From NCBI GenBank assembly GCA_021324655.1, contig JAJPIP010000059.1, positions 1-36,736 of the forward strand: a DNA stretch of 36,736 nt, given 5' to 3'. The stretch comes from Pseudomonadota bacterium (GTDB lineage Bacteria > Chloroflexota > UBA5177). The notes beneath the pieces were generated by a model. It worked only from the letters and a program-made list of their open reading frames with translations. It was not told the origin of the DNA and ran no database searches. The position numbers and the translations under genes were made by a program. Positions 1 through 36,736 of this stretch are shown piece by piece (position 1 is the stretch's first letter; every line of letters begins with the position of its first letter).

Positions 1-134
1 CGTCCACATATCCACGCCCCACGTCCGGCATGAAAGGAGGTATCCTCACTGCAGCCCAGCGTCCCATGACCAAGTCGTAAACTCTCCACCGAACCGGGGC
101 AACTTCAATCCAGCAATTCGATGCCGGAGACACT
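1..134 (+). promoter_or_regulatory. Probable CRISPR leader (partial)
   Basis: This non-repetitive stretch lies directly before the first perfect repeat, on the side expected for the leader given the repeat orientation. It has no gene-length reading frame. The first 33 bases can be read as the end of an upstream gene stopping at 31-33 (TGA), possibly the last cas gene, but ten codons cannot identify it. A hexamer GAACCG at 91-96 equals the 3' end of the repeat, but no repeat precedes it. Leader status is inferred from position only. Confidence 0.4.
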
Positions 135-1566
135 GCCGTCCCCACGCACGTGGGGGTGAACCGCTGGGTACACCCGACGGCCACACGGCCCGCAAGCCGT
201 CCCCACGCACGTGGGGGTGAACCGGGGCAAACGATGAATCGAATGCAGATAGCCGCTGCCGTCCCCACGCACGTGGGGGTGAACCGACGCGCGTGACGGA
301 TGAGGTCGCCGCGCGCGAGCCGTCCCCACGCACGTGGGGGTGAACCGTTGGTCTTCGGACATTTCCTGGGGAGGCAGGGGCCGTCCCCACGCACGTGGGG
401 GTGAACCGGTTTGGCTGCCTCGTTATCAGTCGCAGTCCGTGCCGTCCCCACGCACGTGGGGGTGAACCGCAGTGGCAGGCGTGACAGTGGCGCCCAACGC
501 GGCCGTCCCCACGCACGTGGGGGTGAACCGGTTGGGGACGATGACCAGCGACGACTCGATCTGCCGTCCCCACGCACGTGGGGGTGAACCGAAAGGGCGG
601 AGAGCCTCTCGCAATCCCTCCTCGCCGTCCCCACGCACGTGGGGGTGAACCGACGCACGCCCACTACCACGTCAGCAGCCGCACGCCGTCCCCACGCACG
701 TGGGGGTGAACCGCGCCTGCGGGCTGACATGGAGCCGCCAGAACAGCCGTCCCCACGCACGTGGGGGTGAACCGAACTTCGACCTGTTCGTCCTCGACAA
801 CGGGAAGCCGTCCCCACGCACGTGGGGGTGAACCGACGGCGGAGTTGCCGCCGTACGCGTCGCGCGCGCCGTCCCCACGCACGTGGGGGTGAACCGGCCC
901 GACCCCCAACGAGCCGCTCATTCCCCTGGCCGTCCCCACGCACGTGGGGGTGAACCGGCGCTGACCGATTGGCACGCCGACAGCCTCGCGCCGTCCCCAC
1001 GCACGTGGGGGTGAACCGAAGCGTCGTCACCGCGCGATCTCCCAGGAGGCGCCGTCCCCACGCACGTGGGGGTGAACCGACTCGGTCACACAAAACAGCC
1101 ATCCCCAGATAGCCGTCCCCACGCACGTGGGGGTGAACCGGGTGGACCGTCGAGACGGCGCGAAAGAAGGCGGCCGTCCCCACGCACGTGGGGGTGAACC
1201 GCACCTACGACTATGCGCCGCTGATCCCCCACCGCCGTCCCCACGCACGTGGGGGTGAACCGCTGGTCGCTCTACGCGCTGGACCCCAACACCAGCCGTC
1301 CCCACGCACGTGGGGGTGAACCGACAACGCCCCCCACGCTCGCCCAGGCGCGGCGCGCCGTCCCCACGCACGTGGGGGTGAACCGAAGGCTGCCGGCCGT
1401 CCAGCAGCAACATTCATGCCGTCCCCACGCACGTGGGGGTGAACCGTACACCTTCCTCCCCGCGGCGCCGGCCAAGCAGCCGTCCCCACGCACGTGGGGG
1501 TGAACCGGATGCTGATACGCGGCTGACGCGACACCTGCTGCCGTCCCCGCACGTGGGGGTGAACCG
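135..1566 (+). CRISPR. Type I-E-like CRISPR array, 24 repeats and 23 spacers
   Basis: A 29-nt repeat starts at 135, 196, 258, 319 and onward to 1540, giving 24 copies and 23 unique spacers. Spacers are 32 nt except two of 33 nt (225-257 and 1324-1356). The repeat contains the palindrome CCCCAC-GCAC-GTGGGG and ends in GTGAACCG, matching the layout of type I-E repeats (stem, then an AACCG handle end), so the array should be transcribed rightwards. All copies are identical except the last (1540-1566), which lacks two bases in the left stem arm and is 27 nt. A degenerate terminal repeat marks the leader-distal end and supports the orientation. Cas genes are not in the window. Open reading frames across the array on either strand are artefacts of the 61-nt period. 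Confidence 0.98.
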
Positions 1567-1644
1567 AAAGTCGCTTCGACGGCCGTGCGTCTGGCCTAAT
1601 TCTTCCCCTGTAGAGTGCGACTCGTGCCGCACCGCGTACTCGGC

Positions 1645-1961
1645 ATGGGTGGCGAAGGACCAACAGATCCCGACCTCGATGAAATATCGGACTTCCCCTA
1701 GGCGGAGGCGGAGAGACAATAGCGGGACTCGATCGATTGGACCGACCGAGGGGCGGCCCAGCTTCGTCCCGTCCGGGAGACCGGTCACCTCGCTTCCAGA
1801 CGCCACGAACGAAGCCGGTTCCCGTCTGCTTCGAAAGCGACACCTTGCGCCACCTCACGCAAACGGCGTGGAGGCGAAACATCGGCTATCAGACGCTCCT
1901 CAAGGCGGTCGTCATGGAGCGACCCTACGAGGAAGAGGGGCGCGACGGCCCTGTCGGCTGA
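1645..1961 (+). pseudogene. Decayed CopG/BrnA-like ribbon-helix-helix antitoxin gene
   Basis: Three reading-frame pieces together resemble one small antitoxin of the predicted RHH family. An ATG at 1645 begins a piece containing PDLDEISDFP that stops at TAG 1699. The same frame continues with AEAERQ, a second TAG at 1720, then DSIDWTD. After a frame change, the segment ending at 1961 reads KPVPVCFESDTLRHL and then NIGYQTLLKAVVMERPYEEE. In intact members the acidic DEIPDF-type start is followed by a Trp-rich linker and then the beta strand and helix pair with the GYQTLL signature. Two in-frame stops and a shift make this non-functional as written. The end overlaps the 3' end of the opposing DDAH-like gene. 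No toxin partner is visible. The family call rests on remembered motif similarity. Confidence 0.6.
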
Positions 1962-2860
1962 CCCGGGCAGCGCTGCATCTCCCTCCACAGCGGCCTCGTC
2001 AGGCACGTCGGGCCGCCGCCGCGATTGTGTGAGATTTCGTCCCCGGTCAGTGCCGTCACGTCACAGCCGGCGGCGCGCAGTCTCTCGGCGGTGACCGTGT
2101 TCTCCCGCAGGATGATGCAGCGCCGCGGGCCGGTCGCCAGGACATTTGGGCCCTGCGTCGGGAACTCTTCATCCGGCACCTCGACCAGCGAGACGCCGCG
2201 CTCCTCGAGCATCTGCACCAGCGCCACCGGCAGCAGCGGCAGATAGACGGCCGCCAGGTCGGAGTCCACCAGGCTGATCAGGGAGAGCAGGTGCAGGCAC
2301 TCGCCCGGCCCGTGCCAGTAGGGGAGATCGACCGGCACCACCGTCACGCCCTGGGGCCCCAGAAGCGCACTGAGCTGCCGGATCCCCTCGGCGTTGGTGC
2401 GATACCCTTGCCCCACGACCAGCGTGCGCTCGTCGAGCCACAGGCAGTCTCCGCCCTCCACGGTTCCCGGCGCCTCGATCCGCCCCACGACGGGGATGCC
2501 GAGCTCGTCGAGGGCCGCTTCCAGGGCGGCCGGCTCACCTGACCGCAGCGCCTTGCCCATGCGGCAGAGAATCACGCCGGCGTCCGTCGTGATGACCGGG
2601 TCGAAGGGGAAGATGCCGTCTTGCAGGGCGGCATCGGGAAGAGAGATCGAGACCACCTCGCAGCCCTGTTCTGTCAAGGCATGACAGAGGGCGTCGTGCT
2701 CGGCCAGCGCCTGTTCATGGTGGATCGGCCGGTGATAGCCGAACGCTTCCCAGGAGACGTGCCCGTTTGGCGGCACGGGACGGGAGACGAGCACCCGACG
2801 CAGCGGCGCCGTCATGGAGTGCCCGCCCCAGTCGCCGTTTTTCGTTTTCCCTGATGTCAT
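1925..2860 (-). CDS. Dimethylarginine dimethylaminohydrolase-like amidinohydrolase
   Basis: Predicted cytosolic enzyme of the amidinotransferase / N(omega),N(omega)-dimethylarginine dimethylaminohydrolase fold. This family hydrolyses guanidino groups through a covalent Cys intermediate, in DDAH giving citrulline and dimethylamine. Visible landmarks are the VEGGD segment with its acidic residue in mid-protein, a HGPGECLHL motif carrying the candidate catalytic His, and GGGPTCLTRPL near the C-terminus with the candidate nucleophilic Cys. I chose the ATG at 2860 because AGGAGA lies a few bases before it; this gives 311 residues. A later ATG at 2815 lacks a good ribosome site and an earlier in-frame start exists at 2911. 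The substrate cannot be fixed from sequence, and related arginine deiminase-like activities remain possible. The last codons overlap the dead antitoxin remnant on the other strand. Confidence 0.85.
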   Translation of the reverse strand: MTSGKTKNGDWGGHSMTAPLRRVLVSRPVPPNGHVSWEAFGYHRPIHHEQALAEHDALCHALTEQGCEVVSISLPDAALQDGIFPFDPVITTDAGVILCRMGKALRSGEPAALEAALDELGIPVVGRIEAPGTVEGGDCLWLDERTLVVGQGYRTNAEGIRQLSALLGPQGVTVVPVDLPYWHGPGECLHLLSLISLVDSDLAAVYLPLLPVALVQMLEERGVSLVEVPDEEFPTQGPNVLATGPRRCIILRENTVTAERLRAAGCDVTALTGDEISHNRGGGPTCLTRPLWREMQRCPGQPTGPSRPSSS

Positions 2861-2895
2861 GCCATCTCTCCTGCCCTCGTCTCTGGTATCTGTCC

Positions 2896-2924
2896 TTGAC
2901 ACACCTGGCACGCCGTCCTACAGT
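2896..2924 (+). promoter_or_regulatory. Strong sigma70-type promoter (TTGACA-N17-TACAGT)
   Basis: A perfect -35 TTGACA at 2896-2901 is separated by 17 bases from TACAGT at 2919-2924. It points at the small gene starting at 2961 and is divergent from the amidinohydrolase gene. The same -10 hexamer recurs at 23535 and 35644. Confidence 0.75.
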
Positions 2925-2960
2925 GTGGGTATCCGGCCGCGGCTTTAAAAGGAGAGTGCC

Positions 2961-3056
2961 ATGGCACATGCGCGAGACAAAGGACGCCGCGAGAAGCGGA
3001 AACCAAAGAAGGATAAACCATCGGCAAGCAAGCCTCCCGTGTCATCCGGGGGCTAG
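2961..3056 (+). CDS. Very small Lys/Arg-rich protein, 31 residues
   Basis: An ATG preceded by AAAAGGAGAG (a strong Shine-Dalgarno site) opens a 31-codon frame. The product starts MAHARDKGRREKRKPKKDK and ends in a short Ser/Pro/Gly tail. It is extremely basic, with no hydrophobic segment and no folded domain expected, so nucleic-acid binding is one possibility. It lies 36 nt after the promoter at 2896-2924 and 9 nt before the next small gene, so the two are probably one transcript. The ideal promoter and ribosome site are the reasons to treat it as real despite its length. I do not recognise a named family. Confidence 0.7.
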   Translation: MAHARDKGRREKRKPKKDKPSASKPPVSSGG

Positions 3057-3065
3057 GAGTAGACC

Positions 3066-3260
3066 ATGACAGCCATCCGCACCATCGCTATCATCATCGC
3101 TGCTATCGCCTTGGCCGTCCTCGTGCTGAAGGTTCTGGCCTTCGTCACCAGCATCCTGTTCCAGATCGCCCTGTTCGTGTTCGTGGCCGTGCTCGTCTAC
3201 CTGGTGCTGCACCGCATGAGCTCATCGCTGCGGCGGCGCTGGTTGCCCGAGAGGCGGTAA
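3066..3260 (+). CDS. Small integral membrane protein, 64 residues
   Basis: The ATG at 3066 follows an AGGAG site that overlaps the stop of the preceding 31-codon gene, so the pair is probably translated from one message. The product is almost entirely hydrophobic from residue 5 to 47 (Ile/Ala/Leu/Val-rich, with a Lys near 22 between two segments). This suggests two closely spaced membrane helices and a short Arg-rich cytoplasmic tail (SSLRRRWLPERR). No catalytic motif is visible. Function is unknown. Pairing with a tiny basic protein under a strong promoter suggests a highly expressed accessory membrane component, but that is inference. Confidence 0.75.
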   Translation: MTAIRTIAIIIAAIALAVLVLKVLAFVTSILFQIALFVFVAVLVYLVLHRMSSSLRRRWLPERR

Positions 3261-3261
3261 G

Positions 3262-4254
3262 TTACGCTGCGATCGCGGCGGCCGCAATCTGAAGTATCGG
3301 GCCCTGGCTGTGGGTGGCCCACAGGTTTCCGTGGCCATCCACAGTCAGTCCCTGTACCGAGCCCTCGGCCTCGTTGACCGGCCAGAGGCGGAGACGCCGG
3401 CCATCGGCCCGGTACTCGGCGACCGAGTCGACATACCGGCCGCCCATCGCGAAGAAGCCGGCCAGGAACCAATTGCCGTTCCGGGTGACGGCCAGCGCGT
3501 CGGCGCTGATCCAGTTGGAGGTGTGCGGCTCGAAGCCGTACGGGCTGTTGCCCTCCCACTGCCGGAGCACGCTGCCGGCCGCGCTCAGATGATCCACGAA
3601 GTACTGGGCGAAGGCGTGGCCGCCCTGCTCGCAGGGATCGTGACAGATGCCGGCCACGTACAGCGAGCCATCCGGGGCGAGGACGATGCTGGAGGGGGCG
3701 ATGCTACCCGTTGGTGGACCCATTTTCGGGTGAGATGTCGCCGTGTCGAGGCGCGCCGCGGCGGGTGGCGTCCAGGTGGCGAGGATGCTCCCCCTGGCAC
3801 TCAACTTGACGATGCGGTCGTGTTGCCAGTCGGCCACGTACAGATTCCCTGCCGCATCGACGGCCACACCGCGGGGTAGGCTGAAGCCGGCCGCGTACGC
3901 CGCCAGCTGCTTTCCGTTCAGATCGAAGCGGACTACCCGGTTGTGGTTGGGGTCGCTGACATAAACGCCGGTCTTGTTGACGGCGATGCCGGCCGGCCAT
4001 GACTGGTACTTGTTCTTGAGGGGAGCGCCGTAGGCCCAGGAGCGGACGATCGTCCCGCCCAATGTGCGCTCGGTCACTCGGAGCGTATAGGCATCTGTGA
4101 TGTAGATGTGCCGTCCGTAGACCGCGATGCCGGCCGGATCGTTCGGATCCTGCAGCACGGTGCGGAAGGGGGAGGCCTCGCCGCCCCGTCCGGCCGCGAC
4201 CGCGGAACCGGGAAGGACGGCGAGGAAGCAGAGAAGGAAAAGAAGGATGCGCAT
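3262..4254 (-). CDS. Secreted NHL-repeat beta-propeller protein
   Basis: The product has an N-terminal signal peptide (MRILLFLLCFLAVLPGSAVA, cleavage likely after AVAA) and then about six NHL-type blades. Each blade carries the typical pattern of a hydrophobic strand, D/N-x-G-N and LYVAD-like segments, such as PAGIAVNKTGVYVSDPNHNRVV, PRGVAVDAAGNLYVADWQHDRIV, and VQGLTVDGHGNLWATHS near the end. NHL propellers usually serve as binding scaffolds and sometimes as lyases; no catalytic residues can be assigned. The start at 4254 follows AGGAAAGGTGACGAG and gives 330 residues; an in-frame start 87 nt further out would bury the signal peptide. It is divergent from the prolyl oligopeptidase gene, with a perfect palindrome between them. 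Confidence 0.85.
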   Translation of the reverse strand: MRILLFLLCFLAVLPGSAVAAGRGGEASPFRTVLQDPNDPAGIAVYGRHIYITDAYTLRVTERTLGGTIVRSWAYGAPLKNKYQSWPAGIAVNKTGVYVSDPNHNRVVRFDLNGKQLAAYAAGFSLPRGVAVDAAGNLYVADWQHDRIVKLSARGSILATWTPPAAARLDTATSHPKMGPPTGSIAPSSIVLAPDGSLYVAGICHDPCEQGGHAFAQYFVDHLSAAGSVLRQWEGNSPYGFEPHTSNWISADALAVTRNGNWFLAGFFAMGGRYVDSVAEYRADGRRLRLWPVNEAEGSVQGLTVDGHGNLWATHSQGPILQIAAAAIAA

Positions 4255-4290
4255 CTCGTCACCTTTCCTAACGCAGCGACCGGAGTATTG

Positions 4291-4307
4291 TGACAGAGGC
4301 TCTGTCA
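4291..4307. promoter_or_regulatory. Perfect palindrome between divergent genes, candidate operator
   Basis: TGACAGAG-G-CTCTGTCA is an 8-bp perfect inverted repeat with one central base. It lies between the start of the NHL-protein gene (4254, minus) and the prolyl oligopeptidase gene (4329, plus). There is no T-run, and its position between two divergent starts suits a dimeric repressor site. No regulator can be named. Confidence 0.5.
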
Positions 4308-4328
4308 GAATGGGCAGGAGGGATTGCC

Positions 4329-6371
4329 ATGCTGACCGCACCTGAGACCCGCCGGGACGCGGTGACCGAACAACTGCACGGCCACGAGATCACCGACGAG
4401 TATCGTTGGCTGGAGAACGGGACCGATCCGGCGACCGTCGCCTGGGTGGAGCAGCAGAATGCCCATACACGTGCCGTCCTCGACGCCGTCCCCGGCCGGG
4501 AGTCCATCGAGCGCCGTCTCACGGAACTCCTCTCGATCGGCACTCTCACCTCACCCGAGCCGTGCAACGGACGCTACTTCTACACGCGGCGCGATGCCGG
4601 CCAGAATCAACCCGTCCTCTACGTGCGGGAAGGGCCGGTGGGTGAGGACCGCCCCCTGCTGGACGTGAATCTCCTCAGTGAGGAGGGCTTGGTCGCCCTC
4701 GATTGGTGGTATCCCTCTCAGGACGGCGCGATGGTCGCCTACGGCACATCGGAGAACGGGAACGAGGTCAGCACGCTGCAGATCATCGATGTCGCAACCG
4801 GTGATATCCTGCCGGATCGCATCGAGCGCACGCGCGCCGCCGCCGTCGCCTGGCTGGCCGATCACCGCGGCTTTTACTACACACGCTATCCCCGGCCCGG
4901 CGAGTGTCCGGAGTCCGAGGAGATGTATCATCGCCGCATCTTTTTTCACGCCCTCGGCACCGATCCGTCGGATGATCCGCTGGTGTTCGGAGCCGATCTC
5001 CCCATGGAGTGGTGGCCGAGCGTTTCCCTCTCGGAGGACGGCCGCTGGCTCATCATCACCGTCTCCGAGACCTTCGATCGCTCGCAGGTCTGGCTGCGCG
5101 ACCTGAGCCGGCCCGACAGCGCTCTCCGCCAGATCGCGGGCGGTGAGGACGCTCTCTTCTCGGCGCAGGTCGGCGGGGACACGCTGTACATCCACACCAA
5201 CCTGGACGCGCCGCGCTTCTGCGTCTTTGCCGTCGATCCCGAGCACCCGGACCGGGAGGGATGGCGCGAGATCATTCCGGAAGGGGACGACCTGCTGGAA
5301 CAGATTGCATTGGTGGGAGGCCGCGTGGCCGGCGTCTCTCTCCACAATGCCGTCTCGCGGCTCACCCTCTACGAGCCCGACGGCTCGCCGGTGCGCGAGA
5401 TCCCTTTACCCGCTCTCGGCACCGTCACCATGGTCACCGGCTCCTGGGGTGAGCTCGACGCCTTCTACGCCTTCGAGTCGTTTGCCTTCCCGCCGACCGT
5501 CTACCGCCTGCCGACCACCTCCGGCGAGCCGACAATCTGGCAGCAGATCGAGGCTCCCATCGATCCGGATGCCTATGAGGTCCGGCAGGAGTGGTACGCC
5601 TCGCGGGACGGCACGCGCATCCCGATGTTTTTGGTGCAGCGCCGCGACCTCGATCGCTCCGGGCCGCATCCCACCGTGCTCACCGCTTACGGCGGGTTCA
5701 ACATCAGCATGACGCCGGTCTTCACCCGGACCGCCTTTCTCCTCATGGATCACGGCGGCATCTACGCCATGCCCAATTTGCGGGGAGGTGGCGAGTTCGG
5801 CGAGGAGTGGCATCGCGCTGGGATGCTTGGCAACAAGCAGAACGTCTTCGACGATTTCATCGCCGCCGCCGAGTACCTGATCGCGCAGGGCTACACCGAT
5901 CGGCAGCATCTGGCGGCGAGCGGCGGCAGCAACGGCGGACTGCTGATGGGCGCTGCTCTGACGCAGCGCCCCGATCTCTTCCGTGCTGTCGTCTCCGCCG
6001 TGCCGCTTCTGGACATGCTGCGCTACCACCACTTCCAGATCGCCCGACTCTGGATCCCGGAGTACGGCGCGGCGGACGACCCCGAGCAGTTCCCCTTTCT
6101 GTATGCGTACTCGCCGTATCACCACGTCCGGCAGGGAGAATCGTATCCCGCCGTCCTGCTGATGGCGGCCGAGTTCGATACCCGGGTCGATCCGCTCCAC
6201 GCCCGCAAGATGGCCGCTCGGTTGCAGGCCGCCAACGCCTCGGAATGGCCCATCCTGCTCCGCATCGAGACCAACGCCGGGCATGGTGTCGGCAAGCCCA
6301 TCACCAAACTGGTGGAGACGCAGACCGATTTCTGGGCGTTTGTGTTCTCGCAGCTGGGGATTGAGGGGTGA
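4329..6371 (+). CDS. Prolyl oligopeptidase family serine peptidase (S9A)
   Basis: 680 residues, the usual size of prolyl endopeptidases, which cut short peptides after proline in the cytosol. The first part (to about residue 400) is a blade-rich propeller; the last part is an alpha/beta hydrolase. The nucleophile lies in SGGSNGG (Ser about 534), the acid in the EFDTRVDP segment (about 617-621), and the His in the NAGHGVGKP motif (about 652). All match the S9A order. The N-terminus (DEYRWLEN) is also typical. No signal peptide is seen. I chose ATG 4329 because AGGAGG stands six bases before it; an upstream GTG at 4290 would begin beside the palindrome. The neighbouring genes on both sides encode exported propellers. 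Confidence 0.93.
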   Translation: MLTAPETRRDAVTEQLHGHEITDEYRWLENGTDPATVAWVEQQNAHTRAVLDAVPGRESIERRLTELLSIGTLTSPEPCNGRYFYTRRDAGQNQPVLYVREGPVGEDRPLLDVNLLSEEGLVALDWWYPSQDGAMVAYGTSENGNEVSTLQIIDVATGDILPDRIERTRAAAVAWLADHRGFYYTRYPRPGECPESEEMYHRRIFFHALGTDPSDDPLVFGADLPMEWWPSVSLSEDGRWLIITVSETFDRSQVWLRDLSRPDSALRQIAGGEDALFSAQVGGDTLYIHTNLDAPRFCVFAVDPEHPDREGWREIIPEGDDLLEQIALVGGRVAGVSLHNAVSRLTLYEPDGSPVREIPLPALGTVTMVTGSWGELDAFYAFESFAFPPTVYRLPTTSGEPTIWQQIEAPIDPDAYEVRQEWYASRDGTRIPMFLVQRRDLDRSGPHPTVLTAYGGFNISMTPVFTRTAFLLMDHGGIYAMPNLRGGGEFGEEWHRAGMLGNKQNVFDDFIAAAEYLIAQGYTDRQHLAASGGSNGGLLMGAALTQRPDLFRAVVSAVPLLDMLRYHHFQIARLWIPEYGAADDPEQFPFLYAYSPYHHVRQGESYPAVLLMAAEFDTRVDPLHARKMAARLQAANASEWPILLRIETNAGHGVGKPITKLVETQTDFWAFVFSQLGIEG

Positions 6372-6383
6372 GGGCGGTCCCGG

Positions 6384-7805
6384 CTATCGTGACATCCGGA
6401 ACGCTCTGACCTTCCCGGACTGATCCGTGATGTAGACCCGGTTCCCCGTGACCGCCGGATACTCCCAGTGCACGGGACCGATCGGCGCCGAACCAAGCAG
6501 CTTTCCGGTGGCGGGAGCGTAGGCGTTGAGAGCGCCGCTGTGGGCGACGTAGAGGATGCCGTGGGCGAGGATGGGGGTGGTGCCGCCTTGACCGATGGAC
6601 CAGAGGCGCTGCAGGCGTGGTCCGTGGCTGAAGGCAACGCGATACGCCGCCAGGCCGCAGTCGTTGGCGTAGATCGCCCAGGCCTGCCCCTCATGCTTCC
6701 AGACGGCGGGCGCCGTGAGTACCTCGCAGCCTCCCGGCGCTGCAATGCTGTCCAGATCTCCGCCCAGCGTCCCCAGCGCGTGGTGGCCACTCAGGTTGTC
6801 ACGGTTGAGCAGGCGCAAGACCGCGGGGCCGCAGGACGAGCAGGCGGGGCCCTTCCCGCCCTGCACCATCAGGCGCCAGGTGTGCCCGCCGTGTGTCACG
6901 GCCGGCAAGAGGGCAGGTCCGGTACTGCCGAGATCGAGGTCGTTGTCGTCGAGGTACTGCTGATCGGTCGGCGTGTACGAATCCAGCAGGCGTGATCCGT
7001 CCGGACTCAGCTTCAACACCGAATCGCCCCAGTTGGTCCGCCCGTTCCAGGGCCCGTTGCCCGAGACAATGTAGACGCTGTGATCGATGGGATCCACCTC
7101 GGCCTCGCCCCGCCCGAAGAGGCCTGATTGGACGAATGAGCAGTAGCTCCCTGTCCCGGGAGATGGTCCCAGCAGCCGGGGGATGTTGCTGCAGAGGCTA
7201 TTGAAGACGTGGACGGTGCCGTCCCCCAGTGAGACGGTGACCAGGTGTCCCTCGTAGTGGCCCTGATCGCCGATGAAGCCACTCGTCGCCACGTAGATAT
7301 GCCCGCCGGCGACCGCCGGCGTGGAGGCGACCTTCTCCACGTCCGGCATGAGGGTGATGCGAACCGGCCAGCCGTGGCCCTTCGTCTCGCGTCCTGAGGC
7401 CGAGTTGTAGCGGTGCAGCCTGCCGTCCAATCCCACGGCGTAGACGAAACGGCCGGATGGATCGGCGGTGGGGCCGGCGGTGGTGCAGCGGGAGGGGCCG
7501 GAGGTGGAGGCGTGCCAGACGACCCGGCCGGTGGTGGCGTCGAAAGCGTAGAGGGTGGCGCGGCGCACCGGATTGCCAGGATTGCAGTTGGCGCCGTTAT
7601 TGCCGGCGAGGACGTAGATCATGGCGGTGTGGCCGCGCGGATGGGCGATGTAGGCGGGGTTCGAATCGGCGTTGGGAGAGACGCTGCGCTCCCACAGGAG
7701 GTGGAGCTGGAGCGCCGGGTGAGCCGGAGGACGGCTCAGGGCGGCGAGGGCGATGGCCGAGGGGATAGCGATGATGACGGCGAGAAGGGCAAGAAAGGGG
7801 CGCAT
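6384..7805 (-). CDS. Secreted PQQ-like beta-propeller protein
   Basis: 473 residues with an N-terminal signal peptide (MRPFLALLAVIIAIPSAIAL). The rest is a beta-propeller of the PQQ-binding-like type, with repeated strands such as TLYAFDATTGRVVWHAS, GTTPILAHGILYVAHSGALNAYAPATG and YPAVTGNRVYITDQSGKVRAF. Several Cys pairs (CNPG, CSNIP, CSSC, the latter in GPACSSCGP) suggest disulfides in an exported protein. True quinoprotein dehydrogenases are longer and have a characteristic metal/PQQ site, which I do not see, so a binding or scaffold role is more likely. Start 7805 follows GGAAGGAACGACC. The gene converges on the prolyl oligopeptidase and is divergent from the HypE-like gene, with only 26 nt between starts. 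A second, unequal paralogue is at 10914-12080. Confidence 0.8.
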   Translation of the reverse strand: MRPFLALLAVIIAIPSAIALAALSRPPAHPALQLHLLWERSVSPNADSNPAYIAHPRGHTAMIYVLAGNNGANCNPGNPVRRATLYAFDATTGRVVWHASTSGPSRCTTAGPTADPSGRFVYAVGLDGRLHRYNSASGRETKGHGWPVRITLMPDVEKVASTPAVAGGHIYVATSGFIGDQGHYEGHLVTVSLGDGTVHVFNSLCSNIPRLLGPSPGTGSYCSFVQSGLFGRGEAEVDPIDHSVYIVSGNGPWNGRTNWGDSVLKLSPDGSRLLDSYTPTDQQYLDDNDLDLGSTGPALLPAVTHGGHTWRLMVQGGKGPACSSCGPAVLRLLNRDNLSGHHALGTLGGDLDSIAAPGGCEVLTAPAVWKHEGQAWAIYANDCGLAAYRVAFSHGPRLQRLWSIGQGGTTPILAHGILYVAHSGALNAYAPATGKLLGSAPIGPVHWEYPAVTGNRVYITDQSGKVRAFRMSR

Positions 7806-7831
7806 GGTCGTTCCTTCCGGTCCCCCTCACT

Positions 7832-8848
7832 ATGGCAAGATTGCAACCAGAGATGGTCCTCCCTCCCGGCAAGCTACCGCCCGACCTGCAGGCGGCTCTC
7901 CTGTCCCACGTCTCCCTGGGATCCAACGTGATCCTGGGACCGGGCATCGGCGAGGACGCGGCTGTCGTGGAGGTCGAGGAGCGCTACCTCATCCTGGCCA
8001 ACGATCCCGTCACGCTGAGTGATGAGCCTGGGGCCATTGCCGTGCAGATCAACGCCAACGATGTCGCCGTCACAGGCGGCGAGCCGCGCTGGCTGCTGGC
8101 CACCATTCTCCTTCCCGAGGGCACCGAGCAGGTGACAGTCGAAGGGATCATGGGCGGGCTGCTGGACGCCTGCGAGGAGCTCGACGTCTCGCTCATCGGC
8201 GGACACACCGAGGTGACCTCCAGCGTCACCCGTCCCGTGGTCATCGCCACCATGGTGGGTGAGGTCTTTCCGGACCGGCTGGTGACCAGCGCCGGGGCGA
8301 GCACGGGAGATCGGCTCATTCTGGCGCAACCGGTCGCGATCGAGGGCACCGCCATTCTGGCCCGCGAGCGAGAGTCCCTGTTGCGCCAACGTGGCGTCCC
8401 GGAGGATGTCATCGCGCAGGGCGCCCGACTGGCGGTGGACCCGGGGATCTCCGTGCTGCCGGCGGTCCGCGCCCTCACCGCGCGTGTCGTCCCGCACGCC
8501 ATGCACGATCCAACAGAGGGGGGCCTGCTGGCGGCAGTGCGCGAGGTCGCGGCCGCCTCGGACGTGGGAGTGTCGCTCGATGCCGGCCGGGTTCCCGTCT
8601 TGCCCGAGACGCGGACCATCACCGACGCGCTGGGCCTTGACCCCCTGGCGCTGCTCGCCTCCGGAAGCCTTCTGGCAGCCGTCACGCCGTCCGATGTCAC
8701 CGCCGCCCTCGCGGCGCTCGCCGACGCCGGCATCCCGTCCGCCGAGATCGGCGTGTTGCAAGCGGTAACCGACGGCATGATCCTCCGCCGCGGTGGGCGG
8801 GAGATGCCGTTGCCGGTGGTCGTGCGGGATGAGTTGACGCGGTTGTAA
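7832..8848 (+). CDS. HypE-like AIR-synthase-related protein
   Basis: 338 residues of the PurM/ThiL/HypE ATP-binding superfamily. LPPGKLPPDLQ begins the protein, followed by the Gly/Asp-rich GPGIGEDAAVV nucleotide motif, NDPVT, the NANDVAVTGGEPRW segment, GGHTEVT, and the C-domain HDPTEGGLL motif, all in the order of this superfamily. True HypE proteins end in a Cys (PRIC-like tail) that is carbamoylated and dehydrated to thiocyanate to supply hydrogenase cyanide ligands. This protein ends VRDELTRL without that Cys. It is therefore a HypE paralogue with a different or unknown product, not a proven hydrogenase maturation factor, and no hydrogenase genes are nearby. The start is uncertain, as no clear ribosome site precedes ATG 7832. 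Confidence 0.82.
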   Translation: MARLQPEMVLPPGKLPPDLQAALLSHVSLGSNVILGPGIGEDAAVVEVEERYLILANDPVTLSDEPGAIAVQINANDVAVTGGEPRWLLATILLPEGTEQVTVEGIMGGLLDACEELDVSLIGGHTEVTSSVTRPVVIATMVGEVFPDRLVTSAGASTGDRLILAQPVAIEGTAILARERESLLRQRGVPEDVIAQGARLAVDPGISVLPAVRALTARVVPHAMHDPTEGGLLAAVREVAAASDVGVSLDAGRVPVLPETRTITDALGLDPLALLASGSLLAAVTPSDVTAALAALADAGIPSAEIGVLQAVTDGMILRRGGREMPLPVVVRDELTRL

Positions 8849-8851
8849 GAC

Positions 8852-8893
8852 GTGTTCCCCGGTCCCCCTGTCGATTGGGATCGGCGGGAACAC
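8852..8893. other. Long hairpin abutting the REP-like repeat
   Basis: GTGTTCCC (8852-8859) pairs with GGGAACAC (8886-8893). The stem continues as CGGTCCC with GGGATCG (one G-T pair) after a two-base bulge, giving about 15 pairs. There is no T-run, so a classic terminator for the HypE-like gene is doubtful. It touches the first 30-nt repeat (8894) and may be part of the same mobile unit. Confidence 0.6.
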
Positions 8894-8923
8894 TGTAGCG
8901 GAGGCCCTCTGTCCCTACGGCGT
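8894..8923 (+). repeat. REP-like direct repeat, copy 1
   Basis: This 30-nt element matches 9596-9625 at 29 of 30 positions (C versus T at the twelfth base). After one T it begins GTAG and contains an imperfect palindrome closing with CTAC. REP elements served by RAYT transposases typically carry a GTAG or GGAG tetranucleotide next to a hairpin, and a RAYT gene lies between the two copies. Confidence 0.75.
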
Positions 8924-8955
8924 CACGGATGCCGCACCGCGTGATACCAAATCGA

Positions 8956-9492
8956 CTACCGGGGATCCGCAAACCCGCTATAGGGATAGGCATCGGCATC
9001 CGTGACAAGGCCGGCCCGGACGGGATTGTCTCGGATGTACCGGGCGATCTCCCCGGCATCCTCGCTCCGACGAACGATGTGATCGTAGAAACGGGGCTGC
9101 CAGAGACGCCCTCGGATGCCGTGCTCCCAGCTTTGCCGGGTCGTGAGTCGCTTGAACGCTCCGATCAATCTGCCGAGGGGAGGCGAGTCCGGCGGGAGAC
9201 GCAGCAGGACATGGAGGTGATCCGGCATCACGCAGTGGGCCTGAATCTGGACCTGGCGCTCGGTACGGAGCCAGTGAAGGGAGGAGAGCACACTCTGGGC
9301 GATCTCCGGCCGCCGGAACGGCGCGGTGCCGTGGACCGCACGAATCGTGACGAAGTAGGCGTGGGAGGGATTGGCGTAATCAAAGCCGGCCAGACGTCTC
9401 TGCCGCCGGCGGGAGACAGTCTTGTCCACTTGGTGAGCATAGCAGGGACGCCGAGACGAACGACCGTGCATTGCGGAGACAGCCGGCAGCAT
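8956..9492 (-). CDS. REP-associated tyrosine transposase (RAYT, Y1 HUH family)
   Basis: 178 residues resembling the TnpA-REP family of IS200-like Y1 transposases, which nick and join single-stranded DNA at REP hairpins. Visible features are an N-terminal Arg-rich stretch before LAGFDYANPSHAYFVTIR, the metal-binding HUH motif in MPDHLHVLL, a basic FKRLTTRQSW helix, LWQPRFYDHIVRR, and YIRDNPVRAGLV, where the catalytic Tyr is expected. All key motifs are intact, so it may be active. The start is uncertain: ATG 9492 is the longest, and ATG 9471 is a good alternative. It sits alone, flanked by two direct REP-like repeats (8894-8923 and 9596-9625), as in a REPtron. Confidence 0.88.
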   Translation of the reverse strand: MLPAVSAMHGRSSRRPCYAHQVDKTVSRRRQRRLAGFDYANPSHAYFVTIRAVHGTAPFRRPEIAQSVLSSLHWLRTERQVQIQAHCVMPDHLHVLLRLPPDSPPLGRLIGAFKRLTTRQSWEHGIRGRLWQPRFYDHIVRRSEDAGEIARYIRDNPVRAGLVTDADAYPYSGFADPR

Positions 9493-9595
9493 GGTGCCCG
9501 AGCACGCAGAGACAGAGGTACAGCGCTACAGCGGCCGCGTGGTGATTCCGACCGTGCCTGACCGGCGACACCGGAGACAGGATCTGGAGAACTTA

Positions 9596-9625
9596 TGTAG
9601 CGGAGGTCCTCTGTCCCTACGGCGT
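9596..9625 (+). repeat. REP-like direct repeat, copy 2
   Basis: Second copy of the 30-nt element, same orientation as the copy at 8894-8923. It overlaps the last codons of the nucleotidyltransferase gene, whose TAG stop (9617-9619, minus) lies inside the element. A REP insertion may therefore have reset the C-terminus of that protein. Confidence 0.75.
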
Positions 9626-10399
9626 GCCCTGCTCCAGAGAGGTATCGGAACCTCTCACCGTTTCCTTTGCCGCACTGCGGTAATACCCGTCGAAAAGCTC
9701 ACCACCGGCCTCCTCAAGTGCACCGGAAACGACGGCGATCAGCCCTTCCTTCTCATCCTGCCGGTACCAGGCGTCGAGGGCGAGGGCGAGACGCCGCGCG
9801 GCGTCCGGATCGGCTCGGCGGAGAGCGCGGACTGTCCACTTGTGCTCGCCCCACCAGCGTCGCCGCGTCTGGAGAAGGAGGGTTGCTGCCTGCTCGGCAA
9901 GGGCGGCGGCGATGAGGTTGCTCTCGTCGCGCCGCGTGCTGCCCCGAAAGTCGTCGAGAAGATCGGTCAGGCGGTAGCGCGCGTCCTCCAGCGCCGCGGG
10001 CTCAAGGGGCGCCGGGCCCGCGGCGATCACGGCCCGTGCGGCCTCTTGGAGCGCCTGCGCCTCGCCGCCGCCGCGCACGATGGTGCCCTCCGCCAGCATC
10101 ATGGCGAGGCTTGGCCGGCCGCGCGCCGCGTCTCTTTGTATCCACTCCGGAAGAGATGCATCGGTGTGGACGAACAGTTCGATGGGCACTCCCTCGAACC
10201 GATAGGAGGCGCGGAAAGGAGCCTCGTGACGGTCCGCAACCGCGACGATATCGAGATCGGAGGTCGGCGTCCCCTCGCCCCGGACGACGCTACCGGCGAC
10301 GATGGCCAGGTGCGCGTCGGGAAGGTGTTCAGCGAGAAAGCGCCGTGCCGTCCGCACCGCATCCGGCAGCGGCGCGGACCCAGCGGACGATGTCGTCAT
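9617..10399 (-). CDS. MNT-type nucleotidyltransferase
   Basis: 260 residues from ATG 10399. The N-terminal third has the minimal nucleotidyltransferase signature GSVVRGEGTPTSDLDIV, with the GS motif and the D-x-D metal-binding pair, then a further Glu/Val strand (PIELFVHTD). The C-terminal part is all helical (LEDARYRLTDLLDDF, then a WWGEHKWTVRAL segment), as in substrate-binding domains of antibiotic-modifying or HEPN-like nucleotidyltransferases. The transferred group is probably AMP or another NMP; the acceptor (small molecule, RNA or protein) is unknown. The start lies 71 nt inside the upstream kinase gene, so translation is probably coupled. The frame can be read further upstream, but that region is kinase-coding. 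The stop codon lies within a REP-like repeat. Confidence 0.8.
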   Translation of the reverse strand: MTTSSAGSAPLPDAVRTARRFLAEHLPDAHLAIVAGSVVRGEGTPTSDLDIVAVADRHEAPFRASYRFEGVPIELFVHTDASLPEWIQRDAARGRPSLAMMLAEGTIVRGGGEAQALQEAARAVIAAGPAPLEPAALEDARYRLTDLLDDFRGSTRRDESNLIAAALAEQAATLLLQTRRRWWGEHKWTVRALRRADPDAARRLALALDAWYRQDEKEGLIAVVSGALEEAGGELFDGYYRSAAKETVRGSDTSLEQGTP

Positions 10400-10913
10400 A
10401 CGGCATTGTCGCCGGATGCGTTGTGTCAACTTCCAGTAGCGCCTCGCCGGTGTCGACGGGAGCGATGCGCTCGGTCGCGAGACGAGCGGCGAGGGTGGGG
10501 TACACGGTGCGATCGACATGTCCGGGATGGCGTCCCGGGCTCTCGTCTCGCTCCCGAAAGCGGCGCTGCAGCGTCTCTCCCCGTGCCCAGCAGAGGATCT
10601 GGATCGGAGTGAAGGGATGTTCTCCCTGCAGCCGGCGCAGCTCGGGCGAGGCGTGATCCGGATCGAAGTTCGCCTCCAGGATCACAGATCGACCGGCGGC
10701 TAGTTCCGCGGCGGCGATGGAGTACAGGACACCGAAGGCGGCCACCCCGAGTCGTTGGGACCACTCTCGATCGGACCAGCCAAGGGTGTCGAAGAGCACC
10801 TCTTTGATGCCGTCCTTACTGAAGAACGGCCAGCGGAGATCGTGGGCCAGCCGCGTCCCCAGCGTCGTCTTACCGGATGCCGGGTGACCCGTGATCAGGA
10901 GGAGCGCAGTCAC
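10329..10913 (-). CDS. P-loop kinase, AAA_33 type
   Basis: 194 residues. The Walker A motif GHPASGKTTL is at residues 9-18, followed by a WPFFSKDGIKEVLFDTLGW segment (D in the lid/substrate region), the Walker B-like strand SVILEANFD, and an Arg-rich stretch (RRFRERDES). This is the architecture of small ATP-dependent kinases that phosphorylate metabolites, sugars, antibiotics or nucleotides; the substrate cannot be told. It starts with GTG directly after the TGA of the upstream propeller gene (TGA-GTG), with no independent ribosome site, so it is probably coupled. It overlaps the nucleotidyltransferase gene downstream by 71 nt. Kinase and nucleotidyltransferase together may modify one substrate, which is inference. 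Confidence 0.82.
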   Translation of the reverse strand: MTALLLITGHPASGKTTLGTRLAHDLRWPFFSKDGIKEVLFDTLGWSDREWSQRLGVAAFGVLYSIAAAELAAGRSVILEANFDPDHASPELRRLQGEHPFTPIQILCWARGETLQRRFRERDESPGRHPGHVDRTVYPTLAARLATERIAPVDTGEALLEVDTTHPATMPYDDIVRWVRAAAGCGADGTALSR

Positions 10914-12080
10914 TCAGGGACGGTACGCCACAAGGCCATCGCCGTTGGACACATACAGAGTGTTGCCGGAGAGAATCATGGCACCGCCCGCGCCATTCTG
11001 ACAGCTGAGCGGTTGCCAGGCGCGCAGGGCGCGCCCGCTGCGCCCGTCGAGGACGGTGAGCAAGCAGTGTTGCTCGCTATAGGCGTACACCAGCCGTCCG
11101 GCCGCGGCGATTTGCAGTCCCGATCCGACGTCGGCTGCCCAGAGAATCCGGCCGTTGCGGGCATTAACCGCGAGCATGCCCGGATGGAAGCGATCGGACG
11201 GCACGTAGATGGTCCCGGCGGCCACCACCGGATGGATCTCATTCGGCCGGCCGAGGTTGACCTGCCACGCGATGTGACCGTCGGGACTCAGGGATTCCAG
11301 CTCGGCATGGAAACGGCCGCTCATGATGTTAACGCCGGTGTCCACGTAGGCGTGTGACGCGTCTCCGCTCCACAGGCCCAGGTACGGGATGGAGCCGATG
11401 AGCTGCCCCGAGAGTGGATCGTAGATGCGGGTGCTGCCTTTCATTTCCCCCCAGCCCTGGAACAGGTGGTCGAGTACCAGCGTCGGCGTCGCCCCAAAAT
11501 TGCCGTGGTGCGTCCACAAGACGTGACCGGTCATCAGATTGATGGCGTACGAGGCGAGGGTGCCGCACGGGTTCTGGCAGCCCTTTCCGGTATAGACGAT
11601 GTTCGCCGCGATGATGAGTCCCTGTGCCCCTCCGTTGACGCGCCAGTATTGATGGCCGGTCAGGGGATTGATGGCCAGGACGGTCGCGATCGTGGCGATG
11701 ACGAGCCGGCCGCCGGCGTAGGCGAGATCCTGCATGCCGTTGCCGATTGGCGTGGCTGGCTGGGACAGATGGAGAGACTGGGATGTATAGGTACGGAGAG
11801 TGCGCCCGGATGCGGCATCGATCACCAGCAGCCTGGAGGCGCCGCCGTTGTTATTGGCGAGCATGTAGACATAACGTCCGGCGACGATCGTATTGATAGC
11901 GGAAAAGCCGGTGCGCCGCCACGCCATGTGCAAACGCGCGATCTGAGCGGGAGTGAAGCCCTGCGCCGAGTAGCTCGTCGCCGCGGGATCGTGGCCGTCC
12001 ATCGGCCAGTCGGCGGCGCGCGTCACGCTGAGCGCAAGGGCGCTGAGAAGGGCCAGTAGGATTGCAGTCAGCCGGCGCAT
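10914..12080 (-). CDS. Secreted PQQ-like beta-propeller protein, paralogue 2
   Basis: 388 residues from ATG 12080, chosen because AGGAGG precedes it at good spacing and a signal peptide follows directly (MRRLTAILLALLSALALSVTRA). The mature start ADWPMDGHDPAATSYSAQGFTPAQI matches the usual first strand of PQQ-like propellers. Later blades include LLVIDAASGRTLRTY, LAINPLTGHQYWRV and a C-terminal blade ending LYVSNGDGLVAYRP. It has Cys pairs (CQNPC) suitable for export. No quinoprotein catalytic site is evident. It is the first gene of an operon with the kinase and nucleotidyltransferase. The link between an exported propeller and two cytosolic group-transfer enzymes is unexplained, and it may simply be read-through. 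It shares type, not close sequence, with 6384-7805. Confidence 0.8.
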   Translation of the reverse strand: MRRLTAILLALLSALALSVTRAADWPMDGHDPAATSYSAQGFTPAQIARLHMAWRRTGFSAINTIVAGRYVYMLANNNGGASRLLVIDAASGRTLRTYTSQSLHLSQPATPIGNGMQDLAYAGGRLVIATIATVLAINPLTGHQYWRVNGGAQGLIIAANIVYTGKGCQNPCGTLASYAINLMTGHVLWTHHGNFGATPTLVLDHLFQGWGEMKGSTRIYDPLSGQLIGSIPYLGLWSGDASHAYVDTGVNIMSGRFHAELESLSPDGHIAWQVNLGRPNEIHPVVAAGTIYVPSDRFHPGMLAVNARNGRILWAADVGSGLQIAAAGRLVYAYSEQHCLLTVLDGRSGRALRAWQPLSCQNGAGGAMILSGNTLYVSNGDGLVAYRP

Positions 12081-12204
12081 GCGCACCACCTCCTGATGGG
12101 AAGACTGTCGAACGGCCCCGCCGGACCGCCACCTGTATAACGATTCGTGTACTGCAGTGTGACATGGTGGCACGTCCCGGTCACGACCTGCCAGATTTAG
12201 ATCG

Positions 12205-12678
12205 ATGACCAACCTCACCGATCGTCTCGTCGCGCTTCTCGACGCCGAGGACGCGTCCTACCGTCTCCTCCACCACGCTCCGACCCGCACCAGCGAAGAG
12301 TCGGCGCGCGTGCGGGGCACTCCACTGCGCCAGGGCGCCAAGGCGCTCGTCTTTCGGGCCGACGGCACACCGATCCTGGTGGTGATTCCGGCCGATCGGC
12401 GTGTCGATTCACGCGCCGTGAAGCGGGCGCTCGCCATCAAGGATCTGCGCTTCATCTCACCGGACGATCTCAAAGAGCTGACCGGCCTCGACCCCGGCGC
12501 CGTCCCGCCCTTCGGACGTCTGCTCGGATTTCCCACCTATGCCGATGAGGATCTCCTCGGCGAGCCGGAGATCTCCTTCAACGCCGGCGATCGCGGCGTC
12601 TCCGTCATCATGCCGGCCGACGAGTATCAGAGGATCGAGCGGCCGGTGGCGGGCCGGTTCAGTCTCTCGCCTAGTTGA
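12205..12678 (+). CDS. YbaK/EbsC-type aminoacyl-tRNA deacylase
   Basis: 157 residues forming one YbaK/ProX domain. These cytosolic proteins hydrolyse mischarged tRNAs, most often Cys- or Ala-tRNA(Pro). The hallmarks are HHAPTRTSEE near residue 30, the catalytic-Lys segment GAKALVFR (about 48-55), RVDSRAVKRAL, and the DPGAVPPFG loop near residue 97, which is typical. The exact amino acid removed cannot be decided. The start ATG 12205 lacks a clear ribosome site. Its last 8 nt overlap the end of the convergent L,D-transpeptidase gene. Confidence 0.85.
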   Translation: MTNLTDRLVALLDAEDASYRLLHHAPTRTSEESARVRGTPLRQGAKALVFRADGTPILVVIPADRRVDSRAVKRALAIKDLRFISPDDLKELTGLDPGAVPPFGRLLGFPTYADEDLLGEPEISFNAGDRGVSVIMPADEYQRIERPVAGRFSLSPS

Positions 12679-14080
12679 CCACCTGCACCACGGTCCCGAC
12701 CTGCGCCCACGCGTACAACTGCTTCATGACCGATTCCGGCACGTTGACACAGCCGTGGGTTCCCGTATAGTTCTGGCCCGGCGTTCCCAGCACCGAGTTG
12801 GTGCCGGGACCGTAGGCGCTGCGCCAGGGAGCATCGTGGATGAAGTAGCCCCCCTGGCGGAAGTAGAGGGCCCAGTTGACGGGAGATGGCGGGTAGTAAT
12901 ACCGAGAACTCTTGGGCCAGGGTGAGATGAACTTATACGGGTGGAACCTGGCCATCACGCGGTACGTGCCGGTGGGAGTCGGCAGGGCCTTATTGCCGGT
13001 GGTGACGAGGGTGGACACGACCAGCCGATTGCCGTCGTAGGCATACAGGCGCTGCTGGCTGAGGGAGACGACGATCTTCTTGTAGTCGACGACGATGTCT
13101 CGCCAGCCCTGCAGACTGCTGTGTCCGTAGCGATCGATGGCGCGGACATACACCTCGTATGAGCCGGACGGCACCGTTTGCCCGCGCGCCGTCTTGCCGT
13201 CCCAGGTGATGGATGCCGTCGTCCCGGCCTGCGTTGTTCCCAGTGTGTAGAGGCGAACCAGCCTGCCCGACGCGTTGTACAGTCCAACTCTGATATGCGT
13301 GGCGGGCTTGGTGAGCGCAAAGGAGAGCGTGAGGTGATCGAACTGTGGGTTGAACTGGAACAGATTGAAGCGGACGTGCTCCAGCTGCGGCGGGGTCACG
13401 TCGATATGGATGGGGAAGGTCGTATCGGCGCTCCAGTTACCGGCGCGGTCTACGGATCGGACGTGGAAGTACCACCGGCCGGTGGTGAGACCCGAGAGGG
13501 TCACCGACGGCTGCGTGGTACGGACTGCCGTCAGTGCCGAGCCGTTGGGATCGGCATCGAGCCGGTACGAATAGCCGGCGACGCCGGAGAGGGCATCGCT
13601 GCTCTGCCACTGAAAGGTTGCGGTCGAACTGTGGTATGTCGTCGATGCGGAAGGATCCGTGGGCGACGAGATCTGGGGCGCCGTGGGCGGCGTCCCGTCG
13701 ATCTCGATCGGGCCGGGACCGTGAGCCCACCGGGAGATGCCGCGGCTGTTATGGAGGCGCACCGCCCACCGATAGCGGCCGTCGGTCAGATGGATGGTGA
13801 CGGACGGCGTCGCCGACGAGGCGGTGGGGACATCGGACAGGCGCGCGCCGATCCGCTGCACGTCCACGTCGATCCCCGCCGGCTCAACCGGATCGGCCTT
13901 CAGCACGACATCGTGCGACGATGTCCATTGGCCGGGCTCGAGCAGTTTCCCGCCGGCACTGGCTTGCACCAGGGTCGGCCGCGCCAGAACGATAGCCGGA
14001 CCGGCCGTGAGACGGACGTAGGCGAATGCCGCTCCGGCGGCAGCGATCAACGCAAGCAGCAGCACGACCAGAAAACGCAT
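12671..14080 (-). CDS. L,D-transpeptidase with Ig/FnIII-like extracellular repeats
   Basis: 469 residues from ATG 14080. An N-terminal membrane anchor or signal (MRFLVVLLLALIAAAGAAFAYV) is followed by two fibronectin III/Ig-like beta domains (about 90-290; DGRYRWAVRLHNSRGISRW and GRWYFHVRSVDRAGNWSADT are the repeated pattern). Next comes a FlgD-Ig-like domain (ITWDGKTARGQTVPSGSYEVYVRAIDRYG), and last a YkuD catalytic domain from about 330. Its active site HGCVN has the nucleophilic Cys at about 444. These enzymes cross-link peptidoglycan or attach proteins to it outside the membrane. The Ig-like repeats probably space the catalytic domain from the membrane. It lies 8 nt after the VWA gene, so the two form an operon. 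Confidence 0.9.
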   Translation of the reverse strand: MRFLVVLLLALIAAAGAAFAYVRLTAGPAIVLARPTLVQASAGGKLLEPGQWTSSHDVVLKADPVEPAGIDVDVQRIGARLSDVPTASSATPSVTIHLTDGRYRWAVRLHNSRGISRWAHGPGPIEIDGTPPTAPQISSPTDPSASTTYHSSTATFQWQSSDALSGVAGYSYRLDADPNGSALTAVRTTQPSVTLSGLTTGRWYFHVRSVDRAGNWSADTTFPIHIDVTPPQLEHVRFNLFQFNPQFDHLTLSFALTKPATHIRVGLYNASGRLVRLYTLGTTQAGTTASITWDGKTARGQTVPSGSYEVYVRAIDRYGHSSLQGWRDIVVDYKKIVVSLSQQRLYAYDGNRLVVSTLVTTGNKALPTPTGTYRVMARFHPYKFISPWPKSSRYYYPPSPVNWALYFRQGGYFIHDAPWRSAYGPGTNSVLGTPGQNYTGTHGCVNVPESVMKQLYAWAQVGTVVQVVN

Positions 14081-14088
14081 GGACAATT

Positions 14089-15348
14089 CTACGGGGTGGC
14101 AGGATGCTGCTGCCGGTCGGGACGGCCCTCTTGCACCTCGTTGAGAATGGCGGCCAGCGCTTCCAGGCTGGCCAGGTTGTGCGCCGGGAGAAAGTCGTCT
14201 ACATACGGGAGGGCGGCGCGGATGCCCTGAGTGAGCGGCTCGTAGCGCGGTGAGCCGAGGAGAGGATTGAGCCACATCAGACGGTGGCTGCTGCGCTGCA
14301 GACGCGCCATCTCTGCCGCGAGGACCTCGGGATCCCCGCGATCCCAACCGTCGCTGATGATCAGAACGATGGCCCCCTGGCCCAGGACACGCCGTGCCCA
14401 GCGCCGATTAAAGGTGCGCAGCGATTCGCCGATGCGCGTCCCGCCCGAAAAGTCCTGCACATCGGCCGCGACGGCGGAGATGGCCGCATCGGGGTCGCGC
14501 CGGCGCAGCTGTGGCGTGATGCGGGTGAGACGCGTGCCGAAGAGAAAGACCTCGGTGCGCTCGCGGCTGGATTGGATGGAGTGCAGGAAATGGAGCAGCA
14601 GCCGGCTGTAGCGGTCCATGGAGCCGCTGATATCGCAGAGGACGACCAGCGGGCGGCGTTTCGGCTTGGGGCCCAGGCGAGCGAGCTCCAGCATCTCGCC
14701 GCCGCTGCGGATACTGTGCCGAAAGGAGCGGCGTACGTCGAGCCGCCGGCCATGGCGGGACGGGCGCAGGCGCTGTGAGCGGCGACGCGTCACCGTCCAG
14801 CGCATTTGAGCGAGGAAGCGCCGCGCGTCGGTCAGTTCCTCCTCATTCATCCGGGCGAAATCACGCCGCCGCAGCAGCTCTACGCTGCTGTACATGGCCA
14901 GAATCGTGTCCTCGGCGGGTGCCCCGCCATCCGTTGGCTCGGCCAGGGAGAGCCGCGCTTCGCCGGCGCCATCGCCGCCTCCTTGCGCCCGCGCGATCGG
15001 CGCGCCGGAGGGCGCTTCCGCCGCGCTGAATTCCTCCAGCTGCACGTCACGAATCCCTTCTCGGCGGCCCCAGAAGAGGTCGAAGGCGCGGTCGAAGAGA
15101 GCGAGGTCGTCGTGGCGCGAGACGAGGATGGATCGCGCCGTCTGGCGGACATCCTCCTTGGCGGTCAGATCGAAAGCGGTCAAACTGTGTGCCAATTCGG
15201 CGATCTGGCCGCTTGTGACCCGGATCCCCGCGTGTCGCAATAGCCGCCCGAAGACGATCAGATTGTGGAGGAGAGGGGACGGAGAGGCTGATGTACGATT
15301 GGAAGGCAATGGCAATCTCAGAGGGTGCGTGGGATGAGTCCGGTTCAT
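14089..15348 (-). CDS. VWA domain protein, CoxE family
   Basis: 419 residues. The N-terminal half (to about 210) is helical and Arg/Glu-rich with an Ala/Gly/Pro linker near 105-140. The C-terminal half is a von Willebrand A domain with MIDAS motif DISGSM, then a Thr in SGGTRIGESL, and ISDGWDRGDP near residue 340. CoxE-family proteins work with MoxR/CoxD-type AAA+ ATPases in metallo-enzyme maturation, notably for CO dehydrogenase. No MoxR gene is in the window, so the partner must lie elsewhere. It overlaps nothing downstream but is followed 8 nt later by the L,D-transpeptidase gene. Its 5' end faces the REC-BTAD gene (start at 15391). The exact start is uncertain. Confidence 0.85.
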   Translation of the reverse strand: MNRTHPTHPLRLPLPSNRTSASPSPLLHNLIVFGRLLRHAGIRVTSGQIAELAHSLTAFDLTAKEDVRQTARSILVSRHDDLALFDRAFDLFWGRREGIRDVQLEEFSAAEAPSGAPIARAQGGGDGAGEARLSLAEPTDGGAPAEDTILAMYSSVELLRRRDFARMNEEELTDARRFLAQMRWTVTRRRSQRLRPSRHGRRLDVRRSFRHSIRSGGEMLELARLGPKPKRRPLVVLCDISGSMDRYSRLLLHFLHSIQSSRERTEVFLFGTRLTRITPQLRRRDPDAAISAVAADVQDFSGGTRIGESLRTFNRRWARRVLGQGAIVLIISDGWDRGDPEVLAAEMARLQRSSHRLMWLNPLLGSPRYEPLTQGIRAALPYVDDFLPAHNLASLEALAAILNEVQEGRPDRQQHPATP

Positions 15349-15390
15349 CCTACGCGAGGTGGTGGATGGCCCGGCAGAGGGGCCGGGAGC

Positions 15391-16575
15391 ATGCCTGATT
15401 CGGCGAGCTCCCTGGGGGCTTCGGTCCTCATCGTCGACGACGACTCGGATATCAGGTCGGTTCTAGCGGAATTCCTGAAGGACGAGGGATACGCGCCACG
15501 TGAAGCGGTCGACGGGCGTGAGGCGATCGCCTGCCTCGAATCGCCCGAGGGCACGCCCGATCTCATGCTCCTCGACCTCATGATGCCGGAGGTGGACGGC
15601 TATGAAGTGCTGGCGCACATGCGCCGCACCCTCCGGCAGGATGTGCCCGTGCTTATCTTCAGTGCCCAGCGGCCGGGACCCGCCGTCCTGGAGGCACTGG
15701 ATGCAGAGTCCCGGGATTTCATCGCCAAGCCGTTCGAGTTCGAGGAACTGCTGATCCGCATGCAGCGTCTTCTCCATCGCTCGCCGCGCTTCGCCGCGGC
15801 GGAGACCGACGTCCTGCGCGTTTATGTGCTCGGCTCGCTGCGTCTGTATCGCAAGGACTCACTACTGTTCGACGAAAGCTGGCGCAACAAGCCGGCGAAG
15901 ACGATCTTCAAGATGCTCTTCACCACGCCCGGCAAACGGTACCCCAAGGATGTCCTGGCCGAGGCTCTCTGGCCGGAAACCGAACCCGACGTGGCGGCGA
16001 ACCGCCTGCGAGTTGCGGTGCACGATCTGCGCAAGATGCTGGGTGAGGGGGGACGCCAGGCGAAGCGCTACATCGCCCAACAAGAGGGTGCCTACTACTT
16101 TGACGATCGCCTCCCGGTCTGGAGCGACGTGGCCGCATTTGCTGAGGCGGTGCGGCGCGGACGGGAGTTGGCGCGTGAGGATCGGCGGGACGATGCCCTC
16201 CAGGCGTATGGAGAGGCGGAGGCGCTCTATCAGGGCGAGTATCTGCGTGATGACCCCTTCTTCGATTGGACAATATCCACGCGCGAGCGCCTGCGGGAGC
16301 AGCATCTAGCCATGTTGAGTGACGCCGCGCGCCTTCATGCCGCGGACGGGCAGTTTGAGGAGGCCGCCGGCTTCTGCCGGAAGATCGTGCGCATTGAGCC
16401 ATGGCGGGAGGAAGTCTACCGCCGCCTCATGCAATATCTGATGGAAGCAGGCCGTCCCCACGAGGCGCTGCGCGTCTACGAGGAATGCCGCCGCGCGCTG
16501 CAGGCGGAGGTCGGCGCCGAGCCCTCCCCGGAGACTGCCGGCCTGCGCGATCTCATCGCGAACGGGAAGCGGTAG
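15391..16575 (+). CDS. Response regulator with REC, winged-helix and BTAD domains
   Basis: 394 residues. A receiver domain comes first (acidic VDDDSD, phospho-acceptor in LLDLMMP, Ser in IFSAQ, Lys in AKPFEF; about residues 10-125). It is followed by an OmpR-like winged helix (about 145-215, with VLAEALWPETEPDVAANRLRVAVHDLRK, the usual SARP/BTAD-associated form) and a C-terminal bacterial transcriptional activation domain of helical repeats (ARLHAADGQFEEAAGFCRKIV, EEVYRRLMQYLMEAGR, HEALRVYEECRRALQAEVGAEPSPET). It should bind DNA and respond to phosphorylation or another REC input; no cognate kinase is adjacent. I chose ATG 15391 because longer in-frame starts only add unconserved Gly/Arg sequence that overlaps the opposing VWA gene. 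Confidence 0.9.
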   Translation: MPDSASSLGASVLIVDDDSDIRSVLAEFLKDEGYAPREAVDGREAIACLESPEGTPDLMLLDLMMPEVDGYEVLAHMRRTLRQDVPVLIFSAQRPGPAVLEALDAESRDFIAKPFEFEELLIRMQRLLHRSPRFAAAETDVLRVYVLGSLRLYRKDSLLFDESWRNKPAKTIFKMLFTTPGKRYPKDVLAEALWPETEPDVAANRLRVAVHDLRKMLGEGGRQAKRYIAQQEGAYYFDDRLPVWSDVAAFAEAVRRGRELAREDRRDDALQAYGEAEALYQGEYLRDDPFFDWTISTRERLREQHLAMLSDAARLHAADGQFEEAAGFCRKIVRIEPWREEVYRRLMQYLMEAGRPHEALRVYEECRRALQAEVGAEPSPETAGLRDLIANGKR

Positions 16576-16584
16576 AGGGCGAGG

Positions 16585-16693
16585 GCCCTCATCCCCCCGA
16601 CCCCCTTCTCCCGCTGCGGCAGAAGAACGGGGAGACGGCCGCGTGTGTGCTCCCCTCGCCCATCGCAATGGGAGAGGGGCCGGGGGTGAGGGC
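16585..16693. repeat. Large inverted repeat between convergent genes
   Basis: The left arm begins GCCCTCATCCCCCCGACCCC (16585 onward) and is nearly the reverse complement of the right arm GGAGAGGGGCCGGGGGTGAGGGC (16671-16693), which itself ends in GGGTGAGGGC. The arms enclose about 65 nt. Such C-rich arms are common as dispersed intergenic palindromes in many GC-rich genomes. The position between two convergent stop codons (16575 and 16698) would allow transcription to be stopped from both sides, although there is no T-run. Confidence 0.7.
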
Positions 16694-16697
16694 GCCC

Positions 16698-17210
16698 TCA
16701 CCCCATCGGTGTGATCGTGATTACCGACCAGATCCCGTCGGGACCGTGGCGCACGAACTGATTGAGCACGATCCAGTACTCATGGCCGCGAAAGCGGACG
16801 ATGACGTCGGTCTCCGGCCTGGTGTCTTCGCCGACGTGGGCCGTCGGCGCCGCCGGTACGGTCGCCGGATTGACCAGGGTGATGGGCGCTCCCGAGAAGC
16901 CGTCCTGCGGCAAGAGCCGCAGCGTCGCGCTGACCGGATTGAGGTAGATGGTGTCCGCACGATTCCCGGCATCGGCGCCCCGCTGGATCTGTCTGAGGGA
17001 GGAGAGCGAGTAGTACACGGCGCCGGTGTGCGGACCGATCGAGGTGACGGCCGGTGTCGACGGTAGAGATGTCGGCGACGTAGTTGGTGCAGCAGTGGGC
17101 AACGGGGTACGCGTGACGAGCGGAGCCGGCGTGCGCTGCGTCAGCGGCGGCGAAGCGGCGGCGACAGCCACCAAAAGGACCGAGGCGAGCAGGACTATGA
17201 TCCGCGTCAC
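16698..17210 (-). CDS. Exported Thr/Pro-linker protein of unknown function
   Basis: 170 residues if started at GTG 17210, which places a hydrophobic signal or anchor at the very N-terminus (MTRIIVLLASVLLVAVAAASPP). A low-complexity Thr/Pro/Ser linker follows (residues about 25-65), then a compact C-terminal domain of about 100 residues with YYSLSSLRQIQRGADAGNRADTIYLNP, VIVRFRGHEYWIVLNQFVRHGPDGIWSVI. An in-frame ATG at 17270 gives a longer version, but an AAAGGAG near 17240 lies too far from either start to decide. The layout suggests a surface or membrane-tethered domain on a flexible stalk. I do not recognise the C-terminal domain. Confidence 0.65.
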   Translation of the reverse strand: MTRIIVLLASVLLVAVAAASPPLTQRTPAPLVTRTPLPTAAPTTSPTSLPSTPAVTSIGPHTGAVYYSLSSLRQIQRGADAGNRADTIYLNPVSATLRLLPQDGFSGAPITLVNPATVPAAPTAHVGEDTRPETDVIVRFRGHEYWIVLNQFVRHGPDGIWSVITITPMG

Positions 17211-17277
17211 AGAGGCATGGTAGAGGCAGAAAGCTACTCCTTTCGTGCAAACATGTCCAGATATGGCCAAATAGCCG

Positions 17278-17306
17278 TTGACAGTCTCCTGACTTCTCCG
17301 TATTCT
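17278..17306 (+). promoter_or_regulatory. Promoter TTGACA-N17-TATTCT with a long leader
   Basis: A perfect -35 at 17278-17283 and TATTCT at 17301-17306 are 17 bases apart, pointing at the secreted protein gene starting at 17480. This implies a 5' leader of about 165 nt, which contains a perfect 7-bp hairpin (17405-17411 with 17416-17422, loop GCCG). No known riboswitch is recognised in the leader. Confidence 0.7.
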
Positions 17307-17479
17307 TAGCCAGCCAATACATCGTGGCCGCTATGGACACATACCGGGCCGGGAACTCCGGTAGAAGGGGGGAGGCACAGGGGGACATCCGTGGAACCGT
17401 AGTCGCATCGTGCCGACGATGCCGGTCCTTTCGGCTCAGCACTCACGCGAGACACGAACCGTAGTGGAGGAGAACCACC

Positions 17480-18763
17480 TTGAAATTCACGAAACCATTG
17501 TGGCGCGCCGGGGCGATCCTCGGCATGGCGCTCGCTTTCCCCGCCCTCGCCGCGCAGGGCACGATGGGTGTCCAGGCGTCAACGCCCCTACCCGAGCTTT
17601 CGAGCACCTTCCTGAGCAGCGCTCACGTCCTGGGCGATAGCACCGGTCCCAAGGGTGCCATCGGCACGGGGCAGAGGAATCAGAACTTCAGCCAGCCGCT
17701 TAACCTCGACTCGATCCCGAGCTTCACCCAGTTGTACTTCAAGCAGGGCTTCGACGGTTACGGCAATGCCACTAACACGTGGTACACCAACAGTGTCGGC
17801 AATGCCCCGAATCTGGGCGGCACCACGACGATCGATGCCCCGGTGGTGCCGGTGACGCTGAATCTGCTCGACCCGAGCGGCAACGTGTTGGCCACGTACT
17901 CGCCCAGCCAGTACGTCAACCCCGTCATGAACTCGCCGGTCTTCCAGAACTACTCGTACCGGAGTAGCTCCACGCCGACGCAGTTCAACGATGCCTTCCT
18001 GCGCACCGAGTACTACAATCAAGCGTCGTCCAATTGGCACACCATGCTGTCCGGTCACGTCGTTACCGGCCGCACGATGAACGTGCCGTACGGCTACTAC
18101 TACGCCATTCCGAACGCGAACGGCACGTGTTGTCTGGCCGTGCTGATGGACATCAATGCGTTCGGTAACCTACTCTTCCCCTCGACGCCGACCGACACCA
18201 CCACGCCGATCGGTGCCGCCGAGCATGCGGGTCAGATGACCACGCACAGCATCACCACATTCCTGTTCCCCAACACCTTCCTGTACTTCGGCAACCCGAA
18301 CAATTGCTGCGTCCTCGGGTACCACTCGTGGGACTACGAGCCGGGTGATGCCACCAACGGGTACCGCACCCGCGCCTACGTCATGAACTACTCCAGCTGG
18401 ATCTCGCCCGGCCTCTTCGGGGCAGGCTTCCAGGACATCACGGCCCTGAGCCATGAGATGTCCGAGACCTTCGCCGATCCGTTCGTCGTCGCCGACGGCA
18501 TCCATGACATGACTCCCTGGTGGCAGGCACCCAATGGCAACTGTCAGGACAACCTGGAGGTTGGTGACGTCATCGAGGGTCTGCCGAATGCCACATACCC
18601 GATCAGCATGAACGGGTACACCTACCATCCTCAGAACGTCGCCCTCAATCAATGGTTCGAGGGCCAGGCGCATTCCAGCGCTCTGGGCGGCGCGTACAGC
18701 TTCCCGAATCCGTTTGTTCTCCCGCAGACGGCGGTGTCGCAGCCGTACAACTGCACGCCGTAA
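17480..18763 (+). CDS. Secreted protein with HExxE metallopeptidase-like motif
   Basis: 427 residues from a TTG start that follows GGAGGAG at good spacing. A signal peptide is clear (KFTKPLWRAGAILGMALAFPALAAQ). The body is rich in Asn, Tyr, Ser and Thr, as expected for an extracellular protein. The most informative segment is ALSHEMSETFADP (His 325, Glu 326, Glu 329), followed by a WW, a Cys and EVGDVIEG. This resembles the SHExxEAxTDP...GD region shared by a broad set of secreted bacterial proteins presumed to be zinc metallopeptidases. It is not a full HExxH site, so activity is a hypothesis. Cys pairs (TCC, NCC) suggest disulfides. Transcription ends at the strong hairpin at 18811, and the promoter is at 17278. 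Confidence 0.75.
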   Translation: MKFTKPLWRAGAILGMALAFPALAAQGTMGVQASTPLPELSSTFLSSAHVLGDSTGPKGAIGTGQRNQNFSQPLNLDSIPSFTQLYFKQGFDGYGNATNTWYTNSVGNAPNLGGTTTIDAPVVPVTLNLLDPSGNVLATYSPSQYVNPVMNSPVFQNYSYRSSSTPTQFNDAFLRTEYYNQASSNWHTMLSGHVVTGRTMNVPYGYYYAIPNANGTCCLAVLMDINAFGNLLFPSTPTDTTTPIGAAEHAGQMTTHSITTFLFPNTFLYFGNPNNCCVLGYHSWDYEPGDATNGYRTRAYVMNYSSWISPGLFGAGFQDITALSHEMSETFADPFVVADGIHDMTPWWQAPNGNCQDNLEVGDVIEGLPNATYPISMNGYTYHPQNVALNQWFEGQAHSSALGGAYSFPNPFVLPQTAVSQPYNCTP

Positions 18764-18810
18764 GCGAGTAGAGAACCGGTCTCTCTGCCGCCAGGTAGAG
18801 GGCTGACAGC

Positions 18811-18846
18811 AGGAAGGCCCGCGCGGTGCGCGGGCCTTCCTCTTTT
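18811..18846 (+). terminator. Rho-independent terminator
   Basis: A perfect 14-bp stem (AGGAAGGCCCGCGC with GCGCGGGCCTTCCT, loop GGT) runs 18811-18841 and is followed by CTTTTT. It lies 48 nt after the stop of the secreted metallopeptidase-like gene. The opposite strand lacks a T-run, so it works rightwards. Confidence 0.92.
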
Positions 18847-18981
18847 TATGGCCGCGCGGCGCGACTGCGCCGGCGGCAGGTGCGGACCCGGGCGCGGCAC
18901 CGTCGGCGATGAGCGAGGAGCCTGGAAAGGTCCCGGTAGGTCCGAGACAGCACACCGGCGAGATGGAGAAGCCCGGCTGGG

Positions 18982-19428
18982 CTACCCCGCGTCTCCCAGC
19001 ATGACGCGCGGCATCCACTGTCGCCGTCCATCAGCGGCGTCGTCAGTTGCCTGCCCGAGAGCTGAGACCGGCGCAGCCAGACAGCGCTTGATGGAATCAA
19101 TCAACTCGTCCACGTCGAATGGCTTGCGGATGGTCTCGTCGAACACGCCGCACCTTTCTGCCATATGGCACTGGAGCACGGACGCCGAGACCGCGATGAT
19201 CGGCACCCCGGCGAAGCGGCTCATTCGCAGGTCGCGCGCCACCTCGGTCCCGTTGCTTCCCGGCAACATAAGGTCGATCAGGAAGAGATCCGGGTTGGTG
19301 ATGAGGAGCGCGCTCGCCACCTGGGACGGATGCGACAGGCACACGACGTCATAGCCCTCGACGGTCAGGACGTCACGCAGCAACGCGTTGACCTCCGGTT
19401 CGTCTTCCAGTACCAGAATGCGAGGCAC
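18982..19428 (-). CDS. Stand-alone receiver-domain response regulator (CheY-like)
   Basis: 148 residues from a GTG start with GAGGAGG at good spacing. One REC domain is complete: acidic pair LEDE (residues 7-10), phospho-acceptor Asp in LFLIDLMLP (about 52), Thr/Ser position in AVSAS, and Lys in RKPFDVDEL. There is no DNA-binding or output domain after residue 120, only a short tail. It therefore acts through protein partners or in a phosphorelay. It is clearly related to the receiver protein at 20388-20816 (shared DLFLID-MLP, FA--P---SAS and GVFD---KPFD blocks). No kinase gene is adjacent. The gene faces the secreted protein gene at 17480 with a terminator between. Confidence 0.88.
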   Translation of the reverse strand: MPRILVLEDEPEVNALLRDVLTVEGYDVVCLSHPSQVASALLITNPDLFLIDLMLPGSNGTEVARDLRMSRFAGVPIIAVSASVLQCHMAERCGVFDETIRKPFDVDELIDSIKRCLAAPVSALGQATDDAADGRRQWMPRVMLGDAG

Positions 19429-19562
19429 GCCCCACCCTCCTCATCGCCGAATGGGGCAGCCCAGAGCAAGAATCGGGCCACGGACGCGCGAGCCTTCTAA
19501 AGGAGGCCGGAGAGCGGCCGTTCGACAACGCCGGCGCGGCGGGGTCCACCGAATTTCGCCTA

Positions 19563-19591
19563 TTGACAACAACCCTCTTTGGAGGTAGCCT
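19563..19591 (+). promoter_or_regulatory. Promoter TTGACA-N17-TAGCCT
   Basis: A perfect -35 TTGACA at 19563-19568 is followed after 17 bases by a weak -10 TAGCCT at 19586-19591. It points at the secreted protein gene at 19706 and implies a leader of about 107 nt. Confidence 0.55.
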
Positions 19592-19705
19592 GAGCACACC
19601 CGCGGCGGGGGAGTCTCGTCTGAGTGGTCGTGAAAGGAGCGCCTATGCGCCGACCCCGCGGCTCAGGTATTCGGTCAGGCTCTGCAAAAAAGAAGGAGAC
19701 AGAGT

Positions 19706-20320
19706 ATGAACCGCTCTTGGCGTATGGTGCCGGTCACGGCCATCCTCGCGCTGACCATCTTCGCGGTCCCGATGCAAGCGTCGGCGTCCACCCAGTACTC
19801 CCTCCACGTCCATGGGATGGTGGCAGAGGCCTACTTTGGCGCATGGACGTCACCAACCCTCTACACCGAGGTGTACGTGAACGCCGGTAAAGCGATCGGC
19901 GGGAACCAAACCTCGTACACCTTCGTCATCGCCGACCAAATCGACTTCTCGACCAATCCGAACGGCAACGTAGTCACGTTGTACGTGGGCCAGATTCCTT
20001 CGACGGCGCTGCAGATAAGCTCCAAGCTCAGTTCAGCGTCGCTCTCCGGGGCGATTCCGGTGACTGACATCAACAACAATCCCGCCACGTTGTGGGTCAA
20101 TCTGTCGTGGACGGCGAACGGCTCACCGGTCAAGAACGTGTCCAATAACAACTTCTCGGCGCAGGGTTTCCACATCACCAGCCACCTCGACGGGACGTCC
20201 GTGAATGCGAGCGCATGGGGTTCTATCTCCGATGGGACCATCGATTTCACCAGCGGTAGTCCGGCGCAGTACGCGGACCTGAACAAAGTGACGGAGAGCG
20301 AAACCGTCACCACGCACTGA
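19706..20320 (+). CDS. Secreted protein of unknown function
   Basis: 204 residues. The ATG at 19706 follows AAGGAGACAGAGT, a strong ribosome site. The signal peptide is clear (residues 1-28, ending MQASAS). The mature protein is rich in Ser, Asn, Thr and Val with alternating hydrophobic residues (SYTFVIADQIDFS, VVTLYVGQIPS, LWVNLSWTANGSPV), suggesting an all-beta fold. There are no Cys residues or catalytic motifs. I do not recognise the family. The gene has its own promoter (19563) and terminator (20343), so it is a monocistronic, probably abundant exported protein. It lies between two related receiver-protein genes on the other strand. Confidence 0.8.
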   Translation: MNRSWRMVPVTAILALTIFAVPMQASASTQYSLHVHGMVAEAYFGAWTSPTLYTEVYVNAGKAIGGNQTSYTFVIADQIDFSTNPNGNVVTLYVGQIPSTALQISSKLSSASLSGAIPVTDINNNPATLWVNLSWTANGSPVKNVSNNNFSAQGFHITSHLDGTSVNASAWGSISDGTIDFTSGSPAQYADLNKVTESETVTTH

Positions 20321-20342
20321 GCCTAATCACACGCTCGCGGGA

Positions 20343-20385
20343 CGGGGTGGGGAATGCTTCCGTTTCCCCACCCCGATTCTTTTCG
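20343..20385 (+). terminator. Rho-independent terminator
   Basis: A perfect 12-bp stem (CGGGGTGGGGAA at 20343-20354 with TTCCCCACCCCG at 20364-20375, 9-nt loop) is followed by ATTCTTTT. It ends the transcript of the secreted protein gene at 19706. Confidence 0.9.
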
Positions 20386-20387
20386 GT

Positions 20388-20816
20388 CTAGATCTCGGCC
20401 CTGGATGCCGGCACAGTCTCTCCGTTGCCGGACACCGTCTGACGATATCGGGCGGCGTCGATCACGGCTTCCTGAATCGTTGCCAGCAGGCGATCGATGT
20501 CAAATGGTTTGGCAAGCACGCCGTCGAAGACGCCGCTGTGGCGGGCGAGATCCTGCATGATCGATGATGCGGAGAGCGCAACCATCGGGGTCTGGGCGAA
20601 GCCGTTGCGGCGCAGATCCTCAGCCACCTCGATGCCGCTTGTCTTTGGTAGCATAACGTCGATCAGGAAGAGATCGGGCGCCCGATGCCGCGCGACGTCG
20701 AGGACGACATCGGGATGACTGATGCCGACGGCATCGAGTCCGAACATCGCGAGAACCTCCTCCAGAAGCTCGCGAATGCTTCGATCATCTTCAACCACAA
20801 CCACGCGTAACGCCAT
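20388..20816 (-). CDS. Stand-alone receiver-domain response regulator, paralogue
   Basis: 142 residues from ATG 20816 with GAGAAGGGA as ribosome site. The receiver domain is complete (acidic VEDD, phospho-acceptor Asp in LFLIDVMLP, Ser in ALSAS, Lys in AKPFDIDRL), with a short variable tail after residue 120 and no output domain. It is related along its whole length to the receiver protein at 18982-19428, and like it lies just behind the terminator of a secreted-protein gene transcribed towards it. It may work with a distant kinase, or modulate partner proteins by phospho-dependent contact. Confidence 0.88.
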   Translation of the reverse strand: MALRVVVVEDDRSIRELLEEVLAMFGLDAVGISHPDVVLDVARHRAPDLFLIDVMLPKTSGIEVAEDLRRNGFAQTPMVALSASSIMQDLARHSGVFDGVLAKPFDIDRLLATIQEAVIDAARYRQTVSGNGETVPASRAEI

Positions 20817-20955
20817 GTCGCTCGTTCCCTTCTCCGCTCGCAGATCGGGAGGACTGCAGCAGGGTTCGTGCCAGGGGATGCGCCGGCATCCATGGCGCCT
20901 CGGGCGCGTCAGGATCCACCACGCCCACCAACGCGCCCGGGCACAGTGAGCCCCC

Positions 20956-20961
20956 TATACT
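20956..20961 (+). promoter_or_regulatory. -10 box TATACT placed for a leaderless transcript
   Basis: TATACT at 20956-20961 lies six bases before the ATG at 20968, so the transcript would begin at or next to the start codon. No ribosome site exists. A -35 box is not obvious. Confidence 0.5.
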
Positions 20962-20967
20962 GGCTCC

Positions 20968-21324
20968 ATGCGCAATCGCCGCTCCCTTTCCGCGCTTAGC
21001 GCTGCCGTCGACCAGGCCGGCACTCGTCACGATCGCGCCGTCGCCCACTACAATCTCGCTCTGTTCCACGACAACAATGGACGGGAGGCGGAGGCCATCC
21101 CGCACTACGAGCAGGCGCTGGCCCTCGGCTTGTCCCTCCCCCTCCGCGCGGAGGCACTGGCATGGCTCGCCAGCAGCCTATATAAGACTGGCCGGCCGTC
21201 AGCAGCGTTGGAGCGAGCGCAGGAAGCGCTGGCCCTGACGGATGATGCCGATTTGCGCGGTTTCCTCCTCCGGCTGACGAGACGTATAGCCCGGGCCAGT
21301 GGCCCGCCGGCCACGTCGTGGTGA
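20968..21324 (+). CDS. Small TPR protein
   Basis: 118 residues carrying about two and a half tetratricopeptide repeats: HYNLALFHDNNGREAEAIPHYEQALALG, then AEALAWLASSLYKTGRPSAALERAQEALAL, then a partial repeat. The Ala/Gly/Leu positions (W/Y-L-A--Y--G---A---Y--AL) fit TPR helices. TPRs form protein-binding grooves; no enzymatic part is present and no signal peptide is seen, so it is cytosolic. The start codon sits directly behind a TATACT box, which suggests leaderless translation. It is followed 44 nt later by the acylphosphatase gene on the same strand, so the two may share a transcript. Confidence 0.75.
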   Translation: MRNRRSLSALSAAVDQAGTRHDRAVAHYNLALFHDNNGREAEAIPHYEQALALGLSLPLRAEALAWLASSLYKTGRPSAALERAQEALALTDDADLRGFLLRLTRRIARASGPPATSW

Positions 21325-21368
21325 GCGCGTCCGGCGGGCGAGGTGCGGCGATGAGGCTGCGTCGGTAG

Positions 21369-21641
21369 ATGGAGCGAGCCCACCTTCGGATTCACGGCCG
21401 GGTGCAGGGCGTGTTCTTTCGGCAGTCGGCAGCGGAACACGCCCGATCCCTCGGCTTGACGGGCTGGGTGCGTAACGTGCCGGACGGTACGGTGGAGGCG
21501 GTGGTCCAGGGGGAGCGGGACGCCGTTCAGAGCTTCCTGCGCTGGGCTCGTCGCGGTCCGAGTGGAGCGCGGGTCGAGCAGGTCGAGATTGGCTGGGAGG
21601 CGCCCGGCCAGGAACTGGATTCTTTCCGGATCACGGGATAG
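21369..21641 (+). CDS. acyP: Acylphosphatase
   Basis: 90 residues, the normal size of the family. It hydrolyses acyl phosphates such as carbamoyl phosphate and 1,3-bisphosphoglycerate in the cytosol. The phosphate cradle GRVQGVFFRQS (residues 10-20, Arg 18 catalytic) and the second motif GWVRNVPDGTVEAVVQG (Asn about 36 activating water) are both intact, and the C-terminal strand ends in FRITG as usual. No strong ribosome site precedes ATG 21369. It lies downstream of the TPR gene on the same strand. Confidence 0.95.
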   Translation: MERAHLRIHGRVQGVFFRQSAAEHARSLGLTGWVRNVPDGTVEAVVQGERDAVQSFLRWARRGPSGARVEQVEIGWEAPGQELDSFRITG

Positions 21642-21693
21642 TACGCCTGCCTGCCCGACTTCCCGGTGTCGGCAATAAACCTGTCCCGAGAAG

Positions 21694-22233
21694 CTAATCG
21701 CCGCCTACGTGGGCGAGCCGCGTGGCTCGGCGTCGTCCGGCTTCCGGCCACTGCACGCACATCTCCCCACCGACCGGCACCTGCTGCCAGCGTCCGATCA
21801 TCTCTTCCACGTGCGGAATGAGCGACGTGATCACCGTGTGGTAATCGGCACGGGATCGCGGTGTCCGGGGGTGATCCGACAGCGGCAGTTCTCGCACCGG
21901 TTCCCCGTCCAGTACTCCCGTGACGTTTCCCACAACTTGCTCGGCGAGACCGATGGCACTCACGTTGGCGCGGATGATCGCCTTTGAACGTTCGGCCGCG
22001 TGTGGTGGTTGTCGGCCAGCGGCGACCCGCATCCCACGGAAGATGCCGCCCGCCGCGATCGTCCCCCAGAAGCCATCCGGCAAACCCATGTGTCGTTCGA
22101 CGACGTAATGCGCAAGATCGTGAGGCAGGGGATCGAGGTGCCCGTAGACGGGGACCGACAGCGTCACGCCGTCGGAGCGAGTGACACTGGCCCGCACGTC
22201 GCGATGATCTACGCGCGTAAAGAGGATTTCCAA
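21694..22233 (-). CDS. Conserved hypothetical protein with HDLAH motif
   Basis: 179 residues from a TTG start, with no closer ATG that keeps the first strand (LEILFTRVDHRDVRASVTRSDG). The N-terminal half reads like a beta sheet followed by LPHDLAHYVVERHMGLPDGFWGTIAAGGIFRGM, a segment I associate with an uncharacterised family in Actinobacteria and Chloroflexota. The two His residues five apart could bind metal or form an active site, but nothing proves this. The C-terminal half is helical with a Trp near the end (MIGRWQQVPVGG). No signal peptide is present. It converges on the acylphosphatase gene. Function is unknown. Confidence 0.65.
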   Translation of the reverse strand: MEILFTRVDHRDVRASVTRSDGVTLSVPVYGHLDPLPHDLAHYVVERHMGLPDGFWGTIAAGGIFRGMRVAAGRQPPHAAERSKAIIRANVSAIGLAEQVVGNVTGVLDGEPVRELPLSDHPRTPRSRADYHTVITSLIPHVEEMIGRWQQVPVGGEMCVQWPEAGRRRATRLAHVGGD

Positions 22234-22378
22234 TGGGGCGCTTTCCCTGCCTCCACCATACGCCCTTGACGCAATTCTGCAGTCGCGGACGGTCAGAGGT
22301 CAGAGATGTGCCGCTTTCCGGCCTGGCTCAGCCGTCAGGGTACGAACTGGGGGGACTCACCGAGTGAAAAGGAACCAT

Positions 22379-22432
22379 GTCACGGAATGGTGACGCTCAT
22401 GTAACGCGCAAGTAACGGACGGCCTGTACAAC
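22379..22432 (+). promoter_or_regulatory. Four 11-bp-phased GTNACG repeats before a -10 box
   Basis: GTCACG (22379), GTGACG (22390), GTAACG (22401) and GTAACG (22412) recur exactly every 11 bases. Nine bases after the last core stands TACAAC (22427-22432), a reasonable -10, while no -35 is recognisable. Directly repeated sites with an 11-bp period just upstream of the -10 are the hallmark of PhoB/OmpR-type activator promoters. The gene controlled is the secreted protein at 22475. Confidence 0.65.
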
Positions 22433-22474
22433 AGACAGCCAGGAGCTGTGTTCACAGCGAAAGGAGTCCAGGTC

Positions 22475-23161
22475 ATGCGTCGTATTACCCACAACCGTTC
22501 ACTCTTGGCGCTCACCGCAGTCGTTTTTGCCCTCCTCCTCAGCGTGCCGCTCGATCCACTGGCACATGGAGGCACGGCGGCAGCGAGCGGCAAGACCATC
22601 ACGTTCAGTGGACAGGTGGTCAACGCCTTCGCGTTTTCCTCTCAGAACTTCGGTCCATCCGGTCCTCCGCCCGGGTCGGTCGAATACCAGCTGAACGTCT
22701 TTCAGTCCGGCACGCAAACCATGCTCGAGTACACGGTGTGTACGTGGCAGTGGGATTCCGTCAATGACTTCTGGAACTGCGTTCTCACCGAGGGAGGATT
22801 TGGATTGATCCCGAGCAGCGCGGTCCAGTCATCCGGGGGTGCAAGGCCCACCAACGTCTCATTGAACGTTGACACGAGCAGCCTGAGCAGTCCCAACTTC
22901 CAGCTGTTCGCGGGCTCAGGCGGGACGATCTCGCTGACCTGGAAGGCCGTGCCCGGTTACACCAATGCGAACAGTGGGAATTTCCACTCGACCTCGTCAC
23001 TGCCCGGTCCAAGTTTCTCCTACAGCTCGTCAGCGAGTTCCTACTCCAGCTCGGCCGGAGCGCAGGGAACGATCCTTGGCTACACTGTCCCTGACCCGAC
23101 CGCCTTCGACGGCGCCTCTATGGGATCGATGCAGGGCATGTCCGCCTGCCAGGGCTGCTAG
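22475..23161 (+). CDS. Secreted Ser-rich protein of unknown function
   Basis: 228 residues from ATG 22475, which follows AAAGGAG at good spacing (a GTG at 22448 would give a longer form). A signal peptide covers about the first 38 residues (NRSLLALTAVVFALLLSVPL). The mature protein has a beta-rich middle (KTITFSGQVVNAFAF, VEYQLNVFQSGTQTMLEYTVCTW), an extremely Ser-rich region near residues 170-200 (SFSYSSSASSYSSSAG), and a short tail with Met/Gly and CQGC, possibly a metal or disulfide site. I recognise no family. The phased direct repeats at 22379 indicate response-regulator control, and the gene ends at a strong terminator (23204). Confidence 0.8.
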   Translation: MRRITHNRSLLALTAVVFALLLSVPLDPLAHGGTAAASGKTITFSGQVVNAFAFSSQNFGPSGPPPGSVEYQLNVFQSGTQTMLEYTVCTWQWDSVNDFWNCVLTEGGFGLIPSSAVQSSGGARPTNVSLNVDTSSLSSPNFQLFAGSGGTISLTWKAVPGYTNANSGNFHSTSSLPGPSFSYSSSASSYSSSAGAQGTILGYTVPDPTAFDGASMGSMQGMSACQGC

Positions 23162-23203
23162 TGCTCGGGTTTGGAGAGCCCATCTGAGCGCGGGTAACGC
23201 GAA

Positions 23204-23246
23204 GAGCCGCCGGCACCGCAGTGGGCCGGCGGCTCCGGTCTTTTTT
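23204..23246 (+). terminator. Rho-independent terminator
   Basis: An 11-bp perfect stem (GAGCCGCCGGC at 23204-23214 with GCCGGCGGCTC at 23225-23235, loop of 10) is followed by CGGTC and six T. It ends the transcript of the Ser-rich secreted protein gene. Confidence 0.92.
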
Positions 23247-23512
23247 GGGGCTGCGAGCCGCTGTGGCTCAGGCGACGGATTGCGCTCCGGCCACCGGGAC
23301 GAGGAACCCTTAGGCCGAGGGATCATCAGTCCCCGTACCAGATCGTGCTGCGCGTCCAAGGCTTCCAGCCGTCAGTGGAACATTCATTTCGCCCTTGACG
23401 CTCGAGGCCTGATCGCTACGGACAGGTTCCCGAATCCACGCGAACCTGACCGAAGGAGCAGGGAAGGGAGAAGGGCGAGTTTTTTCCCGCGCTAACTACA
23501 TCCCTCTCCTAA
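23247..23512. other. Intergenic stretch without recognised gene
   Basis: Between the terminator at 23204-23246 and the promoter at 23513 I see no convincing gene, RNA or repeat. A TTGACG at 23395 has no partner -10 at proper spacing. A purine-rich run followed by six T (around 23450-23486) is not preceded by a stem. Confidence 0.5.
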
Positions 23513-23540
23513 TTGCCGGCTAATGTCCCGCTGCTACAGT
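23513..23540 (+). promoter_or_regulatory. Promoter TTGCCG-N16-TACAGT
   Basis: TTGCCG at 23513-23518 and TACAGT at 23535-23540 are 16 bases apart. The -10 hexamer is the same as at 2919 and 35644. The expected start of transcription, about 23547, is two bases before an ATG that opens a six-codon frame (23549-23569) overlapping the start of the next gene. Confidence 0.5.
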
Positions 23541-23565
23541 CCTTTCACATGAAGGAACGGACGGA

Positions 23566-23769
23566 ATGATGGGATACGACAGCAACACTCGGGTGCGGGG
23601 CGAGGCGATGAGTTTCATTGTGCGGTTGTGGCGCGACGCGGCGGGACGGCCGACGGCCCAGGGCGAAGTAGAGCATATAGGAACGGGTGAGCGGCGTCTC
23701 TTCCTCGATCATGCGGGGCTGATCGACCTGCTGGAGAACTGGCAGCGTGACCTGGAGACCGTGCACTGA
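23566..23769 (+). CDS. Small conserved protein, SFIVRLWRD type
   Basis: 67 residues from ATG 23566, preceded by GAAGGAA; starts at 23569 or 23608 are also possible, and the last (MSFIVRLWRD) is where conserved sequence begins. The core is a three-stranded pattern, SFIVRLWRDAAGRPTAQGEVEHIGTGERRLF, followed by a helix LIDLLENWQRDLE. I recall similar short VRIWRE...GxVEHVxSGERRxF proteins in Chloroflexota and Cyanobacteria with no known function. A six-codon frame (MKERTE) immediately upstream ends in ATGA overlap with this start and could couple translation. The terminator is at 23791. Confidence 0.75.
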   Translation: MMGYDSNTRVRGEAMSFIVRLWRDAAGRPTAQGEVEHIGTGERRLFLDHAGLIDLLENWQRDLETVH

Positions 23770-23790
23770 GAGAGGTCGCCTTAAACACGA

Positions 23791-23828
23791 AAGGGGCGAG
23801 TGCTGATGCACCCGCCCCTTCGGTCTTT
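23791..23828 (+). terminator. Rho-independent terminator
   Basis: AAGGGGCG (23791-23798) pairs with CGCCCCTT (23813-23820), with an inner GTGC/GCAC stem, and CGGTCTTTT follows. It ends the small gene at 23566 and lies between it and the end of the convergent clpE-like gene. Confidence 0.85.
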
Positions 23829-23833
23829 TGCGG

Positions 23834-26026
23834 TTAGCTTGCCTGCTCGGTGACCGGTTCCGGCTCGGCCGGGGCGATCTCGATGGTGAGGGCGCCCTCG
23901 GCGAGCCGCAGGGCGACGGTTGCGCCGTTCTGGACGCTGCCGTTCAGGATGGCATCGGCCAGCGCATCGTCCACGTGCCGCTGGATGGCGCGCCGCAGCG
24001 GCCGGGCGCCAAACTCTTCGTCGTACCCTTCGGCCAGGAGGAAGTCACGCGCTTCGTCGCCGACAGTGAGCGTGATCTGCTGCTCGGTGAGGCGTTCCTG
24101 CACGTCGTCGAGGAGGAGATCCACGATGCGGCGGAGATCCTCGCGCTCCAGCGAGCGGAACACCACGACCTGGTCGATGCGGTTGAGGAACTCGGGACGG
24201 AAGGCCCGCTTGAGACCCTCCAGCGCCTTGTCCTTGATCGCATCCTGCCGGCCGTCGGCGCCCACCACGAACCCGATGCGGGCCGCGCGTTTCAGATCGA
24301 CGCTGCCGACGTTGGAGGTCATGATGACGAGCGTGTTCTTGAAGTCGATGGTGCGTCCCTGCCCGTCGGTGAGGCGGCCGTCGTCCATGATCTGGAGGAG
24401 GGCGTTGAACACCTCGGGGTGCGCCTTCTCGATCTCGTCGAACAGCACGACGGAGTACGGGCGGCGGCGGACTTGCTCGGTGAGCTGGCCACCCTCGCCA
24501 TACCCGACGTAGCCGGGCGGGCTACCGAAGAGCTTGGAGACGCTATGCGGCTCCATGTACTCCGACATGTCGAGACGGATCATGGCGTCGTCGTTACCGA
24601 AGATCTCGGCGGCCAGTGCCCGTGCCAGCTCGGTCTTGCCCACCCCGGTGGGCCCGAGGAATAGGAAGGAGCCGATGGGACGGCGCGGATCTTTGAGGCC
24701 GGCGCGCGAGCGCCGGATGGCGCGTGAGACGACGGTGATCGCCTCGTTCTGACCGATGACGCGGCGCGTCAGATCCTCCTCCAAATTCAGGAGATTCTCC
24801 CGCTCCGACTCGACCATCTCGGTCACCGGCACGCCGGTCCAGTCTTCGATGACGCGTGCCACCAGCTCGGGGCTCACGATCAGCGGCGCCGCTTCCGTCA
24901 GTGTCGCCCGGGCAGCTTCCAGCTCGCGCTGCAGCAGAAGCTCCTGCTGGCGGAGCTGGGCGGCACGCTCGTACTCTTCGGCCAGGGCGGCCTGCTCCTT
25001 CTGCTGCTGCAGCAGGTTCAATCGCTGCTCCAGGGCGGCAACGCCTTCCGGGCCCTCGCCGCTCTCACTGGCGTCGAGACGCAGCGCCGAGGCGGCTTCG
25101 TCGATGACGTCGATCGCCTTGTCGGGCAGGAAACGGTCGCTAATGTAGCGGTCGGAGAGGGTGACGGCGGCATCGATCGCCTCGTCGGTGACCTGGACGC
25201 CGTGATGACTCTCGTACTCCGGCCGGACGGCCAGGAGCATGGCCACCGCTTCCTCGGCGGTGGGCTCGTCCACGTAGATGGGGGCGAAGCGACGCTCGAG
25301 GGCGGCGTCACGCTCGATCTGGCGGTACTCGTCGAGGGTCGTGGCGCCGATGCAGCGCACTTCCCCGCGTGCCAGGGCCGGCTTCAGCATGTCGGCGGCG
25401 CCGACGGCACCCTCCGCGGCGCCGGCGCCGATGACCGTGTGCAGCTCGTCGATGAACAGCACGATGTCGGGGTTCTCACGGACCTCCTCGAGGACCTGCT
25501 TCACGCGCTCCTCGAACTGCCCGCGGAACATGGCGCCGGCCAGCATGCCGCCCATGCTGAGCGCGATGATGCGCTTACCCAGCAGGGCTGCCGGGACGTT
25601 GCCTTCCACGATGCGGCGGGCGATCCCTTCGACGATCGCCGTCTTGCCGACACCCGGCTCGCCGATCAGCACGGGATTGTTCTTCTGGCGGCGGGCGAGC
25701 ACGGTGATCACACGCCGGATCTCCCGCTCGCGTCCGGCCGTCGGATCGAGCTTGCCGTCCTCGGCCTCACCGGTCAGATCGCGTCCGAACTGGTCAAGAA
25801 CCGGCGTTTTGCTGCCGGACTGCCGCTCCGCGGTTACCGTGCCGGGGCCACCCGCGTTGTTGCCGAAGATGGAGCCGAGATTGGCACCGAGGTTGGCACC
25901 GCCGGCGTTACCCACGACCTCCTGCGCGCAGTTCTCGCACAGGTAGCGTGACTCGCGCTTGCCCGCGACGATCTGGTCGATGCGGACGCGCGCGTCATTG
26001 GTCTTGCATCTCTCACATTTGGGCAT
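23834..26026 (-). CDS. ClpE-like AAA+ unfoldase subunit
   Basis: 730 residues. The N-terminus is a C4 zinc finger (Cys 4, 7, 30, 33) in place of the double Clp-N domain of ClpA/B/C, which is the ClpE layout. The first AAA+ module has Walker A GEPGVGKT at 122-129 and a Walker B strand with FIDELHT. A middle UVR-like coiled segment follows ([21 protein letters not shown]). The second module has Walker [10 protein letters not shown] near 467, FDEIEKAH and a sensor-2 [11 protein letters not shown]. An IGF tripeptide after the second module indicates ClpP docking, so it should feed unfolded substrates to ClpP in the cytosol. Its start lies 27 nt after the TnpA-like gene, with AAAGGA 12 nt ahead, so both probably share the promoter at 26490. 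Confidence 0.93.
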
Positions 26027-26053
26027 TGATCGAATGAATCCTTTCTGTGCCGC

Positions 26054-26461
26054 CTACCGGTTGACCCTGGGCCGTCCGGCGCGGCGCCGCGGTGGCAGGC
26101 TGGTCTCGTAGACCTCCATAACCTGCTCCGGGCGGTAGTGCTCGCCTGCTCGCACGACATACGCCCGCGTCCACAGCGTCGGTATCTTGGTCATCTCCTG
26201 GAATTCATGACGCAGACAGCGGGAGGAATATGCCTTGAAGCGGCAAACGATGCGATGCGGGGATAACGTCGGCGGCGCGGCGACGGCGACGTAGACGCGG
26301 TCAGGCAGGATCTGGACCTCTCCGAGTTGGAGGGCCAGGGTCGCCGCCGTCTCGCGGATCAACGTCTCCAGCCGCTGCGCGGCATCCCCGATCAGGCAGG
26401 GCTTCGCCCGCATGGGACCCCACACGAAGTGGTACACGATCCGCTGCTCTTCAGAGTTCAC
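26054..26461 (-). CDS. TnpA-like (IS200/IS605 fold) protein without HUH histidines
   Basis: 135 residues from GTG 26461. The sequence follows the IS200/IS605 Y1 transposase pattern: YHFVWGP at the start, LETLIRETAATLALQLGEVQILPD, APPTLSPHRIVCRFKAYSSRCLRHEF, LWTRAYVVRAG, then EQVMEVYETSL with a possible Y1 Tyr. But the metal-binding segment, normally PDHxHLxV, reads PDRVYVAV, so both His ligands are replaced (Arg and Tyr). It should be unable to nick DNA. A basic tail (PPRRRAGRPRVNR) is added. It has a near-perfect promoter, no terminal palindromes are seen, and it lies directly upstream of the clpE-like gene, as for a domesticated DNA- or RNA-binding protein. Confidence 0.75.
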   Translation of the reverse strand: MNSEEQRIVYHFVWGPMRAKPCLIGDAAQRLETLIRETAATLALQLGEVQILPDRVYVAVAAPPTLSPHRIVCRFKAYSSRCLRHEFQEMTKIPTLWTRAYVVRAGEHYRPEQVMEVYETSLPPRRRAGRPRVNR

Positions 26462-26489
26462 TGTAGATATACCCTGCCTAACTACACGA

Positions 26490-26518
26490 ATTATAGCCGA
26501 GCGCGCGGTTTCTGTAAA
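26490..26518 (-). promoter_or_regulatory. Strong promoter TTTACA-N17-TATAAT
   Basis: On the minus strand TTTACA (26518-26513) and a perfect TATAAT (26495-26490) are 17 bases apart. Transcription should start near 26483, about 22 nt before the GTG of the TnpA-like gene, and probably continues into the clpE-like gene. Confidence 0.8.
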
Positions 26519-26760
26519 TGCCTAAACTATCGGGGTGCGTAGAGCCACCCTCACTCGGTCCCGACGATCATGGTGGAGGTCATCTACCGCCGCCTGGTGA
26601 CTGCCGGCGTACGGGATGTTATCCTGACCAACGCCCCTTCCTCAGCGTTCATCCTTCTGTAGGACAGTGTTCACCGCGTGCTCAGACTTCGTCGTTTCAT
26701 TCCGGACATAGGATTCGTTTCAAACTGTAATCAGGTATCTCTGAGGGGGAAGAAATCTTT

Positions 26761-28488
26761 ATGAAACGCTTGTCGGTGGCGCTCGCCCTGTGCTCGGCTT
26801 TGCTCGTGCTGGTGGCGGGACGCTCCGTTCTCTATGCCGGGAGTCCCTACACCGCGCATGATGCGGCCCTGGCACCGGACAGCGGTATCCACAAGATCAA
26901 ACACGTGATCATCATCATGCAGGAGAACCGCTCCTTCGACTCGTACTTCGGAACCTTCCCTGGTGCCGATGGTATCCCCATGGAGAACGGCGCTCCCGCC
27001 GTCTGCGTGCCGGATCCCAACACCGGTGCCTGCGTGCAGCCGTTCGTCGACCACAACGATCTGAATGGAGGCGGCCCGCACGGGGCGCCGGCCCATACCT
27101 ACGATGTGAACGACGGCCAGATGAACGGCTTCATCCAGGAGGCAGAGGCCGGCAGGAATTCCTGCAGCGGCGGCCCGACCAACCCGACCTGCACCCATGG
27201 GCGGATCATCGATGTCATGGGCTATCACACGCAGAGCGATATCCCGAACTACTGGGCGTACGCCAGGAACTTTGTGCTACAGGACCACATGTTCGAGCCG
27301 GTTGCCTCCTGGAGCCTGCCTGCCCACATGTATCTCGTCTCCGGCTGGTCGGCGCGCTGTCCGGGCGGGGACCCCATGGCGTGCCGCAACGACATCAACA
27401 GCTTTGGCTGGTGGGGACCGCCGCCCTCGACGCCGTACGCGTGGACCGATATCACCTATCTTCTGCACCGCTCTCACGTGAGTTGGGGGTACTACCTTGA
27501 TGGCGGGAGCAGTGGAACCGCCTTCGGCAGCAACTTCACGGGTGTCCCCTATATCTGGAATGTCCTGCCCGGGTTCAAGGACGTGAAGACCGATAAGCAG
27601 CGGGGCAATGTCCGCACGCTGGCCGCCTTCTATACATCCCTGGGCGGCGGTACTTTACCGGCCGTCTCCTGGATCGTCCCGCAGGTTGCCGATAGCGAGC
27701 ATCCGCCCGGACTGGTCAGCTACGGCCAGAGCTACGTGACGACCATTGTCAATGCGGTCATGCGCAGCCGCGAGTGGAGCCACACCGCCATTTTTCTCGC
27801 CTGGGACGACTGGGGCGGCTTCTACGATCACGTCGTGCCCCCGGTGGTCGACGGCATGGGATACGGCATCCGTGTGCCCGGCATCGTGATCTCTCCGTAT
27901 GCGCGCCGCGGCTACATCGACCACCAGAACCTCTCGTTCGATGCCTATCTCAAGTTCATCGAGGATGACTTCCTGCACGGGCAGCGGCTCGATCCGGCGA
28001 CCGACGGACGTCCCGATGCGCGGCCCGATGTCCGCGAGAACCTGGCTGCTCTGGGCAACCTCGTCTCCGACTTCAATTTCCGGCAGAAACCGCGCGCACC
28101 GTATCTCCTGCCCGTCAATCCGGTGACGACGCTCGTCACGCCCAGCACCAACGCCTCCGGTCAGCTCCTCGCCTCCGGAACCCTGCAGAGCATGACGGAC
28201 ACATCTGTCGTGATTCGAACCGACGCGGGGACCGTGCGGACTCTCCAGACCACCAAAGCAACACGGTACGTGGCGCAGGATCTGAAGACGGCCCTCGCCG
28301 GGCTCCAGAACGGGGACTATGTCGCGGCCTACGGAAAGACGTCGGTGGTGAGCACCCTGCTGTACGCTACTGCTCCCTTTGCGCCGCCCGCGGCACCCAG
28401 GATCAAATCGCCGTACGTCAGCACGACGCCCGGCATCTGGCGGGCGATATTTCGGGGGACGACCCTGCCGTCGTCATCAGGCAGTTGA
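26761..28488 (+). CDS. Secreted phosphoesterase (PF04185; acid phosphatase/phospholipase C type)
   Basis: 575 residues with a signal peptide ([20 protein letters not shown]). The catalytic domain shows the family signature [23 protein letters not shown], with the Glu-Asn and later Asp/His residues that bind metal and phosphate. Further on are DHNDLN and GPHG, and then [19 protein letters not shown], the C-terminal family signature. Members hydrolyse phosphomonoesters or phospholipid head groups outside the cell. After about residue 450 an extra beta domain ([25 protein letters not shown], then [14 protein letters not shown]) resembles a DUF5666-like OB-type module. Start follows a GAGGGGGAAG site. 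It may be phosphate-regulated by analogy to relatives; the upstream region holds only weak candidate repeats. Confidence 0.92.
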
Positions 28489-28491
28489 GGC

Positions 28492-29298
28492 TCACGCGCC
28501 GGCTGGCGCTTCATCCAGGTTTTTGACCGTCACGCCGGCGCCGCGGACCGTGGTCTCGATAACCTGAATCTCGCACGTCAGGTTGGCCGCGCGTGCGGTG
28601 ACGGCGGCTGTCACGGCGCCTGTGTCCCCGCGCGGTGTGAAAGCCACGACCATCCCGTCGGCAACTGTCGCTCCATACGGGGTCGCCGCGCGAGCCGCTC
28701 CGACAAGAGAGCCGATCGCGGGGTCGAGATCCTGAGGCGCGGAGAGGGCGTCCTTCAATTGGTCCCACCGGCCCCAGATCAGGCTACCGACGAGGTAGGC
28801 GAGACGGGCATGCTCGAAAGGTGTTGAGCTCGGGTGTCGCGGTTCGGACGGAATGACCAGGACCACGTCGAGTGCCAGGTGATTGGCGATCGGCGTGCTG
28901 TAGACCGCTTCTCCGACCCGGAAGGCCGTCATCACCCCGCCGTATACGGCGCTTGCCGCCCGCACGATGTCGCCGACGCAGAGCGCAGCGGACTGAAATA
29001 GTGCTTTCTGAGCATCTTTCGCCTCCACAGCCACGGCGGCAGCTGCCAGGCCTGCAACGCTACGCGCCGTGACATCGCCCAGGCAGGCCGGGAGATTCTG
29101 TGTCACCGTGAAGCATGCTCCGGGGAGAGCCTCCGAGGGAAAGGCACGGTAGGCCGCACCCGCCGTCTCATCCCCCTCCATCGGGTCTCCCACCGAGGTG
29201 ATCCTGGCATCCAGCGTCAGCGGCCGGTCCAGCGCCAGTCCCAGAGCCCCGCCGCCGAGCAGAATCGTGGCCGGCACCTCGACCCGCAGCGTCGTCAC
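28492..29298 (-). CDS. GHMP-kinase-like protein with eroded ATP loop
   Basis: 268 residues from GTG 29298. The order of segments is that of homoserine kinase-like GHMP enzymes. VEVPATILLGGGALGLALDRPLTLDARIT corresponds to the first motif (VPASxANLGPGFDxLGLAL), NLPACLGDVTARSVAGLAAAAV to the second (PxxxGLGSSAA), and a C-terminal SAALCVGDIVRAASAVYGGV to the third. In the second motif the Gly-Leu-Gly-Ser-Ser phosphate loop is replaced by CLGDVTAR, and the first motif is shortened. Kinase activity is therefore doubtful. Fold similarity is my inference from spacing and motif remains. It ends 3 nt from the convergent phosphoesterase gene. Confidence 0.55.
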   Translation of the reverse strand: MTTLRVEVPATILLGGGALGLALDRPLTLDARITSVGDPMEGDETAGAAYRAFPSEALPGACFTVTQNLPACLGDVTARSVAGLAAAAVAVEAKDAQKALFQSAALCVGDIVRAASAVYGGVMTAFRVGEAVYSTPIANHLALDVVLVIPSEPRHPSSTPFEHARLAYLVGSLIWGRWDQLKDALSAPQDLDPAIGSLVGAARAATPYGATVADGMVVAFTPRGDTGAVTAAVTARAANLTCEIQVIETTVRGAGVTVKNLDEAPAGA

Positions 29299-29371
29299 GG
29301 CACAATCCGGAGGGGACGGTAGGACCAGGAACGAGCCATCAACCTAGGGTACCGTGTGGTAGGAGGTGCCC

Positions 29372-29914
29372 ATGTCCCCGATCGAGCCGGTTCAGATCCT
29401 ATCAGAGGAAACGATCTATCAGGGTTCCCTGATTGACCTGAAGCGAGAAAGGGTGCGGCTGCCCAACGGCAAGGAAACCACGCGAGAGGTCGTCGTGCAT
29501 CCGCAGGTCGTGGTGATGATTCCGGTACTGGACGACGGCCGTCTCCTCCTGATCCGGCAGTACCGGGATGCTATTCGCAAGGAGACGCTGGAGGTGCCGG
29601 CGGGAGGGATAGACGACGGTGAGACACCCGAGCAGGCAGTGCGGCGCGAAATGAAGGAAGAGACAGGCTACTCTGTCGGCTCGCTGCAGGCGATGACCTC
29701 CTTCTACAGCTCACCCGGCTTCACCACCGAGCTCATGCACCTCTTCCTGTGTCAGGGATTGCAACCCGGCACCCCCACCGAGCCGGATGACCAGATCGAG
29801 CCGGCACTGCTCTCTCTCGACGAGGTGATGTCCCGGGTCTGGGACGGAACGATCGTGGATGCCAAGACCATTCTGTCGCTGGCCCTCTATCGCCTGCAGG
29901 ACGGACGCGGATAG
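29372..29914 (+). CDS. Nudix hydrolase, ADP-ribose pyrophosphatase type
   Basis: 180 residues from ATG 29372, set by AGGAGG five bases ahead. The Nudix box is complete: Gly-x5-Glu-x7-Arg-Glu-x-x-Glu-Glu, running from GGIDDGETPEQ to REMKEETGY at about residues 77-99. N-terminal EETIYQGSLIDLKRERVRLPNGKE and FYSSPGFTTELMHLFLC are typical of ADP-ribose/ADP-sugar pyrophosphatases, which use Mg to release AMP and a sugar phosphate in the cytosol. The last base of its stop is directly followed by the ATG of the SDR gene, so the two are translationally coupled. Confidence 0.93.
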   Translation: MSPIEPVQILSEETIYQGSLIDLKRERVRLPNGKETTREVVVHPQVVVMIPVLDDGRLLLIRQYRDAIRKETLEVPAGGIDDGETPEQAVRREMKEETGYSVGSLQAMTSFYSSPGFTTELMHLFLCQGLQPGTPTEPDDQIEPALLSLDEVMSRVWDGTIVDAKTILSLALYRLQDGRG

Positions 29915-30739
29915 ATGGCGTCGATCGTCGCCGTGACCGGTGCCTCCCGAGGCATCGGGCGGGCTACCGCGCTGCTCTTTGCTCAGAACGGCTACCGTGT
30001 GTTCGCGCTGGCCCGCTCTGAGCCGGATCTGCACTCTCTGGCACGCGAGCACCCCGCTATCACACCGATCCGCATGGACATCACGGACGACGCATCGCGG
30101 GCGGCAGCGGTCGCGACGATCATGCGCGAGACGGCCGGCTATGGGGTGGACGTTCTTGTGAACAATGCCGGCTACGGACAGATCGGCGCCGTCGAAGAGG
30201 TGCCGCCGGAGGCGCTGCGGCGGCAACTGGAGGTGAATGTGGTTGCCCTGATCGCGTTTACGCAGCCCTTCCTTCCCGGGATGCGCGGGCGGCGACACGG
30301 AACCATCGTCAACCTCAGCTCAGCTGCCGGCCTCGTCGCCACGCCGTTCATGGGAGCGTACAACGCCTCGAAGTTTGCGCTGGAGGCCCTCAGCGATGCC
30401 CTGCGGCGTGAGTTGTCACCGTTCGGCGTGCGGGTCGTCCTGATCGAGCCGGGGCCTATCAAGACCGACTTCGGCCGCGTCACCGAGCAATTCGCCACTG
30501 TCTCACCCGACTCTCCCTATGCTCCCCGATACCGCCGCTACCAGGGCACGCACCATAGCGTCGGCCTCTTCGGGCGCTCTGCCGGGGCCGTCGCACACGT
30601 CATTCTGCGGGCCGTCTCCTCGCCACATCCCCGGCCGCGTTACCCCGTCACCCTCCCCGCCCGGCTGGCCGGCCTTGCCCACGTCCTTCCGGCTCGTCTC
30701 GTGGACTGGGGCATGAGCCTCGCGATGGGGCTGCACTGA
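29915..30739 (+). CDS. Short-chain dehydrogenase/reductase
   Basis: 274 residues of the classical SDR family. The NAD(P) site TGASRGIGRA lies at residues 8-17, NNAGYGQIG near 88, the catalytic Ser in NLSSAAG (about 137), and YNASKFALEAL (Tyr and Lys of the YxxxK motif, about 150-154). The substrate is not predictable; an Arg after the second strand (ALARSE) favours NADP. A C-terminal hydrophobic tail (residues about 250-274) may touch the membrane. It starts one base after the Nudix stop (TAG-ATG). Confidence 0.95.
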   Translation: MASIVAVTGASRGIGRATALLFAQNGYRVFALARSEPDLHSLAREHPAITPIRMDITDDASRAAAVATIMRETAGYGVDVLVNNAGYGQIGAVEEVPPEALRRQLEVNVVALIAFTQPFLPGMRGRRHGTIVNLSSAAGLVATPFMGAYNASKFALEALSDALRRELSPFGVRVVLIEPGPIKTDFGRVTEQFATVSPDSPYAPRYRRYQGTHHSVGLFGRSAGAVAHVILRAVSSPHPRPRYPVTLPARLAGLAHVLPARLVDWGMSLAMGLH

Positions 30740-30743
30740 GCGT

Positions 30744-30752
30744 TGGTATACT
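30744..30752 (+). promoter_or_regulatory. Extended -10 promoter TGGTATACT
   Basis: TG-G-TATACT at 30744-30752 is an extended -10 element. Predicted transcription start near 30759 gives a leader of about 34 nt to the GTG of the membrane protein gene. A clear -35 is missing, as is usual for extended -10 promoters. Confidence 0.55.
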
Positions 30753-30792
30753 TCGGCGCCGAACAGGCGGAATCTATCTCGACGGGGCGTCA

Positions 30793-31251
30793 GTGAACTT
30801 TTTATCTCCCAGCAACCTCTTCCAGGCGTCTGCCACCATGCCGCCGTGGCCCTTCGATGTGATGACCGGCGCGCTCGTGGCCATTTTTCTGCTTTCGCTC
30901 ATCTTTTACCTGCGCCGCGGCAAGATCGCCCGGGATAATCCGGTCCTGCGCCGTTTCATCCGCCGCGCCTCGCAGGCCTATCTGTGGGCGTCGGGCATCG
31001 GGATATTCCTGGCTATCATGCGCTATCTCGGGGTGGATTACATTGATATGCCCTTCTGGCTGTACCTTGACTGGTTGCTTCTGATCGGCATCACCGGGTA
31101 CTTCGTCTACGAGCGCAGTGAGCGCTATCCGTTGGCTCTCTGGGAGTTTCGCCACGCTACCGAGCAACGACGCTACCGGCCCGAGGCCCGGCGGCGCGCT
31201 GAGCCCCAGACGCCGCGTCCCAACCGTCCTCGGGGTAAGAGGAGACGCTAA
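30793..31251 (+). CDS. Three-helix membrane protein with basic tail
   Basis: 152 residues from GTG 30793. Three hydrophobic helices are visible: about 23-41 (FDVMTGALVAIFLLSLIFYL), 66-82 (YLWASGIGIFLAIMRYL) and 88-107 (MPFWLYLDWLLLIGITGYFV). After these comes a soluble region and a strongly basic, Pro-rich tail (RPEARRRAEPQTPRPNRPRGKRRR), probably cytoplasmic. I do not recognise a named family, although small proteins of this layout are common in Chloroflexota. Its TAA overlaps the ATG of the GalE-like gene by one base (TAATG), so translation is coupled. An extended -10 promoter lies upstream. Confidence 0.8.
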   Translation: MNFLSPSNLFQASATMPPWPFDVMTGALVAIFLLSLIFYLRRGKIARDNPVLRRFIRRASQAYLWASGIGIFLAIMRYLGVDYIDMPFWLYLDWLLLIGITGYFVYERSERYPLALWEFRHATEQRRYRPEARRRAEPQTPRPNRPRGKRRR

Positions 31252-32252
31252 TGCGGGTCTTCGTGACGGGTGGTGCCGGGTATATCGGCAGCTTCACGAC
31301 CCGCGCGCTCCAGGAGGCCGGACACGAGGTCGTCGTCTACGACAACCTGAGCTATGGTCATCGGGAAGCGGTGACGGCGCCGCTCATCGTTGGCGACCTG
31401 GCCGATGCCGCCGCCCTCGATGCCGCCCTGACCGCCGGATTCGACGCGATTGTGCACTTCGCGGCCTCGATCGAGGCGGGCGAGTCGATGGTCCACGCCG
31501 ATCGCTTCTTCCAGAACAACGTCGCCAACTCGATCACCCTGCTCAACGCCGCCGTCCAGCACGGGGTGTCGCAGTTCATCTTCTCATCCACCGCCGCCGT
31601 CTACAGTGAGGGAGCGCACATTCCCATCAGTGAGACCGAGCCCACGGTGCCGGAGAACACGTACGGCGAGACCAAGCTGCTGGTCGAGCGAATGCTGCCC
31701 TGGTACGACCGCGTCCATGGTCTCCGCAGCGTCGCTCTGCGCTACTTCAACGCGGCGGGCGGAGCGCCGGACGGCTCGATGGGACAGGACCATGAGCCGG
31801 CAACACACCTCATCACGGTGGCGATCAAGGCAGCTCTGGGCCTCATCCCGCGCTTTCCGCTGTTCGGCGATGACTATCCCACGCCGGACGGCACCTGCAT
31901 TCGCGACTACATCCACGTGATGGATCTGGCCTCCGCCCACGTCGCCGCCCTCGATCATCTGGCGGCAGGCGGGGCATCGGATGTCTTCAATGTCGGGACT
32001 GGTCACGGTCACAGCAACCGTGACGTGATTCGCACGGTCAAAGAGATCAGCGGTGTCGACTTCCCCGTGGATATCGCACCGCGCCGTCCCGGCGATGGGC
32101 CGGAACTGGTCGCCGACGCCGGCAAGCTCCGGCATGCCCTCGGCTGGGAGCCGGTCCACAGCGATCTGACCACGATCGTCGGCTCCGCCTGGGAGTGGCA
32201 TCGGACGCATCCCCAGGGCTATGCCACGCCGGGGCTGGCCCTCACCTCCTGA
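31251..32252 (+). CDS. galE: UDP-glucose 4-epimerase
   Basis: 333 residues of the extended SDR family. The NAD site TGGAGYIGS lies at residues 6-14, followed by VVYDNLSYGH and the strand/turn VGDLAD. HFAASIEAGES, the catalytic YGETK (Tyr/Lys at about 142-146), ALRYFNAAGG and a C-terminal VFNVGTGHGHSNRDVI segment are as in GalE. It interconverts UDP-glucose and UDP-galactose in the cytosol, supplying galactose for glycans. Related NDP-sugar epimerases cannot be fully excluded. GAGGAGA precedes the ATG, and translation is coupled to the membrane protein gene by TAATG. The LCP gene that follows fits a cell-surface polysaccharide role. Confidence 0.93.
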   Translation: MRVFVTGGAGYIGSFTTRALQEAGHEVVVYDNLSYGHREAVTAPLIVGDLADAAALDAALTAGFDAIVHFAASIEAGESMVHADRFFQNNVANSITLLNAAVQHGVSQFIFSSTAAVYSEGAHIPISETEPTVPENTYGETKLLVERMLPWYDRVHGLRSVALRYFNAAGGAPDGSMGQDHEPATHLITVAIKAALGLIPRFPLFGDDYPTPDGTCIRDYIHVMDLASAHVAALDHLAAGGASDVFNVGTGHGHSNRDVIRTVKEISGVDFPVDIAPRRPGDGPELVADAGKLRHALGWEPVHSDLTTIVGSAWEWHRTHPQGYATPGLALTS

Positions 32253-32284
32253 TTCCTCTCTGGCAGCACACGTCAGGCATCCTC

Positions 32285-32290
32285 TAGAAT
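32285..32290 (+). promoter_or_regulatory. -10 box TAGAAT placed for a leaderless transcript
   Basis: TAGAAT at 32285-32290 lies eight bases before ATG 32299, and there is no ribosome site between them. The mRNA would start at or just before the ATG. The -35 is poor. Confidence 0.45.
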
Positions 32291-32298
32291 CCACCCGC

Positions 32299-33621
32299 AT
32301 GTCGGTTCAGCCTGCCGCGCCTCGGCCATACTCTCCGACCCCACTTCCCCGTCCGCAGGAACGCGCGTTCTCGGTCTGGCGCCCCATACGGACGCTGCTG
32401 TTCTCGGTGCTGGGATTGATCCTGATCGTCGTCCTGGCGCTGGGTGTCCTCATCGAGAGCCCGCCGGCCCTGGAAGCGTTGAGTGCGATCACGCTCAAGC
32501 CGCAGCCGGGGCTGGTCCCGTGGGACGGTCGGGATCGGATTACCGTGGTCATCATGGGCCTCACCCAACGCACCACCGAGCCGGCTCGGACCGACACGCT
32601 GCTCGTCATGGATATCGATCCAGCCCACCACCAGGTGCACATGCTCTCCGTGCCGCGTGATCTCTGGGTCAACATCCCCGGCTACGGCCAGGGAAAACTG
32701 GCCGTCGCCTACGAGGTTGGCGGTCCGCGTCTGGCCTCGTACGTTCTGGAGAGTGACCTTGGGATTCCGGTCGATTACTCTATCGCGCTGACCTTCCGGA
32801 ACTTCATCAAGATCGTCAATGCCATGGGTGGCGTGACCGTCAACGTGCCGCGGGAGCTCAACGATCCGCTCTATCCCTGTCTGACCGGAACCGCCTACTG
32901 CCCGATCGACATCAAGGCCGGTGTCCAGCACATGAACGGCGCCACCGCTCTGGAGTTCGTGCGCGAGCGGCATGCCTTTGTCCAGCAGGATCTGGCACGC
33001 GTCCAGGATCAGCAGGCCTTCTCTGAGGCGGTCAAACAGACCCTCCTCTCGCCCGCCATCTGGCCGCGCTATCCGGCGATCCTCAAAGCGGTCGAGAACG
33101 GTCTCATCACCAACGTGCCGCTGAACGCTCTCCCTGAGATCGGCCTCCAGGTCCTGCTGGCCCGCGGCCACACCACACACAACTACATCAATATCGAGAA
33201 CGGCATGGTGCAGCCCGCCTGGAGCAATGACGGGCAATCCATCCTGCTGCCGACCAACTCGACTGATATCCCGAACCTGACGCATCAGCTCTTCTCCGAC
33301 CCGACGATTGCGGCGGAGGCCGCGCCCGTCGAGGTGTTGAACGGGACGTCCACCACCGGCGTGGCATCGAGCCTGGAGGCGACGTTGCAGGGGCTGGGCT
33401 TCCACATGGTGGGCGCCGGCAACGCGGCGGCCACCGATTATCGCCAGACCGAGGTCATCGTCAACACCAATGCGACGGGGCCGGCCGCTTACACGGCGCG
33501 CCGCCTGCAGCGTCTTCTCGACGCGCGTCTGCTGCACGAGCCGGTTCCCGGTCAGACGGCCCGGATCGTCGTGATCGCGGGCAGCGACTCCCCGCTGGTC
33601 GCTACCGCGCCGGCAGGCTGA
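32299..33621 (+). CDS. LytR-CpsA-Psr family protein with LytR_C domain
   Basis: 440 residues. After about 30 cytoplasmic residues comes one membrane helix (TLLFSVLGLILIVVLALGVLI) and then an LCP domain: RTDTLLVMDIDPAHHQVHMLSVPRDLWVNIPGYG, VNAMGGVTVNVP, ALEFVRERHA with the Arg residues that hold the polyprenyl pyrophosphate, and a VQDQQAF segment. The C-terminal LytR_C domain (AAPVEVLNGTSTTGVASSLEATL, about 350-440) follows. LCP proteins transfer undecaprenyl-linked glycans to peptidoglycan outside the membrane. The ATG 32299 follows a TAGAAT box, and no ribosome site is seen. The end overlaps the histidine kinase gene by 20 nt, convergently. Confidence 0.93.
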   Translation: MSVQPAAPRPYSPTPLPRPQERAFSVWRPIRTLLFSVLGLILIVVLALGVLIESPPALEALSAITLKPQPGLVPWDGRDRITVVIMGLTQRTTEPARTDTLLVMDIDPAHHQVHMLSVPRDLWVNIPGYGQGKLAVAYEVGGPRLASYVLESDLGIPVDYSIALTFRNFIKIVNAMGGVTVNVPRELNDPLYPCLTGTAYCPIDIKAGVQHMNGATALEFVRERHAFVQQDLARVQDQQAFSEAVKQTLLSPAIWPRYPAILKAVENGLITNVPLNALPEIGLQVLLARGHTTHNYINIENGMVQPAWSNDGQSILLPTNSTDIPNLTHQLFSDPTIAAEAAPVEVLNGTSTTGVASSLEATLQGLGFHMVGAGNAAATDYRQTEVIVNTNATGPAAYTARRLQRLLDARLLHEPVPGQTARIVVIAGSDSPLVATAPAG

Positions 33622-34882
33622 TCTCGAAGCGCGAGCCGCGTCCGACCTCGCTCTCCACCTCGATTGAGCCGCTATGTGCCTGGCAGATCCACTGGGCGAT
33701 GGAGAGGCCGAGACCGGTGCCGCCGCTTTCGTGCTCACGTGCGCGGTCCACGCGATAGAAACGGTCGAAGACATGCGTCAGATCGGACCGCGGGATGCCG
33801 ATGCCCGTGTCAGTCACGGACAAATGGGCGTGGTGATCGTGTTTGTTCAGGGCGATCTCCACGCGTCCGCCGGGATCGGTGTATTTGAGGGCGTTGTCGA
33901 GCAGGATCAGGAGCAACTGGCGAAGCCGGCCCTCGTCTCCCATGACACGGACCGGACCGTTTAGCTCGACCTCACTGTGAATGCCGCGCGCCTCGGCGAT
34001 CGGCTGAATATCCTCGTGGACGGCCTCGACGAGGGCACGCAGGTCCACCGGGCGCGGCTCGATCTTCACACCGCCGGTATCGGCCCGGGCCAGGGTCAGC
34101 AGATCGCCGACCAGGCGATTGAGGTGATCGGTCTCCTGGATGATCTCGTGGACCAGTTCCTCATCGCCCTCGGGGAGCTGATCGGCGCGGCGCGCCAGCA
34201 TCTCCGCGTTGGCGCGGATCAGGGCCAGCGGCGTGCGTAGCTCATGCGATGCGTCGGCCGTGAACTGGCGCTGGCGAGAGAAGGCTTGACGGATGGGAAT
34301 GAGCGCCCGGCTGGCGAGAAAGAGGCTACCGAGGCCGGAGAGAACGACACCGAAGAAACCGCCCAGGATGAGCAGCAGGGTGAGCGTATGCTCGGCCTCC
34401 ACTTCGCCGGCCGCGGTGCGTCCGATCTGGACAATATAAGGAGTCGGGCCGGTGCGGGCCATGAAGGTGATGATGCGCTGGGGATGCGACTGGTAGGTGA
34501 CGGTTCGGACGTCGGATCCCCCCGTCTGTGCAACTTGATGCATCGCCGGTTGGAACGACGTGGTCGTCCCGGGCGGACACGTCATGATGCTGGGATCGAT
34601 GGTCTTCTCCTGGACACACTCGCCGGAGTACAGCTCTCCGTCCGGTGTCAGGATCACCGTGTGATAGCCGTCGTCTCTGGCCGCGACTGCCAGTTCGACA
34701 CCGATCCCCTGGGTGGCGATAGTCTGGATCGCCTGCTGCCTTCGCTGCTTCAGATCGCTGTCCACCCCCCGGTAAATCTGCTGACGAAAGACGGCGTAGA
34801 CCAGGATCTCGAGAATCGCCAGGATGATGACGAGGATGGCGACATTCCAGGCAACGAGACGCCAGCGGGCAAGTGTGAACAT
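33602..34882 (-). CDS. Sensor histidine kinase (HisKA/HATPase)
   Basis: 426 residues. There are two membrane helices (about 12-32 and 167-190) around an extracellular sensor loop of about 130 residues, which has a Cys pair (SGECVQEK and MTCPPG). A short HAMP-like linker follows, then HisKA with the phosphorylated His in DASHELRTPLALIRANAEM, an N-box LLILLDNALKYT, DTGIGI (G1), FDRFYRVD (F) and GGTGLGLSI (G2). All key residues are present, so it should autophosphorylate and pass phosphate to the regulator encoded just upstream (3 nt gap). The signal sensed is unknown. The 3' end overlaps the LCP gene on the other strand. Confidence 0.95.
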   Translation of the reverse strand: MFTLARWRLVAWNVAILVIILAILEILVYAVFRQQIYRGVDSDLKQRRQQAIQTIATQGIGVELAVAARDDGYHTVILTPDGELYSGECVQEKTIDPSIMTCPPGTTTSFQPAMHQVAQTGGSDVRTVTYQSHPQRIITFMARTGPTPYIVQIGRTAAGEVEAEHTLTLLLILGGFFGVVLSGLGSLFLASRALIPIRQAFSRQRQFTADASHELRTPLALIRANAEMLARRADQLPEGDEELVHEIIQETDHLNRLVGDLLTLARADTGGVKIEPRPVDLRALVEAVHEDIQPIAEARGIHSEVELNGPVRVMGDEGRLRQLLLILLDNALKYTDPGGRVEIALNKHDHHAHLSVTDTGIGIPRSDLTHVFDRFYRVDRAREHESGGTGLGLSIAQWICQAHSGSIEVESEVGRGSRFEISLPAR

Positions 34883-34885
34883 GGC

Positions 34886-35557
34886 CTACGCTTCGAGCTT
34901 GTAGCCCACCCCACGAACCGTCTTGATCAAGGGCTCACGAAAGTCGCGGTCGATCTTGTTACGCAGGTAGTGGACGTAGATGTCCACCACATTGCTGAAC
35001 GAATCGAAGTTGTAGCCCCACACGTGATCGAGGATCTGCGTCCTGGTCAGCACGCGCCCCGCATTCCGCATGAGGTACTCCAGGAGCTGGAATTCCTTGG
35101 CCGTGAGCTCGATGGGCGTATCGCCACGGCGCACCTCGTGCCGCGACAGGTCGAGGACAAGATCCCCGCTGATCAGTTCCTCGTCCGCCTGCGGTTGGAC
35201 GCTGCGCCGCGAGAGGGCTTTCACGCGGGCAATCAACTCGGCGAAGGAGAAAGGTTTGACCAGATAGTCATCGGCCCCACTTTCCAGACCCTCCACGCGG
35301 TCCTCGACGGCGTCGCGCGCCGTCAGCATCAGGATCCGCGTGTCTTTGCCCTCGGCCCGCAACGTGCGGCAAATCTCGATGCCGCTCACGCGTGGCAGCA
35401 TGATGTCAAGGACAAGGAGGTCGTAGTCCGTTCCCTGCGCCATCTCGAGCGCCTCGGCGCCGTCGAGGCACACGTCGACGACGTGACCTTCCTCTTCCAG
35501 CGCTCGGCGCACCAGATTGGCCAGGCGCCGCTCATCCTCGACCACCAGAATGTGCAT
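34886..35557 (-). CDS. OmpR-family response regulator
   Basis: 223 residues from ATG 35557, with GGAAGGAT before it. The receiver has VEDE, phospho-acceptor Asp in LLVLDIMLP, Thr in MLTARD and Lys in VKPFSF. The winged helix follows (LSRHEVRRGDTPIELTAKEF, RVLTRTQILDHVWGYNFDSFSNVVDIYVHYLRNKI, KTVRGVGYKLEA), the standard PhoB/OmpR DNA-binding domain, which binds direct repeats about 11 bp apart. It pairs with the kinase gene 3 nt downstream. Two near-identical ACCGAAAG-GAT-like segments (35584 and 35608, 24 bp apart) in its upstream region could be autoregulatory sites. It is a candidate, among others in the genome, for binding the phased repeats at 22379. Confidence 0.95.
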   Translation of the reverse strand: MHILVVEDERRLANLVRRALEEEGHVVDVCLDGAEALEMAQGTDYDLLVLDIMLPRVSGIEICRTLRAEGKDTRILMLTARDAVEDRVEGLESGADDYLVKPFSFAELIARVKALSRRSVQPQADEELISGDLVLDLSRHEVRRGDTPIELTAKEFQLLEYLMRNAGRVLTRTQILDHVWGYNFDSFSNVVDIYVHYLRNKIDRDFREPLIKTVRGVGYKLEA

Positions 35558-35620
35558 AGGTATCCTTCCGTGTCAAGGATACAACCGAAAGATTGGAGTC
35601 GGGTTGGACCGAAAGGATAG

Positions 35621-35649
35621 TTGCACTCCCAAAGTCCATACAGTACAGT
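35621..35649 (+). promoter_or_regulatory. Promoter TTGCAC-N17-TACAGT
   Basis: TTGCAC at 35621-35626 and TACAGT at 35644-35649 are 17 bases apart, leading into the multi-GAF gene at 35670. The -10 hexamer is identical to those at 2919 and 23535. Confidence 0.55.
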
Positions 35650-35669
35650 GACGCACCAGGACAACTCAG

Positions 35670-36736
35670 ATGGATGATGCGATCCAGCCGCCGGAGGCGA
35701 TGATCCACCAGGCGGACCGACTTCAGACTCTCAATGAAATCGGCCGCGTCGTCTCGGCGACCCTTGATCTCAACACGCTCTACGAGACGATCTATGAGCA
35801 AGTGGGCCGGGTCATGGACACCACCCATTTCTTCATCGCCCTCTACGACGAGCGCCGCCACGTGGTGGATGTCCCCTACCTCCGCGAGGAGGGTGTCCTC
35901 TACCGCGACCAGATCATCAACGCGGGGGACAGTGTCACCTATCTGGTCATCGAGCGTGGCACGCCCCTCCTCTTCCGTAACGACGAGGAGTACCAGGAAT
36001 ACGCCGCGGCCAACGGTCTCGTCGTCGGCGTGGTGGGTGTCAAGGAAACGGACGCCAAGATCTTTGTCCCGCTGAGCACCGGCAGCCGGACCATCGGCGC
36101 CATGACGGTCCAGAGCTCACGGGTCAACGCCTATACGCAGGACGACGTGGCCACGCTCTCGGTGATCGCCTCGCAGGCGGCAGTGGCCATCGTCAACGCC
36201 GCCCTCTACCGTCAGAGTCAGGACAACGTCCGGCAGATGCAGGCGCTCCTCCATGTGGCTCGGGCCGTCAATTCCTCCCTCGATCTGGAGTCGGTGCTCG
36301 ATGCCATCCTCTCCGGCATGCGCGATGTCGTGCCGTATTACATTGCCGCCATCATGCTTCCCGACCCAACGCACGACATTCTCGAAGTTGCCGCCGCGGG
36401 CGGCCCACTCGCCGAGGAGCGCCGCCGGGTGATCAAGATTCCCTTCGGCCATGGGGTCACCGGCCTTGCTTTCCAGAAGGGCGAGCCGATCATCGTGCCG
36501 AATGTGCGCGAATTCTCCGGCTACGTTCCGGGTGATTTAAGCGTCCGGTCGGAGCTGGCGATGCCGTTGAAGCGGGGGGACCAGGTGATCGGGGTGCTGG
36601 ACGTGGAGCGGGCGGAGGTGGATGCGTTCAGTGGTGATGACTTGAACCTGCTCAGCCTCTTTGCCAGTCAAGCGGCCATTGCCATCGAGAATGCCCGGCT
36701 CTTTGCCGCTCAGGAGCGGCGAGTCACCGAGCTCCA
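35670..36736 (+). CDS. Multi-GAF domain sensor protein (partial, runs off the right edge)
   Basis: The ATG at 35670 opens a frame that is still open at the end of the window (355 codons). The visible part holds two GAF domains. The first (about 30-180) begins ATLDLNTLYETIYEQVGRVM and includes FFIALYDE, IFVPLSTGSRTIGAMTVQS and LSVIASQAAVAIVNAALY. The second (about 190-350) begins ARAVNSSLDLESVLDAILSGM and ends LLSLFASQAAIAIENARLFAAQ. GAF domains bind small ligands, haem or nucleotides, or sense redox, and are linked by coiled segments to output domains. Here a histidine kinase, cyclase or phosphatase would lie beyond the window, so the output is unknown. It is divergent from the OmpR-type regulator gene. 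Confidence 0.9.
   Translation, partial: MDDAIQPPEAMIHQADRLQTLNEIGRVVSATLDLNTLYETIYEQVGRVMDTTHFFIALYDERRHVVDVPYLREEGVLYRDQIINAGDSVTYLVIERGTPLLFRNDEEYQEYAAANGLVVGVVGVKETDAKIFVPLSTGSRTIGAMTVQSSRVNAYTQDDVATLSVIASQAAVAIVNAALYRQSQDNVRQMQALLHVARAVNSSLDLESVLDAILSGMRDVVPYYIAAIMLPDPTHDILEVAAAGGPLAEERRRVIKIPFGHGVTGLAFQKGEPIIVPNVREFSGYVPGDLSVRSELAMPLKRGDQVIGVLDVERAEVDAFSGDDLNLLSLFASQAAIAIENARLFAAQERRVTEL

Follow-up and report, generated by a model that had tools for sequence, protein, structure and literature searches.

A nuclease-dead TnpA-like protein encoded ahead of clpE as a candidate autorepressor of its own operon

What does a transposase-like protein without catalytic histidines do directly in front of a gene for a ClpE-type unfoldase? 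The question was raised by a 36,736-nucleotide stretch of DNA (the window), which forms contig C66 of a genome of 3.8 Mb; the closest named relatives of that genome are metagenome assemblies of Chloroflexota. A first-pass annotation, made from the letters alone, described an apparently domesticated TnpA-like protein leading a clpE operon and suggested that it might have become an autoregulator or an adaptor. Our preferred answer, to which we assign a probability of roughly 0.7, is that a nuclease-dead TnpA (here, dead TnpA) became, by exaptation, a local autorepressor of the operon that it shares with clpE; that it binds DNA and represses is inferred. The gene has the following features.

26054 to 26461, minus strand: gene for the HUH-dead TnpA-like protein (135 aa, GTG start; from Pfam, AF2, Foldseek, and tree)
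26291 to 26305, minus strand: P-D-R-V-Y, the former HUH motif, with both His replaced (R, Y)
26108 to 26110, minus strand: former catalytic tyrosine position, Tyr in the window (from alignments and sequences)
26069 to 26089, minus strand: basic tail RRRAGRP, AT-hook-like; most orthologues have RRPRGRPRK

Within the span first annotated, 26054 to 26518, a real open reading frame occupies 26054 to 26461, and the remaining 26462 to 26518 is promoter and candidate operator. The only Pfam family matching the 135-aa product is Y1_Tnp (E = 9.6e-18). An AlphaFold (AF2) model based on a 24-sequence alignment reached a pLDDT of 90.9, its strands and helices follow the order of those in TnpA, and its best Foldseek matches in the PDB were the TnpAs of IS608 and ISDra2 and other TnpAs, with a probability of 1.0. 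The IS200/IS605 TnpA pattern that had been annotated over the whole protein is upheld by both the family match and the fold comparison.

The catalytic residues fared differently. As had been read from the window, the two metal-binding histidines are Arg and Tyr at the HUH position, and both are gone in all 15 orthologues described below (RVY in 14, AVF in 1), whereas the ordinary TnpAs aligned with them keep an intact HUH. The catalytic tyrosine position is occupied by Tyr in 6 of the orthologues and by Phe in 9. Active TnpAs are marked by a Y---Q signature, the catalytic Tyr followed four residues on by Gln (PMC6006769); the window protein reads Y---L, and only the orthologues of G083 and G257 keep the signature. 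Fold and sequence are those of an active TnpA, but HUH, Y---Q, and mobility (several copies at varied sites) are lacking. Membership in TldR, nuclease-dead TnpB, was also considered and rejected: the protein is TnpA-type by Pfam, and a search for Rfam families in the window gave no match.

A second Y1_Tnp protein is encoded at 8956 to 9492 on the minus strand, with intact PDHLH and YIRDNP motifs, the latter being the Y---NP signature of TnpA-REP/RAYT proteins (PMC6006769). The only inverted repeat found around that gene is a short palindrome inside it. At about 130 to 1575 the window contains a CRISPR-like array of about 24 repeats (core CCGTCCCCACGCACGTGGGGGTGAACCG, 61-nt spacing), and the open reading frames listed there are products of these repeats.

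A profile search across 400 genomes of the phylum revealed a clear score gap, with 15 genomes at 189 to 278 bits and the rest at about 100 bits or less. A 16th case, G313, is truncated: its contig opens within the gene's tail, the only part visible, and clpE follows directly. The 15 HUH-less proteins form one monophyletic clade (support of 100/100), align without gaps over a 125-aa core, and show dN/dS values of 0.03 to 0.15 in 24 of the 25 closest orthologue pairs. The window genome has one copy of the gene; its five other Y1_Tnp genes encode different proteins, none a near-copy. A clpE-type gene lies directly downstream on the same strand in all 15 genomes and behind the G313 fragment, and none was found near the ordinary TnpA loci from the same search. 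The gap to clpE was measured at 27 nt in the window, as annotated; in some genomes it is as long as 173 nt, and a second promoter is not excluded in those. Since the 16 gene-bearing genomes are largely metagenome assembled and related, these counts are not independent.

This survey, which asked of each homologue whether the histidines and the clpE linkage were kept, supports domestication: a monophyletic clade without HUH, strong purifying selection, a single copy, and linkage in 15 of 15. Two outcomes that would have refuted it did not appear, namely, an orthologue with intact HUH at the same position in the 400 genomes or many identical copies in the genome. Fold, HUH loss, purifying selection, single copy, linkage, and tail can all be read from sequence, and on that basis we conclude that dead TnpA is an old gene under selection; recent transposase decay is ruled out by the clade-wide loss of histidines, the purifying selection, and the linkage to clpE. 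Viral spread was considered as well and rejected, because viral contigs hold only three distant relatives, all ordinary TnpAs. A weak, truncated match in G139, from the genus of G014, proved to be an ordinary HUH TnpA and not a member. One locus, L097 (JAJPKF010000023.1), is titled Proteobacteria; its contig matches G005, placed by the genome tool in the order of the window genome, and it is probably a mislabelled metagenome assembly.

The extra basic tail that had been noticed is present and can be described more specifically. A basic GRP tail follows the core in all 15 dead proteins and in the G313 fragment but in 0 of 48 intact TnpAs. AT-hooks have the form RGRP flanked by basic residues. 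The commonest tail is RRPRGRPRK; RRP/RKP-RGRP occurs in 12 of the 15 full-length members and RRSRGRP in 1, and the tails of the window (RRRAGRPRV) and G005 (RRRPGRPRK) have no Arg before GRP. The Pfam AT_hook model matched only marginally, in 5 of 13 members, with a best E value of 0.12. The tail looks AT-hook-like, and its binding to AT-rich duplex DNA is an inference.

Upstream of the gene, three elements were located.

26513 to 26518, minus strand: -35 box TTTACA
26490 to 26495, minus strand: -10 box TATAAT
26462 to 26486, minus strand: 25-bp inverted repeat TGTAGTT-N11-ATCTACA, the candidate operator, conserved in the clade

The promoter had been called nearly ideal, and indeed TTTACA-N17-TATAAT agrees with the consensus at 11 of 12 positions, and was found once against 0.4 expected in shuffles, with 28 nt between its end and the GTG start. 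Beyond this promoter and the inverted repeat, the aligned upstream regions of the clade have little in common. The clade consensus of the repeat is TGTAGNT-N11-ANCTACA, at a fixed 25 bp, a few nucleotides past the -10 box, and often flanked by AATT. Starting just past the -10 box, it extends over the expected start of transcription, a placement that suits a repressor. In most members from families f34 and f37 there are two copies, both preceded by a -10 box of their own, and the second spans the ATG; the repeat of G003 carries a single mismatch, and that of G014, the most divergent member, matches only poorly.

The repeat is almost confined to this locus. Its exact pattern occurs once in the window genome, and of 20 genomes searched for the strict form, 9 have a single match, which lies at the dead-TnpA gene in 8 of them and inside a coding region in G002. 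Combined with the -10 box, it has 13 matches in the 400 genomes, all at the dead-TnpA promoter, and the 11 genomes with this combined pattern all carry the gene. When one mismatch was allowed in a search of 10 genomes, including a complete one, every match again fell at the dead-TnpA locus. A genome-wide regulon was rejected, as neither the strict nor the relaxed search gave a second locus, the extra G002 match being inside a coding region.

Downstream, the following were found.

23834 to 26026, minus strand: clpE-type AAA+ gene, 730 aa (Pfam AAA_2, ClpB_D2-small, UVR)
23789 to 23821, minus strand: GC-rich hairpin after clpE, seen in the sequence

The clpE-type protein has an N-terminal CxxC...CxxC zinc finger, two AAA modules, and a UVR motif. 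The hairpin is a possible end of the two-gene operon; a terminator scan did not flag it, and its T run is short. The search for ClpE-type genes turned them up in families with dead TnpA (f1, f2, f11, f34, and f37) and also in f18, a related family of Chloroflexota that is without it. In f18, a CIRCE element, the operator of HrcA, lies upstream of clpE with at most three mismatches in 22 of 24 loci. At the eight gene-bearing clpE loci checked, the best CIRCE match was no closer than in shuffles, with 7 to 8 mismatches (4 in G014). The 4-mismatch site of G014 is perhaps an intermediate, although shuffles also reach 4. HrcA is present in 18 of 19 genomes tested, so the gene-bearing clpE is without an HrcA site despite HrcA being there, and CtsR (PF05848) was absent from all 22 genomes searched. 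Like the candidate operator and its restriction to this locus, the CIRCE element in f18 and the absence of CtsR are observations on genomes alone. The tree of ClpE proteins recovers the CIRCE-bearing sequences as one monophyletic group, nested among those that go with dead TnpA, and because its base is unresolved, the direction of the exchange between operator and CIRCE is not settled. Within f18, contig C13 of G026 carries a tandem pair of clpE-type genes (91180 to 96051; first copy in L041).

We propose that an IS200/IS605-type TnpA, having lost its nuclease residues and acquired an AT-hook-like tail, came to lead an operon of two genes, the second encoding a clpE-type unfoldase, with cotranscription inferred. 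A TnpA-like dimer most likely binds both arms of the 25-bp repeat downstream of the -10 box, in which case the core would contact TGTAG/CTACA and the AT-hooks the flanking AATT; DNA binding and dimerization are likewise inferred. The bound dimer would block RNA polymerase and repress both its own gene and clpE, and stress would relieve this repression; repression rather than activation is an inference, as is the inducing signal. TnpA family members are dimeric DNA-binding enzymes, and local repressors usually adjoin their own operator. Autorepression is proposed because the repeat stands beside the gene and over the start site, because the dimeric ancestry fits a two-fold repeat, and because AT-hooks would suit the AATT flanks; a single gene kept before clpE beside a conserved DNA switch is probably a gene regulator. 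There are no binding or expression data, and the operator could be another protein's. Of the two roles first suggested, that of autoregulator is favored over that of adaptor by the promoter-overlapping repeat found practically only here, the AT-hook-like tail, and the CIRCE element at the clpE that lacks the gene, but regulation itself has not been shown. With somewhat less assurance, we favor the broader view that these proteins may constitute a transcription factor family in which a nuclease-dead HUH/Y1 core and an AT-hook act on a duplex repeat and which has been exchanged with HrcA/CIRCE at a Clp unfoldase promoter.

Among the alternatives, the one that survives best, although we consider it unlikely, is a regulator acting on single strands or RNA, which would bind the repeat as a hairpin, formed either where the promoter is melted or at the mRNA 5' end, and block initiation or translation. 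The mRNA starts in or near the repeat, the start codon of f34 and f37 members lies within the second copy, and TnpAs recognize imperfect single-stranded DNA hairpins. As single strands, several of the repeats fold more stably than shuffles do (z of -2 to -8), so this mode is not excluded. However, the repeats of the window and G005 fold no better than shuffles (z of -0.5 and -0.6), the first f34 and f37 repeat is outside the coding region yet likewise behind a -10 box, and AT-hooks bind duplex AT-rich DNA. A slightly weaker case can be made that the operator belongs to another transcription factor and that dead TnpA is otherwise employed, for example as a partner or anti-repressor. No direct link joins dead TnpA to the operator, which leaves room for such a factor; even so, 11 of 11 genomes with the operator and -10 box carry the gene, and they contain no other operator site, as is typical of a local regulator beside its own gene.

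We regard as improbable that the protein, instead of being a regulator, assists the ClpE unfoldase as substrate adaptor or cofactor in the manner of McsA or MecA. The 15 of 15 linkage would be expected of such a partner, and the same-family genomes G001, G002, and G004 have neither dead TnpA nor a ClpE-type gene, but f18 genomes have an orthologous ClpE without dead TnpA, and both the operator and the basic, GRP-containing tail suggest DNA as the target. A functionless transposase fragment, decaying or still mobile, would account for the lost catalytic residues but is scarcely credible: the losses are shared, purifying selection is strong, the gene is single copy and keeps its place in several families, and viral contigs hold only distant, ordinary TnpAs.

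In the open literature searched (subscription papers were outside its scope), no HUH-dead TnpA regulator has been described. The TnpA-Y1 classification kept only sequences with HUH and Tyr motifs and deemed others probably nonfunctional (PMC6006769), and further dead-TnpA families may have been overlooked for that reason. Local autorepression by dead TnpA can be set beside several known systems. The TnpAs of IS200/IS605 elements (IS608, ISDra2) share its fold and sequence family, from which it differs in having no HUH, often Phe for Tyr, a GRP tail, a single copy, and a fixed place before clpE. TnpA-REP/RAYT proteins are likewise single-copy domesticated TnpA relatives; however, RAYTs retain HUH and Tyr and are associated with REP hairpins (PMC6006769), whereas the dead-TnpA clade has no HUH and, without NP, does not meet Y---NP. 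CtsR, a regulator encoded before a clp gene in Firmicutes, is alike in proposed job and place, but dead TnpA is an unrelated protein that matches only Y1_Tnp, and PF05848 is absent from these genomes; that dead TnpA serves as a functional analogue of CtsR for clpE is the best explanation, with its action inferred. CIRCE holds the equivalent position at the orthologous clpE of f18, but HrcA is encoded elsewhere, is an unrelated protein, and has a different operator; on the proposed reading, dead TnpA would play for its clpE the part that HrcA and CIRCE play in f18. The locus would offer a clear case of one stress-gene promoter with sites of unrelated regulators in different lineages. TldR, which originated from TnpB, represents the same kind of event, in which an IS200/IS605 nuclease loses catalysis and becomes a regulator. 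TldRs are nuclease-dead TnpB transcription factors (PMC13418256). They are RNA guided, whereas dead TnpA is a transposase derivative with an inverted-repeat candidate operator. Regulators exapted from TnpB are known already; for the transposase TnpA itself to have gone the same way, its catalytic histidines lost and a candidate operator at its promoter, would be new.
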